A stretch of 64,000 nt of DNA from an uncultured Sphingomonadales bacterium. GTDB lineage: Bacteria > Pseudomonadota > Alphaproteobacteria > Sphingomonadales > Sphingomonadaceae. The notes under the pieces are model-generated. The model made no database searches, had not been told where the DNA came from, and saw only the letters and a program-made list of their open reading frames with translations. Below are positions 1 to 64,000 of the stretch, in pieces (the stretch's first letter is position 1; each line of letters opens with the position of its first letter). The stretch spans positions 1 to 64,000 of the forward strand of contig CAIJLW010000024.1 in assembly GCA_903821685.1 (NCBI GenBank), given 5' to 3'. The translations under genes were made by a program, and so were the position numbers.

Positions 1-42
1 ACAATGGCTGATAACAGCAACGCATCACCAGAAGCATCATGA
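1..42 (+). CDS. Possible C-terminal end of an upstream gene (partial)
   Basis: The first 42 bases are an open frame ending in TGA at 40-42. The translated tail is short, polar and Ala/Ser-rich. Its stop codon overlaps the first in-frame ATG (39-41) of the following DUF2141 ORF in an ATGA arrangement, which is typical of coupled genes. Only 13 codons are visible, so the family cannot be named and the reading frame could be chance. Confidence 0.3.
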   Translation, partial: TMADNSNASPEAS

Positions 43-59
43 TGCGTATCGGGGGAATT

Positions 60-533
60 ATGGTTTATATTTCAGGTTTTGGGACAAAATGTGCGGCACT
101 GATCTTGGGCTTGGCAGTTGGAACCACCGTCCTCGTTAGCGGGGCTGAGGCCGCTTCGTCCGCTGTGACGCTTGAGGTCAATATTTATGGCCTGCGCAGT
201 AGTAAGGGCAATGTCCTTGTATGCGTCACGGCAAATCCACGTTTTTTTCCCGATTGTAGCAAGGATCCCAAAAGCCTTCGGGCCAATGTGCCGGCTAATA
301 AGGCCGCTATGGTCTCCTTCAACGGCATGAGCCCCGGTACATATGCCGTCGCCATTGTTCACGACGAAAATTCGAACAGCAAAATGGACATGGCAGTGTT
401 TTTGCCACGAGAAGGTTATGGCTTTTCACGCAACCCTGCGGTGATGACCGGACCGCCCAAGTTTCGCTCGGCCGCCTTCGCCATTAATGCAGCAGACGTT
501 AGCCAACGGGTCCAGATGAAATATATGCTTTAA
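60..533 (+). CDS. DUF2141 domain-containing secreted protein
   Basis: About 157 residues. An N-terminal hydrophobic signal peptide ends near an AEA/AS site, followed by a single DUF2141 domain. The C-terminal half carries the family pattern: GTYAVAIVHDENSNSKMD, then EGYGFS, then GPPKF before an aromatic-hydrophobic end. The domain is small, beta-rich and probably periplasmic or extracellular; its function is not established. The start at 60 follows a GGGGGA tract at 51-56. An in-frame ATG at 39 overlaps the stop of a possible upstream frame, so 39 is an alternative start. It precedes the TPP riboswitch of thiC, with no sign that the two are co-regulated. Family assignment is good; the role is unknown. 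Confidence 0.82.
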   Translation: MVYISGFGTKCAALILGLAVGTTVLVSGAEAASSAVTLEVNIYGLRSSKGNVLVCVTANPRFFPDCSKDPKSLRANVPANKAAMVSFNGMSPGTYAVAIVHDENSNSKMDMAVFLPREGYGFSRNPAVMTGPPKFRSAAFAINAADVSQRVQMKYML

Positions 534-687
534 TTGCATCTCCGGCGTTATGGAGGCTGGGGTCTGTATAGCTTTGTTAGTTATTCGCGGTTGATCAATG
601 ATGCCAAAAGATCGCCCGTTACATCGCCGCCAGATTGGGTAACCACGCCACGCTGGACAGTATTGATGATTGCTTCTAACACCTTGA

Positions 688-780
688 TACCCCCGGGGAG
701 TCGCATGACTGAGAGGTGGTGCTGTAATGCCCACGACCCGCTGAACCTGATCCCGTTGGCACGGGCGTAGGGAGGGAGCG
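688..780 (+). promoter_or_regulatory. TPP (THI-box) riboswitch aptamer
   Basis: The segment has the conserved pieces of the thiamine pyrophosphate aptamer in order: CGGGGAGTC at 694-702, a small P2 loop closed by GTC/GAC, CTGAGA at 709-714, CTGAACCTGATC at 741-752, and GCGTAGGGA ending at 773. A short P1 is possible between CCC at 691-693 and GGG at 774-776. It lies directly upstream of thiC, the usual target in proteobacteria. TPP binding is expected to lower ThiC synthesis. Confidence 0.95.
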
Positions 781-794
781 GCAGTCAACATCCG

Positions 795-2685
<1,891 letters not shown>

Positions 2686-2700
2686 TGCGAGAGGCGGTAC

Positions 2701-3669
2701 CTAGCGGCTAATCGCTTCCTCGATCCACAAACGTGCATCGGGGAAGCTGCGTTCGACCTCTGGCAAGTCATTCACGCATAGAAATTTAATCGCGTCGCGT
2801 GCACTGCCACGTAAAAAGCCGCTGACATCTTCTGCCGAATATTGGTCCATGTCACCCACCGCGACATGCAGATAATCGCGCGTGTCCAATATCGCGGCGC
2901 TTCCGTCGGCAAGGCAGGCATGGTTATGCAGGCTTTGCGGCAGAAACTGCCCTGCATCGCGAAAGCGGAAACTGGCATTGGCGATAAAGGCGTCGCGATA
3001 GGTATCGAACAATTGCGCCATCACCGAACGCTGCATCGGGTGGACAACATGCGCGCTTTCAAACACTTGGTCGGCGGTATAGCCAATCATCTGTGCGGCG
3101 TTGATCTGATTATAATGGTTCAGCATGCTTGCGTCATCACGCCGCGCGCCGCACGCCACAAGGTCGCTGTGGTCCGCCCATTGGCCGCGCAGCACTGGGC
3201 CATCGCCCGCAAAGAAATCCGATCGCGTTACCGGCGCGGTTAGGAAGACGTCATCGTTAAAATATAGAAAATGTTCGGCAAGGCCGGGGATACGCCACAG
3301 CATCGTTTCAATCGACAGCGAATTGAATGTGGGTAACGCGTCGTCATATCCCGCAAAAATCTCGCTGTGATCAACGATGCTGATCTTTGCGGCGATTTCA
3401 GGGGGAAGCTGCATGATTTCCGGCGTCTGGGCATCGGTAACGATCCAGATCCGCCGCACCCAAGGCGCGTTGTTGGCGATGGAGCGCACACAATAATTCA
3501 GCTCGTCACTGCACAGCCACCGATGGGGGTTGGTGCCATTGTCATGCAATGGCGCACGCGCTTGAGCCACCACGTCAGCCTGCGCCAACGCCAAATGCCG
3601 CTCCCGCTTTGCCCGATGCACAGGGTCCGCCCCGTCCACCCAAGTAATGACTGCATCAACTTCAAACAT
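2701..3669 (-). CDS. Stealth-family sugar-phosphate transferase
   Basis: About 322 residues from the ATG at 3669. The conserved regions of the Stealth family are visible: an N-terminal VDAVITWVDGADP block at residues 4-16, a central segment with NAPWVRRIWIVTDAQTP, and YFNDDVFL further on. The family transfers a phosphorylated sugar (hexose-1-phosphate or similar) to build capsule or other phosphoglycan polymers, as in meningococcal capsule synthesis. The frame stays open upstream to 3834, but the additional residues do not resemble the family, and the domain begins right after the chosen Met. No other capsule gene adjoins it, so the acceptor polymer is unknown. Confidence 0.88.
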   Translation of the reverse strand: MFEVDAVITWVDGADPVHRAKRERHLALAQADVVAQARAPLHDNGTNPHRWLCSDELNYCVRSIANNAPWVRRIWIVTDAQTPEIMQLPPEIAAKISIVDHSEIFAGYDDALPTFNSLSIETMLWRIPGLAEHFLYFNDDVFLTAPVTRSDFFAGDGPVLRGQWADHSDLVACGARRDDASMLNHYNQINAAQMIGYTADQVFESAHVVHPMQRSVMAQLFDTYRDAFIANASFRFRDAGQFLPQSLHNHACLADGSAAILDTRDYLHVAVGDMDQYSAEDVSGFLRGSARDAIKFLCVNDLPEVERSFPDARLWIEEAISR

Positions 3670-3860
3670 GAAACTCGTCACAAAAATGTAATAGCGGCCC
3701 TTAGGAGTGTGGAGGGGTTTTGGGAAATAGAAAGTATGGAGGTGGCGGGCGGCATGTGAGGGCGCGTCATCGTTAGGATATAATGCACGACGCGCACGCC
3801 CAGCGGACAGAACCCCTTCATTGCCGCGTGACATTCTGGTGGGGCGGGTTAGGGTAAGTT

Positions 3861-4196
3861 ATGACCTCAACACCCAAAACCCCCAACTGGTTCGACATCA
3901 GCATGGATGCCTGGGCGCTTGCCGCGGAATCGAACATGGTGATCGCGATGCGAATGGGCAGTCTGGCGCTTGGCGGGCCGAATGCAGCGCGGGAGGCGAA
4001 GCGGATGGTGACGGAGAAGGTCGCGGCAAATATGGCGCTTGGCTGTGATCTGATGGGCGGAAAGCTCGGCAATAGCCCCGAAGCCATCGTCAGCGGCAGC
4101 ATCGCGCATTATTCCAAAACTGTCGTCGCCAACCGGAAACGATTGGGCGGCACGCCTGCTCCGCCGGTGCCGGAAAGTGCCGGTGAGCCCGAATAA
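3861..4196 (+). CDS. Conserved hypothetical small protein, possibly phasin-like
   Basis: 111 residues, probably mostly helical. The central part (about residues 10-90) is amphipathic and Ala/Met-rich, with no signal peptide and a Pro-rich C-terminal tail. The pattern around SMDAWALAAESNMVIAMR and AAREAKRMVTEKVAANMA recalls small phasin-like or PHA-granule-associated helices of sphingomonads, but I see no decisive signature. It lies between the divergent Stealth gene and cspA. Function is not assigned. Confidence 0.7.
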   Translation: MTSTPKTPNWFDISMDAWALAAESNMVIAMRMGSLALGGPNAAREAKRMVTEKVAANMALGCDLMGGKLGNSPEAIVSGSIAHYSKTVVANRKRLGGTPAPPVPESAGEPE

Positions 4197-4392
4197 GTAG
4201 CTATTTTCCGCTTCTGTTTGCACATTAGGTAAATGAAGCGTATACCGATAGAACGCTATCGTCGACCGCGACGGAATTTGAAGCACGCATCGGGTCAGAT
4301 GATCGGAACGTGCAACGTCTTTCCTACCACGACTTGGCTACCCACTTGGCGCTGTTGTCAGGTGGTCACCTGTTTCGTGAAAGGAACATATT
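4197..4392 (+). promoter_or_regulatory. Long leader region of cspA
   Basis: The 196 bases before cspA hold no convincing gene. Near the end is a near-palindrome, CAGGTG-GT-CACCTG (4359-4372), followed by the AAAGGA ribosome-binding site at 4380-4385. Long structured leaders that control translation at low temperature are known for cspA-type genes. Here the leader length and the hairpin are seen; the thermosensor role is inference. Confidence 0.4.
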
Positions 4393-4602
4393 ATGCCAGT
4401 AGGCACCGTAAAATTTTTCAATGCAGACAAGGGCTATGGCTTTATCGCGCCTGATGGCGGCGGTGATGACAGCTTCGTGCACATCTCGGCCGTTCAGGCA
4501 GCCGGCATGCATTCGCTTGATAAAGAACAGCGCGTGAATTTCGAAGTCGAAATCGGCCGCAACGGTAAGGCTTCGGCCATTAACCTGTCTTCAGCTGATT
4601 AA
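4393..4602 (+). CDS. cspA: Cold-shock domain protein CspA
   Basis: 69 residues, a single cold-shock domain. RNP1 is KGYGFIAP and RNP2 is DSFVHISA, the two nucleic-acid-binding strands. It acts as an RNA chaperone binding single-stranded RNA or DNA in the cytoplasm. AAAGGA lies 7 bases before the ATG. The gene is monocistronic: it has its own long leader and ends at a strong hairpin terminator just downstream. Whether this copy is cold-induced or constitutive cannot be told from sequence. Confidence 0.95.
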   Translation: MPVGTVKFFNADKGYGFIAPDGGGDDSFVHISAVQAAGMHSLDKEQRVNFEVEIGRNGKASAINLSSAD

Positions 4603-4616
4603 TCAGCCGAAATGTT

Positions 4617-4650
4617 AAAAAAAGGGCTGCCGAAAGGCGGCCCTTTTTTT
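4617..4650. terminator. Bidirectional intrinsic terminator between cspA and the zinc-ribbon gene
   Basis: GGGCTGCC (4624-4631) and GGCGGCCC (4636-4643) form an 8-bp stem with one G-T pair and a GAAA loop. An A-tract (4617-4623) precedes it and a seven-T tract (4644-4650) follows. It can therefore terminate cspA on the plus strand and the convergent zinc-ribbon gene on the minus strand. Confidence 0.9.
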
Positions 4651-4667
4651 GTGTCACGCGCCGAGGT

Positions 4668-4958
4668 TTAGTCGAACAGCTCTTCCAGAAACGACTTTCT
4701 GCGCTTTTTATACGGGTAGCCATGCCCATAGCCTTGCGGTGCGAACCCGCCTTGGGGTGGCGGCGCTGCTTGCGGGGCAGGGGCGGGTTGCGGAGGTATT
4801 TCTGCAGCAGCGCTGCGCTCGATAATCTTGTCGAGCTCCCCACGATCAAGCCAAACGCCACGACATTGCGGGCAATAATCAATTTCTACACCTTGGCGAT
4901 CGCTCATCACCAGCGGTACCTTGCATACAGGGCAAGGCATTCCAACGGCTGCGTTCAT
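4668..4958 (-). CDS. TFIIB-type zinc-ribbon protein
   Basis: 96 residues. An N-terminal zinc ribbon has two CxxC pairs (CPVC near residue 9 and CPQC near residue 29), followed by RGVWLDRGELDKII, the signature of the bacterial zf-TFIIB family. The rest is a Pro/Gly/Gln-rich linker and a basic tail ending KKRRKSFLEELFD. The ATG at 4958 is preceded by AGAGGAG about 8 bases upstream; an open extension to 5006 lacks such a site. No signal peptide. Members are small cytoplasmic proteins of unknown function. It shares the terminator with cspA. Confidence 0.85.
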   Translation of the reverse strand: MNAAVGMPCPVCKVPLVMSDRQGVEIDYCPQCRGVWLDRGELDKIIERSAAAEIPPQPAPAPQAAPPPQGGFAPQGYGHGYPYKKRRKSFLEELFD

Positions 4959-5199
4959 ATCGAGACTCCTCTTGTTGTCATATAAGCGGTCCGACATCGC
5001 CGTCACATGACGACCAGAGGGGCCCAGCCCGCTGGTCTGAACTGGGGATGCGGCATCTAGTTTTCAAGAAGGGCATGCGCTAATTTCGTGAGGCACCTGT
5101 CATCCACATTGCGGATAAAACGAGTATTTCCAGCAAAAGGGAAATGGCGACTATGAACCGATGGCCGGCATGCAGGAAAACAGAAGAAGGCGTGAATGG

Positions 5200-5592
5200 T
5201 TAACGCGACTTACCAAAAGGCCAATTGGTGACGTGCCCGACCCAAAAAGCGAGCCAGATCAGCACGGGCTGAAATGCCAGTCGCGGACCATGATACCACC
5301 AACTCAGCGCTTTTCCGTCAAACGCGATGCCGTTAAGCGCATGGTTGAAGTTGGCTGGCCATACGCACAGGGCATAAAGTGCAAGGCAAATTGCGGCCCA
5401 TTTGCGCGTCTGCGGGATTATCAGGCCAACCGCTCCTGCGATTTCGGCAATGCCGGTGAATGCGACCATAATCTCCGGGAACGGCACCCAGTGCGGCGTA
5501 ATGGCCAAAAATCCCCCCGGCGACAAGAGATGCAGGATCCCTGCCACGAGGTAGAACAAGGCGAGAATTACGCGGAGGCTGGAGCGTATCAT
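5200..5592 (-). CDS. DoxX-family membrane protein
   Basis: About 130 residues with four hydrophobic segments, the usual size and topology of DoxX proteins. The first helix has LFYLVAGILHLLSPGGF, and a later one has GIAEIAGAVGLIIP. DoxX members are inner-membrane proteins, some tied to redox balance, but this one has no specific signature. Its ATG (5590-5592) overlaps by one base the TAA stop (5592-5594) of the upstream phnA-like gene, so the two should be translated together. Confidence 0.85.
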   Translation of the reverse strand: MIRSSLRVILALFYLVAGILHLLSPGGFLAITPHWVPFPEIMVAFTGIAEIAGAVGLIIPQTRKWAAICLALYALCVWPANFNHALNGIAFDGKALSWWYHGPRLAFQPVLIWLAFWVGHVTNWPFGKSR

Positions 5593-5903
5593 TACCGTTT
5601 CCGCACGAACTCGGCGCGCAGCACCAGGCCCTTTATGCCGTCGAAACGGCAATCAATCTCCTGCGCATCGCCCGTCAGGCGGATGGACTTGATTAGTGTT
5701 CCCCGTTTTAGAGTTTGTCCAGCGCCCTTGACGGTTAGATCTTTAATCAAGGTTACTTGGTCGCCATCCATAAGCAGATTCCCAACCGCGTCGCGCACTT
5801 CGACGGCACCGTCTGCCTCAGTTGCGATCTTGGCAGCGGCGGCGCTTATCCATTCCCCAGATGCCTCGTCATAGACATAATCTTCGTCATTTGCGTCGCT
5901 CAT
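5592..5903 (-). CDS. PhnA-family protein
   Basis: 103 residues. It has the C-terminal PhnA domain: VRDAVGNLLMDGDQVTLIKDL, then VKGAGQTLKRGTLIKSIRLT and a final EFVRKR. The family was named from a neighbour of phosphonate genes, but its biochemical role is not settled, and no phosphonate gene is nearby. The N-terminal zinc ribbon of longer PhnA proteins is missing; instead there is an acidic start MSDANDEDYVYDE. The ATG at 5903 has AAGGAC upstream. It is first in a two-gene unit with doxX. Confidence 0.88.
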   Translation of the reverse strand: MSDANDEDYVYDEASGEWISAAAAKIATEADGAVEVRDAVGNLLMDGDQVTLIKDLTVKGAGQTLKRGTLIKSIRLTGDAQEIDCRFDGIKGLVLRAEFVRKR

Positions 5904-6017
5904 GATGCACAAGTCCTTATTGGCCTCCCACTGCCGTAGCGGCATTTCGCATCACGCGAAAGCCGGTTGCAATTTGCAACGATGTCAGTAAGATTTTCTC
6001 ATAAAATGGAGAGGCAT

Positions 6018-7535
6018 ATGGCGCAGGCTGAGACGACTATAGATGTTTTGATTGTAGGAGCGGGACTGTCCGGCATCGGCGCTGCGGCGCACCTCACCAT
6101 GCAATGCCCGAACAAGAGTTACGCCATTGTTGAGCAGCGCGCCGATATGGGTGGTACGTGGGATCTTTTCCGTTACCCCGGTATCCGGTCTGACTCAGAC
6201 ATGCACACTTTGGGATATCGCTTCAAACCATGGTTGCATGAAAAGACGATCGCGGATGGCCCATCCATTCACGAATATGTCCATGAAACCGCCGAGGAAT
6301 ATGGAATTTCGCAGCATATCCATTTTGGCCATCGAGTTATCTCGGCCAATTGGTCAAGCCCAGATGCCCGCTGGCATGTGACGGCGAAGGCCGTTGATGG
6401 TGGCAAGGAACGTCACTTTGCCGCGCGTTTCCTGTTCATGTGCGCTGGCTATTATGATTATGACCAGGGCTACAAGCCCGACTTTGCAGGCGAAGCTGAC
6501 TTTGGTGGCCAAATCATCCATCCGCAGCATTGGCCGAAGGATTTAGATTATAAGGGCAAGAAAGTAACCGTCATTGGTTCAGGTGCGACGGCGGTTACGA
6601 TTGTTCCTGTTATGGCGGAACAGGGCGCGCAGGTGACCATGCTTCAGCGTTCGCCAACATATATGGTTTCGCGTCCTGCCATTGACCCATTTTCAAAATT
6701 CGTGCGCAAGATTATGCCCGAGAAACTGGCCTACGCGCTTACGCGGTGGCGCAACATCAACATGCAGCGCTTCACTTATTGGTATGCGCGCCGCAATCCC
6801 GCAAAGCTGGGTGAGAAACTGGTCAACATGGCGCGGGAATCGCTCCCTGCATCAGTTGATGTCGACACGCATTTTGTGCCAAAATACGGCCCGTGGGAAC
6901 AGCGCCTATGCCTCATTCCCGATAGCAACATGTTTACTGCGATTACCGAAGGCAAGGCTGAAGTTGTTACAGATCACATCGACCACTTCACCAAAACGGG
7001 TATTCAGTTAAAGTCCGGCAAGCACATTGAATCCGACATCATCATTACTGCCACTGGCTTGAACCTAGTGACGATGGGCAAAACCGTCATCAGCGTCGAC
7101 GGGAAAGCCATAAATTTTGGTGAGCACTTCAATTATAAGGGCGTGATGTTTAACGACATCCCCAATTTTGCCAGCGTTTTTGGGTATATCAATGCGTCAT
7201 GGACGTTGAAGACCGATATCGTCGCTGATTATGTCTGCCGCTTGCTTTGGAAAATGGACGATAAAAACGCGCTTGTGGCAACACCGGTTCTTGATGATCC
7301 CGATATGCCAAAGCTGCCATTCGTAACCGATTTTAGCTCTGGCTATTTCGCACGTAGTTTCGACTCATTGCCCAAAAATGGTGATCGTCATCCATGGCGG
7401 GTTCTGCAAAATTATACGGCTGAGAAGAAAATTCTGACCCAAGATCCGGTTGACGATGGCGTTATGATATTTTCAGCACCCGCCTTCGCTGGCGCACATC
7501 GGGAAGCCGAAGAGACGTTGATCGCAGCGGAATGA
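6018..7535 (+). CDS. Flavin-containing Baeyer-Villiger-type monooxygenase
   Basis: About 505 residues. An N-terminal FAD dinucleotide motif VGAGLSGIG (residues 13-21) is followed by MGGTWDLFRYPG, then the Baeyer-Villiger fingerprint FxGxxxHxxxWP (F162 to P173), and a second, NADPH-type Rossmann motif VIGSGATA. These are class B flavoprotein monooxygenases that insert oxygen into ketones or oxidise heteroatoms. The substrate cannot be read from sequence. The start at 6018 follows GGAGAGG; in-frame ATGs at 6006 and a start at 5967 are less well placed. It is a single gene, bounded downstream by two inverted repeats. Confidence 0.92.
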   Translation: MAQAETTIDVLIVGAGLSGIGAAAHLTMQCPNKSYAIVEQRADMGGTWDLFRYPGIRSDSDMHTLGYRFKPWLHEKTIADGPSIHEYVHETAEEYGISQHIHFGHRVISANWSSPDARWHVTAKAVDGGKERHFAARFLFMCAGYYDYDQGYKPDFAGEADFGGQIIHPQHWPKDLDYKGKKVTVIGSGATAVTIVPVMAEQGAQVTMLQRSPTYMVSRPAIDPFSKFVRKIMPEKLAYALTRWRNINMQRFTYWYARRNPAKLGEKLVNMARESLPASVDVDTHFVPKYGPWEQRLCLIPDSNMFTAITEGKAEVVTDHIDHFTKTGIQLKSGKHIESDIIITATGLNLVTMGKTVISVDGKAINFGEHFNYKGVMFNDIPNFASVFGYINASWTLKTDIVADYVCRLLWKMDDKNALVATPVLDDPDMPKLPFVTDFSSGYFARSFDSLPKNGDRHPWRVLQNYTAEKKILTQDPVDDGVMIFSAPAFAGAHREAEETLIAAE

Positions 7536-7541
7536 TGCGCT

Positions 7542-7568
7542 CTGACGGGCGCTTATAACGCCCGTCAG
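7542..7568. repeat. Inverted repeat after the monooxygenase gene
   Basis: CTGACGGGCG (7542-7551) and CGCCCGTCAG (7559-7568) form a perfect 10-bp stem with a 7-base loop, 7 bases past the monooxygenase stop. No T-run follows, so it is at best an atypical terminator or an RNA-stabilising hairpin. Confidence 0.55.
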
Positions 7569-7681
7569 CTGTCCTTGGCAGCAAAGCCGAATAGCAGCAG
7601 CCACTTGCTCGGGCTGTTCGGTGCAGGGGTTGGATGTGCGATAGCCAGGTGTTCGCAATCATAACCATGCACATAAAAATG

Positions 7682-7706
7682 CGGGAGATTTCTAAAACTT
7701 CTCCCG
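7682..7706. repeat. Inverted repeat before the M17 peptidase gene
   Basis: CGGGAGA (7682-7688) and TCTCCCG (7700-7706) can pair around an 11-base A/T-rich loop, about 30 bases before the aminopeptidase ATG. It may be a leader hairpin or an operator. The function is unknown. Confidence 0.4.
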
Positions 7707-7737
7707 TTCGCGCGTCATTGCCGCTATCGCTGCGTAC

Positions 7738-9126
7738 ATGCAGTATGACACTCTAATCCAGCCTGACAACGGGCAGGCCGCCACCCTTATTCATGTGACC
7801 GACAAAAGCCGATTTGAAGCGTGGCTTGCGCTTCAACCTGATGCCGTGCGCACTGCGGTCAAGGCACAGAAGTTTGAAGGTGGCGCCAACGATATAGCTA
7901 TCTTGCCCGCTGATAAAACCGGCGAATGGTCTGTAGCGGCGGGCGTAACTGATGTTTCGGCATCAGGCTTATGGCATTTGGCAAAGCTGGCGGATAGCTT
8001 GCCCGAAGGTACATATCGGCTGGCCGATTATGATGCGAGCGAGGCTATGCTTGGCTGGATGCTGGGGCAATATCGCTACCATGAATATCTGAGCGAACCA
8101 AAGCTGACAGGGCCACGGGTTTTGTTGGTGAAGGAGCCTGCGCGCATTGCCATGGCCGCGTTGCAGGCAGCCGCTACGGCATTGGTGCGCGATCTTGTGA
8201 ACCGGCCAGCCGGCGATCTTGGACCGAACGCGCTGGAAGCAGAGGCAAAACGGATCGCAAAGGCGCATAAGGCAGAGGTCACGGTGACGGCGGGCGAGCC
8301 TCTGGAAGCCGGCTATCCGCTCATTCACGCAGTTGGCAAGGCGGCGGCGCGTGAACATGCGCCGCGTCTTATTGAGCTTGAGTGGGGCGACCCGCGCCAC
8401 CCACGCATTGCGATTGTCGGCAAGGGGATTACTTTCGACACGGGCGGGCTGGATATCAAGCCTTCGACGGGCATGCGGTTGATGAAAAAGGATATGGGCG
8501 GCGCGGCGCACGCATTGGCGCTGGCCGAGCTGATCATGTCGGCGCATTTGCCCGTTCGTTTACATATGCTTGTGGCCGCTGCAGAAAACAGCATATCGGG
8601 CAACGCCATGCGGCCGGGCGATATCATTAAAAGCCGCAAAGGCATTACCGTTGAAATCGACAATACCGATGCCGAAGGACGGTTGGTGCTGGCCGACGCG
8701 CTGACCAAAGCGATAGAAGATAAGGCGGAACTGATCATTGATTTTGCCACGCTGACCGGTGCGGCGCGTGTCGCGCTTGGGCCCGACCTGCCGGCGATGT
8801 TCAGCAATGATGACAGCGTCGCGATTGGCCTGCTTGCGGCATCGAAAGCGGCGACGGACCCATTATGGCACATGCCACTTTGGGCGCCATATATGGAAAT
8901 GCTCGATAGCGACATCGCCGACACGTCGAACAGTGGCGGCGGATTTGCAGGCGCAGTTACCGCCGCGTTGTTTTTGCAGAAATTTGTCCCTGACAATGTG
9001 CCTTGGGTTCATCTCGACACATTTGCGTGGCGACCAACGAGCAAGCCCGGCAGGCCAAAGGGTGGAGAGGCCCTTGGATTGCGTGCGGTCTTCGGCTATC
9101 TGGCGGAAACATATCCGGCGCGATAG
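7738..9126 (+). CDS. Leucyl aminopeptidase family (M17) peptidase
   Basis: 462 residues. The catalytic C-terminal domain has the M17 signature NTDAEGRLVLADAL, with the metal-binding KGITFDTGGLDIKP and MKKDMGGAAHAL segments upstream. Two divalent metals should be bound by these Asp, Glu and Lys residues, and the enzyme removes N-terminal residues from peptides in the cytoplasm. The N-terminal domain is divergent, as in the second, shorter M17 paralogue common in alphaproteobacteria, so substrate preference is open. The NlpC/P60 gene follows 46 bases downstream on the same strand, so peptide turnover and wall-peptide processing may be co-transcribed. Confidence 0.93.
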   Translation: MQYDTLIQPDNGQAATLIHVTDKSRFEAWLALQPDAVRTAVKAQKFEGGANDIAILPADKTGEWSVAAGVTDVSASGLWHLAKLADSLPEGTYRLADYDASEAMLGWMLGQYRYHEYLSEPKLTGPRVLLVKEPARIAMAALQAAATALVRDLVNRPAGDLGPNALEAEAKRIAKAHKAEVTVTAGEPLEAGYPLIHAVGKAAAREHAPRLIELEWGDPRHPRIAIVGKGITFDTGGLDIKPSTGMRLMKKDMGGAAHALALAELIMSAHLPVRLHMLVAAAENSISGNAMRPGDIIKSRKGITVEIDNTDAEGRLVLADALTKAIEDKAELIIDFATLTGAARVALGPDLPAMFSNDDSVAIGLLAASKAATDPLWHMPLWAPYMEMLDSDIADTSNSGGGFAGAVTAALFLQKFVPDNVPWVHLDTFAWRPTSKPGRPKGGEALGLRAVFGYLAETYPAR

Positions 9127-9172
9127 GGCGCTATATATCATTTGATGTGTTCCCGGACCTAGGCGCGGGAAC

Positions 9173-10102
9173 ATGGTCGCAGGGCAGGGACATAAACAGT
9201 TGGTAGACGGTCAGATACAGGCGAGTGAACGGCCTATTTATACATTAAGCGGGCATAGCCTTGTGGGAGATAAGCGCACAACGCCGATCCGTGGCGACCT
9301 TGCCGATATCAGTCTGGCCGGAAAGCTTTTTGCGCCACATTATGCGGTGCCCATGCTGCGCACCGGTATTGCGCCGGTAACGGAAATTTATGCCGAGGCC
9401 CATGCGACCTCCATGCCCGTCAGCGCGCTTATGCATGGCGAGGAATTTGCCGTTCTTGATGTCGCGGGTGACTGGGCATGGGGCTATTGCCTGCACGACA
9501 ATTATTTGGGCTATGTCCGCTTTGCCGAGCTGGGCGATAATTTTGACGCAACGCATATCGTCTGCGCCGCAGCGACGTTATTGGTGGCTGCGCCATCGGC
9601 CAAAGCGCGCGTCCTCGCGCGGTACCCCATGGGGGCGCAATTGCTGAGTGGATCGCCGAGCGAATGTGGCAATTATCTGGCGTGCGAAAATGGATTTGTG
9701 CCGCGCGCCCATCTGTCGGAAATTGGAAGCGTCGCAGTCTCGCCCGCTGATTTGGCTGAGCAGTTGATCGGCACGCCCTATAGCTGGGGCGGACGCAGTG
9801 GCGATGCCATTGATTGCTCTGGCCTTGTGCAGCTGGTCTTTGGCCTAAAGGGGATTCTGGCCCCGCGCGATGCGGATATGCAGCAAGCCGATTTTGGCGC
9901 GGATTTACCAAAAGACGCAGAGCTGCAGCGCGGTGACCTGGTTTTCTTCCCGGGGCATGTTGGGATCATGGCGGACGCCGAAAACATCATTCACGCCAAT
10001 GGCAGTGCGATGGCGGTCAGTGTTGAACCCCTAGCGGATGCTGCGGCCCGATTTGCCGAGCACGATGAGGCGATATTGGCACGTAAGCGGGTTGCGTTTT
10101 GA
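9173..10102 (+). CDS. NlpC/P60-family (C40) peptidoglycan hydrolase with SH3-like domains
   Basis: 309 residues. The first ~200 residues hold SH3-like repeats (TEIYAEAHATSMPVSALMHGE is typical). The C-terminal NlpC/P60 domain has the catalytic Cys215 in DAIDCSGLVQ, His262 in PGHVGIM and a third polar residue in IIHANG. Such enzymes cut gamma-D-Glu-diamino acid bonds of murein peptides. No signal peptide is visible, so it may act on cytoplasmic recycled peptides, like dipeptidyl-peptidase VI relatives; this agrees with the aminopeptidase upstream. Its stop TGA (10100-10102) overlaps the TTG start of argC. Confidence 0.9.
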   Translation: MVAGQGHKQLVDGQIQASERPIYTLSGHSLVGDKRTTPIRGDLADISLAGKLFAPHYAVPMLRTGIAPVTEIYAEAHATSMPVSALMHGEEFAVLDVAGDWAWGYCLHDNYLGYVRFAELGDNFDATHIVCAAATLLVAAPSAKARVLARYPMGAQLLSGSPSECGNYLACENGFVPRAHLSEIGSVAVSPADLAEQLIGTPYSWGGRSGDAIDCSGLVQLVFGLKGILAPRDADMQQADFGADLPKDAELQRGDLVFFPGHVGIMADAENIIHANGSAMAVSVEPLADAAARFAEHDEAILARKRVAF

Positions 10103-11034
10103 CCAAATCTATCTTCATCGACGGGGCAGTGGGCACCACTGGCCTCGAAATCGCCGACCGGCTTGCGGGACGCGCGGAGTTTACGCTTATAACGCTCGAT
10201 GATGACAAGCGCAAAGACCCCGCCGCCAAGCGCGAAGCATTGAACGACGCCGATTTCGTCATCCTCTGCTTGCCAGATGATGCCGCGAAAGAGGCGGTGG
10301 CCATGACCACGTCCAGCCACACCCGAATCATTGATGCATCGACCGCCTATCGTATTGACCCCGACTGGGCTTATGGCTTTGCCGAATATCGCATTGGCCA
10401 GCGCGACCGGATTGCGTCGGCACGGTTGGTCAGTAACCCCGGTTGCTACCCCACCGGATTTCTGGGCCTCGTCGCGCCTTTGGTGGCGGCTGGCTTGATC
10501 CCTGCCGACTGGCCGTACACCGTTAACGCGGTGTCGGGCTATTCAGGTGGTGGCAAGGCGTTGATACAAAGGTTAGAAGGTGAGGGGGCGGACATCGGCT
10601 TTCGCACTTACGGCCTCGATCTGGCGCACAAGCATGTGCCCGAAATGCAGGTCCATGCCGGCCTTGTCCACGCGCCCATATTCGCCCCTGCCGTCGTTCG
10701 CGCTTTTCGCGGGATGATCGTCGAAGTACCATTGCCTTTGTTCGCTATGCCAAAGGCTGGCAACGCAGATGCGTTACGCGCCGCGCTCGCTGCGCATTAT
10801 GCTGGGTCACCAGTGGTTACTGTACATACCGAAGCCGCACCATCGGAATTGCTGATGCATGCGGTCCAAGCGCCGACCGACCGGCTTGACCTTTATGTGC
10901 TGGCGTCGCCGGACGGGTCACAAGTGCGGTTGCTGGCGATGCTCGACAATCTCGGCAAAGGCGCAAGCGGCGCGGCGGTGCAGAACCTAAACATCATGGC
11001 CGGATTGGACGAGACGAGTGGGTTGCGGTTGTAA
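10099..11034 (+). CDS. argC: N-acetyl-gamma-glutamyl-phosphate reductase (short type)
   Basis: 311 residues, the length of type-2 AGPR. It reduces N-acetylglutamyl phosphate to the semialdehyde with NADPH in arginine synthesis. The Rossmann start is GAVGTTGLEI, and the active-site Cys116 lies in SNPGCYPTGF. The start codon is TTG at 10099, sharing TTGA with the stop of the upstream NlpC/P60 gene, so translation is probably coupled. No other arg gene is nearby. The convergent map gene follows after 61 bases that hold a weak hairpin (ACACCT at 11050-11055 with AGGTGT at 11067-11072). Confidence 0.95.
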   Translation: MTKSIFIDGAVGTTGLEIADRLAGRAEFTLITLDDDKRKDPAAKREALNDADFVILCLPDDAAKEAVAMTTSSHTRIIDASTAYRIDPDWAYGFAEYRIGQRDRIASARLVSNPGCYPTGFLGLVAPLVAAGLIPADWPYTVNAVSGYSGGGKALIQRLEGEGADIGFRTYGLDLAHKHVPEMQVHAGLVHAPIFAPAVVRAFRGMIVEVPLPLFAMPKAGNADALRAALAAHYAGSPVVTVHTEAAPSELLMHAVQAPTDRLDLYVLASPDGSQVRLLAMLDNLGKGASGAAVQNLNIMAGLDETSGLRL

Positions 11035-11095
11035 CCCGATTTCAACCAAACACCTCTGACGCGTTCAGGTGTCTCAATGCCTGTGCTACAAAGCC

Positions 11096-11923
11096 TTAAT
11101 AAGGCGGCTGATCAAACCCCTTAGGGCTCTTGGTAAAAATCTCGCAGCCATCTTCGGTGATGCCGATGCTGTGTTCAAACTGCGCAGACAGGCTGCGGTC
11201 GCGGGTTACGGCCGTCCAGCCATCGTCGAGCACTTTGCCGGCGGCCTTGCCGATGTTGATCATCGGTTCAATCGTGAAAATCATGCCAGGACGGATTTGT
11301 GGGCCAGTGCCGGGGCGGCCGACATGGACGATTTCGGGAGCATCGTGGAATAATTGACCCAAGCCATGCCCGCAAAAATCGCGAACCACACCGTAACGGT
11401 GCTTTTCGGCGTGGGTTTGAATGGCATGACCGATGTCACCGACATGGTTACCGGGCTTGGCCGCTTCGATGCCCAGCATCAGGCATTCATAGGTAACGTC
11501 CACCAAGCGCTTGGCCTTCACAGGCACATCGCCGACCAAGAACATGCGGCTGGTGTCGCCGTGCCAACCATCCAGTTGCGGCGTAACGTCGATGTTGACG
11601 ATGTCGCCGTCCTTCAATTTCTTATCCGACGGAATGCCGTGGCAAATGACATGGTTGATCGAAATACAGCAGCTATGCGTATAGCCGCGATAGCCCAAAG
11701 TGGCGGGAACGGCTCCGCCGCGCATCGTCATTTCGCGGACAATGTCATCGAGTTCTTCTGTGCTTACGCCGGGCACGACATGCGGCACCAATGCATCAAG
11801 GATTTCTGCGGCAAGGCGTCCGGCCTTGCGCATGCCGTCAAAGCCCTCTGCTCCGTGCAATTTGATAGTCCCGTCGCGGGCCTGCATCGCCTCTTCCGGC
11901 GTAACGCTTACATATTGTTCCAT
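11096..11923 (-). CDS. map: Type I methionine aminopeptidase
   Basis: 275 residues from the ATG at 11923. It removes the initiator Met from nascent proteins. Metal ligands are in the expected places: the two Asp in NIDVTPQLDGWHGDTSRMF, the His of FCGHGLGQLFHD, the Glu of FTIEPM and the Glu of QFEHSIGITEDG. The in-frame TTG at 11941 is an alternative start; neither has a clear Shine-Dalgarno. It is divergent from the cinA-like gene with 62 bases between, which must hold both promoters. Confidence 0.96.
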   Translation of the reverse strand: MEQYVSVTPEEAMQARDGTIKLHGAEGFDGMRKAGRLAAEILDALVPHVVPGVSTEELDDIVREMTMRGGAVPATLGYRGYTHSCCISINHVICHGIPSDKKLKDGDIVNIDVTPQLDGWHGDTSRMFLVGDVPVKAKRLVDVTYECLMLGIEAAKPGNHVGDIGHAIQTHAEKHRYGVVRDFCGHGLGQLFHDAPEIVHVGRPGTGPQIRPGMIFTIEPMINIGKAAGKVLDDGWTAVTRDRSLSAQFEHSIGITEDGCEIFTKSPKGFDQPPY

Positions 11924-11985
11924 ATGAACGATATAAGGCAATATTCCGCACTTTGCGAGAGGGTGAATTATGCTATCGCGTGCCT

Positions 11986-12744
11986 ATGACAGAATCTCGC
12001 ATCTACACCGCCGCCCTTGTCATCATTGGCGATGAAATCCTTTCTGGCCGGACACAGGACAAAAACGTCAGCCAAATTGCCCTTTGGCTGAATATCCAAG
12101 GTATTCGCCTAAAAGAAGTGCGCGTTGTTCCTGATGTTGAGGAATCGATTGTCGAGGCCGTGAACGCGCTTCGCGCGCGCAACGATTATTTGTTCACGAC
12201 AGGCGGCATCGGCCCGACGCACGATGACATCACGGTGGACGCAATTGCGGCTGCATTGGGCGTAGAGGTTGTCATTCACCCCGAGGCAAGCGCAGTGCTG
12301 CATGCATATTATGAAACACGTGGCGGCATCAATCCGGGTCGTTTGCGCATGGCACGGGTGCCCGAGGGCGCTGAACTTATTGCCAACAAAATGTCGGGCG
12401 CGCCGGGAATCCGGCACGGCAACATCTTTATCATGGCTGGTGTTCCGCATATCACGGCTGGTATGTTGGACGCATTGACAGGCACACTTGAGGGCGGCGC
12501 GCCGTTGTTGTCACAACAAATCGGCTGCTGGGTCGCCGAAAGCGAAGTTGCCAAATTGCTTGGTGACACCGAAAAGCACCATGAAGGGTGCCAGATCGGT
12601 AGCTATCCGTTTTTCCGTGAAGGCAAGGTTGGTGCGAACTTTGTGGTGCGCACCACCGACGCGCATAAATTGGCAGAATGCGTCGAGGCGTTGCAACTTG
12701 GCCTACGCGGCTTGGGTTATGATACCGTCGACGGTGGAATTTAA
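11986..12744 (+). CDS. CinA-type molybdopterin-binding domain protein
   Basis: About 252 residues with a single MoCF-biosynthesis/CinA N-terminal fold: IIGDEILSGRTQDKN at the start and TTGGIGPTHDDIT in the middle, the usual nucleotide- or pterin-binding loops. Relatives with the complete CinA layout also have a nicotinamide-nucleotide deamidase domain, which is absent here. Function is therefore uncertain: pyrophosphatase-like activity is known for some members. The ATG at 11986 fits the family start; upstream TTG codons are less likely. It is followed 59 bases later by the M16 peptidase on the same strand. Confidence 0.88.
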   Translation: MTESRIYTAALVIIGDEILSGRTQDKNVSQIALWLNIQGIRLKEVRVVPDVEESIVEAVNALRARNDYLFTTGGIGPTHDDITVDAIAAALGVEVVIHPEASAVLHAYYETRGGINPGRLRMARVPEGAELIANKMSGAPGIRHGNIFIMAGVPHITAGMLDALTGTLEGGAPLLSQQIGCWVAESEVAKLLGDTEKHHEGCQIGSYPFFREGKVGANFVVRTTDAHKLAECVEALQLGLRGLGYDTVDGGI

Positions 12745-12803
12745 GCCGAGTTTGTCGGCTCGTTCATGTGTGGTCAAGCTGCACGTCCCTTATGAGGAGT
12801 GAC

Positions 12804-15677
12804 ATGCGCACATTCTCCAATGCCCTCGCTTTTGCGGCCCTGCTGCTCTCTACACCCGCTTTCGCGCAAGCTGCGCCTGCCGCGACCAAGGTGGGCAAGC
12901 CTGCTAAGCAGCCCTGGTTGTATGAAGGCAGCGATGTCCCTGTCGATGACACATGGACGTTTGGCGTGCTGCCCAACGGTGTGCGCTATGCGGTAAAAAA
13001 GAATGACGTTCCGGCGGGGCAAGTTTCCATCCGCGTCCGGATTGATGCAGGTGCATTGCATGAGAATAATGATGAGCAAGGCTTTGCCCATCTCATTGAG
13101 CATTTGTCGTTTCGAGGTTCGACCTTTGTCCCCGATGGTGAAGCAAAGCGCATTTGGCAAAGGTTCGGGGTAACCTTCGGCAGCGACAGCAATGCCCAAA
13201 CGACACCGACGCAGACCGTTTACAAGCTTGATTTGCCGAACGCGACACCCGAAAAACTCGATGAGTCAGTTAAAATCATTTCCGGCATGATCCGCAATCC
13301 GCGGATTTCGCCAACGGCGCTGAATGCCGAGCGCGCCATTGTTCTGGCCGAATTGCGGGAAAATAGCGGTGCGCAGATGATCTATAGCGACGCTCTGCGC
13401 CAACATGCGTTTCAGGGGCAACGGCTGGCGAACCGCTCTACTATCGGAACGCCAGAAACGCTGCAGGCGTCAGATGCCATTCGACTGAGTGCATTTCATG
13501 ACCGCTGGTATCGCCCCGAAAACGCCGTCGTGGTGATGGCTGGCGACATGGAACCAGCACAGCTTGCGAATCTGGTGCAGAAATATTTCAACGATTGGAA
13601 GGGCGTTGGCCCACGCGCGCCCGAACCTCCGTTTGGCGATCCTTCACCGCAAGGCACACCTGTAAGGGTTTTGATTGAGCCGACATTGCCTACGACGGTC
13701 AGCATTGCGTATTTGCGTCCTTGGCGCAAAGTGAACGACACAATTGCTTATAATGAGCAGTTGCTGGTCGACGCATTGGCGCTTCAGATCGTTAACCGCC
13801 GGCTTGAGGTGCAAGCGCGTAACGGCGGAAATTATCTGTTCGCCCAAATCGCGCAGGAAGACATTTCGCGCACCGCAGACGCGACATTGGTGTCGCTCAC
13901 CCCTATTGGCGACAAATGGGAGGCGGCAACGCGCGACGTTCGTGCAATCATTGCGGACGCAACAACAACCGCGCCCTCGGTCGCGGACATTGACCGCGAG
14001 AAAACCTTGTTCGGTAACGCGCTTCGCACGATGCTGGACAGCTATCCCTTTGAAGCTGCGGCCAAACAGGCCGATGATATCGTGAATGCTGTTGACATTC
14101 GGGAGACCGTTGCTGCCCCAAAAACGGTTGTTCAAGTCTATGAGGGCATGAAGAACAAGTTCACGCCCCAAAGGCTGCTGGCATCAACCCAGAACCTATT
14201 CATCGCCGATGTGACGCGGCTCATGCTGTCTTCACCTAGTTCCATCCCCAACGCAGATAATCGCGCGCTAGCTGCGTTAAATGCGTCGGTCACTGCCAAT
14301 AAAACGGCGCGATTGTCGGAAAACACACTTGGCTTTGCGGCGCTGCCAAAATTGGGTGCGCCGGGGAAGCTGGTGACTGAAGATATTGTTTCGCGGTTGC
14401 AGATGACCCGGCTTGAGCTGTCCAACGGTGTGCGCGCATTGCTATATCCGAATAAGGCCGAGAGCGGTCAAATCCGAGTGCTCGTGCGTTTTGGCTATGG
14501 CTATCAGGCTGTAGATCCAGATCAGGGCGGGTTGCTATGGGCCGGGCCATTGGTCATGCCAGAAAATGGTATCGGTAAAATTAAGCGTACGGAAATTGAT
14601 CAGATGGTCAATGGGCGGCGGATTGAGCTAAACTTTTCGGTCGACAACAGTGCTTTTCAATTCGGCGCAAATACGCGGCCGGATGATCTTGCCGACCAAC
14701 TGACTCTGATTGCGACGAAGCTGGAGCATCCGGGCTGGGATGCCGCTCCGGTTGAACGTGCCAAGGCGCTGGCAACATCGGGCTATGCCAGCTACGAAAT
14801 GTCGGCAACGTCGGTTTTACAACGCGATCTGGAGTATCTGCTGCGTAACAAGGACGCGCGATGGAAGGCCGCTACCCCTGCTGAAGTTGCCAACATCGAT
14901 GCTGCGAAATTTGAATCTTTCTGGAAACCCTTAATGTCACAAGGCCCAATCGAGGTGATGCTCTTTGGTGACTTTGACAAGGCCGCGGCGGTGTCGGCGC
15001 TTGAAAAAAGTTTTGGCGCAATGGCGCCGCGAGCGGCTTTGACAGTGTCAGCAGCGGCGCGTGATATGCATTTCCCAGCGCCAAGTTCAACCCCAGTGCG
15101 ATTAACGCATCGCGGCGCTTCCGATCAGGCGGCGGCCGTCGTGGCATGGCCGACGGGTGGCGGCATAAACGGCATTAGCGAAGGGCGGCAGCTGGAAACA
15201 TTGGCGGCGATATTCCGTGATCGGCTGTTTGAAAAATTCCGCGCCGAACAAGCGGCGAGTTACAGCCCTGACATGGCCGCCAATTGGCCAGTCGACTTTG
15301 ATAGCGGCGGTTATCTTATGGCGTATGCGCAGGTAAAGCCCGCTGACGTTGAGCGCTTCTTTGCCTTTGCGGATGCTGTTGCGGAAGACCTTATCGCGTA
15401 TCCCGTTAGCGCCGATGAATTGCAACGTGCTGTAGAGCCGACTAAGCAAGCGATTGAGCGTGCAGCGTCCGGCAATACATTTTGGCTAAATCAGCTAAAG
15501 GGCGCCACATATGATCCCGAACGGTTTGTGGCGTTGGGTAAGCTCTACAGCGACTACAACAGCGTAACGCCGGCCATATTGCAAACTCTGGCCAAGCGCT
15601 ATTTTGTGAAGGACAAGGCTTGGAAACTTGTCGTAGCACCGCAACAGGGTCTTGGATCTGTGACCGACGCCCGCTGA
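12804..15677 (+). CDS. Secreted M16-family zinc peptidase
   Basis: 957 residues: a signal peptide (ending ...TPAFAQA near residue 23) and two tandem M16 halves. The inverted zinc motif is HLIEH at residues 96-100, with the distal acidic ligand in the ERAIVLAE helix near residues 176-183. The second half, from about residue 530, lacks the motif and should be the inactive partner lobe. Such pitrilysin-like enzymes degrade peptides in the periplasm. GAGGAG ends 4 bases before the ATG at 12804. The gene is complete and convergent with hslU. Confidence 0.94.
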   Translation: MRTFSNALAFAALLLSTPAFAQAAPAATKVGKPAKQPWLYEGSDVPVDDTWTFGVLPNGVRYAVKKNDVPAGQVSIRVRIDAGALHENNDEQGFAHLIEHLSFRGSTFVPDGEAKRIWQRFGVTFGSDSNAQTTPTQTVYKLDLPNATPEKLDESVKIISGMIRNPRISPTALNAERAIVLAELRENSGAQMIYSDALRQHAFQGQRLANRSTIGTPETLQASDAIRLSAFHDRWYRPENAVVVMAGDMEPAQLANLVQKYFNDWKGVGPRAPEPPFGDPSPQGTPVRVLIEPTLPTTVSIAYLRPWRKVNDTIAYNEQLLVDALALQIVNRRLEVQARNGGNYLFAQIAQEDISRTADATLVSLTPIGDKWEAATRDVRAIIADATTTAPSVADIDREKTLFGNALRTMLDSYPFEAAAKQADDIVNAVDIRETVAAPKTVVQVYEGMKNKFTPQRLLASTQNLFIADVTRLMLSSPSSIPNADNRALAALNASVTANKTARLSENTLGFAALPKLGAPGKLVTEDIVSRLQMTRLELSNGVRALLYPNKAESGQIRVLVRFGYGYQAVDPDQGGLLWAGPLVMPENGIGKIKRTEIDQMVNGRRIELNFSVDNSAFQFGANTRPDDLADQLTLIATKLEHPGWDAAPVERAKALATSGYASYEMSATSVLQRDLEYLLRNKDARWKAATPAEVANIDAAKFESFWKPLMSQGPIEVMLFGDFDKAAAVSALEKSFGAMAPRAALTVSAAARDMHFPAPSSTPVRLTHRGASDQAAAVVAWPTGGGINGISEGRQLETLAAIFRDRLFEKFRAEQAASYSPDMAANWPVDFDSGGYLMAYAQVKPADVERFFAFADAVAEDLIAYPVSADELQRAVEPTKQAIERAASGNTFWLNQLKGATYDPERFVALGKLYSDYNSVTPAILQTLAKRYFVKDKAWKLVVAPQQGLGSVTDAR

Positions 15678-15701
15678 TAGCAAAGCAAAGAGCGGCTTAC
15701 G

Positions 15702-17006
15702 TCAAAGCACATATTTCGACAGGTCAGTGTCCTTGGCGATGCCGGAAAGCTGCTTGCTGACATAAGCGGCGTCGATTTTGAGCGTTTCACCCTTGCGGTC
15801 CTCGGCATCAAAACTGATGTCTTCAAGCAGCTTTTCCATCACGGTCTGCAATCGCCGTGCGCCGATATTCTCCACCGTCGAATTCACGTCGAAAGCAATG
15901 CGCGCGATCGCGTCGATGGCATCATCAGTGAATTCCAAAGTAACCTCTTCGGTGGCCAACAATGCCTTATACTGCGTCGGCAAATTGGCACGGGTTTCCG
16001 AGAGAATACGAACGAAGTCCGCATGCTCCAACGCGCGCAGTTCCACGCGGATGGGCAAGCGGCCCTGTAATTCAGGAAGCATATCGCTTGGCTTGGAGAT
16101 GTGGAACGCACCAGACGCAATGAACAACACATGGTCGGTTTTCATCGGGCCATATTTGGTGGCAACAGTTGTGCCTTCAATCAATGGCAGCAGGTCGCGT
16201 TGAACGCCTTCGCGGCTGACGGAGCCTCCGCCCCGTGCGTCCGACACGGCAATCTTGTCGATTTCGTCAAGAAATACGATGCCATTGGCTTCCGCGTCGG
16301 CAAGTGCCACGCGGTTGACGTCATCTTGGTCTAGGCGCTTTTCTGATTCTTCTTCGACCAGCTTGGTCCAAGCATCGGGGACTTTCATCTTGCGGCGTTT
16401 CAGATTGTCCTTGCCAAAGGCTTTGCCCATCATTTCGCCAATATTGATCATGCCGACATTGCCGCCCATGCCCGGTATTTCCATGGGCATGTTGGGGGCA
16501 TCGGAAACTTCAATCTCGATTTCCACTTCATCCATGTGACGGTCGCGGATACGTTGACGGAATGCTCCGCGTGTGGCTTCGCTGGCGGTATCACCTGCCA
16601 GCGTTTTTAGTATCCGTTCCATTGCTGCGGCTTCTGCGGCTTCACGCACAACTTCGCGACGGCGTTCTTTTTCAAGGCGCACGGCTTCTTCGGCCAAATC
16701 GCGTGCAATTTGTTCTACATCGCGTCCGACATAGCCGACTTCGGTGAATTTGGTGGCCTCCACCTTAATGAAAGGCGCATCGGCCAATTTGGCCAAGCGG
16801 CGGGAAATTTCGGTCTTGCCGCAACCCGTGGGGCCAATCATCAGGATGTTTTTCGGCGTCACCTCGTCACGCAAATCAGCACCAAGGCGTTGGCGGCGCC
16901 AACGGTTGCGCAGTGCAACTGCAACGGCACGCTTTGCGTCTGCCTGACCAATGATGTGTTCGTCGAGTGCAGCCACAATGGCTTTTGGGGTGAGTGCGTT
17001 TTTCAT
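15702..17006 (-). CDS. hslU: ATP-dependent protease ATPase subunit HslU
   Basis: 434 residues. An AAA+ Clp/Hsp100 protein with Walker A GPTGCGKT (58-65), Walker B FLDEID and a sensor region, plus the I-domain insert between about 110 and 240 that handles substrate. It unfolds proteins and feeds them to the HslV peptidase. The C-terminal tail ends in LSKYVL; the last residues of HslU dock into HslV. It lies 47 bases after hslV on the same strand and is presumably co-transcribed from the promoter before hslV. Confidence 0.98.
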
Positions 17007-17053
17007 TGCTGCCTAGATGGGAAGTTGCAGTTGGCGTTCAAGTGACCGGAACG

Positions 17054-17620
17054 TTATTGCGCGCTTGCCAGCGTCTCAACGGTCAGTTGGTCGTTGGTAT
17101 AGACGCAGATTTCCGCCGCAATCTTCATCGCATGCCGCGCCATTTTCTCGGCGTCTGCCTCATAATCGGCGAGCGCGCGGGCGGCCGACAACGCATAATT
17201 CCCACCTGACCCAATGGCAGCAATGCCGTCATTCGGTTCCAGCACATCGCCATTGCCAGTGAGGATCAACGTCACGTCCTTATCGGCAACGATCATCATC
17301 GCTTCCAAGTTACGCAGATATTTGTCGGTGCGCCAATCCTTCGCCAGTTCGACCGCAGCGCGCATCAATTGCCCGCGATGCTGCTCAAGCTTGCGTTCCA
17401 ACCGTTCAAACAGGGTAAATGCATCGGCAGTCGCACCTGCGAAACCACCGATAACTGAACCATCGTGCAATTGCCGAACCTTCTTGGCATTTGGTTTCAT
17501 AACCGTCTGGCCCATGGATACCTGACCGTCGCCAGCAATGACGACTTTGCCGTTTTTGCGGACGGATAGGATGGTGGTGCCGTGCCAGGTCGCCGGATTT
17601 GCGTGAGAATGTGTTTCCAT
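17054..17620 (-). CDS. hslV: ATP-dependent protease peptidase subunit HslV
   Basis: 188 residues from the ATG at 17620. The catalytic N-terminal Thr is in [10 protein letters not shown]; the first 14 residues form a short propeptide that must be removed to expose Thr15. The rest is a proteasome-beta-like fold ([26 protein letters not shown]). It assembles with HslU into a bacterial proteasome-like protease. An extension to 17701 is open but not conserved. No Shine-Dalgarno precedes the ATG; a heat-shock-type promoter ends 9 bases before it, so the message may be leaderless. Confidence 0.97.
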
Positions 17621-17628
17621 GGCAACGG

Positions 17629-17657
17629 ATATGGGAAACATCCGCACAAAGCGCAAG
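17629..17657 (-). promoter_or_regulatory. Candidate RpoH (heat-shock sigma) promoter of hslVU
   Basis: On the minus strand, CTTGCG (complement of 17652-17657) and CCCATAT (complement of 17629-17635) are separated by 16 bases. This is close to the alphaproteobacterial heat-shock sigma pattern CTTG...-N16/17-CCATAT. It sits in the 44-base gap between galE and hslV, and hslVU is a classical member of that regulon. Transcription would begin only 1-3 bases before the ATG. Confidence 0.6.
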
Positions 17658-17664
17658 TGAGCGC

Positions 17665-18669
17665 TTATGTGGTCTGAATATCCGTCAGGCGCCGTTCCCA
17701 AGCGAGTGCGTGTTGGACGATTTGGTCCAAGTCATCATATTGTGGTTTCCAACCAAAATGCTGCTTAATGGCTGTATTGTCGGAAATAAGTGCATCTGGA
17801 TCACCGGCTCTGCGGCCTTCCATCTTGCGGTCCAGTTTATTGTTGGTCACGCGATCTACGGCGTCGAGGACTTGCATGACCGAATAGCCATGGCCGTATC
17901 CGCAATTAAGTGTGTGGCTGCGCTCTGGATCAGCCGCAAGCGCCTCAAGCGCAATTACATGCGCCGATGCAAGATCGCTGACATGAATATAATCGCGCAC
18001 GCCGGTTCCATCTTCGGTGGCGTAATCGGTGCCGAATATACTGACGCTTGCGCGTTTGCCCAAAGCCGCTTCCACCGCGATTTTCAGCAAATGGGTGGCG
18101 CCAACGGTCGACTGGCCCGTCCGGCAATGCGGGTCGGCGCCAGCAACGTTGAAATAGCGCAAGGCACAATAATTGAAATCATGCGCTGCGGCGACATCGC
18201 GCAACATCATTTCCGTCATCAGCTTTGACGTTCCGTAGGGGTTAATGGGCACAGTTGGCATGTCTTCACGCACTGGGCTTGATTCGGGGATGCCGTAGGT
18301 TGCGGCAGTGGACGAAAATATCATATGCCGAACGCCGCCGGTAACGGCCGACTGAATAAGGCTTCTGCTTTTTGCGGTGTTATTGTTGTAATATTTTAGC
18401 GGATTTTCGACTGACTCCGGGACGACAACTGATCCAGCGAAGTGCATGATGGCGTCAATATTCTGCTCGCTGATAATTTTCTGTACCAGTTCGCTGTTGC
18501 TGATGTCGCCTTCATAGAAAGTCGCTTCATCTGCAATTGCCCAGCGAAAGCCCGTCACAAGGTTATCAATAACGACTGGTCTATGCCCAGCATCCAGGAG
18601 GGCCAGCACCGCATGGCTGCCAATAAATCCCGCACCGCCCGTAACCAGCACATTAAACTTCTTAGTCAT
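17665..18669 (-). CDS. galE: UDP-glucose 4-epimerase
   Basis: 334 residues. A short-chain dehydrogenase fold with the NAD motif [10 protein letters not shown] near the N-terminus, the catalytic YxxxK in NPYGTSKLM, and [12 protein letters not shown] and DPDALISD late in the chain as in GalE. It interconverts UDP-glucose and UDP-galactose for surface polysaccharides. The ATG at 18669 matches the family start. With galU at the other end of the window it fits nucleotide-sugar supply. It is followed by hslV but probably not transcribed with it, since hslV has its own promoter signal. Confidence 0.95.
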
Positions 18670-18903
18670 CGATTTTTTCCGTATCAAAGGCTGCCGCTAT
18701 ACCGCTGATGACAGCAATAGCAGCGATAGATTATTTACTGAACCGCATCATTGGGTTCCTTTAATTACTCCATGATATCAGCCTCGTAATGGATCCATGC
18801 AATGTTGCGGGGCGTTTTCAAGTATGAAGCCTTGCTGTTAGACAGATTATCAATATTTCTGTGCATGTTGCATATTTCTTAGATAGCTGGGAGGGCATTG
18901 AAA

Positions 18904-18969
18904 ATGCATTCAAAAAATTCACGAGCTATAATATTCCACAAAAATAGGCGTGCCATGTTATGCGGATAG
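18904..18969 (+). CDS. Possible upstream leader ORF overlapping the amidase start
   Basis: A 22-codon frame including the stop (ATG 18904, TAG 18967-18969), basic, of 21 residues. It is preceded by a strong GGGAGGG site (about 18889-18895) 8 bases before its ATG. It overlaps the amidase start codon (18960) in another frame by 10 bases. The amidase itself has no clear Shine-Dalgarno, so this frame may couple translation to it. There is no homology evidence. Confidence 0.35.
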   Translation: MHSKNSRAIIFHKNRRAMLCG

Positions 18970-19787
18970 CCTTGCATCAAATGACCAGCGGCATTGATCC
19001 GGAACGTAATGTTTTGGCCATGGTCAATGCTATCACGCGGTCTGCCGAAGCTGGGGCCGCGATGTATTTTGCCCCTGAAATGTCTATCATTATTGATCGC
19101 GACCGAGTTCGCGCGCGGCCGCATTTGGCAGCCGAAGCGCACATGGCGGCGTTGGCGAAATTATCCGACTGCGCATTGCAATATGGAATATGGTTGCATC
19201 TTGGGTCGATACCCGTTGTCCATGAAAATGGTCAAAAGCTTGCAAACCGCTCCATCATCATTGGCGCAGATGGCAAGATTAAGGCCCGATACGACAAGAT
19301 GCACTTGTTTGATGTCAATTTGGACACGGGGGAATCTTGGAAGGAATCCGCGGCCTATGCCGGTGGAGACCGGCCCGTGGTAGTTAAAACGCCGCTTGGC
19401 CTCATGGGCCTAGCTATCTGCTATGACATGAGATTTCCTGACCTGTTTAGCGCCTATGCCAAATCCTGCGTGGATATCATTACCTTGCCTTCGGCGTTCA
19501 CGGTACCCACAGGTCAGGCGCATTGGCATAGTATTTTGCGGGCGCGGGCCATTGAAAGCGAAGCATTTGTGATCGCCGCAGCCCAATGCGGGCTCCATGA
19601 AGATGGCCGCCAAACCTATGGGCACTCGCTGGTCGTTGATCCGTGGGGAAAAATAGTCCTTGATATGGGTGCATCACCTAATCTTGCGTTTGTGAATCTG
19701 GATATCGGCACAATCGCTGAGGTCCGAAAGCAGATCCCAGTTCATGCGAACCGTCGCACAATTCCGACCCCCTTTATCGCTGGCTAA
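18960..19787 (+). CDS. Carbon-nitrogen hydrolase, Nit1-like (probable deaminated-glutathione amidase)
   Basis: 275 residues. The Glu-Lys-Cys triad of the nitrilase superfamily is in place: E40 in FAPEMS, K113 in YDKMHLFDV and C154 in AICYDMRFPDLF. The end of the protein (AAAQCG, YGHSLVVDPWGKIVLD, and a final VHANRR) matches the Nit1/Nit2 branch. Nit1 removes the amide from deaminated glutathione, a side product of transaminases; assignment to that substrate is by family resemblance. An in-frame stop at 18945-18947 fixes the start at 18960. The 290-base upstream gap is A/T-rich and contains the small ORF described separately. Confidence 0.88.
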   Translation: MRIALHQMTSGIDPERNVLAMVNAITRSAEAGAAMYFAPEMSIIIDRDRVRARPHLAAEAHMAALAKLSDCALQYGIWLHLGSIPVVHENGQKLANRSIIIGADGKIKARYDKMHLFDVNLDTGESWKESAAYAGGDRPVVVKTPLGLMGLAICYDMRFPDLFSAYAKSCVDIITLPSAFTVPTGQAHWHSILRARAIESEAFVIAAAQCGLHEDGRQTYGHSLVVDPWGKIVLDMGASPNLAFVNLDIGTIAEVRKQIPVHANRRTIPTPFIAG

Positions 19788-19808
19788 AACAAGGCTACGG
19801 GGCCGCGG

Positions 19809-20024
19809 ATGGATTGGATTGGAAAATTTGCCTGGCAGGACCATTTTTGGACCGTTGCCGCGCTTTTGTCGGCATCAATGGTGTTGATTAGCGGCCTTGC
19901 GGACCGCCGCCGCCATAAACGCGTCAATATCGAAGACGTAGGTTTCGTCCCTTGGCCTACTATTACCGTGCTTTCCGTACTCGGCACCGTTTTGGCTGCG
20001 GCACTGGCTATTAAAGGGCTTTAA
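19809..20024 (+). CDS. Small two-helix membrane protein of unknown function
   Basis: 71 residues. Two hydrophobic segments (about residues 14-32 and 50-69) flank a basic cytoplasmic-type loop RRRHKRVNIED. No family recognised. It starts 21 bases after the amidase and is probably in the same transcript. Its TAA stop overlaps by 4 bases (TTAA) the stop of the convergent cpaF-like gene. Conservation would be needed to be certain, but spacing and composition favour a real gene. Confidence 0.65.
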   Translation: MDWIGKFAWQDHFWTVAALLSASMVLISGLADRRRHKRVNIEDVGFVPWPTITVLSVLGTVLAAALAIKGL

Positions 20025-21571
20025 CCCAAGCAGGCTTCTAAAAATGGCTGGTCGAAACCAAATTGCCGTGCCTTTTCGAGTGTATAGGGTCGCACGCCGC
20101 CTGCGACCCATTCGCCGTGGATTATGCCGTCTGCATCTTCGTCGCGATGTTCAAATTTGAATAGGTCCTGCGTGACAATAACGTCACCTTCCATGCCAAT
20201 CACTTCAGTGATCTGCGTCGTTCGACGTGAACCGTCGCGCAGACGCTTTACCTGAACGATGAGATCGACGGATTCAGCTATCTGTCTTGAAATGGCTTCC
20301 TTCGGTATCTTGATGTCACCCATCAGGATCATGTTTTCCATACGGCCAAGACATTCGCGCGGATTGTTGGCGTGAAGCGTACACATGGATCCATCATGGC
20401 CCGTGTTCATGGCGGCGAGCAAATCGAAACATTCCGCACCACGAATTTCGCCCAAAATGATGCGGTCTGGACGCATACGCAGCGCGTTCTTCACAAGGTC
20501 ACCGATCGTAATCGCACCATCGCCTTCAAGATTTGGTGGGCGTGTTTCAAGCGGTAACCAATGTGGTTGCTGAAGCCGAAGTTCGGCGGCGTCTTCTATA
20601 GTCAACACGCGCTCACCGGGGTCAATCATTTTGGACAGGGCATTGAGCATGGTGATTTTACCTGAACCGGTGCCGCCCGAAATGACGATGTTCATCCGGC
20701 TCGCGCCCGCAATTTTGAGCGCAGTCGCCATCGCTTCGCTCATGGAACCAAAGCCCTTTAACATATCGATGGTAATCGGCTTTTCGGAGAATTTACGAAT
20801 GGAGATAGCGGTTCCGCGCAGTGACAAGGGCGGCACAATGACGTTGACGCGACTGCCGTCTTTTAGGCGCGCATCGGCAAGCGGCGTGGTCTGGTCGACG
20901 CGGCGACCCACTTGGTTGACGATCCGCTGTGCAATCTGAAACAAATGTTCTTCATCGCGAAACTGAATCGGCGCGATTTGCAGCTTGCCCTTTTTTTCGA
21001 TGTACGTTTGAAGCGGGCCGTTGACCATGATATCGGTGATATCCGGGTCGCTCAGTAATTCCTCAAGCGGCCCAAATCCAAGTAACTCGTCGACCAGAAC
21101 CTTTTCCAGTGCAAATTGCTCGCGCCGGTTCAGGGTAAGTTTAAGTTCTGCCAGAACTTCAAGGATGATTGGCCGGAATTCCTCTGTCAGCTCTTCTTTA
21201 TCTAGCGAAGCTGCGGCCTCCGGGTCTACACGCTCAAGCAAGCGAGGAAGCACCTGTTCCTTGATCTTATGGACCGAAGCTTCAAACCCCTGCGGGCCGT
21301 CATCAATAGGCGCAGTGTTGTTCGCGCGATCAGACAGACGGCTCATAGCCTCCTGCATCGACGTTTGTGGAATTATCGTACTGCCGGACAGATCGACCGT
21401 TTCAGGTGTTGGAAATTGTTCGTCGCTGCCAGCAGGCTGCATGTAATCGGGTTGCGGCTGCAAAACAGGCTGTTGTGGGGCAGGTACCATTCCGCTGCCC
21501 CGCATAGGGCCGGCGACGCCAAATGATGGACGTCCCGCAGATAAGCCTGATTTTTTTCCAAATGCGTTCAC
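20021..21571 (-). CDS. CpaF/TadA-type secretion ATPase with altered Walker A
   Basis: 516 residues, GTG start at 21571 with GGAG upstream. The N-terminus is a Gly/Pro/Gln-rich linker; the type II/IV secretion ATPase domain covers about residues 130-480. Catalytic segments are clear: [19 protein letters not shown] and [30 protein letters not shown]. These ATPases power assembly of Flp/Tad pili. The Walker A motif reads GGTGSGKIT: Ile306 replaces the Thr that coordinates Mg-ATP in the family (codon ATC; ACC would be normal). No other tad/cpa gene is in the window, so this copy is an orphan here. Confidence 0.93.
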
Positions 21572-21737
21572 GCTGACATGCTCCGATGGCCCTTGGTCGT
21601 CACCACATTGGTGCTATCTGGAAATGGTGAATAAAAAAGTAATGGTGGTATCGTTTATTACCCCCAGGCCATGGTTTCTGCAGCTTTCTATTCCGACAAA
21701 ACCTAACTAAGCGGATGCAGCAAAAAGGGAATTGTAC

Positions 21738-22616
21738 GTGTTGTCATCTTCGGCCCGGTCGGGCCTTTTTTATGCACTTTGTGGTTTTGCATTGCTGTCC
21801 TTGGGGGATGCGATCATTAAAACTATCGCCGGCGCGTGGCCAGGAACTGCGGTAGCCGCGCTGCGGTATGCGGTGGGTGCTTTAGGGCTTGGTACATTGC
21901 TGTTCGTCAAACAAGGGCGGCAGGGCTTTGCGATTCCCAAGCCGAAAGTTCAGCTTCTCCGGGGGTTTGCTGTTGCAACGGCGACCATTTGTTTCTTTTC
22001 ATCGATTTTCCTGATGCCGCTGGCAGAGGCTACGGCCATCGGTTTTACAAGCCCCATAATTACTGCCGTTTTGAGCTTTATCATTCTGCGTGAGCGGACG
22101 AATGCCACAAAGTGGTTGGCTACGATTATCGCATTTGGCGGTGTGCTGTTGATCATGCGACCGAATGTAGAAGATCTTGGCTGGGCTGCTTTACTACCGC
22201 TGGCCTCGGCATTTGCCATGGCGTTGGTGATGATCGGAAACCGCATGGTGGCTGGTGCCGGAACGCCTCTACTCATGCAGTTTCTTGTGGCCTCGGTCGC
22301 CGCTCCAGTGATTATCACTGCGGCCGTTGCGGGCCATTTTTCCGGGATCCCTGCGCTGCACGTTGGCGTTCCCGACTGGACAATCATCGCGCGCTGCTGT
22401 GTTGTGGCCATAACCGCAAGTGTTGGGCATTGGCTGATTTTCATGGGTACGATGCGCGCATCAGCCGCAGAAATCGCCCCGATGTCATATGTTCAATTGT
22501 TGATTGCGCTGGTCGTTGGCATTCTTGTTTTTGGCGACTGGCCTGATGTTACGTCCCTCCTTGGGTCAGGCATCATAATCGCTAGTAGCCTTCTTTTGCT
22601 GCGCAAATCGCGCTAA
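21738..22616 (+). CDS. DMT-superfamily (EamA) exporter
   Basis: About 292 residues with ten hydrophobic helices in two EamA repeats (approximate residues 8-140 and 150-290). The first repeat ends with a FIILRERTNATKWLATIIAFGGVLLI pattern split across helices, typical of the family. These inner-membrane carriers export small metabolites or amino acids; the substrate is not predictable. GTG at 21738 is 8 bases after AAAGGGA and is preferred over the TTG at 21732. It is divergent from the cpaF-like gene, with a 166-base intergenic region that shows no other feature I can name. Confidence 0.87.
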   Translation: MLSSSARSGLFYALCGFALLSLGDAIIKTIAGAWPGTAVAALRYAVGALGLGTLLFVKQGRQGFAIPKPKVQLLRGFAVATATICFFSSIFLMPLAEATAIGFTSPIITAVLSFIILRERTNATKWLATIIAFGGVLLIMRPNVEDLGWAALLPLASAFAMALVMIGNRMVAGAGTPLLMQFLVASVAAPVIITAAVAGHFSGIPALHVGVPDWTIIARCCVVAITASVGHWLIFMGTMRASAAEIAPMSYVQLLIALVVGILVFGDWPDVTSLLGSGIIIASSLLLLRKSR

Positions 22617-22685
22617 ATCCTGCGTCAGCACTGACGTAACAAATTAGCAAAAGACTTGGCCAAAACGGGCTGCTATCGCACCGTC

Positions 22686-25502
22686 ATGTCTGATCAAAAG
22701 CATCTCTACCTCGTTGACGGCTCCGCCTATATTTTCCGGGCCTATCACCGGCTGCCGCCGCTCACCAACAAGCATGGTGAACCTGTGGGCGCGGTATATG
22801 GCTATACCACGATGTTGTGGAAATTGGCGGATGACCTCAACCAAGCTGATGGTCCAACGCACATGGCGGTGGTGCTGGATAAATCCAGCCAGACCTTCCG
22901 CAACCGCATTTACGACCAATACAAGGCGCATCGTCCCGACCCGCCAGAAGATCTAAAGCCGCAATTTCCTATGATCCGCGATGCAACGCGCGCGTTTTCG
23001 TTGCCGCTGATCGAAGAGGATGATGTCGAAGCCGATGACATGATCGCAAGCTACGCCAAGGCTGCATGTGCCGCTGGCTGGCATGTCACCATCATCAGCA
23101 GCGATAAGGACCTGATGCAGCTTGTGGAACCCTGCATCGACATGTTCGACACCATGAAAAACGAACGCATCCGCGCCGAAGAAGTGCATGAAAAATTTGG
23201 TGTTGGCCCGGAAAAGGTTGGCGATGTGCTCGCGCTCATGGGCGATAGCGTAGATAATGTGCCGGGTGTACCGGGCGTTGGCCCAAAGACCGCGACCAAG
23301 CTGATTCAGGAATTTGGCGATCTCGAAAGCGTCTTGGCCGCGGCCCCGGATATGAAGCCATCCAAAATGCGCGATAACCTCATCGAGCATGCAGACAAGG
23401 CGCGGCTGTCGAAAGTTTTGGTCACGTTGAAAGAAGACTGCGCGCTGCCGATTGCCATTGAAGACATGGTTTTGGGTGCGATTCCGGAAGAGCCGCTGGC
23501 CGAATTTTTGCAGCATCATGGGTTTAATTCTCTGCTGAAGCGCATTGGGCATGTTGCGAACACCGCCGCTGCCAACAAGGCGATTGCGGGTAACCCCAAG
23601 GCGATGAACGCAGGCGACGGCGCGGAACGCGCGCCGGTAATGGGCGCGTCCGCCGTCCCTGCGCCGATGCCAAAGATCGACGTTTCGGCTTATGAATGCG
23701 TGACGGACATATCGCGGCTGGACCATTGGATCACCCGCGCCCGCGAAACCGGTACGCTTGGCTTTGACACCGAAACCGACAGCTTGCAGGCGGCGAGTGC
23801 GAACCTCGTTGGCCTAAGCCTCGCAGTAGCGCCCGGTGAAGCCTGTTACGTTCCGCTGGCGCATGGCGGGACCGATATGTTTGCCGAAAAGCCGGTGCAA
23901 ATCCCCATGGAGGCAGCGCTAGCCAAGTTACGTCCGCTTCTGAGCGATCCAAGCGTTCTGAAAATCGGCCAGAATTTGAAATATGATATGTCGGTGGTTG
24001 CGCGATATGATGTTCAGATCACGCCCTATGACGATACTATGGTGATGAGCTTTGCATTAGACGCAGGGCGTCAGGCGCATGGCATGGATGAGCTTTCAAA
24101 GACGCATCTCGGGCATGAATGCATTTCGTATAAAAGCGTCACTGGCACTGGCAAAAGCCAGATTGGCTTTGCAGCGGTGCCGCTGTCGGATGCCACCCGC
24201 TACGCAGCAGAAGACGCCGATGTCACATTGCGGCTTTGGTATCATCTGAAACTGCGGCTTAGCCCCGAAAAAGCGACCAGCGTTTATGAACTGGTAGACC
24301 GCCCGTTGGTGCCTGTGCTCTCGCAGATGGAATGTGCGGGCATAAAGGTCGATCGCGCCGCCCTTGCGCGCCTGTCGTCCGAATTTGCCACGCAAATGGA
24401 AGTGTTGGAAAAGGAAATCCACGGGCTGGCCGGACAGCCTTTTACCATTGGGAGCCCGCAGCAATTGGGCGACATTCTGTTTGGTAAAATGGGGTATAAG
24501 GGTGGCAAAAAGGGCAAGTCAGGGCAATATTCGACTGACGTGACGGTGCTTGAGGATCTTGCGGGACAGGGTATCGAAATCGCGCGCAAGGTGCTGGACT
24601 GGCGCCAGCTTGCAAAGCTTAAGTCCACCTATACAGACAGCCTGCAGCAGCAGATTGACCCGAAAACAGGCCGCGTACACACGAGCTACAGCCTGGTGGG
24701 TGCGCAAACCGGGCGACTATCGTCAACGGACCCCAATTTGCAGAATATTCCCATTCGGACCGAGACGGGGCGTCAGATAAGGGACGCATTTGTCGCGGAA
24801 CCCGGCAATGTCATATTGTCTGCCGACTATAGCCAGATCGAACTGCGCCTTGCCGCGCATTTTGCCGATGTGGCGCCTTTGCGCGATGCTTTTGAAAAGG
24901 GCGAAGATATCCATGCGCGCACCGCGCTGGAACTGTTTGGCGAAGTCAACCGCGACACACGCGGACGGGCTAAAACAATCAACTTCTCCATCCTCTATGG
25001 CATTTCGCGATGGGGACTTTCAAAGCGTCTGGAATCTTCGGCGGACGAGGCGCAGGCGCTTATTGACGCGTATTTCAAACGCTTCCCCGGCATTTCCAAT
25101 TATATTCAGGAAACGATGGCCACAGTGCGCGAATGTGGGCACTCAACCACCTTGTTCGGGCGTAAAACATGGTTTCCGCGCATTACGTCACCCAACCAAG
25201 CCGAACGGCAGGGCAGCGAGCGTGCGGCGATAAATGCACCCATTCAAGGGACAAGCGCCGACATCATCAAACGCGCCATGGTGCAAATGGGACCGGCGCT
25301 TAAAGCTGCTGGCTTAGGTCACGTCCAAATGCTGCTTCAGGTGCATGACGAATTGGTATTTGAATTGCCGCAAGCCGATGTCGCGGCCGCAAGCGAGATC
25401 ATCCGCAACGTTATGGCCAATGCCGCAGAGCCGCTGGTGAAGCTCAACGTGCCCTTGGGCATTGAAATCGGCACTGGACCAAGCTGGGGGGCGGCGCACT
25501 AA
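22686..25502 (+). CDS. polA: DNA polymerase I
   Basis: 938 residues with all three domains. The N-terminal 5'-3' exonuclease starts LYLVDGSAYIFRAYH and has DDVEADDMIAS. The 3'-5' proofreading domain has the metal-binding GFDTETD near residue 360, so proofreading should be intact. The polymerase domain has motif A SADYSQIELRL (about 711), the O-helix region RGRAKTINFSILYG and motif C QVHDELVFELP. It fills gaps and removes RNA primers. The ATG at 22686 matches the family start. It is convergent with the DUF2171 gene with a gap of 18 bases and no visible terminator. Confidence 0.98.
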   Translation: MSDQKHLYLVDGSAYIFRAYHRLPPLTNKHGEPVGAVYGYTTMLWKLADDLNQADGPTHMAVVLDKSSQTFRNRIYDQYKAHRPDPPEDLKPQFPMIRDATRAFSLPLIEEDDVEADDMIASYAKAACAAGWHVTIISSDKDLMQLVEPCIDMFDTMKNERIRAEEVHEKFGVGPEKVGDVLALMGDSVDNVPGVPGVGPKTATKLIQEFGDLESVLAAAPDMKPSKMRDNLIEHADKARLSKVLVTLKEDCALPIAIEDMVLGAIPEEPLAEFLQHHGFNSLLKRIGHVANTAAANKAIAGNPKAMNAGDGAERAPVMGASAVPAPMPKIDVSAYECVTDISRLDHWITRARETGTLGFDTETDSLQAASANLVGLSLAVAPGEACYVPLAHGGTDMFAEKPVQIPMEAALAKLRPLLSDPSVLKIGQNLKYDMSVVARYDVQITPYDDTMVMSFALDAGRQAHGMDELSKTHLGHECISYKSVTGTGKSQIGFAAVPLSDATRYAAEDADVTLRLWYHLKLRLSPEKATSVYELVDRPLVPVLSQMECAGIKVDRAALARLSSEFATQMEVLEKEIHGLAGQPFTIGSPQQLGDILFGKMGYKGGKKGKSGQYSTDVTVLEDLAGQGIEIARKVLDWRQLAKLKSTYTDSLQQQIDPKTGRVHTSYSLVGAQTGRLSSTDPNLQNIPIRTETGRQIRDAFVAEPGNVILSADYSQIELRLAAHFADVAPLRDAFEKGEDIHARTALELFGEVNRDTRGRAKTINFSILYGISRWGLSKRLESSADEAQALIDAYFKRFPGISNYIQETMATVRECGHSTTLFGRKTWFPRITSPNQAERQGSERAAINAPIQGTSADIIKRAMVQMGPALKAAGLGHVQMLLQVHDELVFELPQADVAAASEIIRNVMANAAEPLVKLNVPLGIEIGTGPSWGAAH

Positions 25503-25520
25503 AGTCGCCGCCACGCTGTA

Positions 25521-25775
25521 TCAGCTGTCTTTGGTTTCTTCAGTTTCAAACGTCAACGCAACGTCGCCATTGGCCGATAGCCGGACAGTGTTATCGTGGA
25601 CCGAGGCCACCAGTCCGCCATCAATATAATGATGATGGCCTTCATGGCCGCCTTGTCCTGAATCTGACTTGGTCAGCTTGATGCGATTGCCTTCAACGCC
25701 ATCAACGGTGCCAACATGAACGCCGTCAGCGCCTATAACTTCTGCATGTTCTTTAATTTGCGATAGGTCGGCCAT
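25521..25775 (-). CDS. DUF2171 domain protein, probable general-stress gene
   Basis: 84 residues. The pattern IKEHAEVIGADGVHVGTVDGVEGNRIKLTK followed by HHHYIDGGLVASVHDNTVRLS is characteristic of DUF2171, a small PRC-barrel-like beta protein. The ATG at 25775 follows AAGGAAC. A near-perfect EcfG-type promoter lies 30 bases upstream, so it should be induced in the general stress response. The biochemical role is unknown. An open extension to 25892 runs through the promoter and is not used. Confidence 0.87.
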   Translation of the reverse strand: MADLSQIKEHAEVIGADGVHVGTVDGVEGNRIKLTKSDSGQGGHEGHHHYIDGGLVASVHDNTVRLSANGDVALTFETEETKDS

Positions 25776-25804
25776 ATTATGTTCCTTTGGTTGAGAACAT
25801 AGCC

Positions 25805-25830
25805 AACGCTTGAAAATGCTTATGGGTTCC
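25805..25830 (-). promoter_or_regulatory. EcfG-type general stress promoter of the DUF2171 gene
   Basis: On the minus strand GGAAC (complement of 25826-25830) and CGTT (complement of 25805-25808) are separated by exactly 17 bases. This is the consensus recognised by the alphaproteobacterial ECF sigma factor EcfG. The start codon lies about 30 bases downstream with a good ribosome-binding site. Confidence 0.75.
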
Positions 25831-25888
25831 AACTGAACCACTTTGAAATCATACAGACCACGCCACAACAGGCGGTTGCTTAACAGAT

Positions 25889-26782
25889 TCAACCGCGGTT
25901 GCGGGTTTGCGTATATGTGCCAAGCAAGCGGACCGAGTTGCAGTGGAAGCGCAGTTCCTCCAATGCGCGGTCGACGGCTGGGTCGCCCGGTGCGCCTTCG
26001 ATATCGGCAAAGAATTCCGTGGCGGCAAAGCTTGCGCCGTTTTGATAGCTTTCAAGCTTCGTCATATTGACGCCGTTTGTCGCAAAGCCGCCCATCGCCT
26101 TATACAAAGCGGCGGGGATGTTCTTGACCTCAAAAATGAGGGTGGTCATCAACGTGCCCGTGAGGGTGCTGCGATCGACGGGCGCGCGTGAAAGTACAAC
26201 AAATCGTGTCATGTTGCTCATATCGTCTTGCACGGCATCGTTAATGGCAACCAGACCATATAAAGCGGCCGCAATCGGCGGCGCGATGGCCGCAGCCGAC
26301 GGGTCGTCATTGGCGGCAACAAACGCAGCAGCGGCGGCGGTGTCCGCATAGGCAACCGGAATTATGCCATTGGCGCGCAGGAAATGCCGGCACTGGCCAA
26401 GCGCTTGCGGATGGCTCATCGCCGTTTTTATGACTGCGTCTGCGGATTTTGCCATCAGACAATGGCGGATCGACATAAAATGCTCGGCTATGATGCTAAG
26501 GCCCGATTCAGGGAGCAAAAAGTGAATGTCCGCAACGCGGCCATGCAGCGAATTTTCTATTGGAATGATTGCACACGCCGCCGTTCCGTCCTGTACCGCA
26601 TCAATGGCGTCTTCGAACGAAAAACAGGGCAGGGGCAAGCAGTCGGCATCATATTCCAGAGCCGCCAAATGCGAGTTTGCCCCCGGCGCGCCTTGAAAGG
26701 CAATCGCTTTTGCAGAAAGTTCATGTGCAGCAAGCGTCATGTCTTTGACAATTGCCAGTGCGGGTGCGGGATAACTGTTCAT
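25889..26782 (-). CDS. pheA: Prephenate dehydratase
   Basis: 297 residues, monofunctional (no chorismate mutase domain). It converts prephenate to phenylpyruvate in phenylalanine synthesis. The catalytic domain begins FQGAPGANSHLAA and contains SHPQALGQCRHFL and the conserved Thr-Arg-Phe in MTRFVVLSR. A C-terminal ACT domain (about residues 205-290) with LESYQNGASFAATEFF is the phenylalanine feedback site. The ATG is at 26782. It is divergent from the cytochrome c gene across a 146-base region containing a perfect inverted repeat. Confidence 0.97.
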   Translation of the reverse strand: MNSYPAPALAIVKDMTLAAHELSAKAIAFQGAPGANSHLAALEYDADCLPLPCFSFEDAIDAVQDGTAACAIIPIENSLHGRVADIHFLLPESGLSIIAEHFMSIRHCLMAKSADAVIKTAMSHPQALGQCRHFLRANGIIPVAYADTAAAAAFVAANDDPSAAAIAPPIAAALYGLVAINDAVQDDMSNMTRFVVLSRAPVDRSTLTGTLMTTLIFEVKNIPAALYKAMGGFATNGVNMTKLESYQNGASFAATEFFADIEGAPGDPAVDRALEELRFHCNSVRLLGTYTQTRNRG

Positions 26783-26816
26783 AGGGGCAGAGCGTTAGGA
26801 TAGGGAAACTTATCGG

Positions 26817-26840
26817 GCAAGTGTCGATTTGGACACTTGC
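26817..26840. promoter_or_regulatory. Perfect dyad between pheA and the cytochrome c gene
   Basis: GCAAGTGTC (26817-26825) and GACACTTGC (26832-26840) are exact inverted repeats around 6 bases. It lies 35 bases upstream of the pheA start, in a divergent promoter region, so an operator bound by a dimeric regulator is more likely than a terminator. No regulator gene adjoins it. Confidence 0.45.
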
Positions 26841-26928
26841 ACCCGCCAACGCCCGCCATTAGAGGGGCCCATAGAACCGGCCGTCATTCTGCGCCGGCGT
26901 TTTAACGCACTTTCAAGGCTGATAAACA

Positions 26929-27561
26929 ATGGATGATCGTAGTAACACAATTGCAGGCTGGGTTTTGGCAGGCGGCATCGTCGCGCTTGGACTGAGCATC
27001 GTCACGGGCATGTATTTCCACCCGGAGGCGCCTGAAAAAGAGGGCTTTGCCGTTGTTGCGGAGGCATCGGGCGATGCCGGCGGCGTCGCTGTAGTGCCTA
27101 TCGCAACGCTGCTCGCGACTGCCGATGTCGCCAAGGGCGAAGCTGTTTTCAAGAAGTGCGCGGCTTGCCATACTATTGCACAAGGTGGCGCAAACGGCAT
27201 TGGCCCGAATCTCTGGGCATCAATGGGTAAGCCACATGGCCATGTGGCTGGATTTGCTTATTCCGACGCGTTGAAAAGCGTTCCAGGTAACTGGGATTGG
27301 GAAGGCATGGACAAATGGTTGGCCAACCCAAAGAAATATGCGCCGGGTACCAAGATGACCTTTGCGGGTCTTGGCAATCCGGAAGAACGCGCGAATTTGA
27401 TCTTATATCTAAACGCGCAAGGTTCAAACCTGCCTTTGCCCGCGCCTCCTGCGGCAGAAGCGCCCGCCGCTGACGCAGCCGCCGCCGATGCAGCAGCACC
27501 TGCCGCAGCACCAGCAGCAGATGCTGCCGCACCAGCAGCTGCCGCAGCTCCGGCTAAGTAA
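26929..27561 (+). CDS. Membrane-anchored class I cytochrome c with Ala/Pro-rich tail
   Basis: 210 residues. An uncleaved N-terminal helix (about residues 8-27) anchors a single c-type heme domain. The heme site is CAACH at 77-81 and the axial Met is M143 in GTKMTFAG, as in cytochrome c2/c552. The last ~43 residues (168-210) are a low-complexity chain of Ala and Pro with spaced Asp. The protein likely carries electrons between the bc1 complex and oxidases, as CycM does in other alphaproteobacteria; the tail is not part of that fold. It is convergent with the LOG-family gene. Confidence 0.92.
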   Translation: MDDRSNTIAGWVLAGGIVALGLSIVTGMYFHPEAPEKEGFAVVAEASGDAGGVAVVPIATLLATADVAKGEAVFKKCAACHTIAQGGANGIGPNLWASMGKPHGHVAGFAYSDALKSVPGNWDWEGMDKWLANPKKYAPGTKMTFAGLGNPEERANLILYLNAQGSNLPLPAPPAAEAPAADAAAADAAAPAAAPAADAAAPAAAAAPAK

Positions 27562-27571
27562 CTCGGTTAAA

Positions 27572-28438
27572 TCAATGTGACACTTCGTAGAAATCGCAGA
27601 TGGCATCCCATGCCTCTTCTGCGGTTTCTACGAATTGGAAAAGTTCCAAGTCACGCGGGCTGATGACGCCCTCGAGCATAAGCTCCTCAAAATTCACCAC
27701 GCGGTTCCAAAATTCACGCCCGAACAGCAGGATTGGCATCTTTTTGATCTTGCCCGTCTGAATCAGTGTGAGCAGTTCGAAAAACTCATCAAAGGTGCCA
27801 AAACCGCCGGGGAAAACCGCGACCGCGCGTGCCCGAAGCAAGAAGTGCATTTTGCGCAACGCGAAATAATGGAATTGAAAGCTTAAACGTGGCGTCACGA
27901 ACAGGTTTGGCGCTTGCTCGTGCGGAAGCACGATGTTGAGACCAATGGATTCTGCACCGACATCATGTGCACCGCGGTTTGCAGCTTCCATGATCGAAGG
28001 ACCGCCGCCTGAGCATACGACGAAATGGCGACGGCCTTCTTCATCGGTGACATTGGCTTTTCCGGCCAGCTGCGCCAAATGGCGGGCTTCGGCGTAGAAA
28101 CGTGACTTCTCTTTCATCCGCTCAGCGATGATTGTCGCCCGCTCGCCTTCAGCCTCGGCCAACAATGCCTCTGCCGCTTCAGGCTCGGGGATGCGCGCGG
28201 AGCCGTAAATCACGAGCATGGAACCGATATTCGCCTCATCGAGCAGCATTTCGGTTTTGAGCAATTCCAGTTGGAACCGCACCGGGCGTAAATCTTCGCG
28301 CAGCAGGAATTCGGTGTCCTGAAATGCCAGCCTGTATGACTTGCTTTGCGTCTGAGGGGTAGAGAGTTGCTGTTCAGCAAAATCCGCTTCTTGTTGTGCT
28401 TTGTAGAAACGGCGATCGTTAATTTTTGTGTCTGTCAT
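27572..28438 (-). CDS. LOG-family (TIGR00730) protein
   Basis: 288 residues with the lysine-decarboxylase-like/LOG fold. The nucleotide-binding signature PGGFGTFDEFFE is present, preceded by VCSGGGPSIMEAANRGAHD. Such proteins are nucleotide 5'-monophosphate N-glycosidases (cytokinin-type LOG or PpnN-like). The N-terminal ~90 residues extend beyond the minimal LOG domain, as in the longer bacterial members, so purine nucleotide turnover is as likely as cytokinin release. The ATG at 28438 is clear. It lies 39 bases downstream of the extensin-like gene on the same strand. Confidence 0.88.
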   Translation of the reverse strand: MTDTKINDRRFYKAQQEADFAEQQLSTPQTQSKSYRLAFQDTEFLLREDLRPVRFQLELLKTEMLLDEANIGSMLVIYGSARIPEPEAAEALLAEAEGERATIIAERMKEKSRFYAEARHLAQLAGKANVTDEEGRRHFVVCSGGGPSIMEAANRGAHDVGAESIGLNIVLPHEQAPNLFVTPRLSFQFHYFALRKMHFLLRARAVAVFPGGFGTFDEFFELLTLIQTGKIKKMPILLFGREFWNRVVNFEELMLEGVISPRDLELFQFVETAEEAWDAICDFYEVSH

Positions 28439-28477
28439 TACCCTGTATGTAGGGAGAATAAGTCGCTTTTGCCACCC

Positions 28478-29140
28478 CTATCGGCAAAAAGACGTTCCGT
28501 TGGTCATCGACTTCGCCATGTCGAAATGGAAATGGTTTGCATGCGCCGCATTGTAATCAGGGCCAAGAACCGTACCAAAGCGCTTACAGGCCGACTGGTG
28601 TAGGCGGCGCAAAAATGCCTGTTCTGCAGATGATCCGCGCCATCCATCAAGCACGGAAACACGCCGTCCATCGCGCAGGATAAAGGCCGAAACGTCGACA
28701 GCATTGGCAAAGGCGTGCTCGGATAATCTGCCTGATCGAGCTCCATTCATGTTCCGGCAGTTGAATGTGCCCATGGTTTCGATCCGGACAACTTCGCCTT
28801 TAAGATACATCTTTGCGGCAGGGCCAACGGCGAAGCGCGCCCAATCCGTGAAATTGTCTGCGAGCGGGCAGGTCATTGCCCCTAAATTTGTTGTCGGCGT
28901 ACCAAAATCCATAAGCTTAATGGTATCAATAGTGCGGCATCCGCCATCGAAGCTTTTGTTCGGTAGGCCTGAAAAGCGGACTGATTTTGCCTTGAGCCCG
29001 GCCCTGCACTTGCGGACAGTTTCTGACGATAAACTCTGGCTTGAACGGGGTGCCTCAGGCTTTTCCCGCCCGCCACATGACGACAGCAACAAGACGCTGC
29101 CGACCAGAATGCATCGTTTGAACGTTTCCCACCCCATCAT
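28478..29140 (-). CDS. Extensin-like lipoprotein
   Basis: About 220 residues from ATG 29140 (29137 is the next codon). The N-terminus is a lipoprotein signal with lipobox LSSC near residue 22. The remaining sequence matches the extensin-like C-terminal domain: an early Cys pair, then LSEHAFANAVDVSAFIL and the late HANHFHFDMA, which resembles the metal-binding His/Asp pattern of D-Ala-D-Ala carboxypeptidase-like enzymes. A cell-wall peptidase role is plausible but unproven. It is divergent from the MsrQ-like gene. Confidence 0.85.
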   Translation of the reverse strand: MMGWETFKRCILVGSVLLLSSCGGREKPEAPRSSQSLSSETVRKCRAGLKAKSVRFSGLPNKSFDGGCRTIDTIKLMDFGTPTTNLGAMTCPLADNFTDWARFAVGPAAKMYLKGEVVRIETMGTFNCRNMNGARSGRLSEHAFANAVDVSAFILRDGRRVSVLDGWRGSSAEQAFLRRLHQSACKRFGTVLGPDYNAAHANHFHFDMAKSMTNGTSFCR

Positions 29141-29155
29141 GTCTTCATAAAGCAT

Positions 29156-29170
29156 TGCACGAAACGTGCA
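29156..29170. promoter_or_regulatory. Dyad in the divergent extensin-like / MsrQ-like region
   Basis: TGCACG-AAA-CGTGCA is a perfect 6-3-6 inverted repeat, 16 bases upstream of the extensin-like start. Its place between divergent genes suggests an operator; nothing more can be said. Confidence 0.3.
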
Positions 29171-29270
29171 GCCAAAAAATGATGATATATGGTGCATGTC
29201 TCTGGAATATTGCGGATGTCGGTTTAATTTGCGCGTTGCGCCGAACCAAACGGGCCACTATCAAAAACCT

Positions 29271-29858
29271 ATGTTGCGAATCATTCTTAACAACAAGGGT
29301 GCTTTTTGGGCGCTGCTGTGCTTGCCGGCATTGCTCATATTGCAGCGCTATGCGTCCGGCGAATTGATCGCGATGGATATGCTGCATCCTACTGGCGAAT
29401 GGTCCGCTCGCTTCATGATTGCCGCGATGGCGCTAAGTCCTTTGCTTTCGCTGCTCGGGCCACGACCATGGCTGATTTGGTTTATTCAGCGCCGCCGTGC
29501 GTTGGGCGTTGCGGCCTTTGTCTATGCCGTCCTGCATCTTATTTTCTACGTCATCGATATGGGAAATCTTGAAGATATTCTGGCTGAGTTCTTAGCATTG
29601 GGTATCTGGACTGGCTGGGCCGCGATGTTGTTGTTTGTGCCCGTGGCGATGACCAGCAATGATGCTTCTATGCGGGCGCTTAAAGCCGGATGGAAGCGGC
29701 TTCAACGCTTGGTATATCCCGCCGCTGTGCTGGTTCTGATTCACTGGATATTCATCCACAATAATTTAGCGCCAGCGCTCGTTCACTTCATCCCGTTGTT
29801 GCTGCTCGTTGCGGCTCGATTTCTGCGCCACCGCAGACTTATTTTAAAAGGAGCATAA
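29271..29858 (+). CDS. MsrQ-like heme-binding ferric-reductase-type membrane protein
   Basis: 195 residues from ATG 29271, mostly membrane: about six helices including FVYAVLHLIFYVID and VLVLIHWIFIHN, whose His residues are the expected heme ligands of the ferric-reductase-like domain. MsrQ passes electrons from quinone to the periplasmic methionine sulfoxide reductase MsrP. No msrP is adjacent; instead a secreted PepSY-like protein follows after 2 bases. The partner may therefore differ, or msrP may lie elsewhere. An extended frame upstream to 29166 lacks membrane character and is not chosen. Confidence 0.8.
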   Translation: MLRIILNNKGAFWALLCLPALLILQRYASGELIAMDMLHPTGEWSARFMIAAMALSPLLSLLGPRPWLIWFIQRRRALGVAAFVYAVLHLIFYVIDMGNLEDILAEFLALGIWTGWAAMLLFVPVAMTSNDASMRALKAGWKRLQRLVYPAAVLVLIHWIFIHNNLAPALVHFIPLLLLVAARFLRHRRLILKGA

Positions 29859-29860
29859 TT

Positions 29861-30175
29861 ATGCGTTTATTGACACCTCTCTCGCTCGCCGCTTTGGCCG
29901 CTATTGCCTTTGCATCGGTCCCCGCATCTGCAACTGGCGCTATCACTTGCAAATCAGGTCCCGTTTCTGGCTGGAAAAGCGAGAAGGCACTTACCGAAAA
30001 ACTTACCAAGGAAGGTTGGACGGTCCGCAAATCGAAGGTCGATGGTGGCTGCTATGAAGTTTATGGAACCACCCCCGAAGGTGATCGCGTTGAAGCCTAT
30101 TTTCATCCGGTAACCCTCGAGAAATTATATGTTGCTCGTCGCGGCGAGGTGTTGTTTCGCAAGAAGGGTTACTGA
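29861..30175 (+). CDS. Secreted PepSY-like small protein
   Basis: 104 residues. A signal peptide ending VPASA-T (about residue 24) is followed by a compact domain with GWTVRKSKVDGGCYEVYGTTPEG and VEAYFHPVTLEKL, the usual shape of PepSY-type domains. Two Cys (in the CKSG and GGCYE segments) may form a disulfide. It starts 2 bases after the MsrQ-like gene, so both are one unit. PepSY proteins often accompany heme or ferric reductase membrane proteins; the exact role is unknown. Confidence 0.8.
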   Translation: MRLLTPLSLAALAAIAFASVPASATGAITCKSGPVSGWKSEKALTEKLTKEGWTVRKSKVDGGCYEVYGTTPEGDRVEAYFHPVTLEKLYVARRGEVLFRKKGY

Positions 30176-30205
30176 CAAGAGTTTACGATAGTCGTTGACA
30201 AAGCC

Positions 30206-30244
30206 GGGGCCGCGCCTAAATGCGGCCTCGGGCCACGCGGTCCC
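30206..30244 (+). promoter_or_regulatory. Tandem hairpins in the serC leader
   Basis: GGGGCCGC (30206-30213) pairs with GCGGCCTC (30222-30229) around 8 bases. A second hairpin, GGGCC/GGTCCC (30230-30244), follows directly with a tetraloop and one bulge. Both lie 35-75 bases before the serC ATG. A conserved serC leader RNA is known upstream of serC in Alphaproteobacteria, which fits the position; identity with it is not proven here. Confidence 0.5.
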
Positions 30245-30278
30245 AACGCCGCGCTGCTCTCTGCAAGGAGACGCTTAC

Positions 30279-31403
30279 ATGACTATAGTACCCCCCGCCG
30301 TTAAACCGGCGCGTCCGTTCTTTTCCTCTGGTCCCTGCGCGAAGCCGCCAGGCTGGAGCCCCGAAAAACTTCAAACCGAATCGCTCGGCCGTTCGCATCG
30401 TGCGAAAATTGGCAAGTCGCGTCTGCAGCTCGCCATCGACCTGATGCGCGAAGTGCTTCAGGTGCCCGACACGCATCGTATTGGCATCGTCCCCGGGTCA
30501 GACACCGGCGCGATTGAAATGGCCATGTGGACCATGCTTGGCGCGCGCCCGGTCACGATGATGGCATGGGAAAGCTTTGGCGAGGGCTGGGTCACCGATG
30601 TGAACAAACAGCTGAAGCTGAACGCCAATGTTATGAATGCCCCTTATGGCGAAATTCCTGATCTTGGCGCGGTCGACTTCACAAATGATGTGGTCTTTAC
30701 GTGGAACGGTACCACCTCCGGTGCGCGGGTTCCCAATGGCGACTGGATAGCCGATGACCGTGAAGGGCTCACGTTTAACGACGCGACCTCAGCCGTTTTT
30801 GCCTATGACATGCCTTGGGATAAGCTCGATGTGACAACATTCAGCTGGCAGAAGGTATTGGGCGGCGAAGGCGCGCATGGCGTGCTCATTCTCGGGCCGC
30901 GTGCCGTTGAGCGGCTGGAGACCTACACGCCAGCATGGCCGCTCCCTAAAGTATTCCGCCTGATGTCAAAGGGCGCGCTCGTCGAAGGTGTTTTTAAGGG
31001 TGAGACGATCAACACACCCTCGATGCTTGCAGTTGAAGACGTGATTTTCGCGCTTGAGTGGGCAAAGACTGTCGGCGGTTTGCACGGCCTAATGGCGCGC
31101 AGCAATGCCAACGCCGCGGCGCTCGGCGATATTGTTGCGGCAAGCGACTATCTTGGCTTCCTCGCCGCTGACCCTGCTATCCGTTCGAAAACATCGGTTT
31201 GCTTAACCGTTAAGGGCGCGGATGAAGCGATGATTAAGAAAATGGCCTCTTTGCTTGAGGCAGAGCATGCGGCCTATGACATCGCCGGATATCGCGATGC
31301 CCCGCCGGGCCTGCGCATCTGGTGTGGCGCAACCGTGGATACCGCCGATATCCAGGCACTCGGGCCGTGGCTCGATTGGGCATACGCCCAGGCCAACGCT
31401 TAA
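30279..31403 (+). CDS. serC: Phosphoserine aminotransferase
   Basis: 374 residues from the ATG at 30279, which follows AAGGAG. The PLP-dependent enzyme converts 3-phosphohydroxypyruvate to phosphoserine (and serves pyridoxine synthesis). Features of the alphaproteobacterial SerC branch are FSSGPCAKPPGWS at the start, GSDTGAIEMAMW, and the PLP lysine in TFSWQKVLGGEGAHG. It is followed by serA, hisZ and purA on the same strand, a normal arrangement in this class. A structured leader precedes it. Confidence 0.97.
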   Translation: MTIVPPAVKPARPFFSSGPCAKPPGWSPEKLQTESLGRSHRAKIGKSRLQLAIDLMREVLQVPDTHRIGIVPGSDTGAIEMAMWTMLGARPVTMMAWESFGEGWVTDVNKQLKLNANVMNAPYGEIPDLGAVDFTNDVVFTWNGTTSGARVPNGDWIADDREGLTFNDATSAVFAYDMPWDKLDVTTFSWQKVLGGEGAHGVLILGPRAVERLETYTPAWPLPKVFRLMSKGALVEGVFKGETINTPSMLAVEDVIFALEWAKTVGGLHGLMARSNANAAALGDIVAASDYLGFLAADPAIRSKTSVCLTVKGADEAMIKKMASLLEAEHAAYDIAGYRDAPPGLRIWCGATVDTADIQALGPWLDWAYAQANA

Positions 31404-31436
31404 TCCTGAAAGCTCGTCCTGAACGTGTTTCAGGAC
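31404..31436. repeat. Extragenic palindrome between serC and serA
   Basis: GTCCTGAA (31416-31423) and TTCAGGAC (31429-31436) are perfect inverted repeats around CGTGT. A second copy of the left arm, TCCTGAAA at 31404-31411, can also pair with TTTCAGGA (31428-31435). The core resembles a repeated CCTGAA...TTCAGG palindrome I recall from sphingomonad genomes. It may act as a REP-like element, attenuator or processing site. Confidence 0.5.
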
Positions 31437-31506
31437 CTTTCATTCCCCTTTGCAATTATGATGCTGAAACCAGTTCAGCCTAACGATATTTGAAACGGAA
31501 TCTAAT

Positions 31507-33090
31507 ATGACTAAGCCACGCGTACTTATCTCCGACCAAATGGACCCTAACGCCGCAAAGATTTTTGCTGAACGCGGCTGTGACGTTGACGTTATCACTG
31601 ACAAGACACCGGACGAACTTGCGGCAATCATTGGTGACTATGACGGCATCGCCATCCGCTCTTCGACTAAGGTTACAAAGCAGATCTTGGACGCCGCAAC
31701 GAACCTCAAGGTTATTGGCCGTGCGGGCATTGGCGTCGACAATGTCGACATCCCCAATGCGTCGGCCAAGGGTGTTGTCGTTATGAACACCCCCTTCGGT
31801 AACTCGATTACCACGGCAGAACATGCCATTGCATTGATGTTTGCTCTCGCGCGTCAGTTGCCTGAGGCCAATACGCAGACTCAAGCAGGGCTCTGGCCGA
31901 AAAATGGTTTCATGGGCATTGAGGTCACGGGCAAGACACTTGGCTTGATTGGCGCTGGAAACATTGGGTCAATCGTCGCCAGTCGCGCGCTTGGCTTGCG
32001 AATGAAGGTTGTTGCCTTTGATCCTTTCCTGACCGCTGATCGCGCGATTGAAATGGGCATTGAGAAAGCTGACCTTGATACCTTGCTTGCCAAGGCGGAC
32101 TTCATCACCCTGCACACGCCGCTGACCGACCAAACCCGCAACATATTGTCGAAAGAAAATCTTGCGAAAACCAAAAAGGGCGTGCGCATCATTAACTGCG
32201 CGCGTGGCGGCTTGGTCGACGAAGTTGCGCTAAAAGAGGCGTTGGACAGCGGCCAAGTTGGCGGCGCAGCCTTGGACGTTTTTGCAACGGAACCAGCCAA
32301 GGAATCACCTTTATTTGGTACCCCTAACTTCATCTGCACGCCGCATCTTGGCGCGTCGACAAATGAAGCACAGGTCAATGTGGCGCTTCAGGTGGCTGAA
32401 CAAATGGCGGATTATCTGGTCAATGGCGGCGTTACCAATGCGTTGAACATGCCAAGCCTGTCAGCCGAAGAAGCGCCGAAGTTGCGGCCTTATATGACCC
32501 TAGCGCAAAAGCTTGGTTCGTTGGTCGGCCAGCTTGCACATGACAATCTCGATAACATCGCGATTGAGGTCGAGGGCGCTGCTGCAGAGCTCAACATAAA
32601 ACCGATAACGGCGGCCGTATTATCCGGCTTTATGCGTCGTTTTTCGGATGCAGTGAACATGGTCAACGCGCCATTTTTGGCAAAAGAGCGTGGCTTTGAC
32701 ATTCGCGAAGTGCGCCATGACAAGGCCGGCGCTTATCACACATTGGTGCGCGTAACCGTCAACACCGCTCAAGGCCCGCGCTCGGTTGCGGGCACTTTGT
32801 TTGCCAATAGCGAAGCCCGTCTGGTCGAGATTTTCGGCATCAGCCTTGAAGCCGAGCTTGAAGGCAACATGCTGTATATCGTTAACGAAGATGCGCCCGG
32901 TTTCATCGGCCGTGTTGGAACGACCTTGGGTGAGGCTGGATTGAACATCGGCACGTTCCATCTTGGCCGTCGCAGCGCCGGTGGCGAAGCAGTTCTGTTG
33001 CTCACGATGGACGCGGCGATCCCCGAAGCTGTCCTGAAGCAGCTTGGGTCGCTTCCCGGTGTGAAAACTGTAAAGGCGCTCAAGTTTTAA
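31507..33090 (+). CDS. serA: D-3-phosphoglycerate dehydrogenase
   Basis: 527 residues, the long form. It oxidises 3-phosphoglycerate, the first step of serine synthesis. The NAD domain has GLIGAGNIGSIVA, catalytic residues lie in INCARGGLVDE and CTPHLGAST, and the chain continues through an intervening substrate-binding domain to a C-terminal ACT domain (NEDAPGFIGRVGTTL). The ACT domain suggests serine feedback. The 103-base gap after serC contains the palindrome. A 41-base gap leads to hisZ. Confidence 0.98.
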   Translation: MTKPRVLISDQMDPNAAKIFAERGCDVDVITDKTPDELAAIIGDYDGIAIRSSTKVTKQILDAATNLKVIGRAGIGVDNVDIPNASAKGVVVMNTPFGNSITTAEHAIALMFALARQLPEANTQTQAGLWPKNGFMGIEVTGKTLGLIGAGNIGSIVASRALGLRMKVVAFDPFLTADRAIEMGIEKADLDTLLAKADFITLHTPLTDQTRNILSKENLAKTKKGVRIINCARGGLVDEVALKEALDSGQVGGAALDVFATEPAKESPLFGTPNFICTPHLGASTNEAQVNVALQVAEQMADYLVNGGVTNALNMPSLSAEEAPKLRPYMTLAQKLGSLVGQLAHDNLDNIAIEVEGAAAELNIKPITAAVLSGFMRRFSDAVNMVNAPFLAKERGFDIREVRHDKAGAYHTLVRVTVNTAQGPRSVAGTLFANSEARLVEIFGISLEAELEGNMLYIVNEDAPGFIGRVGTTLGEAGLNIGTFHLGRRSAGGEAVLLLTMDAAIPEAVLKQLGSLPGVKTVKALKF

Positions 33091-33131
33091 GCGGGGCTTC
33101 CCCGCAAGGCGTTTTGGGGTAAAGAGCGCAC

Positions 33132-34244
33132 ATGAATATTCCGTCTAACCTATTGCCCGAAGGCTTCCGCGACCGACTTCCTCCCCAAGCGGAGGTTGCG
33201 GCGCGGGTGTCCCGTGCGATGATCGATGTGTTGGTGAGCAATGGCTACGCCCGTGTTGCACCTGCCATGGCGGAATTTGAATCGGTGCTTGCCAAACATA
33301 GCGGTGACGCCGCCCGTAATCAGCATCTGCGTTTTACCGATCCAGTGTCCGGCCACACACTGGCGCTGCGTGGAGACATTACCGTTCAAGTCGGACGCAT
33401 AGCCACGACGCGTATGAAGGATGCACCGCGACCGCTGCGCTTGGCCTATCATGGTCAGGTTCTGCGTCTACGGGCCAAGCAACTGCGTCCCGAACGTGAA
33501 CTCACGCAATTGGGTGCGGAGCTGGTTGGCAATGATAGCGTTGCCGCGGCTTGCGAAATTGTCGGCGTTGCCATTGATGCGCTTGAAGCGGCCGGTGTGA
33601 AAGACATCACCATTGATTTCACCTTGCCCGACTTGGTTGAGCGGCTTGCGGAAAAGGCGCTGCCCTTGCCCGCTGACAAGATCGACGCTGTCCGGTCGGA
33701 GTTGGATATGAAGGATGCAGGCGGGTTGAGTGCGCTTGACGCGGAGGCCTATCTGCCGCTGCTCGCCGCTACTGGCCCATTTGCAGAAGCGGTGGAGAAA
33801 CTGCGCGCGATTGATGCGGGTGGCGCATTGGCATCGCGTATTCATGCGTTGGAAGCTATTGCAAGCACGGTTGCTGGCCGCGCGAATCTGACGCTGGATC
33901 CCACTGAACGGCATGGCTTTGAATATCAAAGCTGGTTTGGATTTACGATTTTCGCCAAGGGGTACAGCGCGGCGCTTGGTCGCGGCGGCACTTATTATAT
34001 TGATCGTGCCGATGGAACATCGGAACCAGCAACGGGTTTCTCGCTCTATCCCGACCCATTGATTGATCTGGCAGACGAAGGCGTCGTCCAGCGGATTTTC
34101 TTGGCCTTGGGCACAGATGCTTCCACGGGTGCAAAGCTACGCAGCGACGGCTGGATAACTGTCGCCGCATTGGATGAAAATGACGACGCCGTTTTGTTGG
34201 GCTGCACCCACAAATGGACCAATGGTCAAGCCATCCCCGTCTGA
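33132..34244 (+). CDS. hisZ: ATP phosphoribosyltransferase regulatory subunit HisZ
   Basis: 370 residues, related to the catalytic domain of histidyl-tRNA synthetase but without its anticodon domain. It begins LPEGFRDRLPPQAE, has HGQVLRLRAKQLRPERELTQLGAELVG in the middle and a GRGGTYY motif near the end. HisZ activates the short HisG, the first enzyme of histidine synthesis; hisG is not in the window. The presence of HisZ implies a short-form HisG elsewhere. It lies 41 bases after serA and 138 bases before purA. Confidence 0.92.
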   Translation: MNIPSNLLPEGFRDRLPPQAEVAARVSRAMIDVLVSNGYARVAPAMAEFESVLAKHSGDAARNQHLRFTDPVSGHTLALRGDITVQVGRIATTRMKDAPRPLRLAYHGQVLRLRAKQLRPERELTQLGAELVGNDSVAAACEIVGVAIDALEAAGVKDITIDFTLPDLVERLAEKALPLPADKIDAVRSELDMKDAGGLSALDAEAYLPLLAATGPFAEAVEKLRAIDAGGALASRIHALEAIASTVAGRANLTLDPTERHGFEYQSWFGFTIFAKGYSAALGRGGTYYIDRADGTSEPATGFSLYPDPLIDLADEGVVQRIFLALGTDASTGAKLRSDGWITVAALDENDDAVLLGCTHKWTNGQAIPV

Positions 34245-34382
34245 AATTTCCTCCAACGCAGCTTTGGGGTGGACGCAAGCGCCACATAATCATAACGGAT
34301 CCTACGGCGAATCCCTTCGCAGGAAAAACCTCCTGCGCAGAAAAAGGCCCCAGAGCTATCTGGCTTTGACAGGGAATATCTG

Positions 34383-35672
34383 ATGGCGAATGTAACCGTA
34401 ATTGGCGCTCAGTGGGGCGACGAGGGTAAAGGCAAGATCGTAGACTGGCTGGCGGAACGTGCTGACGCCGTTGTCCGCTTTCAAGGCGGGCATAATGCCG
34501 GCCACACTTTGGTCGTTGGCGAAAATGTTTACAAATTATCGTTGCTGCCTTCGGGCATAGTCACCGGCACGCTGTCGATTATCGGCAACGGGGTCGTCCT
34601 CGACCCATGGGCGCTACGTGACGAAATGGCGAAGCTGCGCGGGCAGGGCGTTTCCATTACGACCGAAAACTTTGCGCTTGCAGACAACTGCGCATTGATC
34701 TTGCCGATCCACCGTGACCTTGATGGATTGCGCGAGACTGCAGCAGGTTCGGGCAAGATCGGCACCACAGGCCGCGGTATTGGCCCTGCCTATGAAGACA
34801 AGGTGGGGCGCCGCGCGATTCGTGTGTGCGACCTTGCACATCTTGACGCCTTGGATGCTCAGCTTGATCGGCTTTGCGCGCACCATGATGCGTTGCGTGC
34901 CGGATTTGGCGAACCTCCCGTAGATCGCGCCCGCCTGATTGCCGATTTGAAAGAAATCGCTCCTTTTGTTCTGGAATATGCCGAGCCCGTATGGCGGCGG
35001 TTGAACAAAGTGCGCAAGGCAGGAGCACGGATATTGTTCGAAGGCGCCCAGGGCGTCTTGCTCGACGTGGACCATGGCACTTATCCGTTCGTGACTTCGT
35101 CCAATACTGTTTCGGGTACGGCCGCCTCCGGCTCCGGCCTTGGGCCAAGCGCGGCGGGCTTTGTGTTGGGTATCGTTAAGGCTTACACGACGCGCGTCGG
35201 GTCAGGACCATTCCCGACAGAGCTTGAGGATGAAACCGGCCAGCGGCTTGGTGAGCGCGGCCATGAATTTGGCACCGTTACGGGCCGAAAGCGCCGCTGT
35301 GGCTGGTTTGATGCGGTTATCGTGCGCCAAAGCTGCGCTGTGTCCGGTGTGACCGGTATTGCGCTGACCAAGCTCGATGTACTCGACGGTTTTGACACGA
35401 TCAAGATTTGCACTGGTTACCGGCTGAACGGCAAGGTCTATGACTATCTGCCAGCGCATGCCGCAGATCAAGCCGCCGTGGAGCCCATTTACGAAGAGAT
35501 GCCCGGTTGGCAGGAGACGACGGCCGGCGCGCGCAGTTGGGCCGACCTACCTGCTCAAGCGATTAAATATATCTCGCGTGTGCAGGAATTGATCGAGACA
35601 CCTGTGGCGTTGGTATCAACCTCGCCGCAACGCGAAGATACCATCTTGGTGCGCGATCCTTTCGCAGACTAA
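34383..35672 (+). CDS. purA: Adenylosuccinate synthetase
   Basis: 429 residues. It joins IMP and aspartate with GTP, the committed step to AMP. The GTP-binding loop [11 protein letters not shown] is at residues 8-18 and GGHNAGHT follows at about 39-46; [14 protein letters not shown] and [11 protein letters not shown] are also standard. The ATG at 34383 overlaps TGATGG after GGGAATATC. Its TAA stop overlaps by 4 bases with the stop of the convergent MFS gene. The 138 bases before it hold no recognised signal. Confidence 0.98.
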
Positions 35673-36970
35673 CCGCTTTTTAGTTCAGCCTTAAGCCGCA
35701 AGCTTGCCCGCCAGAAGAAAAAGGCGGGAATGAGACCGAGCCATGCTGCGCCATACAGCACCCATCGGACGCTTTCATCGCCAGCATATGGCTTGAAGGC
35801 GTCTGACATGATGCCAAACAACAATGGCCCAAGGCCAAGGCCAATCAGGTTTTGGGCGAACAGCATTACGGCTGCGGCGATCGCGCGGGCCTCCGGTTTT
35901 ACCAACCCCTGAACACAGGCGTAGGTCGGGCCGTAATAGGCTGCATTCAAAGCCGTTGGCACGACCAACAACATAATCGCCACGCGCCAGTCGGTTGCAA
36001 AATAGCCAAGGAACAGGATCGGCGCGGCGATGACCATACCTACAGCGGGGGTGGTCAGCAAATGGCGCTTGTCCATCTTGCCAAATTTGTCGGCCATCAT
36101 GCCGCCAAGCCATGTGCCAATCATGCCAGCGACACCCAAAACAAGTCCAAGCAGCAACCCTGTTTCGCCGGGGCTTAGGCCATGGGAACGGATGAACAAA
36201 ATGACCGCCCAAACGCCTTTGCCATAGGACAAGAACGCCGTGAATGATGCAGCGACGGCCATCATGATAAAGGCGCGTGAGCTGAAAACTTCTCTCAACG
36301 CTTCTTTGGTGGAGAGAACCTCACGTGCTTTTTCGCCTGACAAAGCGCGCGCAGCTGCCTCAGCCTTGCGGGGCTCCCGCAATATGAAGGGCAGAAAAGC
36401 GGCCAATATCAAACCCGGAATGGCGACCACCATGAAGGCAGAGCGCCAGCCATAGGCATCGTTCAATACGCCGCCGATGACGAGGCCCATCAAGCTGCCA
36501 ATGGGTATGCCAAGGCCGTAAAAGGCGATGGCGGATGATCTTTTTTCGGGAGGCACGCTGTCGGTGATAAGCGAATGCGCTGCGGGCGTGCATCCCGCCT
36601 CACCAACACCAACTCCCACTCTGGCGAGCGCAAGCTGTGTAAAGTTTTGCGCTAATCCGCACAAGGCTGTCATAGCCGACCAAACCGCCAGAGATATTGA
36701 TATAAGGCCTACGCGGTTGGTTCCGCTATTATCGGCATAGCGCGCAATCGGAATGCCCAGAAGCGTGTAAAAAAGCGCGAAAGCAAGGCCAGTCAGCAGA
36801 CCGATTTGAGTGTCCGAAAGGCCAAGATCGCGACTGATGGGTTCGGCGAGTATGTTCACGATCTGCCGGTCGAGGAAGTTCAGAACATAAACGATCATCA
36901 ATACCCACAACAGCAATTTAGGATTTGTAACCTGATGCTTTGCGGGGGGTGCCTTTTGGCCTTCGTTCAT
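35669..36970 (-). CDS. MFS transporter, spinster-like
   Basis: 433 residues with twelve hydrophobic helices. The N-terminal half has [22 protein letters not shown] and the loop 2-3 signature [14 protein letters not shown] second [14 protein letters not shown] signature lies in the middle. It belongs to the spinster-type group whose bacterial substrates are mostly unknown. The ATG at 36970 has AAGG upstream; a GTG precedes it at 36973. The stop overlaps the purA stop (CTAA, 35669-35672). Confidence 0.9.
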
Positions 36971-37142
36971 CACTGCCTTCTCCTCTGTCTTCGTTATGGA
37001 ATAAATTTTGATATTGTCAAAGGCTTGGAGGGTTCATGAAACGGTCATTATAATCGGGTGTGACTAAAGGAAGGTTTAGATAATCAGTTATTCCCACAAG
37101 TCTGTCATTGACTGTTGCGTGTGGGACGGCTCTGGGGGCAGC

Positions 37143-37880
37143 ATGACAACTCGCGAAACGACGGCGTATATGCCTCTCAATGATTTGGATCTTAACCTGT
37201 CATTGGGGGATCGTTTCATGGTCATGGCTTATGGTGCCATTCAATGGCCTTGGTTGTTGCGCAGCCTCGATGGCGGGCGCAAGAAAGATAAAGCGGCGCT
37301 TCTTGCGTATCTCGACCTGCCGCTTGATGCGCTGCCCAATTTGGGAAGCTGGAAAGCCGACACCCATTTTTTATGGCACATCATTTTGGCAATTGAAGAA
37401 ATGCGTCCGGAACAGGTTGTCGAACTTGGCTGCGGCGCGTCTACCTTCGTGGCAGCGCGCGCTTTGCAGCTGTTTGGCGGTGGCAAGCTTGCCAGTTATG
37501 ATCAGCATGCCGCGTTTGCCACAACCACGCAAGACTGGATCCACGACAACAACATGGCGGTCGAAATTCGTCATGCACCACTGGGCGCGCCGCCCGCAGG
37601 ATGGCCAGGTCATTGGTATCAGCTGTCCGACGTCCCAGCAGAAATTGACCTACTTATCATCGACGGACCGCCATGGGCGCTTCATCCGCATGTGCGCGGT
37701 GCGGCAGCTAGCCTGTTTCCGCGCATCCGTCCCGGTGGCCGGATTTTGCTAGATGATGCGGCACGTCCCGGTGAACGCGTCGTTGCGCGGCGCTGGCGCA
37801 AAGAACATGGCAACATGGAATTCACGCTTGACAGTAAAGGCGCCAAGGGCACCTTGCTTGGGCACAAGCACCCCGCTTAA
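37143..37880 (+). CDS. Class I SAM-dependent methyltransferase-like protein
   Basis: 245 residues. The SAM-binding motif I is VVELGCGASTF, and later segments LLIIDGPP and GGRILLDDA match the central strands of a class I methyltransferase with an acidic post-strand-4 motif. The first ~90 residues are a helical cap without a clear family. The substrate is unknown; similar proteins occur near polysaccharide or lipid genes, but here the neighbours are transporters. The ATG at 37143 follows a GGGGG tract. It ends tail-to-tail with the symporter gene (TTAA shared). Confidence 0.82.
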   Translation: MTTRETTAYMPLNDLDLNLSLGDRFMVMAYGAIQWPWLLRSLDGGRKKDKAALLAYLDLPLDALPNLGSWKADTHFLWHIILAIEEMRPEQVVELGCGASTFVAARALQLFGGGKLASYDQHAAFATTTQDWIHDNNMAVEIRHAPLGAPPAGWPGHWYQLSDVPAEIDLLIIDGPPWALHPHVRGAAASLFPRIRPGGRILLDDAARPGERVVARRWRKEHGNMEFTLDSKGAKGTLLGHKHPA

Positions 37881-39220
37881 ACTTTTGTCTTTCGCGCTTT
37901 AGTGACCTTATTGCTGGCGAGTTCTAACCCCGCCTTGCCACCAGCAGCGGTGTGGGATGGCGCATGCGGCGTTTCCAGATATTCCGGCTCCTCTACCTCA
38001 AGCATGCCTTCCCACTTTGTAATGACTGACGTTGCTACTGCGTTGCCGACAACGTTCGTCGCGGTCCGGCCCATATCAAGGAACTGGTCGATGGCGAGGA
38101 TAAGGGCAACGCCCTCCACCGGGAGGTCGAACATCGCCAGGGTACCCGTGATGACCACCAAAGATGCGCGCGGTACAGCGGCAACGCCCTTCGATGAAAT
38201 CATCAGCGTAAGCAGGATTAGGATTTGCGTCCCGATGGTTAGATCAATGCCATAGGCTTGCGCGATAAAGATCGTTGCAAAGCTCATATACATCATCGAA
38301 CCATCAAGGTTGAAGCTGTAGCCAAGCGGCAGCATGAATCCAGATATCCGGCGCGGAACACCGAAACGATCAAGCTGTTCGAACAGCTTAGGCAGCGCCG
38401 CCTCGCTTGATGCCGTGGAAAATGCGATGAGCATGGGCTCGCGGATGTAGCGGATGAGTGTCCAAATTCGCCGTCCAAGGAAAATCGCGCCAATCGAAAG
38501 CAGGATGGTCCACAACAAGGCAAGCGACAGATAAAATTCTGTCACCAGTTCTAGGTAGGTCGCAAGGATTGCGAGACCACTTTTTGACACAACTGCCGCA
38601 AGTGCGCCAAATACGGCGATTGGCGCGAAGCGCATGACATAATGCGTGATTTGCAGCATCATTTCAGCTAGTGCCTCGGCACCACGAACCAATGGCGCAC
38701 CTTTCTCGCCCAGCGCCGAAAGCGCGATTCCAGCGAATAAAGCGAACACTAAAATCTGCAAAATATTGTTCGTTGCCATCGCTTCAAAGGCATTTTTCGG
38801 GAAAATCGATAGGATAAATTCCCAGAAATCAAGCTTCTTGACTTCGCCTATCGTAGCCGCGGCATTGGAAATGGTATCGACAGGCGCGCCGATGCCAGGC
38901 TGGAATATATTGACCATCAACAAACCAAGACCGATGGAGATGAAGCTCGCGATGATAAACCAAGTAATCGCGCGGAACCCAATGCGTCCCAAAGCCGAAC
39001 TGTCGCCCATGTGCGCGATACCGACGACGATCGTTGACAGGATCAACGGCGCGACGAGCAGCTTTATGAGATTAAGGAAGATATCGGAGAGCAGTTTGAA
39101 TGTCTTTGTCAGATATTCGAATTGCGTGCTGTCGGGTGCGAAATTTTGATGGACAGTGTAACCAACCGCCACGCCCAGGATCATTCCTGCCAAAATCCAC
39201 AATGTAAGCCGTTTATCCAC
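37877..39220 (-). CDS. Dicarboxylate/amino acid:cation symporter (DAACS family)
   Basis: 447 residues. The DctA/GltP fold is shown by the serine-rich hairpin SSKGVAAVPRASLV, the NLDGSMMYM segment, and DMGRTATNVVGNAV in the last helix. It imports C4-dicarboxylates, glutamate or aspartate with Na+ or H+. GTG at 39220 is the start, with GGAGAG 4 bases upstream. It is divergent from the glutamate dehydrogenase gene; glutamate uptake would fit that neighbour, but the substrate cannot be assigned from sequence. Confidence 0.9.
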   Translation of the reverse strand: MDKRLTLWILAGMILGVAVGYTVHQNFAPDSTQFEYLTKTFKLLSDIFLNLIKLLVAPLILSTIVVGIAHMGDSSALGRIGFRAITWFIIASFISIGLGLLMVNIFQPGIGAPVDTISNAAATIGEVKKLDFWEFILSIFPKNAFEAMATNNILQILVFALFAGIALSALGEKGAPLVRGAEALAEMMLQITHYVMRFAPIAVFGALAAVVSKSGLAILATYLELVTEFYLSLALLWTILLSIGAIFLGRRIWTLIRYIREPMLIAFSTASSEAALPKLFEQLDRFGVPRRISGFMLPLGYSFNLDGSMMYMSFATIFIAQAYGIDLTIGTQILILLTLMISSKGVAAVPRASLVVITGTLAMFDLPVEGVALILAIDQFLDMGRTATNVVGNAVATSVITKWEGMLEVEEPEYLETPHAPSHTAAGGKAGLELASNKVTKARKTKV

Positions 39221-39328
39221 TTAACTCTCCAAAACCTTTAAGTTCTGCGCGACGCTACACAGGAGAAATAATCCTCGCAACAAGTTACGGATGTGACTTG
39301 TTTGCGCTAAAGAAGAGGGGCATAAGCT

Positions 39329-39360
39329 TTGTAATAAAATTACAACGCATTTTGTCGTTG
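39329..39360. promoter_or_regulatory. Overlapping dyads upstream of the GDH gene
   Basis: TTGTAAT-AAA-ATTACAA (39329-39345) is a perfect 7-3-7 inverted repeat. It overlaps a second one, CAACG (39343-39347) with CGTTG (39356-39360). They lie 45-77 bases before the GDH start, in the region shared with the divergent symporter. A repressor or activator site is likely; the regulator is unknown. Confidence 0.4.
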
Positions 39361-39405
39361 AACATGGCACATAACCATTTGCTTTCGGGCTTAGGAGACA
39401 ATTTC

Positions 39406-42400
39406 ATGGCGGCCGCCAAAATTGCTAAAAAGATCGGAAAAATACATAAGACCCTTTTGAACGATATGGTATCCGCCTTTGCCCAGACCGCTTTACCGGG
39501 CGAGAATGAAGGTTTTGATGCCAAAGCGGCCGAGGATGCCGCGCGGTTCACGATCGAGACTGGCCTTCACCGCAAGCCGGGCACCGCCGCTATAGCACTG
39601 GATAGTTTTACCGATACGCGGGGCCGTTTGATGATGCGCGTTGCGTTGAACAACGACGACATGCCCTTTTTGGTGGACTCGGTTTCTTCTGCCGTGGCCG
39701 CTTGTGGCATAGCCGTGAAACGCATTATTCATCCGGTGTTGAGTGTTGTCCGCGATGACGCGCTGACGCTTTTAGAGATCAGCCGGAAACGTTTAGACGG
39801 GCAGGCGCGCGAGTCCTTTATTTACTTGGAAACAGAGCGTGTCGACGCACGCGCGCGCCGCAAGCTTGAAAACATTCTATCCGCTGTTCTGGCCGATGTG
39901 CGCGGCGCGGTTACAGATTGGCGCGATATGCGCGTGGCTTTATCCGCTGACGCTGCCAGCTTACTCGATAGCGAGGGTACTGCCCTCATTCGCTGGTTCC
40001 TCGACAACAACATGACCATATTAGCGCATGAGCGGATCAGCAACGATGGCGCGCGATCCGACCGCCTTGGGTTATCGCGCGTTACCGATGCGCCCGTTCT
40101 TGCGGAAGATAGCGTCGCTCTGGCCATAAAATGGTTTGAAGATGGCGGCATCGCGCCATTGGTGCTCAAATCCAACAGGGTTTCGACTGTCCATCGTAGC
40201 GTTCAGTTGGACCTTATCGTCATTCCGGTCAAAACGGGCGGGCCTATTAAGGGTTTAGCGGTCACCGCAGGGCTTTGGACGAGCGCGGCACTGGCAACTA
40301 CCCCAGAGGAGATACCACTGCTCAGGACGCATCTGGCGTCGCTTATGAAGCGCTTTGGCTTTGATCCCTCGGGTCATGCCGGCAAGGCAATGGCGCATGC
40401 GCTCACAGCTTTACCGCACGACCTTTTGGTTGCGCTAAAATTGGATGATCTGGAGCGTGTGACGTTGACCGCCATGTCGCTGACGGATCGCCCACGTCCA
40501 AAACTGATTGCGCTGCGTTCTCCGCTTGGCCGCCACCTGTATATCTTTGTGTGGTTGCCGCGTGATGATGTTTCGACCGGTATCCGCAAACAAATTCAGA
40601 CCATGCTGATGGACGCTACAGGCGGCAGTTTGCTGGGCTGGACTATTGGTTTGGAAGATGGCGGCGTTGCGTTGCTGCGATACACGCTCGATTTGCCGGA
40701 CCGCGCGCAGAATGTGGATGAAACTGCTCTTGATGCAAAGCTTGAGCTGATGGTGCGTGGCTGGGAACCTGCCGTGGAAGCGGCATTGGTCCGATTGACA
40801 GATGAAAAGCGCGCTGCGGCGATGCTGGTTCGGTACGGACCGGGGTTTCCGGCAAATTATCGCAGTACCTATTCGACGGAAGAAGCCGCACGCGATATGG
40901 TCGGTCTGCTTGCGATGGAGCGCGACCACAGCAAGATCACACGGCTCATTGCAGAGGACAATAAGCTTCGTCTGAAGATTTACAGCAATGGCGGCGCCAT
41001 GCCGCTGAGCAACGTTGTTCCGGCGTTAGAAAATTTCGGTTTTGATGTTTTGGAGGAATCTCCAACAGCATTGGGTGACGGCAATTATATACATGACTTC
41101 CGTTTGGCCCTGCGCGGCGGCGATGTGCCGACTGTCCTCCAAAATCCACATGTTTTGGAAAGCGCGCTCAGCCAAGTTCTGGATGGAACGTTCGAAAATG
41201 ATGTGTTTAACCAATTGGTAACCATCGGCGGGCTTGATCCCCAATCGGTTATATGGCTGCGGGCATGGTATCGCTATTTGCGTCAGACTGGCGTGACTTA
41301 CGGCATGCCAACGGTGGTTTCGGCTTTGGCCAAAAATGCCAGCATTACGCGGTCGATCATATCGCTATTTGAGGCCCTGCATAATCCCGCAGCGACCGGA
41401 AACCGTGACAAGGAAGCGGCGAAATTCCATAAATCGATTACGGCCGATCTTTCGGCCGTGTCGGCCATTGATGAAGACCGCATTTTGCGCCGCTTCATGG
41501 CCATTGTCTTGGCGACAGTGCGCACCAACGCCTTTTCTGCGGCAGCAACTGAGGCACTTGCCTTCAAGCTTGATTGCGCAAAAGTCCCCGGGCTGCCAGC
41601 GCCGCTGCCTTGGCGCGAAGTGTTTGTGTATTCACCGCGGGTGGAGGGTATTCATTTGCGTGCCGGACCGGTCGCCCGCGGTGGCTTGCGCTGGTCCGAC
41701 CGGCGTGATGACTTCCGCACGGAGGTTCTTGGCCTGATGAAGGCGCAACGGGTGAAAAACGCCGTTATCGTGCCCACCGGAGCCAAAGGCGGGTTCTACC
41801 CCAAGCGCTTGCCCGACATGCGCGTTGATCGCGATGCATGGTTTGCGGAAGGAACTGAGGCCTATAAAATATTCATCCGGACGTTGCTTTCCATCACCGA
41901 CAACATTGTCAACGACCGGATCGTTCACCCCGATAATGTGGTGATCCATGATGGCGACGACCCTTATTTTGTGGTTGCAGCCGACAAGGGCACAGCGACA
42001 TTTTCTGACACCGCCAATGCCATCGCGCTTGAACGTAATTTCTGGCTTGGCGATGCCTTTGCAAGCGGTGGCTCGGTTGGTTATGACCATAAGGCGATGG
42101 GCATTACCGCAAAGGGCGGATGGTTATCAGTACAGCGCCATTTCGCCGAAATGGGTATCGATGTTCAAAAGGAACCCATCACGGTTGCCGGTGTCGGCGA
42201 TATGTCGGGCGACGTTTTTGGCAACGGCATGTTGCTGTCAAAGACGCTGAAAATTGTCGCCGCGTTTGACCATCGGCACATTTTTCTCGACCCCAATCCC
42301 GACCCCGCGATCAGTTGGAAAGAACGTCAGCGGTTGTTTAACCTGCCGCGCTCCAGCTGGCTTGATTATGATGCGAAGTTAATCTCCAAGGGTGGCGGCG

Positions 42401-44055
42401 TGTTCGCGCGTACGGATAAGATCATCAAAACAACATCTGAAATCAGAAGCTTGCTTGGCATTGATGCGAAAGAAATTGAACCATCTGCATTGATGACCGC
42501 GATACTAAAAGCGCCGGTTCAATTGATGTGGTTCGGCGGAATAGGGACATATATTAAGGACCGGAGCGAAAGCCATTTGGACGTTGGCGACCCCGGCAAT
42601 GACTTTATTCGTGTGAACGGCGCGGATGTTCAGGCGCAGGTGATCGGCGAGGGTGCGAACCTTGGCGTGACGCAAGCCGGCCGTATTGGTTATGCCTTGC
42701 GCGGTGGCCGTATCAACACTGACTTCATCGACAATAGCGCTGGCGTGGATTGTTCTGACCATGAAGTGAACATCAAAATCGCGCTGAACGCACAAATGCG
42801 CGCTGGCAAGTTGAAGATGCAGGCGCGCAATGTCTTACTCACCGATATGACCGATGCGGTTGCACATTTGGTGCTAGAGGATAACCGGTTGCAGACATTG
42901 GCGCTCTCGATTGCCGAAACCGGCGGTGCGGCCGATCTGCCTGCTTATGTTCGGCTTATCGAAATTTTTGAAGGTGCGGGTAAACTTGACCGTATGGTTG
43001 AAGGGCTGGCGCCAAATGAGGCGTTGTTCCGGCGGGGAAGTGAAGGGCGTGGCCTTACCCGGCCGGAACTGGCCGTTTTGCTTTCCACAGCGAAACTTGC
43101 GGCGCAGGACGGTATTGAAGAGGCACCTTTGGCGCAGGACATGTCCATGGATGCCGAGCTTTTGGCAGCGTTCCCTGACATGATGGTGAAAGCACATAAG
43201 CCAGCGATTTTGGCGCACCGGCTGCGCAGGGAGATCATCGCTACAAAATTGGCCAACCGAATGATTAACCGACTTGGCATGCTCCATCCATTTGAGCTGG
43301 CCGAGGAGGAAGGATGTGGGCTGGGTGATGTGGCTGCGGCTTTTGCCATTGCCGAGCGCATTTATGATCTGCCGTCCCTTTGGCAGGCCATCGACACTGC
43401 GCCCATGCCCGAAACAGCTCGTTTGATGTTGTTCAATCAACTTGCGGTGGAAACCCGCGCGCAAATGGCAGACATCATCCGCAACGCCCATGAGGGCCGC
43501 GATGTCAGCGCAGCTACTGCGGTCTATGCGCCAGTCGTGCAGAAGTTGTCAGCGGCATTGGACGGGTTGCTGCCCAATGACATACGGCTTCAAACCGAAC
43601 GCTTTGGTGCGCGCTTGACGGAAAATGGTGCGCCACGCAAAATTGCCGACCGTTTGGTGCAATTGGCGCAGCTGGATGGTGCTATCGGGCTGGCGGCGCT
43701 TTCTTCTGTGCAAAAGGGTGATGTAACCGCGCTAACACGGGCGTTTACCGCTCTCGGCGATGCGCTTGGTCTAAGCTGGGCGCAGGGAGCAGCGATGCAG
43801 GTTGACCCGCACGATCCGTGGGAGCGCTTGTTGGTCGCTGGCCTAGCGCGCGATTTCCAAACCATGCGCCTCGATTTCCTACGCCGCCGTGCCGCCAAAA
43901 AACCGCTTGAGGATGCACAAACTTGGTTACAGGCCAATGCGGTCCGCGTCAGTGTGTTCAAGGCGATGGTCGACCGTGCACGCATGACGGGTGTGCCAAC
44001 CCCCGCAATGTTGGCGCAGGTTGCGGGGCAGGCAAGGGTCTTGCTTGGGCGTTAA
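39406..44055 (+). CDS. NAD-dependent glutamate dehydrogenase, large (GDH180) type
   Basis: About 1549 residues from the ATG at 39406, which follows AGGAG by 8 bases. This class deaminates glutamate to 2-oxoglutarate with NAD and is usually catabolic. The catalytic centre (about residues 770-830) is ARGGLRWSDRRDDFRTEVLG with the catalytic Lys segment VPTGAKGGFYPK. The N-terminal third carries ACT-like and other regulatory regions, and the C-terminal part is helical. The longer frame from a TTG at 39298 runs across the operator region and is rejected. It is a single gene, complete, and divergent from a dicarboxylate/amino acid symporter. Confidence 0.95.
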   Translation: MAAAKIAKKIGKIHKTLLNDMVSAFAQTALPGENEGFDAKAAEDAARFTIETGLHRKPGTAAIALDSFTDTRGRLMMRVALNNDDMPFLVDSVSSAVAACGIAVKRIIHPVLSVVRDDALTLLEISRKRLDGQARESFIYLETERVDARARRKLENILSAVLADVRGAVTDWRDMRVALSADAASLLDSEGTALIRWFLDNNMTILAHERISNDGARSDRLGLSRVTDAPVLAEDSVALAIKWFEDGGIAPLVLKSNRVSTVHRSVQLDLIVIPVKTGGPIKGLAVTAGLWTSAALATTPEEIPLLRTHLASLMKRFGFDPSGHAGKAMAHALTALPHDLLVALKLDDLERVTLTAMSLTDRPRPKLIALRSPLGRHLYIFVWLPRDDVSTGIRKQIQTMLMDATGGSLLGWTIGLEDGGVALLRYTLDLPDRAQNVDETALDAKLELMVRGWEPAVEAALVRLTDEKRAAAMLVRYGPGFPANYRSTYSTEEAARDMVGLLAMERDHSKITRLIAEDNKLRLKIYSNGGAMPLSNVVPALENFGFDVLEESPTALGDGNYIHDFRLALRGGDVPTVLQNPHVLESALSQVLDGTFENDVFNQLVTIGGLDPQSVIWLRAWYRYLRQTGVTYGMPTVVSALAKNASITRSIISLFEALHNPAATGNRDKEAAKFHKSITADLSAVSAIDEDRILRRFMAIVLATVRTNAFSAAATEALAFKLDCAKVPGLPAPLPWREVFVYSPRVEGIHLRAGPVARGGLRWSDRRDDFRTEVLGLMKAQRVKNAVIVPTGAKGGFYPKRLPDMRVDRDAWFAEGTEAYKIFIRTLLSITDNIVNDRIVHPDNVVIHDGDDPYFVVAADKGTATFSDTANAIALERNFWLGDAFASGGSVGYDHKAMGITAKGGWLSVQRHFAEMGIDVQKEPITVAGVGDMSGDVFGNGMLLSKTLKIVAAFDHRHIFLDPNPDPAISWKERQRLFNLPRSSWLDYDAKLISKGGGVFARTDKIIKTTSEIRSLLGIDAKEIEPSALMTAILKAPVQLMWFGGIGTYIKDRSESHLDVGDPGNDFIRVNGADVQAQVIGEGANLGVTQAGRIGYALRGGRINTDFIDNSAGVDCSDHEVNIKIALNAQMRAGKLKMQARNVLLTDMTDAVAHLVLEDNRLQTLALSIAETGGAADLPAYVRLIEIFEGAGKLDRMVEGLAPNEALFRRGSEGRGLTRPELAVLLSTAKLAAQDGIEEAPLAQDMSMDAELLAAFPDMMVKAHKPAILAHRLRREIIATKLANRMINRLGMLHPFELAEEEGCGLGDVAAAFAIAERIYDLPSLWQAIDTAPMPETARLMLFNQLAVETRAQMADIIRNAHEGRDVSAATAVYAPVVQKLSAALDGLLPNDIRLQTERFGARLTENGAPRKIADRLVQLAQLDGAIGLAALSSVQKGDVTALTRAFTALGDALGLSWAQGAAMQVDPHDPWERLLVAGLARDFQTMRLDFLRRRAAKKPLEDAQTWLQANAVRVSVFKAMVDRARMTGVPTPAMLAQVAGQARVLLGR

Positions 44056-44059
44056 CGGT

Positions 44060-44185
44060 TCAGCTTTTGGGGCCTAAGCCTGCTGGGTTGCCCTTCGCCG
44101 AAGGGTTTGATGCGTTTTGCTTTTTAGGCTTTTCGGCCTTTGGCTTGCGGACTTCGCGGCTCGATTTCTTTTGGCTTTTCGCCAT
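44060..44185 (-). CDS. Small Lys-rich basic protein
   Basis: 41 residues, too short for usual ORF calling. It begins MAKSQKKSSREVRKPKAEKP and is about one quarter Lys plus Arg, with a Gly/Pro tail. The ATG at 44185 has a good GAGGGG site 7 bases upstream, and the frame closes 5 bases past the convergent GDH stop. Similar tiny proteins starting with MAK and a Lys-Pro-Lys stretch are widespread in alphaproteobacteria. It may bind RNA or ribosomes, but that is a guess. Confidence 0.65.
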   Translation of the reverse strand: MAKSQKKSSREVRKPKAEKPKKQNASNPSAKGNPAGLGPKS

Positions 44186-44312
44186 GATATTTCCCCTCAA
44201 GGGAAGGTTGCTCGCGCAAACTCCGGATCACTGGTCAGTTTAAACCAACCACTGTTTTACAAATATAAGCATACACTGCCCCTGTTAAAAGGGCGTCTGC
44301 GGATAATGCTGC

Positions 44313-44906
44313 TTAAGCTGCGGTTTCTAGCGCCCTTTTATAGATGCTGTTCAGCGGGCTGCGGAAAAGCTTCATCACCATTGGTTCGAAAAACTCCAGC
44401 GGGAGGGTGTCATAATTCGGGTCGAACGATGGGCAGTCATATTTGTCGATAAATTCTTCAGTTTCCGCAAACCATTCATGGCCGCGAAACTGCTCGCGCA
44501 TGTCGCGGTCGAGGCCCAAATGATGGAAGAAATTTTGCCCCTGAAAAATTCCGTGATTTTGCACAATCCAAAGGAGCTTTTCGGAAACGAACGGCTTCAA
44601 TATAGCAGCGGCGATATCGGGATGGTTGGTAGCGCCGAGCGTGTCGCCAATATCGTGGAGCAATGCCATGATGACATAATCCTCATCCCGCCCATCACGA
44701 TGTGCACGCGTCGCTGTCTGTAGCGAGTGCGTCAACCGGTCGACCGCAAATCCGCCAAAGTCACCATCAAGCAATTTGAGATGGTCCAATATCCGTCGTC
44801 CGCCATCTTGCGAAAACGGGATATTGTGCCGCATGATGATTTGCCAATCCTCTTGCGTGCTCTCTGACATGTCGTGAAAATTTGCGCGATCGTCTTGATT
44901 GTCCAT
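44313..44906 (-). CDS. HD-domain hydrolase
   Basis: 197 residues from ATG 44906, with GAGAGGA upstream. The metal-binding HD pair is H84-D85 in ALLHDIGDTL, preceded by His60 in LTHSLQTATRA and followed by His residues in QNHGIFQGQNFFHHLG. This layout suits a metal-dependent phosphohydrolase or oxygenase of the HD superfamily; the substrate is unknown. It is divergent from the LytS-type kinase gene, which starts 90 bases away. The gap of 127 bases between it and the small Lys-rich gene has no clear feature. Confidence 0.85.
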   Translation of the reverse strand: MDNQDDRANFHDMSESTQEDWQIIMRHNIPFSQDGGRRILDHLKLLDGDFGGFAVDRLTHSLQTATRAHRDGRDEDYVIMALLHDIGDTLGATNHPDIAAAILKPFVSEKLLWIVQNHGIFQGQNFFHHLGLDRDMREQFRGHEWFAETEEFIDKYDCPSFDPNYDTLPLEFFEPMVMKLFRSPLNSIYKRALETAA

Positions 44907-44995
44907 TGCCGGTATCCTCTCAAGCGTGTGTTTAACATTGTTGGCTGATGAAACAAGGGCTTCAAGCATAAGCGAAATGCGGCTAGACCGATTAA

Positions 44996-46132
44996 ATGGC
45001 GATATTAGAGCTTTCGGATAAACCCTTCTTCGCGGACAAGAACCGCGCTTTTTGGAACTTACACTCGGCCGGTTGGGGCGGCGCTACTGCGCTCTACGCG
45101 GTTACGGTTATTGCAAACGGACAACCGTTAAGTTTTCTGGTTCCGGTGCTCATTTCCGCAGTCACTGGCTATTCAGTTACGTTAATACTATCCGTCGTAT
45201 ACCGCTATGTAATTGAAAAACGACCATTTGTGACGTGGGGGACCACTTTGTTCGCGGTCATGAGCGCAACGCTGCTTTACGCATATATTGACACATGGGT
45301 TGTTCAAACGATCCGAGAGGGTGCAGACCAAACGCCCTTTGCCCAATTGTTATTAGGGGCGTTGTTTAAGGATGGCCTCCTCATTGGGGCATGGTCGGCA
45401 TTATATTACGCGATCAATTATTTCGTGCGCGCAGAAGAACAAGCCGACCAGATGATGCGGCTTGAAGCGCAAGCCACCAGCGCGCAGCTCACAATGTTGC
45501 GGTATCAGCTTAATCCGCATTTCCTGTTCAACACTTTGAACAGCATATCGACTCTGGTGTTACTCAAACAGACCGACCAAGCCAATGCCATGTTGTCGCG
45601 TTTGTCCTCGTTCCTGCGTTTCACCCTCATTAATGAAGCTGCGGCCAAGGTGCCGCTCACCCAAGAAATCGAAACTTTGAAGCTCTATCTCGATATCGAA
45701 AAAATGCGGTTCGAAGAACGGTTGCGAACCTTTTTCACGATTGAGCCTGCGGTTCAAGATGCTCTGGTGCCATCTTTATTGCTTCAGCCTTTGGTGGAAA
45801 ACGCCATCAAATATGCCGTGACGCCGAAAGAGGAAGGCGCCGACATTTCCGTTGTCGCTCAACTCGTCGGGCAAAGGGTTCGGATTACCGTTTCGGACAC
45901 AGGGCCGGGCTTGCAGCCGGGGCAGCAAGACTTCACCCTATCCACAGGCGTCGGGATGGCGAACACGCGTGAGCGCTTGTTACAGGCATATGGTGACGAC
46001 CAACGTTTTGAACATTATGTCAAAGCCGGGGGAGGATTTGAGGTTTTGTTGGAACTACCCTATCAAACCGGGATTATGGCAGGGGACGACAACCAAGCGG
46101 GGGCTAAGTCGCAAGGAAAGATATCCGCATGA
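44996..46132 (+). CDS. LytS/YehU-type sensor histidine kinase
   Basis: 378 residues. Four to five membrane helices fill residues 25-145, then a coiled coil and the His-kinase segment NPHFLFNTLNSISTL with the phospho-acceptor H175. The ATPase domain has the N box LQPLVENAIKYAV, SDTGPGL and GVGMANTRERL. No extracytoplasmic sensor domain is evident, so the stimulus may be membrane-borne. It overlaps the LytTR regulator gene by ATGA (46129-46132), forming a two-component pair. Confidence 0.93.
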   Translation: MAILELSDKPFFADKNRAFWNLHSAGWGGATALYAVTVIANGQPLSFLVPVLISAVTGYSVTLILSVVYRYVIEKRPFVTWGTTLFAVMSATLLYAYIDTWVVQTIREGADQTPFAQLLLGALFKDGLLIGAWSALYYAINYFVRAEEQADQMMRLEAQATSAQLTMLRYQLNPHFLFNTLNSISTLVLLKQTDQANAMLSRLSSFLRFTLINEAAAKVPLTQEIETLKLYLDIEKMRFEERLRTFFTIEPAVQDALVPSLLLQPLVENAIKYAVTPKEEGADISVVAQLVGQRVRITVSDTGPGLQPGQQDFTLSTGVGMANTRERLLQAYGDDQRFEHYVKAGGGFEVLLELPYQTGIMAGDDNQAGAKSQGKISA

Positions 46133-46929
46133 GCATTCGTACAATATTGGTCGACGATGAAAAGCTGGCCATTCAGGGTCTCGAATTAAGGCTTCAACCT
46201 TTTGAGGACATCGAGATTGTAGCAACCTGCCACAACGGTCGCGAGGCTATTCGCAAGATAAAGACGCTGAAACCAGACTTGGTTTTTCTCGATATTCAGA
46301 TGCCAGGTTTTGATGGTTTTTCGGTTGTGCAGGGTGTGATGGATATCGATCCGCCATTGTTCGTGTTTGTGACAGCATATTCCGAACATGCGATTAAAGC
46401 GTTTGAGGCGCAGGCCATCGATTATCTGATGAAGCCAGTTGAACCCGAGCGTCTGGCTGACACTATGGACCGCGTGCGCAGCCGTCTATCCGACAAACGC
46501 ACCTCGGATGAGCTTGAGCGCCTGCGCACGGTCATAAATGAAGTCGCGCCAAACGCCGCCGATAATCTCGGGTCTATAGATGAGGATATGGCGTCTTCGC
46601 GCTTTGAAAAGCTTATCAATATTAAGGATCGCGGCCAAATTTTCCGTGTCGATGTTGAAAGCATTGAACGTATTGATGCTGCTGGCGACTATATGTGCAT
46701 TTACACGGCCGACAACTCACTGATCCTGCGCGAAACAATGAAGGATCTGGAAAAGCGGCTCGACCCGCGGACGTTCCAGCGGGTCCACCGTTCGACGATC
46801 GTCAATCTGGATCAAGTGCGGCAGGTCAAGCCGCACACAAACGGCGAATGCTTCTTGGTGCTGGAGTCCGGCGCGCAGGTGAAGGTCAGCCGGTCGTATC
46901 GCGACGTCGTCGCCCGTTTTGTGCATTGA
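46129..46929 (+). CDS. LytTR-family response regulator
   Basis: 266 residues. Receiver domain: acidic D9-D10, phospho-acceptor D55 in LVFLDIQMPG, T82 and K102 in DYLMKPVEP. After a linker, the C-terminal LytTR DNA-binding domain (about residues 165-264) contains VESIERIDAAGDYMCIYT, RTFQRVHRSTIVNL and VKPHTNGECFLVLESG. It pairs with the overlapping kinase gene. Its targets are not seen; the dienelactone hydrolase gene starts 13 bases after its stop and may be co-transcribed. Confidence 0.95.
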   Translation: MSIRTILVDDEKLAIQGLELRLQPFEDIEIVATCHNGREAIRKIKTLKPDLVFLDIQMPGFDGFSVVQGVMDIDPPLFVFVTAYSEHAIKAFEAQAIDYLMKPVEPERLADTMDRVRSRLSDKRTSDELERLRTVINEVAPNAADNLGSIDEDMASSRFEKLINIKDRGQIFRVDVESIERIDAAGDYMCIYTADNSLILRETMKDLEKRLDPRTFQRVHRSTIVNLDQVRQVKPHTNGECFLVLESGAQVKVSRSYRDVVARFVH

Positions 46930-46941
46930 GGAGTATAAGGG

Positions 46942-47847
46942 ATGAAGCCAGCCAGTGGTTCAACACGCATGAAGGCCAGCGATTTTCACCCCTATATTCT
47001 CGAAATCTTTGACGGCTACGTCCATGGTAAGCTGACGAAGAGAGAGTTTATCCGTGAGGCGGGAAAGTTTGCGGCCGCGGGTGTTACGGGCCTCATGATT
47101 CTCAATCAGTTAAAGCCTGATTACGCGCTGGCGCAGCAAGTGCGGGCGGATGACCCTGAGATCATCACGTCACGCGTTACAGTGCCAAGTCCCGATGGCC
47201 ATGGCAGCATCAACGGCTTGCTTGCCAAGCCTACCAAGGCAAAAGGAAAGTTGCCTGCCGTATTGGTCATCCACGAAAACCGTGGGCTCAATCCTTATGT
47301 CGAGGACGTGGTTCGGCGTTTGGCTAAGGCTGGTTATATCGCCCTTGGCCCAGATGGCCTGTCATCAGTCGGCGGCTATCCCGGTAATGATGAGACAGGT
47401 CGTGATTTGCAGGCGAAGTTGGACCCCAGAAAATTGCTTGAGGATTTCTTCGCCAGCTTTGAATATCTGCACGACCATCCCGAAAGCACGGGCAAGGTTG
47501 GCGCAGTTGGATTTTGCTACGGCGGCGGCGTGTGCAATGCGCTGGCGGTGGCCTATCCCGAAATGGCGGCATCGGTGCCTTATTACGGCCGCCAACCGCG
47601 CGCCGAAGAGGTTCCTGCAATCAAGGCGCCTTTGCTGGTGCAATATGCCGAGGTGGACGAACGTATCAACATGGGCTGGTTGCCTTATCAGGCCGCGCTT
47701 ATTGCAAACCAGAAACGCTTCTCAGTGCATTTCTATGCCGGAACGCAGCATGGGTTCCACAATGATAGCACGCCACGATTCGATAAAGCGGCGGCGGACC
47801 TGTCTTGGACACGGACACTCGCGTTTTTAGGCGAAAATCTGCGCTAA
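46942..47847 (+). CDS. Dienelactone hydrolase family protein with N-terminal export-like segment
   Basis: 301 residues. The catalytic triad is visible: C192 in GFCYGGG, D239 in AEVDERINMGW and H270 in TQHGFHND. The first ~65 residues have a KREFIREAGKFAAAGVTGLMIL stretch resembling a signal or anchor before ALAQQV, as in secreted members of the family. Carboxymethylenebutenolidase or a broader esterase activity is likely. It follows the LytTR regulator and ends convergently with tadA (CTAA shared). Confidence 0.87.
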   Translation: MKPASGSTRMKASDFHPYILEIFDGYVHGKLTKREFIREAGKFAAAGVTGLMILNQLKPDYALAQQVRADDPEIITSRVTVPSPDGHGSINGLLAKPTKAKGKLPAVLVIHENRGLNPYVEDVVRRLAKAGYIALGPDGLSSVGGYPGNDETGRDLQAKLDPRKLLEDFFASFEYLHDHPESTGKVGAVGFCYGGGVCNALAVAYPEMAASVPYYGRQPRAEEVPAIKAPLLVQYAEVDERINMGWLPYQAALIANQKRFSVHFYAGTQHGFHNDSTPRFDKAAADLSWTRTLAFLGENLR

Positions 47848-48299
47848 CGGCGGCTGGCGAAAAAATCCCTGAGCAGGGCGGCGGATTCGTCTGCTGCAAT
47901 GCCCGCATACACCTCCGGCTTGTGGTGCAGTGTCGCTTGTTCAAACAAACGTGGACCATGTGCCACAGCGCCGCCCTTGGCATCTTCAGCGCCATAATAG
48001 AGGCGCGCGATGCGGGCGTGGGCAATCGCGCCAGCACACATAGCGCAGGGCTCCAGCGTCACCCATAACTCGCAGTCGGTAAGGCGTTCATTGCCAAGTT
48101 GCGCGGCCGCCGCACGAATGGCGATGATTTCCGCATGCGCGGTGGGGTCATGGCTGTCGACAGGGCGGTTCGACCCGCGGCCGATAATGACGCCATCCTT
48201 GACTACAATTGCGCCGACTGGCACTTCGCCTTGCGCGGCAGCTGCACGCGCAAGATTAAGGGCTTCGTTCATCATTTCGCGGGCTTTGGTCAGGGACAT
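47844..48299 (-). CDS. tadA: tRNA-specific adenosine deaminase TadA
   Basis: 151 residues. The zinc-dependent deaminase motif is complete: HAE (H55, E57) and PCAMC (C85, C88). It converts A34 to inosine in tRNA-Arg(ACG) and is normally essential. The N-terminus has the usual EALNLARAAAAQGEVPVGAIVV pattern. The ATG at 48299 is clear. Its stop overlaps the convergent dienelactone hydrolase gene by 4 bases, and rpmB begins 130 bases upstream on the other strand. Confidence 0.93.
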   Translation of the reverse strand: MSLTKAREMMNEALNLARAAAAQGEVPVGAIVVKDGVIIGRGSNRPVDSHDPTAHAEIIAIRAAAAQLGNERLTDCELWVTLEPCAMCAGAIAHARIARLYYGAEDAKGGAVAHGPRLFEQATLHHKPEVYAGIAADESAALLRDFFASRR

Positions 48300-48429
48300 G
48301 TTATTTTGCTAGCGCAGATTACCGCTTTTGACCACACATCGACTTGACCTTTTCGGCGTGGAGCGTTAGGGGCAGCGACTTTCGCGGGTCAGTGATTCCG
48401 CATACACTCATTTATACAGGATATACATC

Positions 48430-48720
48430 ATGGCGCGCATCTGCGAACTCACCGGTAAGGGCCGTCTGGTCGGCAACAATGTGAGCCACGCCAACAACAA
48501 GACAAAGCGCACATTCTTGCCAAACCTGCAGAATGTCACCCTGTTGTCGGACGCTCTTGAGCAAGGCTACAAGTTCCGCGTTTCGACCCACGGCCTGCGT
48601 TCGGTTGAGCATGTTGGCGGTCTCGACAACTGGTTGTTGAAGACTTCGGACGAGAAGCTTTCGACCAATGCACGCAAAGTGAAAAAAGAAATCGCCAAGA
48701 AGCAAAAAGCTGCGGCGTAA
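48430..48720 (+). CDS. rpmB: 50S ribosomal protein L28
   Basis: 96 residues, a typical alphaproteobacterial L28. It begins [29 protein letters not shown] and ends in a Lys/Ala-rich tail. It is part of the large ribosomal subunit. It stands alone without rpmG, which is normal in this class. AGGA precedes the ATG at the usual distance. A strong terminator follows and lies inside the convergent gene's 3' end. Confidence 0.98.
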
Positions 48721-48758
48721 GGCGATAGGCTGCTGACGCGGCCTTTTGTTAAAGCAAA

Positions 48759-49775
48759 TCAAAGGCCGGGGGCAGTTGATGCCGCCGGCTTTTTGCTGTC
48801 CGGTTGGTGGGGTAAGCGAAACTTCATCAAAATAGTGCGCTGGAATATACTGAAATTATTGTCTGAAACGAGCCAGAGGATTGTGTCCTGGCCTTCGCGC
48901 GTGACGGCAATCCCCTCCATATTGTCGACAAGCAGCGGAGCAGCAAGCGATGCAATGACCTTTGCCGAAACTATGCTGTCGCGGCTTATGTTTGGCAGAT
49001 TTAGCAGTGATATTTTGGCTGAAAAGCCCACCGGGAAACCAATTGAACGATTCAAAATGGCGATTCGTCCATCCGGCAACTGCACGCCGTCGGTCACGCG
49101 ATAGCCGGTTGGCGGCCGAAATTTGAACGACGTGATGCTGGTGCCTCGCTCAACTGGGTCACCAGAGAACAACAAAGCAGGATGCATGCGGTCATCAACG
49201 CTTTCGGCGATCACCAGGAAGCGGCCGTCTTTTAAACGGATAATGCTTTCGGCCCCTTTGTTATTGGGCCAATTCTGCATTTCGCGCGGGCGCATTATGC
49301 CGGTTTGGCGCCCTAAAGACCCAGAATAGCGTCTGATCGCATGCCTTTGTTCAAAGCCAACCCAATATTGGTCGCTATCGGGGTCATACGCGATGCCTTC
49401 GCTGTCGCGATCTTTGTAGCTGATGTATGGCCCCTGTGCATTGGGCAGCGGCACAATGAAGGGACGGGTTAGCCGTGAACCGTTGCTCAAGCCGAAGCCT
49501 ATCAAGGTCCCCGCGTCACCGATTCCAACAAACCGACCGTTTTTCAGCGCTGTCAGCGCCGAAATTCCTCCAAAGGCCTCATTGCGGCTGTGCAATTCCC
49601 ATGCAGCGATAAACGCAAGTGCACCCACATACCGCTGCGCGGGATCATCAGGATTTAAGGTGAGGCGCCGCAAGGCAATATCTTGGCTATAGCTGGGGTA
49701 AACCGTTCGGACGCCGCCTACGACCAAAACCGCTAACAACATGCAGAGCGCGAGACGCTTCAGCTTTTGCGGCAT
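48759..49775 (-). CDS. Esterase-like activity of phytase family protein
   Basis: 338 residues from the ATG at 49775, which has GGGGAG 4 bases upstream; ATG 49787 is an alternative. An N-terminal hydrophobic stretch (about residues 6-21) suggests export. The body has the phytase-like beta-propeller pattern: GGISALTALKNGRFVGIGDAG, DSEGIAYDPDSDQYWVGFEQ and NMEGIAVTREGQDTILWLVSDNNF. Such proteins are extracytoplasmic and probably hydrolyse phosphoesters or other esters. The 3' end carries the rpmB terminator in the opposite strand. Confidence 0.85.
   Translation of the reverse strand: MPQKLKRLALCMLLAVLVVGGVRTVYPSYSQDIALRRLTLNPDDPAQRYVGALAFIAAWELHSRNEAFGGISALTALKNGRFVGIGDAGTLIGFGLSNGSRLTRPFIVPLPNAQGPYISYKDRDSEGIAYDPDSDQYWVGFEQRHAIRRYSGSLGRQTGIMRPREMQNWPNNKGAESIIRLKDGRFLVIAESVDDRMHPALLFSGDPVERGTSITSFKFRPPTGYRVTDGVQLPDGRIAILNRSIGFPVGFSAKISLLNLPNISRDSIVSAKVIASLAAPLLVDNMEGIAVTREGQDTILWLVSDNNFSIFQRTILMKFRLPHQPDSKKPAASTAPGL
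48765..48794 (+). terminator. Intrinsic terminator of rpmB
   Basis: GCCGG (48765-48769) and GGCA (48771/48772-48774) pair with TGCC and CCGGC (48780-48789) with one internal mismatch, followed by TTTTT (48790-48794). An upstream 8-bp inverted repeat (CGGCCTTT 48739-48746, AAAGGCCG 48761-48768) partly overlaps it and is mutually exclusive. The terminator falls within the last codons of the convergent phytase-like gene. Confidence 0.8.
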
Positions 49776-49931
49776 GCCACTCCCCATATGTTCATCATTT
49801 TTCCGCTAAAGATGAACGAAAAATAGCAATCGCATTCAGCTTCGGCTCAATCATTGACGTTCATAAGCCAATTATCGGCAAAGCAAATTGTCTTTTCTAC
49901 CCACCCCCGGACCGACCGCTCTTTCCGGCGC

Positions 49932-50046
49932 AAGCGGCATAATGCAGCTATTTGCCAACATCAGGCTTTTGACGGCCCTGGTAGGGGCTTCCCTTAAAGG
50001 TTGCAGACAGACTGGAGGTGGAAGAGCCTGTCTGCGGCATCCGCTT
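49932..50046. ncRNA. Candidate structured RNA in the 373-base gap before a small membrane gene
   Basis: This gap (49776-50148) has no convincing gene. AAGCGG (49932-49937) and ATGC (49942-49945) can pair with GCAT (50037-50040) and CCGCTT (50041-50046), closing a domain. Inside are GCCC/GGGC (49975-49978, 49985-49988) and GCAGACAG/CTGTCTGC (50003-50010, 50028-50035). The last loop is GGAGGTGG on plus, or CCACCTCC on minus, which resembles the anti-Shine-Dalgarno loops of some alphaproteobacterial small RNAs. Strand and promoter are unknown and no T-run terminator is clear. Confidence 0.35.
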
Positions 50047-50148
50047 ACAATTTAAGATATCGCATTTCTGTCAAAGCACATGGTTAGCAGATATTAAGGA
50101 TAAACATCGGGCTTGCTAGGACATGATAGTTGGTGGCAAGGGGCCGTT

Positions 50149-50331
50149 ATGTCAGGAACAGAAAATAATCAGCCGCGGCTTGCTGGCGGGATCTTTATCG
50201 CTTTTGGGCTATTAATTGGTGTCATCTTAGGCGTCGTTTTCGACCAGCCCTCTGCAGGGGCGGTTGCTGGCATGGCCCTTGGATGCGCTATTGCGATAGT
50301 TATTTGGATTATGGACAGCAAACGTCGCTGA
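50149..50331 (+). CDS. Small two-helix membrane protein
   Basis: 60 residues: short polar start, two Gly/Ala-rich membrane helices (about residues 12-30 and 36-54) and a basic end KRR. AAGGGG lies 5 bases before the ATG. No family recognised. It starts the unit with the sorbosone-dehydrogenase-like gene, 16 bases downstream. Confidence 0.7.
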   Translation: MSGTENNQPRLAGGIFIAFGLLIGVILGVVFDQPSAGAVAGMALGCAIAIVIWIMDSKRR

Positions 50332-50347
50332 ATAAGGGCTAGAATTT

Positions 50348-51670
50348 ATGTGGAAACACGTTCGCAACATCATGTTGATCTTCGTCGCACTGGGGCTGAT
50401 CGGCGTTTGGTATATTACACGCCCTGACGTTGCGCAGTTGCCGCTAGACGCTGTCACTGGTCCAGCGCCGCAGATTACGGCAGGCCGTGAGCAGATTTTT
50501 CCAACTATTGCCGTGGCTGACGTAGACCGGTGGAAGACTGGTGAAGCACCAGTCGTCGCACCCGGTCTTGTTGTTGAACGCTTTGCTGAGGGGCTCGACC
50601 ACCCGCGCAATCTTTATACGCTTCCCAATGGCGACATATTGGTCGCCGAAACCAACTCCCCCCCGCGCAAAATGGGTGGCGTTGAAGGGTTTGTCATGAA
50701 GTGGCTGATGGGTAAGGCCGGCGCGGATGTCCCCTCTGCCAACCGCATCACGTTATTGCGGGATGCCAATGGTGACGGGCAGGCGGAGCTTAAAACGCCG
50801 TTCCTCACTGGACTTAATTCGCCCTTTGGCATGGTTCTGATCGGCGAGAAATTATACGTTGCCAACACGAACGGCTTGCTGGTTTTTCCATATAAAACGG
50901 GCGATACGAAGATTACGGCAAAGGGCAAAGAGTTGACAAAGTTCAACGCCCGAGCACCCAACAACCATTGGACGCGCAATCTCGCAGCTTCGCCTGATGG
51001 CAAAAAAATCTACATCTCTGTCGGATCAAACAGCAATATCGGCGAGAACGGTATGGAAAATGAGGTCGGCCGTGCCATGGTGTTCGAATATGACATCGCG
51101 AAGGACAAGAAAATCCCTTACGCGATTGGTCTACGCAATCCTGTCGGCCTTGGCTGGGACAAAGCCGGCCGTTTGTGGACTGTCGTAAACGAACGCGACA
51201 TGCTGGGCTCAGACCTTGTGCCTGATTATCTTGCCTTGGTTGAATTTGGCGCCGACTATGGCTGGCCGCAACATTATTGGGGTGGTTTCACCGATACCCG
51301 CGTAAAACCGCTGAAACCGGAAAAGCGCGAATATGAACGGCGTCCAGATTATGCCTTGGGCGCGCATACCGCCCCGCTGGGCCTTGCCTTTGGCTATAAT
51401 GGCAAATTGGGTGCGGGTCTTACTGAAGGCGCCTTTGTCGCGCGGCATGGTTCGTGGAATCGTAAGCCAGTTTCTGGCTATGACGTCATCTTCGTGCCGT
51501 TTCCCAAAGGGGAACCAGCGGGCAAACCAGTCAATGTGCTGACAGGCTTCTTGGATAAGGACGGCAAGGCACAGGGGCGTCCTGCTATGCTTGCTTTAGC
51601 CAAGGATGGTACTTTGTTGGTAAGCGATGATGTAGGCAACATCGTCTGGCGCGTTCGGGCGAAGGATTAA
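50348..51670 (+). CDS. Glucose/sorbosone dehydrogenase-like (PQQ-type beta-propeller) protein
   Basis: 440 residues. An N-terminal uncleaved or signal helix (about residues 8-22) precedes a six-bladed propeller with blade motifs such as GLDHPRNLYTLPNGDILVAETN, FGADYGWPQHYWGG and ARHGSWNRKPVSGYDVIFVPF. The family contains PQQ-dependent sugar dehydrogenases and L-sorbosone dehydrogenase; the cofactor cannot be confirmed here. It should act in the periplasm. Its stop overlaps (TTAA) with the convergent DUF815 gene. Confidence 0.87.
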   Translation: MWKHVRNIMLIFVALGLIGVWYITRPDVAQLPLDAVTGPAPQITAGREQIFPTIAVADVDRWKTGEAPVVAPGLVVERFAEGLDHPRNLYTLPNGDILVAETNSPPRKMGGVEGFVMKWLMGKAGADVPSANRITLLRDANGDGQAELKTPFLTGLNSPFGMVLIGEKLYVANTNGLLVFPYKTGDTKITAKGKELTKFNARAPNNHWTRNLAASPDGKKIYISVGSNSNIGENGMENEVGRAMVFEYDIAKDKKIPYAIGLRNPVGLGWDKAGRLWTVVNERDMLGSDLVPDYLALVEFGADYGWPQHYWGGFTDTRVKPLKPEKREYERRPDYALGAHTAPLGLAFGYNGKLGAGLTEGAFVARHGSWNRKPVSGYDVIFVPFPKGEPAGKPVNVLTGFLDKDGKAQGRPAMLALAKDGTLLVSDDVGNIVWRVRAKD

Positions 51671-52482
51671 ATCTTCCGCCCTGCGCGGCCAGCCAGCTCA
51701 ATGGTGTAATGCCATGCAATCCGGCCCGACCGTCCGCCGCGACCTTGGGCAAAGCCCAGCGCGTCTGCTTCGTCCCAGTCCAGGTCAAAATGGCTGGCAT
51801 AGCTTGCGACCATTTGCAGATAGGCGTCCTGATTGGGATATTGGAAGCCAAGTTTAAGGCCAAAGCGGTCGGCCAACGCCAGACTGTCGTCAATCGCATC
51901 ACGCGCGTTCATGGCGTCAGCCTGATCGCTGCTATCGCGCTCAACGATGTTCCGGCGGTTCGACGTCACGCAGAGCCGGACATTGTTTGGACGCGCTTCC
52001 ACCCCGCCCTCGAGTAACGACCGCAATAGACGCGCGTTCTGATCATGTGGTTCAAACGAAATATCGTCGATGAACAAAAGATAGCGCCGACCCGACGCGC
52101 CCAGCTCTTCGAATAAGGTCGGTAGGCTCGTCAACTGGCTTGAAGCTGCTTCGACAAGGGCGATGAAGAAGCCATTTTCCTGAAGCGCGGCGACAACAGA
52201 TTTGGCCAATGCGGATTTCCCCATGCCCCGCGCACCCCATAGCAACACGTCATGCGCAGCCGCGCCGGATGCATGCCGTCGGCAATTTTCGAACAATTCG
52301 GCCTTTTGCCGGTCGACGCCGACGATCAATTCCAGCGGCAGTGGTTTGAAATCATGGACCGCTGCCAGGCCTGTTCCGTTCCAATGATAGGCGGGAAAGT
52401 ACGACAGGTCGGTCGGCGGCGCGGCCGGAGGCGAAAGCCGCTCAAGCGCTTCAGCGATGCGTTTGAGCGTTTGCTCGTTCAA
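51667..52482 (-). CDS. DUF815 AAA ATPase
   Basis: 271 residues. Walker A is GARGMGKSA (about residue 82-90) and Walker B is LLFIDDISF; VTSNRRNI is the sensor-like segment. DUF815 proteins are AAA+ ATPases of unknown function, widespread in alphaproteobacteria. The start is TTG at 52482, overlapping the TGA stop (52479-52481) of the upstream acyl-CoA dehydrogenase gene as TTGA, so the two are probably translationally coupled. Confidence 0.88.
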   Translation of the reverse strand: MNEQTLKRIAEALERLSPPAAPPTDLSYFPAYHWNGTGLAAVHDFKPLPLELIVGVDRQKAELFENCRRHASGAAAHDVLLWGARGMGKSALAKSVVAALQENGFFIALVEAASSQLTSLPTLFEELGASGRRYLLFIDDISFEPHDQNARLLRSLLEGGVEARPNNVRLCVTSNRRNIVERDSSDQADAMNARDAIDDSLALADRFGLKLGFQYPNQDAYLQMVASYASHFDLDWDEADALGFAQGRGGRSGRIAWHYTIELAGRAGRKI

Positions 52483-54215
52483 GCCGCCAGTTCCTCCGCA
52501 TCAATCGCGTACAGCAATTCCGCACCCACCATGGCGCTGCCCTTGAAGGCCATTGCTTCGGGAACCATCACGTCAAGATAATAACGGCAAGCGGCGACCT
52601 TGGCACGCAGGAATGCGCCTGTGTCGCCATTGGCGATTGCGGCCTGCGCAGCGCGCAGTTGCTTCAACATCAGCCAGCCCGATGTCGCAACGGCCATCAT
52701 ATTTGTGTAGGCATAGCTGCCTGCCAAGCGGTCATCAATGTCAGCATTGAGCATATAGTCCGTGACGTCCGCCGTTGCCGCGGCCAGCGCCGATAGACCC
52801 GCATGTTCTGCGGCGTCCGCCGAGATCGCGGCAAGGTGATTGCGAATGACATCACCGCCTTGCATCGCCAGCTTTCGACCGACAAGATCTGCAGCTTGAA
52901 TACCGTTCGTGCCCTCGTAAATGGCCGCTATTCGGATATCGCGATAATATTGGGCGGCGCCAGTTTCCTCGACAAAGCCCATGCCGCCATGCACCTGAAT
53001 GCCCAAAGACGCGATTTCACTGCCCATGTCGGTGCCATAGGTTTTGGCAAGCGGCGTTAACAGATCGACCATTTCTTGCGCGCCCGCCTCACCCAACGTC
53101 GCGCGGTCAACATAGCCGGATGCGAGATATAACAAGGCGCGTATTGCTTGCGTTCCTGCCTTCATACGCAACAGCATTCGGCGGACATCAGGGTGTTCGA
53201 CAATAGAAACGGGTTCCCGTGACGGTCCGCTGGCCTTGGCCGACTGGACGCGCTCCCGTGCGAACCAGATTGCCTTTTGCGTGGCGGCTTCGGCAACTTG
53301 CACGCCTTGCAATCCGACGTTCAGCCGCGCATTGTTCATCATCGTGAACATGGCGCGCATCCCGCCGAATTCTGGACCGATCAGTTCACCGATACATTCG
53401 CCTTCTTCGCCAAATGCCAAGACGCAGGTAGGCGATGCATTAATGCCCATCTTATGTTCGATGGATACCACTTTGATGTCATTCTGCGCGCCGATATTGC
53501 CGTCTGCATCGACCCGATATTTGGGTACCAGAAACAGCGAAATGCCCTTCGTCCCTGCGGGGCCATCGGGCGTGCGGGCCAGCACCAAATGGACGATGTT
53601 TTCGGCCATGTCATGGTCGCCGAAGCTGATATAAATCTTCGTGCCTTTGATGTGATAGGTACCATCACCGCGTGGGGTTGCGGTCGATTTTAGCGCGCCA
53701 ACGTCGGAACCTGCTTGCGGTTCGGTCAGGTTCATCGTGCCGGAATATGCGCCGGTAGAAAGTTTTGGGAGAAAAAGTGCTTTCTGCCGGCCCGTCCCAT
53801 GATGGTTGATCGCTTCAATCGCGCCGACCGATAGAATTGGGCATAAGGCAAACGCCATGTTGGCAGCGCCTAACGAATCCAATGCGACGGTAGCCATTGA
53901 AAATGGCAAGCCCTGGCCACCAAATTCTGCAGGCGCGTTAATCGAGCCCCAGCCATTTGCTACATAGGATTTATACGCCGCGACAAATCCGTCGGGCATG
54001 ACGACTTTGCCGTCAATCAAACGTGCCCCGACGGTGTCGCCAATGCGGTTTAACGGCGCAAATTCGCCTTCTGCAAATGCGCCAATGCCATCGACGATGG
54101 CTTGTACCATATCGGGCGTCGCATCGGCAAAGCGCGCATGCTGCGCCAATGCATCGATACCGACGATATGCTTAAGAACGAAGTTTTGTTCTGCGACAGG
54201 TGCTGAAAACGTCAT
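52479..54215 (-). CDS. Acyl-CoA dehydrogenase (DmdC/FadE-like long form)
   Basis: 578 residues, longer than simple ACADs because of an additional C-terminal domain. FAD-binding features are MNLTEPQAGSDVGAL and KGTKIYISFGDHD; the catalytic Glu is in the YEGTNGIQ segment near residue 430. It oxidises an acyl-CoA at the alpha-beta bond. The DmdC-like branch acts on 3-methylmercaptopropionyl-CoA or ordinary fatty acyl-CoA, which sequence alone does not decide. The ATG at 54215 is divergent from the TsaC gene, 51 bases away. Confidence 0.93.
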   Translation of the reverse strand: MTFSAPVAEQNFVLKHIVGIDALAQHARFADATPDMVQAIVDGIGAFAEGEFAPLNRIGDTVGARLIDGKVVMPDGFVAAYKSYVANGWGSINAPAEFGGQGLPFSMATVALDSLGAANMAFALCPILSVGAIEAINHHGTGRQKALFLPKLSTGAYSGTMNLTEPQAGSDVGALKSTATPRGDGTYHIKGTKIYISFGDHDMAENIVHLVLARTPDGPAGTKGISLFLVPKYRVDADGNIGAQNDIKVVSIEHKMGINASPTCVLAFGEEGECIGELIGPEFGGMRAMFTMMNNARLNVGLQGVQVAEAATQKAIWFARERVQSAKASGPSREPVSIVEHPDVRRMLLRMKAGTQAIRALLYLASGYVDRATLGEAGAQEMVDLLTPLAKTYGTDMGSEIASLGIQVHGGMGFVEETGAAQYYRDIRIAAIYEGTNGIQAADLVGRKLAMQGGDVIRNHLAAISADAAEHAGLSALAAATADVTDYMLNADIDDRLAGSYAYTNMMAVATSGWLMLKQLRAAQAAIANGDTGAFLRAKVAACRYYLDVMVPEAMAFKGSAMVGAELLYAIDAEELAA

Positions 54216-54266
54216 GGCTGTTAAAAAATCCTGTTAAAGCTGGTCTGCACCCGCCTATAGCCGCTT

Positions 54267-55226
54267 ATGATGTTTGGCTCAAATACCTTGGGGAATGGCT
54301 GGGTTGTGCCAGCAGATGACGCAGCAATCAAGGCTGCAACGCAGCTTTTGATGGCTGGGCAGATCGTCGCGATTCCCACCGAGACCGTATATGGCCTCGC
54401 TGCCGATGCCCACAATGCCGAGGCTGTGGCCCGTATCTATGCGGCAAAGGGCCGTCCAGATTTCAACCCGCTGATTGTGCATGTACGCGACCAGAAAGCG
54501 GCAGAAAAGCTTGGTGTGTTTAATGCTACTGCGCAGGCACTGGCGGAGGCGTTCTGGCCCGGCCCATTGACGCTGGTGCTGCCCTTGCAACCTGACGCGC
54601 CCATCGCGCGCGCTGTGACCGCAGGACTGCCCACTATCGCTATCCGGTGCCCGGCACATCCCGTCATGCAGGCGTTGCTCTTAAAAAGCGGTTTAAGCCT
54701 CGCTGCGCCCTCCGCAAACCCGAGTGGGTCAATTAGCCCAACCCGCGCCGATCATGTCCTGAAGGGGCTTGGAGGGGCTGTACCGATGATTTTAGACGGA
54801 GGTTCTTGCTCGGCGGGGTTGGAGTCGACCATTGTTGCCGTGCGCGATGATGGTTGGCAGATTTTGAGGCCGGGTCCGGTCACGTCGGAAGACATCGAAA
54901 ACGTCATCGGTTATGCGCCGCTCGCAGCCACCAATGGGTTTATTGAGGCGCCTGGCCAAATGGCCAGCCATTATGCGCCGTCTAAGCCTGTGCGGCTAAA
55001 CGTCATTGCATCGGAACCCGATGTGTATCTCATTGGCTTCGGCGCGATTGCAGGCGACGATAACCTGTCTGCAACAGGTGATCTCGCGCAGGCCGCAGCA
55101 CATTTGTTTGAGGCGCTGCACACGGCTGACGCAAGCGCCGCTGTCGCTATCGCAGTTGCACCCATTCCGCATGAAGGCATCGGCATCGCAATAAATGACA
55201 GGCTTGCGAGGGCCGCAGTCCGGTGA
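54267..55226 (+). CDS. L-threonylcarbamoyladenylate synthase (Sua5/TsaC type)
   Basis: 319 residues: a YrdC domain followed by a Sua5 C-terminal domain, the long Sua5 layout. It makes threonylcarbamoyl-AMP for the t6A37 modification of ANN-decoding tRNAs. Motifs are PTETVYGLAADA, KGRPDFNPLIVHV and PSANPSGSISPT. ATG codons at 54267 and 54270 are both possible starts. It stands alone here. Confidence 0.95.
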   Translation: MMFGSNTLGNGWVVPADDAAIKAATQLLMAGQIVAIPTETVYGLAADAHNAEAVARIYAAKGRPDFNPLIVHVRDQKAAEKLGVFNATAQALAEAFWPGPLTLVLPLQPDAPIARAVTAGLPTIAIRCPAHPVMQALLLKSGLSLAAPSANPSGSISPTRADHVLKGLGGAVPMILDGGSCSAGLESTIVAVRDDGWQILRPGPVTSEDIENVIGYAPLAATNGFIEAPGQMASHYAPSKPVRLNVIASEPDVYLIGFGAIAGDDNLSATGDLAQAAAHLFEALHTADASAAVAIAVAPIPHEGIGIAINDRLARAAVR

Positions 55227-55256
55227 GGATGGGGTGCTGACGGGTGTCGATGTTAC

Positions 55257-55286
55257 GAAATAGGTTTCATATCAAAACGCTATTTC
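55257..55286. promoter_or_regulatory. Dyad upstream of the RND efflux operon
   Basis: GAAATAG (55257-55263) and CTATTTC (55280-55286) are inverted repeats 16 bases apart, about 55-85 bases before the adaptor start. The spacing suits a repressor such as a TetR-type protein, but no regulator gene is adjacent. Confidence 0.3.
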
Positions 55287-55340
55287 ATCCTGAAAAGATT
55301 TCCCGTATCGTGGTGTGGTAGCAGAGCTTGGGAGGGCCGT

Positions 55341-56396
55341 TTGCCAGTATCTTCAAAAATGTTCGCCGGATTGTTGCTGGTCATCCCGCTTGCGAGTTGT
55401 GGAGACAATAGCGGCAACAGCAAAATCGCTGCGCAACCCGTTCATCCTGTCCAAGTCTTCACGGTTGAGAAACAAAGCCTTGTGCGTGAAATCAACGCTG
55501 TCGGCACCGTGCGTTACCGTCGCGAGACGCCTTTGGGGTTCACAACGGCTGGGAAAGTCGCGCTCGTTCGTTTCGAAGAGGGCGATTTTGTAAAGCGGGG
55601 CGCATTGCTGGCTGCGCTTGATACCACCAATGTTGGCGCGGACATGAGCGTCGCAACTGCCGAACGCGACCGCGTGCGTGCAGAATTTGACCGTGTCCGC
55701 GCGCTATATGCCGACGGTTGGGTGACAAAAGCCCGGTTTGAATCCGCAGAAGCAGCCGTGAAGGGCGCAGAGGCGCGCATCCAACAAGCTGGCTTTGCGC
55801 GTGATACCGCGCAGCTCTATGCACCCTCTAGCGGCGTTGTGCTCATGCGCAATGTGCAGGCGGGGCAAATCATCGCTGCCGGAACGCCGGTGCTTATACT
55901 GGGCGCGGCAGATGAGGGTTTCGTGTTTCGCGTACCCATCGTAGACCGCGATGCATCGAAATTGCGCGTGGGCATGGCGGCGGATATCTCGATTGAATCG
56001 GCGGGCGAGGGGCCATTGACCGCAACGATTACCGAAATAGATGGGCGCGCCAATATGGCGACAGGCGCATTTACCGTGCAGTTTAGCCTGCCCAACCGGC
56101 CAGTATTGCGGTCGGGACAAATTGGGACAGCCGCCATCAAGCTTCCTGCATCGGACATTGGCGACCAAGTGCAAATTTCCGCGAGTGCTTTGTTCGGCGT
56201 CCGCACCGGCGAAGGGCTTGTTTACGTGGTGGGGCCCAAAAACCGCGTTGAAACCCGTAATGTGATGATTGAACGGGTCACCGATAATTATGTACTCGTG
56301 TCTGGCGGGTTAAGGGTTGGTGACCGCATTGTGACCTCTGGCCTAGAAAAATTACGCACAGGGTCGATGGTCCGCGTCCTCAACAGGAAGCGCTAG
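55341..56396 (+). CDS. RND efflux periplasmic adaptor (membrane fusion) lipoprotein
   Basis: 351 residues. The start is TTG at 55341, placed 4 bases after GGGAGGG; the next ATG (55359) is too far from it. The lipobox LASC is near residue 20. After it come the lipoyl-like half-motif GKVALVRFEEGDFVKRGALLAALD, a helical hairpin, the second half-motif LYAPSSGVVLMRNVQAGQIIAAGTP and a beta-barrel domain. It links the inner-membrane pump to an outer-membrane channel. The pump gene begins 3 bases after its stop; no outer-membrane factor is in the unit. Confidence 0.92.
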   Translation: MPVSSKMFAGLLLVIPLASCGDNSGNSKIAAQPVHPVQVFTVEKQSLVREINAVGTVRYRRETPLGFTTAGKVALVRFEEGDFVKRGALLAALDTTNVGADMSVATAERDRVRAEFDRVRALYADGWVTKARFESAEAAVKGAEARIQQAGFARDTAQLYAPSSGVVLMRNVQAGQIIAAGTPVLILGAADEGFVFRVPIVDRDASKLRVGMAADISIESAGEGPLTATITEIDGRANMATGAFTVQFSLPNRPVLRSGQIGTAAIKLPASDIGDQVQISASALFGVRTGEGLVYVVGPKNRVETRNVMIERVTDNYVLVSGGLRVGDRIVTSGLEKLRTGSMVRVLNRKR

Positions 56397-56399
56397 AGC

Positions 56400-59300
56400 A
56401 TGCATATCGCAGAGGTTGCAATTCGTAGGTGGCAGCTAACGCTCGTCTTGTTCACGCTGCTATGTGCGATGGGTTTTTCTGCGTTCCAACAAGTGCCGCG
56501 TGCAGTGGATCCGCATTTTTCCATGCCGATAGTCTCGATTCTGGTGTCACAACCAGGCGCAGATGCAGCGGAAATCGAGCAAACCATTACCAAGCCTATC
56601 GAAGAGCTGGTTCAAGGTCTGGAAGATGTTCAGCAAGCTGCGTCCACCAGCAGCGATGGAAGTGCCCTCATTCGTGTGGAGTTTGATTGGTCAGGGGATC
56701 CAGACCAATATTTCAATGACACCGTGCGTGAAGTCACCGCGATCCGCAGTCAGCTTCCAGCGGACCTGCAACGGCTACAATTCGAGAAAGTGCGGACAAC
56801 CAACGCCTCCATCCTTCAGATTGCCTTGTTAAGCGACACGGCAAGTTGGTACCGGATGGAAAAATATGCGCGCGATATTAGCGAAGCATTGGGACGCGAT
56901 AAGGAGGTGCGCGAGGCGGATGTCTTCGGACTTCCGCAACCGGAAATCAGCGTTTCGATCAATTCCGGTCGGCTGGCGGAGTTACGCTTGCCAGCAAGTG
57001 TTGTCGTCGACGCCATTCGCGCAGGCGGTGCTGACGTTCCGGCCGGCGCCGTCACCAGCGGAGCACGACGGTTCAATGTGGAGACAGGTGGCGCCTTTCG
57101 CAACGTAGACACCATCCGCAACCTTCCAATTCGCTCGAACGATGGATCCATAATCCGCGTCGGCGATGTGGCTGACGTGAAAATCAGCGCAGCCGAACAG
57201 CGCGTGAAAGTAAGCCATAATGGCAAACGGGCCGTTTTTATCACAGCCAATCAGAAACAGGGTACGGATGCGACCAAGCTACGCAACCGGTTGGTTGAAG
57301 AACTCGCCAAGCAACAAAAATTGCTTCCGGCGGACATCAAGGCCGTTATCCAATTCGACCAGAGCAAGGATATCAGGAAGCGCCTTAACGAGCTTGCCCG
57401 GGATTTTGGGATCGCATTGTTCCTCGTGTTGATAACACTTCTGCCTTTGGGCTGGCGGGCGTCGGTGATCGTGATGATTTCAATCCCGCTCTCGATTGCT
57501 TCGGGTCTGCTCGCGATATCAGCTTATGGTTTTAACCTGAGCCAGTTGGTAGTCGCGGGCTTCATTTTGACATTGGGCTTGCTGGTCGATGACTCGATTG
57601 TCGTCGTCGAGAACATTGCGCGGCATTTGCGCATGGGAAAAAGCCCCAGCGAAGCGGCGATTGACGGCACCAAAGAGATTACGATGGCGGTTTTGGGGTC
57701 GACAGGCGTTTTGGTCTTTGCCTTTTTGCCCCTTTTCTTTCTGCCCGAAGGCGCCGGAAAATTCATCCAAAGCTTCATCGGGACCATTGTGGCGACGATT
57801 ACAGCATCGATGATTGTGTCGCTGACCATTGTTCCGTTTCTTGCCAGCCGCATATTGAAAGACGATGCGTCCGAGGATGGCAGCGCGGCCTTGCAATGGC
57901 TGATGCAGAAGATTGACCGTTTCTATCACCCGATGCTGCATTGGGCGCTGGACCGGCCCCGCCGCTCCGTATGGGGCGCGTTAGTGGGCACCTGCGCAGC
58001 CTTCTTTCTTGTCCCGCTGCTTGGGTTCAGCCTGTTTCCAAACGCCGACACGCCCTATTTTCGTGTGACTGTGGAGGCCGAGCAAGGCGCTAGCATCGAC
58101 GAAACCGGGCGTATCGTTGCCCAGGTTTCTGCGGTCTTGAAAACCGAACCTGCCATCGAAGTGCGGGCGGAAAATGTTGGCGCATATAATCCGCCCGTTT
58201 TCTACAATGTTTTTCAACGCGGCGAAAACCCTACTCATGGTGAGGTTCTCGCGATCATGGACAATTGGGAAGGTTCCAAGTCACGGGCGATGATAAAGCG
58301 GTTGCGTAAGCAGCTTGACGAGATATCCGGTGCGCGGATCAAATTGGTGCTTTTCCAGAACGGCGCTCCGATAAACGCACCAGTGGAATTCCGCGCTTAT
58401 GGTCCTGATCAGGCGGAGCTGAAGCGCCTTGCGGCCAAAATGGAGCAGGTGCTGCGCGAAACCCCCGGCACCAGAGACGTGAATAATCCGGTTGCGTTCG
58501 ACAAGGTTGATCTTGATGTGCGGGTGGACGAAGCGAAAGCTGCATTGCTGGATGTCCCCGCTGGCGCGGCGCGCCGCGCAATCCGGCTTGCGCTCAGTGG
58601 GGAGCGTGCGGGTACGTATCGGGATACCGAAGGCGATAGCTATCCCGTTGTCGTGCGCTTGCCGCTGGCAGAGACCCAACCGGTGTCTGCCCTCGAATCC
58701 ATTTACGTCACAAACCGCAGCGGGCAAGCAATCCAGCTGGCCGAGATTTCCAATCCAACGCTGGAATCGACCCCTTCTGCCATTTACCGGAATAACCTTC
58801 GGCGCAACGTCAGCGTCAGTGCGCAAATTTTGGATGGCGCTGTAGTGTCAAAGGTTAATCTTGATGCACAAAAGCTGATGGACGGCATTCCACTCAAGCC
58901 AGGCTATTCAATAGTAGTCGGCGGGGAAGCCGAAAAAATCAACGACACCTTTGCCGGCTTCGGCCCTGTCGTTGTGGCAGCTTTGTTTAGCATTTTTGCC
59001 ATTCTTGTCGCCGAATTTGGTCGGTTTAAAGAGGCTTTGGTTGTTGCTGGCGTCATCCCTCTGGGTACATTTGGCGGTCTTGTTGCGCTTTGGGCGACTG
59101 GAAACAATCTGTCGTTTCTTGCCATTATCGGCTTTGTCGCGCTGATCGGCATCGAGATAAAGAATTCGATCCTTTTGGTCGATTTCACGAGCCAATTGCG
59201 GGAACGCGGTTACACCTTGCGCGATGCCATTGAAAAGGCGGGCGAAGTGCGGTTCCTGCCTGTGCTGTTGACCTCAGTCACGGCAATTGGTGGCCTCATG

Positions 59301-59468
59301 CCGCTCGCGCTGTTTGGCGGCAGTCTCTACGGACCGCTGGCAATCGTATTGATCGGGGGGTTGATTTCCTCAACTTTGCTATCACGTATTGTCACTCCAG
59401 CTATGTATTTGCTGGTGGTGCGCGGGGATGCGGCGAAGGCCGCAGGTTCCGCACAAGTTCAAGGATAA
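56400..59468 (+). CDS. RND efflux transporter permease
   Basis: 1022 residues with the usual twelve helices and two large periplasmic loops. The start resembles the AcrB-type topology, and the proton-relay region contains GLLVDDSIVVVENI (near residue 395-410) with its Asp pair. Residues such as EFGRFKEALVVAGVIPLGTFGG mark the second half. It should export drugs, metals or lipophilic compounds using the proton gradient. The substrate is not predictable. msrA follows 4 bases downstream, so the three genes may share a transcript. Confidence 0.95.
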   Translation: MHIAEVAIRRWQLTLVLFTLLCAMGFSAFQQVPRAVDPHFSMPIVSILVSQPGADAAEIEQTITKPIEELVQGLEDVQQAASTSSDGSALIRVEFDWSGDPDQYFNDTVREVTAIRSQLPADLQRLQFEKVRTTNASILQIALLSDTASWYRMEKYARDISEALGRDKEVREADVFGLPQPEISVSINSGRLAELRLPASVVVDAIRAGGADVPAGAVTSGARRFNVETGGAFRNVDTIRNLPIRSNDGSIIRVGDVADVKISAAEQRVKVSHNGKRAVFITANQKQGTDATKLRNRLVEELAKQQKLLPADIKAVIQFDQSKDIRKRLNELARDFGIALFLVLITLLPLGWRASVIVMISIPLSIASGLLAISAYGFNLSQLVVAGFILTLGLLVDDSIVVVENIARHLRMGKSPSEAAIDGTKEITMAVLGSTGVLVFAFLPLFFLPEGAGKFIQSFIGTIVATITASMIVSLTIVPFLASRILKDDASEDGSAALQWLMQKIDRFYHPMLHWALDRPRRSVWGALVGTCAAFFLVPLLGFSLFPNADTPYFRVTVEAEQGASIDETGRIVAQVSAVLKTEPAIEVRAENVGAYNPPVFYNVFQRGENPTHGEVLAIMDNWEGSKSRAMIKRLRKQLDEISGARIKLVLFQNGAPINAPVEFRAYGPDQAELKRLAAKMEQVLRETPGTRDVNNPVAFDKVDLDVRVDEAKAALLDVPAGAARRAIRLALSGERAGTYRDTEGDSYPVVVRLPLAETQPVSALESIYVTNRSGQAIQLAEISNPTLESTPSAIYRNNLRRNVSVSAQILDGAVVSKVNLDAQKLMDGIPLKPGYSIVVGGEAEKINDTFAGFGPVVVAALFSIFAILVAEFGRFKEALVVAGVIPLGTFGGLVALWATGNNLSFLAIIGFVALIGIEIKNSILLVDFTSQLRERGYTLRDAIEKAGEVRFLPVLLTSVTAIGGLMPLALFGGSLYGPLAIVLIGGLISSTLLSRIVTPAMYLLVVRGDAAKAAGSAQVQG

Positions 59469-59472
59469 GCTT

Positions 59473-60012
59473 ATGCCTCAAGAAGAAGCCATTTTCGCCG
59501 GAGGTTGTTTCTGGTGCACGGAGGCCGTGTTTGGCCAGCTAACTGGCGTACACAGCGTCGTAAGTGGCTATATTGGCGGGCACACAGTCGATCCAACTTA
59601 CAAAGAGGTATGCGGCGGTTCTACAGGGCACGCAGAGGCAATTCGCATTGCTTTCGATGCTGAAGTCATCAGCTACGCCGACTTGCTCGAAATATTCTTT
59701 GCCACCCATGATCCGACGCAACTCAATCGGCAAGGCAATGATATCGGCACCCAATACCGGTCCGCCATCTTCTTATTGTCGGACGAACAACGCGAAATGG
59801 CAAAAGCCGGCATTTTAAAGGCAGCAGGCGACTGGCCAGCGCCGATCGTCACAACCATCGAAGGTCCAGCCACCTGGTATCCAGCAGAGGATTATCATCA
59901 GGAATATTGGGATGGCGAGGGCCAGCGCAACTCCTATTGCCTCGCCGTCATTCCACCCAAATTGGCAAAGCTGAAAAAAGGTTTTGCCCAACGGGTCGCC
60001 AACTCTGCGTAG
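59473..60012 (+). CDS. msrA: Peptide methionine sulfoxide reductase MsrA
   Basis: 179 residues from ATG 59473, with AAGGA upstream. The catalytic Cys12 is in GGCFWCTEAVF; the conserved substrate pocket YxxxC... shows in VCGGSTGHAEA and QYRSAIFLL. The likely resolving Cys is in NSYCLAV. It repairs S-methionine sulfoxide. The gene starts 4 bases after the RND pump and its end is followed by galU. The upstream open frame from 59389 overlaps the pump gene and is not used. Confidence 0.96.
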   Translation: MPQEEAIFAGGCFWCTEAVFGQLTGVHSVVSGYIGGHTVDPTYKEVCGGSTGHAEAIRIAFDAEVISYADLLEIFFATHDPTQLNRQGNDIGTQYRSAIFLLSDEQREMAKAGILKAAGDWPAPIVTTIEGPATWYPAEDYHQEYWDGEGQRNSYCLAVIPPKLAKLKKGFAQRVANSA

Positions 60013-60043
60013 ACAATACGGTTTCCAGCGTTATGCAGATAAG

Positions 60044-60913
60044 ATGATGCACAAACCTGTTCGTAAAGCTATTTTCCCCGTCGCTGGATTAGGAACGCGT
60101 TTCCTGCCGGCGACAAAAGCCATTCCCAAAGAGATGCTGCCGATTGTCGATAGTCCGCTGATTCAGTATGCGGTCAACGAAGCGCGTGAGGCGGGGATCG
60201 AACAAATGATCTTTGTTACTGGGCGTGGCAAGAGCGTCATCGAAGACCATTTCGACATTGCCTTCGAGCTTGAGCACACCATGACGTCACGCGGCAAGGA
60301 TGTCTCGGTTTTGGCGAATACACGTCTTACGCCCGGCAACTGCGTTTATGTCCGGCAGCAGGAGCCATTAGGCCTCGGTCATGCCATTTGGTGCGCGCGC
60401 GATATCATCGGTGATGAGCCGTTCGCTATTTTTCTTCCTGACGAATTCATGCACGGATCGCCCGGCTGCATGAAGCAAATGGTAGATGCCTATCAACACA
60501 TTGGCGGTAACATCATCAGCGTACTTGAAGTGCCCCATAAAGATGTGTCGAGCTATGGTGTCATCGCTCCAGGCGCAACCAATGGCGCGGTGACGGAAGT
60601 CATTGGCCTTGTTGAAAAGCCCAAGGTCGAAGACGCGCCGTCAAACCTTATTGTGTCAGGCCGTTACATTCTGCAGCCAGAGGTCATGCAGATCCTCGAA
60701 GGACAGGAAAAAGGCGCCGGGGGTGAGATCCAACTTACCGACGCCATGGCGCAAATGATCGGGCGGCAGCCGTTTAATGCAGTCACCTTTGACGGAAAAC
60801 GTTATGATTGTGGATCAAAGGTCGGCTATATAGAGGCGAATTTAGCGCTGGCGCTCCAGCGTCCAGATATGGCGGAGCAGGTCCGCGCGATCGCACTGAA
60901 TTTGCTGAAATAG
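60044..60913 (+). CDS. galU: UTP-glucose-1-phosphate uridylyltransferase
   Basis: 289 residues. The nucleotidyltransferase signature GLGTRFLPATKAIPKEMLP is at the N-terminus, followed by VTGRGKSVIEDHFD and LPDEFM. It makes UDP-glucose, the substrate of GalE, for LPS and exopolysaccharide. ATG 60044 or 60047 starts the protein; a frame to 59984 overlaps msrA and is rejected. It lies 31 bases after msrA. Confidence 0.97.
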   Translation: MMHKPVRKAIFPVAGLGTRFLPATKAIPKEMLPIVDSPLIQYAVNEAREAGIEQMIFVTGRGKSVIEDHFDIAFELEHTMTSRGKDVSVLANTRLTPGNCVYVRQQEPLGLGHAIWCARDIIGDEPFAIFLPDEFMHGSPGCMKQMVDAYQHIGGNIISVLEVPHKDVSSYGVIAPGATNGAVTEVIGLVEKPKVEDAPSNLIVSGRYILQPEVMQILEGQEKGAGGEIQLTDAMAQMIGRQPFNAVTFDGKRYDCGSKVGYIEANLALALQRPDMAEQVRAIALNLLK

Positions 60914-60935
60914 ATGGACATAGGGAGGATGTATC

Positions 60936-61253
60936 TTGGTGCGTAATATGCGTTTGGTTTTGGCTGCGGTTCCAATGTTTGTGTTGCAGGGATGTGTGGC
61001 TTCAGTCGTAGGCGATGTGATGACCAAGCCGGTTGGGGTAGTTTCAAAAGTCGCCGATGTCCTTACGACCAGCCAGTCTGAGTCCGATGAAAAGCGCGGG
61101 CGCGAATTGCGTAAACGTGAGGAAAATATTGGCAAGCTTAGCCGACAGCGCGATAAAGCCCGCGAACGTTGCGCCGATGGCGATAAGGACGCCTGCAAAA
61201 AGGCTGCCGACATCAGTGAACAGATCGCTGATAAGAGAGATCGCTCCTACTGA
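60936..61253 (+). CDS. Small lipoprotein with charged helical domain
   Basis: About 105 residues. The signal ends in the lipobox LQGC (about residue 20). The mature part is helical and highly charged (SESDEKRGRELRKREENIGKL) with two Cys near the end (ERCADGDKDAC) that may bridge. TTG at 60936 lies 7 bases after AGGGAGG; GTG 60939 and ATG 60948 are alternatives. No family recognised. It may sit in the galU transcript. The 129 bases after it hold no named feature. Confidence 0.7.
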   Translation: MVRNMRLVLAAVPMFVLQGCVASVVGDVMTKPVGVVSKVADVLTTSQSESDEKRGRELRKREENIGKLSRQRDKARERCADGDKDACKKAADISEQIADKRDRSY

Positions 61254-61382
61254 GGCTATCCATCGGTTAAATAGTGCGTGCTGCGGGCGGCAACGGTACC
61301 TGTTTCGGCTTTGCCACAGATCGTAAACCGTGAACGCAGCCTCAACCCGCTTCTTCAACTGTCGTTATCGGAGAAATCCTAA

Positions 61383-62633
61383 CTATTCGCTGCGTAAGGC
61401 TTCTATCGGGGATAGGCGAGATGCCCGAATAGCCGGGTAACCGCCGAACAATATTCCGATGATTGCTGAAAACGCGACCGACAATAATGCTGTGTCCAAT
61501 CCGACCGGTGCCGGAAAGTCGGCGACTTTCTGAAAAATGGCTGCGGCGACTAGCGCTAATGTCAGGCCGATGGCGCCGCCAATCACGCAGAGAACGGCAG
61601 CTTCGACCAGAAACTGGTTTCTAATGTCGCTGCGTTTTGCGCCCAACGCCATACGAAGCCCGATTTCGCGCGTGCGTTCGGTCACGCTAACCAGCATGAT
61701 GTTCATGATACCGATGCCGCCTACCAACAGCGAGATTGAGGCAATCGCGACCAAGACGGCTTGGAATATCTGGGTCACTTGGCCAGTCGTCTCGGCAATC
61801 TCAGTGGTTGTGCGCACGGTGAACGGGCTAATCCTGCCTTTTGGCACACGGTAGCGATCGCGCAACATGCGCTTGATTTCCTGCTGGCCCATGAGAAGAG
61901 ATTCCTCGTCGATGAAGCCGACAAACAGCAATGTTACATCGTCGGGTCCTTGCGTTGCCGTGGTCAACAGCCTCTGGCGCAGCGTCGTTATTGGAACAAC
62001 AATCTGGTCGTCATTGTCGTTGCCCAGATTACTCCCCTTGCTTTCCAGCAAACCGATAACCTTGAATGGTACGCGGTTAATCCGTACAGTTTCACCGACG
62101 GGATTTGCGTCGGCGAACAGCTTGTCTGCTACTGTCTGTCCGATCACCACCACACGTGCCGCGGCACCAACATCGCCCTCGGTAATAAAGCGGCCTTCCG
62201 ATGCGGTGATGTTGGAAACGACGCCATATTCGGGGGTCGCGCCGGTCGCTTGGGTTGTTGCGCTACGGCCAGGTGTGACCAGTTGGACGCTGCTCCGGAT
62301 CTGTGGGGCCACTGCGCTGACACCGGATACCTGACGCAAGATAGCTTGCCCATCGCGCTCGGTCAGCCTGCCACGATCCGTAGAACGCGGCGGACCGCTA
62401 CCGCTGTCGGGTTGCGGCACGACGATTGCCATGTTGGACCCCAGTGTAGCAATCTGCTGCGTCACTGAGACCTGCGCGCCATTGCCCACAGCCACCGCCA
62501 ATATCACCGAAAAAACCCCGATCATCACGCCCAGCGTGGTCAGTATCGAGCGCATCAAATTGGTGCGCAGGGCGGTCATCGCAATCGCGATATTCACACC
62601 CCAACCCGCGACTGCGTTAAAAAGGTTAGTCAT
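61383..62633 (-). CDS. MacB-like ABC transporter permease
   Basis: 416 residues: an N-terminal helix, a large periplasmic domain (about residues 50-275) and three C-terminal helices ending in the FtsX-like domain with LRMALGAKRSDIRNQFLVEA. This is the permease half of a MacB-type exporter, here separate from the ATPase. It is the last gene of the unit adaptor-ATPase-permease. Its ATG overlaps the ATPase stop as ATGA (62630-62633). Confidence 0.94.
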   Translation of the reverse strand: MTNLFNAVAGWGVNIAIAMTALRTNLMRSILTTLGVMIGVFSVILAVAVGNGAQVSVTQQIATLGSNMAIVVPQPDSGSGPPRSTDRGRLTERDGQAILRQVSGVSAVAPQIRSSVQLVTPGRSATTQATGATPEYGVVSNITASEGRFITEGDVGAAARVVVIGQTVADKLFADANPVGETVRINRVPFKVIGLLESKGSNLGNDNDDQIVVPITTLRQRLLTTATQGPDDVTLLFVGFIDEESLLMGQQEIKRMLRDRYRVPKGRISPFTVRTTTEIAETTGQVTQIFQAVLVAIASISLLVGGIGIMNIMLVSVTERTREIGLRMALGAKRSDIRNQFLVEAAVLCVIGGAIGLTLALVAAAIFQKVADFPAPVGLDTALLSVAFSAIIGILFGGYPAIRASRLSPIEALRSE

Positions 62634-63343
62634 CCGGCAACTGCCCGCCGGCGCGATTTGACGGCGGCATCTTCAATGACTTGTCCGTCGCGAAAGACAA
62701 TTCGCCGGGCGGCATATTCGGCGATGTCGGGCTCGTGCGTGACAACGATGAGGGTGATGCCTTCGTCGTTTAGCTTCTGAAAAATACCCATGATATCCAG
62801 CGATGTCTGGGTATCGAGAGCGCCCGTCGGTTCGTCGGCCAGCAGCATGAGCGGATTGGTAACCAGGGCACGAGCGATTGCGACGCGCTGTTGCTGTCCA
62901 CCCGAAAGCTTGGCTGGCGTGTTCTGTAGGCGGTTGCCAAGTCCCATCGCCTCTAGCTTCGCCTGTGCGCGCGCGCGACGCTCGCTGTAGCCAAGGCCAG
63001 CATAAATCAGCGGTACCGCGACATTGTCCAGCGCGCTGGTGCGGGCCAGAAGGTTGAACTGTTGAAATACAAAGCCGATTTTGCGGTTGCGGATTTCTGC
63101 AAGCGCATCGCTATCAAGCGTTTTGGTATCGATGCCGTCGAGCAACAATGTGCCGGATGTCGGCACATCGAGGCAGCCGATCATATTCATGAAAGTTGAT
63201 TTGCCCGACCCACTGGCGCCCATTATGGCAACAAACTCACCACGTTTTATGGTCAAGGAAACACTGTTGACGGCGTGCAGCACTTCGCCGCCGATCACAT
63301 AATCCTTTACCAGATCATGCGTTTCAAGAAGCGGCGCTGTCAT
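62630..63343 (-). CDS. MacB-like ABC transporter ATPase
   Basis: About 237 residues. Walker A is GASGSGKST (42-50), the signature is LSGGQQQR, and Walker B with the catalytic Glu is [11 protein letters not shown]. This matches the LolD/MacB export group. ATG 63343 is chosen; 63355 also opens in frame. It overlaps the upstream adaptor gene by 20 bases and the permease gene by 4, so the three are one operon. The cargo is unknown: macrolides, lipids or peptides are all possible for this group. Confidence 0.95.
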
Positions 63344-64000
63344 TTTCGTCCGCATTGTCGTCGGTTTGGGTCTTCGGTTTCAGAGATTTTGTCCGGACGA
63401 GTATCTTGTCCCCTGCTTTGATACCCGAAGTCACTTCGGTATAGTCGTCACCTTGCAGGCCAAGCTGAACCTGTTTCTGTGTGGGTCGATACGGGTCAGA
63501 TCCTGCCAGATAGAGCATTGGCGCGGGCGTTTCCTTTTTACCGGGCGCAGCCGGCTTGTCCTTTTTAGGTGCGCCCCGATCCGCCAACTTGGGGCGGAAG
63601 CGAAGCGCGTTGGTTGGTACGCGCAGCACATTTGCCTTGGCGCCGGTGATGATTTCTACATTTGCGGTCATTCCGGGTAGCAATTTTCCATCGGCGTTAT
63701 TGACGTCGATAATGACCAGATAGCTCACGACATTCTGCGTTTCGACGGGCGCTTTGCGCACCTGCCGCACTTTGGCGCGAAACACATCATCGGGGTAGCT
63801 GTCGACCGTGAAGGTCACATTTTGCCCTTCGACAATCTGGCCAATGTCGGCCTCGTCGACAGAGGCTTCGACCTGCATCTTGGTTGTGTCTGCGGCGATT
63901 TCGAACAGATTGGGTGTCTGGAAACTGGCCGCAACCGTAGTGCCCGGTTCAACCAGCTTGTTGATGATGACGCCGCTTGCGGGGGCGATGATAACGGTGC
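63324..64000 (-). CDS. MacA-like periplasmic adaptor (partial, 5' end outside window)
   Basis: The visible 224 codons are the C-terminal part and run to the window edge without a start. The frame continues past the Met at 63878 with IIAPASGVIINKLVEPGTT and LFEIAADTTKMQV, the MacA barrel region, then DEADIGQIVEGQNVTF. An Asp/Glu-rich tail ends it. It should link the ABC permease to an outer-membrane channel. The N-terminal lipoyl and hairpin parts lie to the right of the window. Confidence 0.93.
   Translation of the reverse strand, partial: TVIIAPASGVIINKLVEPGTTVAASFQTPNLFEIAADTTKMQVEASVDEADIGQIVEGQNVTFTVDSYPDDVFRAKVRQVRKAPVETQNVVSYLVIIDVNNADGKLLPGMTANVEIITGAKANVLRVPTNALRFRPKLADRGAPKKDKPAAPGKKETPAPMLYLAGSDPYRPTQKQVQLGLQGDDYTEVTSGIKAGDKILVRTKSLKPKTQTDDNADENDSAAS

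Follow-up and report, generated by a model that had tools for sequence, protein, structure and literature searches.

The cpaF gene and its Walker A motif

The window, the whole 64,000-nucleotide stretch of DNA that was analysed, carries a single gene for the motor ATPase of the Tad pilus on its minus strand, between two conserved neighbours that, like polA, were named by eye. The features of the locus are as follows.

18960–19787, plus strand: nitrilase-type hydrolase, conserved neighbour on one side of the cpaF site
20021–21571, minus strand: orphan cpaF, Tad pilus motor ATPase gene, 516 aa, GTG start (Pfam T2SSE, 2.7e-57; solved CpaF 8rkd, E 2e-137)
20123–20125, minus strand: codon 483, Ile; Lys in 78 of 80 loci
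20147–20149, minus strand: codon 475, His; Tyr in 80 of 80 loci; second invariant column broken
20447–20449, minus strand: Walker B Glu375 (Caulobacter E357, numbering from the available part of PMC12019362), intact
20582–20584, minus strand: Asp-box Glu330 (Caulobacter E312, the other Mg ligand in the available part of PMC12019362), intact
20654–20656, minus strand: codon 306, ATC (Ile); Thr in all relatives read
20654–20677, minus strand: Walker A, residues 299–306, GGTGSGKI
21732–22616, plus strand: DMT-type transporter, conserved neighbour on the other side of the cpaF site
22656–25502, plus strand: polA, which served to locate the cpaF site in relatives

The encoded protein belongs to the CpaF family by its T2SSE domain and its near full-length likeness to a solved CpaF. 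The nearest solved proteins all carry the name CpaF (8rkd, 8rjf and 9e24), with 8rkd matching at E 2e-137 over residues 101–513; we take the three entries to be the Caulobacter protein. The NCBIfam TadA-family model TIGR03819 scored 327.4 bits, under its own cut-off of 373.15, and a PADLOC search for a defence role returned no match. The same gene with the same neighbours is found in genomes G068, G067, G006 and G026, which establishes orthology by position; elsewhere in the genus, in more distant genomes such as G031 and G021, cpaF and polA lie far apart. A protein search of G000, the window's own genome, recovered cpaF and two distant ATPases, 36% identical on contig C15 and 35% on C86. Judged from this search, the window gene is the sole CpaF of G000 and has no spare copy.

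The motif GxxxxGK[S/T] is not intact in this protein. The triplet at 20654–20656 reads GAT on the plus strand and ATC on the minus strand and forms codon 306, directly after the Walker A Lys305, so that the motif ends in isoleucine. The Asp-box glutamate (E330), the Walker B glutamate (E375) and the arginine fingers (R235, R241 and R365) are all there. We compared the protein with Caulobacter crescentus CpaF, the bifunctional motor of the Tad pilus, at ten positions given in the available parts of two published accounts (PMC12019362, PMC11300603). At nine of them the residues agree (D233, R235, R241, G302, K305, E330, R365, E375 and R377), in agreement with the original prediction that the other catalytic motifs are intact. 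The tenth, T288, corresponds to residue 306, with a constant offset of 18 between the numbering of Caulobacter CpaF and that of the window CpaF. In the Caulobacter structure, T288 and E312 hold Mg2+ and K287 coordinates the gamma-phosphate, and the K287A mutation abrogates ATPase activity (available part of PMC12019362). The magnesium-coordinating role that had been attributed to the threonine is thus borne out for the Caulobacter residue, which is replaced by isoleucine in the window protein.

Conservation of the Walker A threonine

Threonine occupied position 306 at 80 of 80 loci from named genomes, which are those kept from at least 592 confirmed candidates of the search, and in 33 of 34 tabulated orthologues from the same genus, with G000 the sole exception. 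Together the two sets, which overlap in part, give 113 of 113 other rows with threonine, and the counts cover CpaF orthologues; some relatives also have more distant CpaF paralogues (~50% identity). Threonine is present as well at four loci (L029–L032) of other families in the order; the closest named relatives among the matches listed are Sphingorhabdus and Sphingomonadales genomes. These counts uphold the original contrast between Ile306 and a family threonine, and on their basis we rejected isoleucine as an accepted variant of the family. The comparison with sister genomes that had been proposed gave threonine in every one read. Nine near relatives encode it as ACC, ACG or ACA, and the sister genome G068 has the predicted ACC, one C-to-T step away from ATC. 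A literature search turned up no report of a threonine/isoleucine change at the Walker A position in secretion ATPases.

Within residues 100–513, 299 columns are invariant in the 80 loci, and the window CpaF breaks two of them, T306I and Y475H. When each of the 80 loci was left out in turn, 69 broke none, seven broke one and four broke two or more. The number of broken columns is therefore not decisive for decay on its own, as 4 of 80 control loci break as many or more.

Deletion of the tad cluster in G000

G068, a Sphingomonadales MAG, encodes a CpaF 96% identical to that of the window at the same place beside polA. Unlike G000, it combines Thr306 with a complete cpaA-B-C-D-E-tadB-tadC cluster on another contig. 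The genes cpaA, cpaB, cpaC, cpaD, a CpaE-like gene, tadB and tadC stand there in one row (L066:9604–16539), named by their Pfam matches (A24 peptidase, RcpC, secretin, CpaD and T2SSF), with the CpaE-like gene identified solely from its position and from a weak, sub-cut-off ParA-type match. Searches with the flanking genes placed the tad locus of G000 on one contig, C128 (L067). Here cpaA breaks off after 32 codons and joins the final 38 codons of tadC, with a 12-base overlap between the two matches, and the scar lies between the immediate neighbours orf318 and orf353, neither of which contains a stop. Eleven flanking proteins were 94.6–99.6% identical between G000 and G068, and the alignment of the two genomes breaks at G068 positions 16443 and 9709, corresponding to the removal of ~6.7 kb. 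The core tad cluster is removed from G000 by one assembled deletion on a contig other than that of cpaF. We rejected an assembly gap in place of the deletion because the scar sits inside C128 between stop-free neighbours. Near the scar, and not adjoining it, the gene for one of the eleven flanking proteins, of 385 aa, has one in-frame stop in the alignment in G000 (L067:3259–4404) and in G017 (L068:3795–4940).

Close relatives have also lost the cluster. G017 carries the same scar as G000, with 97.9% identity over 13.5 kb of the scar region, and has no cpaF. The scar of G067 (L069:67–219) differs from that of G000 and G017 (G000 L067:5359–5556), so these genomes probably lost the cluster through more than one deletion event. 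In G003, G019, G004, G010 and G007 the flanking genes are kept with no tad-gene match between them.

The remainder of the pilus machine was sought in the G000 assembly, a draft of 2.12 Mb in 148 contigs that is 96.6% complete and probably derives from a metagenome. Among the matches listed, PF00482 was found only as a pair of domains in a single 433-aa frame on C86, next to a GspE-like ATPase; in relatives with a tad cluster, further PF00482 matches fall in frames of ~330 aa. Thus no TadB/TadC platform appeared among the PF00482 matches listed, the only remnant being the 38-codon tail of TadC, and a direct search of the genome for TadB found none. Genome searches gave no match to RcpC/CpaB or to TadE-type pseudopilins, and the single A24 peptidase lies on C86. 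On the negative PF00482 (among the matches listed), TadB, TadE and RcpC/CpaB searches we rejected a second tad cluster. The search for other tad/cpa genes and a second cpaF that had been suggested therefore yielded a deleted cluster and one CpaF. Two Flp/Fap pilin genes are still open, at L085:3692–3853 on C84 and L086:3502–3720 on C56, and look like further orphans. Compared with the Caulobacter system, G000 has no detected TadB/TadC platform or CpaB and a CpaA cut to its first 32 codons. Since TadB, TadC, RcpC/CpaB and TadE were all missing in these searches, the CpaF of G000 is an orphan motor.

The fate of cpaF across the genus

We scored 45 same-genus genomes for the tad cluster and the state of cpaF. 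The cluster was scored from PF00482 match counts and frame lengths among the matches listed, together with a TadB search in nine genomes (G000, G015, G020, G022, G023, G027, G062, G065 and G068). In the 16 genomes scored as lacking the cluster (matches listed), cpaF is absent from ten, frameshifted in two (G067 and G023), interrupted by a stop at codon 69 in one (G015), changed to Ile306 in one (G000) and open with threonine in two (G027 and G062). The gene is thus damaged or absent in 13 of the 15 genomes other than G000 scored without a cluster. Where the cluster was scored present (n = 29, matches listed), 28 genomes have a readable, stop-free cpaF with threonine (partial in two), and the one genome with no orthologue, G002, is 72% complete. 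The drafts of G027 and G062 are incomplete, at 85% and 78%; in G027 the two genes that flank the tad site lie on separate contigs, so its cluster may be unassembled. A third PF00482 match, without details, occurs in G015 and in G023, which were scored on the missing TadB alone. At the polA site, nine relatives (G017, G003, G034, G010, G007, G019, G004, G065 and G033) have the usual neighbours with no cpaF between them. No CpaF orthologue was found in G020, where polA lies at a contig end. The one match of a literature search for Tad pilus loss in the Sphingomonadales concerned a Firmicute.

The cpaF of G067 occupies the same site and is 94% identical to that of the window at the DNA level, and G067 is likewise without TadB/TadC (among the matches listed), RcpC or a TadE match. 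Unlike G000, it retains Thr306 in a frameshifted gene and has its own tad scar. A 5.4-kb alignment of G067 with the window contains three single-base gaps, every one within cpaF, and the G067 gene breaks nine invariant columns, four of which (188–192) are at a frameshift. The base-level comparison of frameshifts covers G067 only. One of its frameshifts, in a run of A (L054, ~3410–3437), and that of G023 (L172, ~5807–5834) lie near the same codons, ~186–204.

The cpaF-less site of G017 (L053, contig C34) was aligned with window positions 18958–24448. The nitrilase stretch was 69% identical, the stretch of the DMT transporter and the start of polA 89–90%, and the other covered 2-kb bins 91–99%. 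This pattern suggests that the cpaF-less stretch came into G017 by recombination. Plain vertical descent of the scar and the cpaF loss together was not adopted, given the 69% identity of the nitrilase stretch.

Selection on cpaF

The dN/dS ratio of cpaF was 0.092 between G000 and G068, compared with 0.036–0.040 when either was paired with G006 or G026; rows involving G067 take in residues read out of frame beside its frameshift. Polarised changes numbered 6 nonsynonymous and 22 synonymous in G000 and 2 and 21 in G068, with T306I outside the six, as G006 has another Thr codon. The neighbouring genes are also raised between G000 and G068 (nitrilase 0.325, DMT transporter 0.173). The excess of amino-acid changes gives weak support to decay.

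Interpretation of the isoleucine at position 306

Very probably, Ile306 is a loss-of-function change in a pilus motor gene that was orphaned by the tad deletion and is in early decay. One deletion removed CpaA, CpaB, the secretin CpaC, CpaD, the CpaE-like protein, TadB and TadC and left CpaF behind. Without platform or secretin the motor would have nothing to drive, and selection on its ATPase site would be relaxed. The likely order is deletion of the cluster first, after which the motor gene would be free to lose its magnesium-coordinating residue. The change from Thr306 to isoleucine would strip away the coordinating hydroxyl, and the resulting CpaF probably has weak ATPase activity or none, presumably at no cost to the cell. 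Ile306 would then be the missense stage of the decay that relatives show as frameshift, stop codon and full loss. The recent loss of pilus function that had been put forward as one reading is accordingly supported, both by the scar within a single contig and by the state of cpaF in the other genomes scored without a cluster. Several observations weigh against decay: the conserved part of the protein has changed little beyond Ile306, Y475H and K483I, the frame is open, two Flp pilin genes are still open, and G027 and G062 keep an open cpaF with threonine without a scored tad cluster.

The case is one of ordinary gene decay, in which a deletion on another contig explains an unusual active-site residue better than a new enzyme activity would. 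The genus presents a graded loss of the Tad pilus, from the complete system through an orphan motor with a missense change and one with a frameshift or stop to no motor at all, and such a series offers a means of studying the sequence in which a pilus machine is taken apart. Caution is also called for, as the presence of cpaF is no ground for annotating G000 as piliated.

A base error, or a minority-strain base in a draft genome whose real cpaF has threonine, is an unlikely source of the isoleucine. It would account for a change of one base in one genome when all 113 other CpaF rows (from overlapping sets) have threonine. However, cpaF is orphaned whatever the base at codon 306, so that a damaging change is to be expected; a second invariant column, Y475H, is broken as well, and an error is not needed as an explanation. 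The non-hydrolysing paralogue of the original prediction is not supported, as the other two matches in G000 are distant ATPases and no TadB/TadC platform was found. In a broader form, a selected CpaF that binds ATP without hydrolysing it and acts as a partner in structure or regulation, for example of the remaining type II secretion-like system, would fit the intact Lys305, glutamates and arginine fingers, the open frame and the low overall dN/dS. We consider it very improbable: G000 has no second CpaF to pair with, the system on C86 has its own ATPase and platform protein, isoleucine occurs in no relative read, and cpaF is gone from the sites of nine relatives. It is extremely doubtful that selection fixed Ile306 in an ATP-binding, non-cycling ring with a new role after pilus loss, the gene being repurposed and not decaying.

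The chance that Ile306 is neutral for activity, with Thr307 or water taking over magnesium binding and CpaF still serving a tad system that the assembly lacks, is close to negligible. The two open Flp pilin genes and the draft state of the assembly speak for it. Against these stand a genome that is 96.6% complete yet gave no match to TadB, RcpC or TadE, and a deletion junction that is assembled inside C128 and common to G017.
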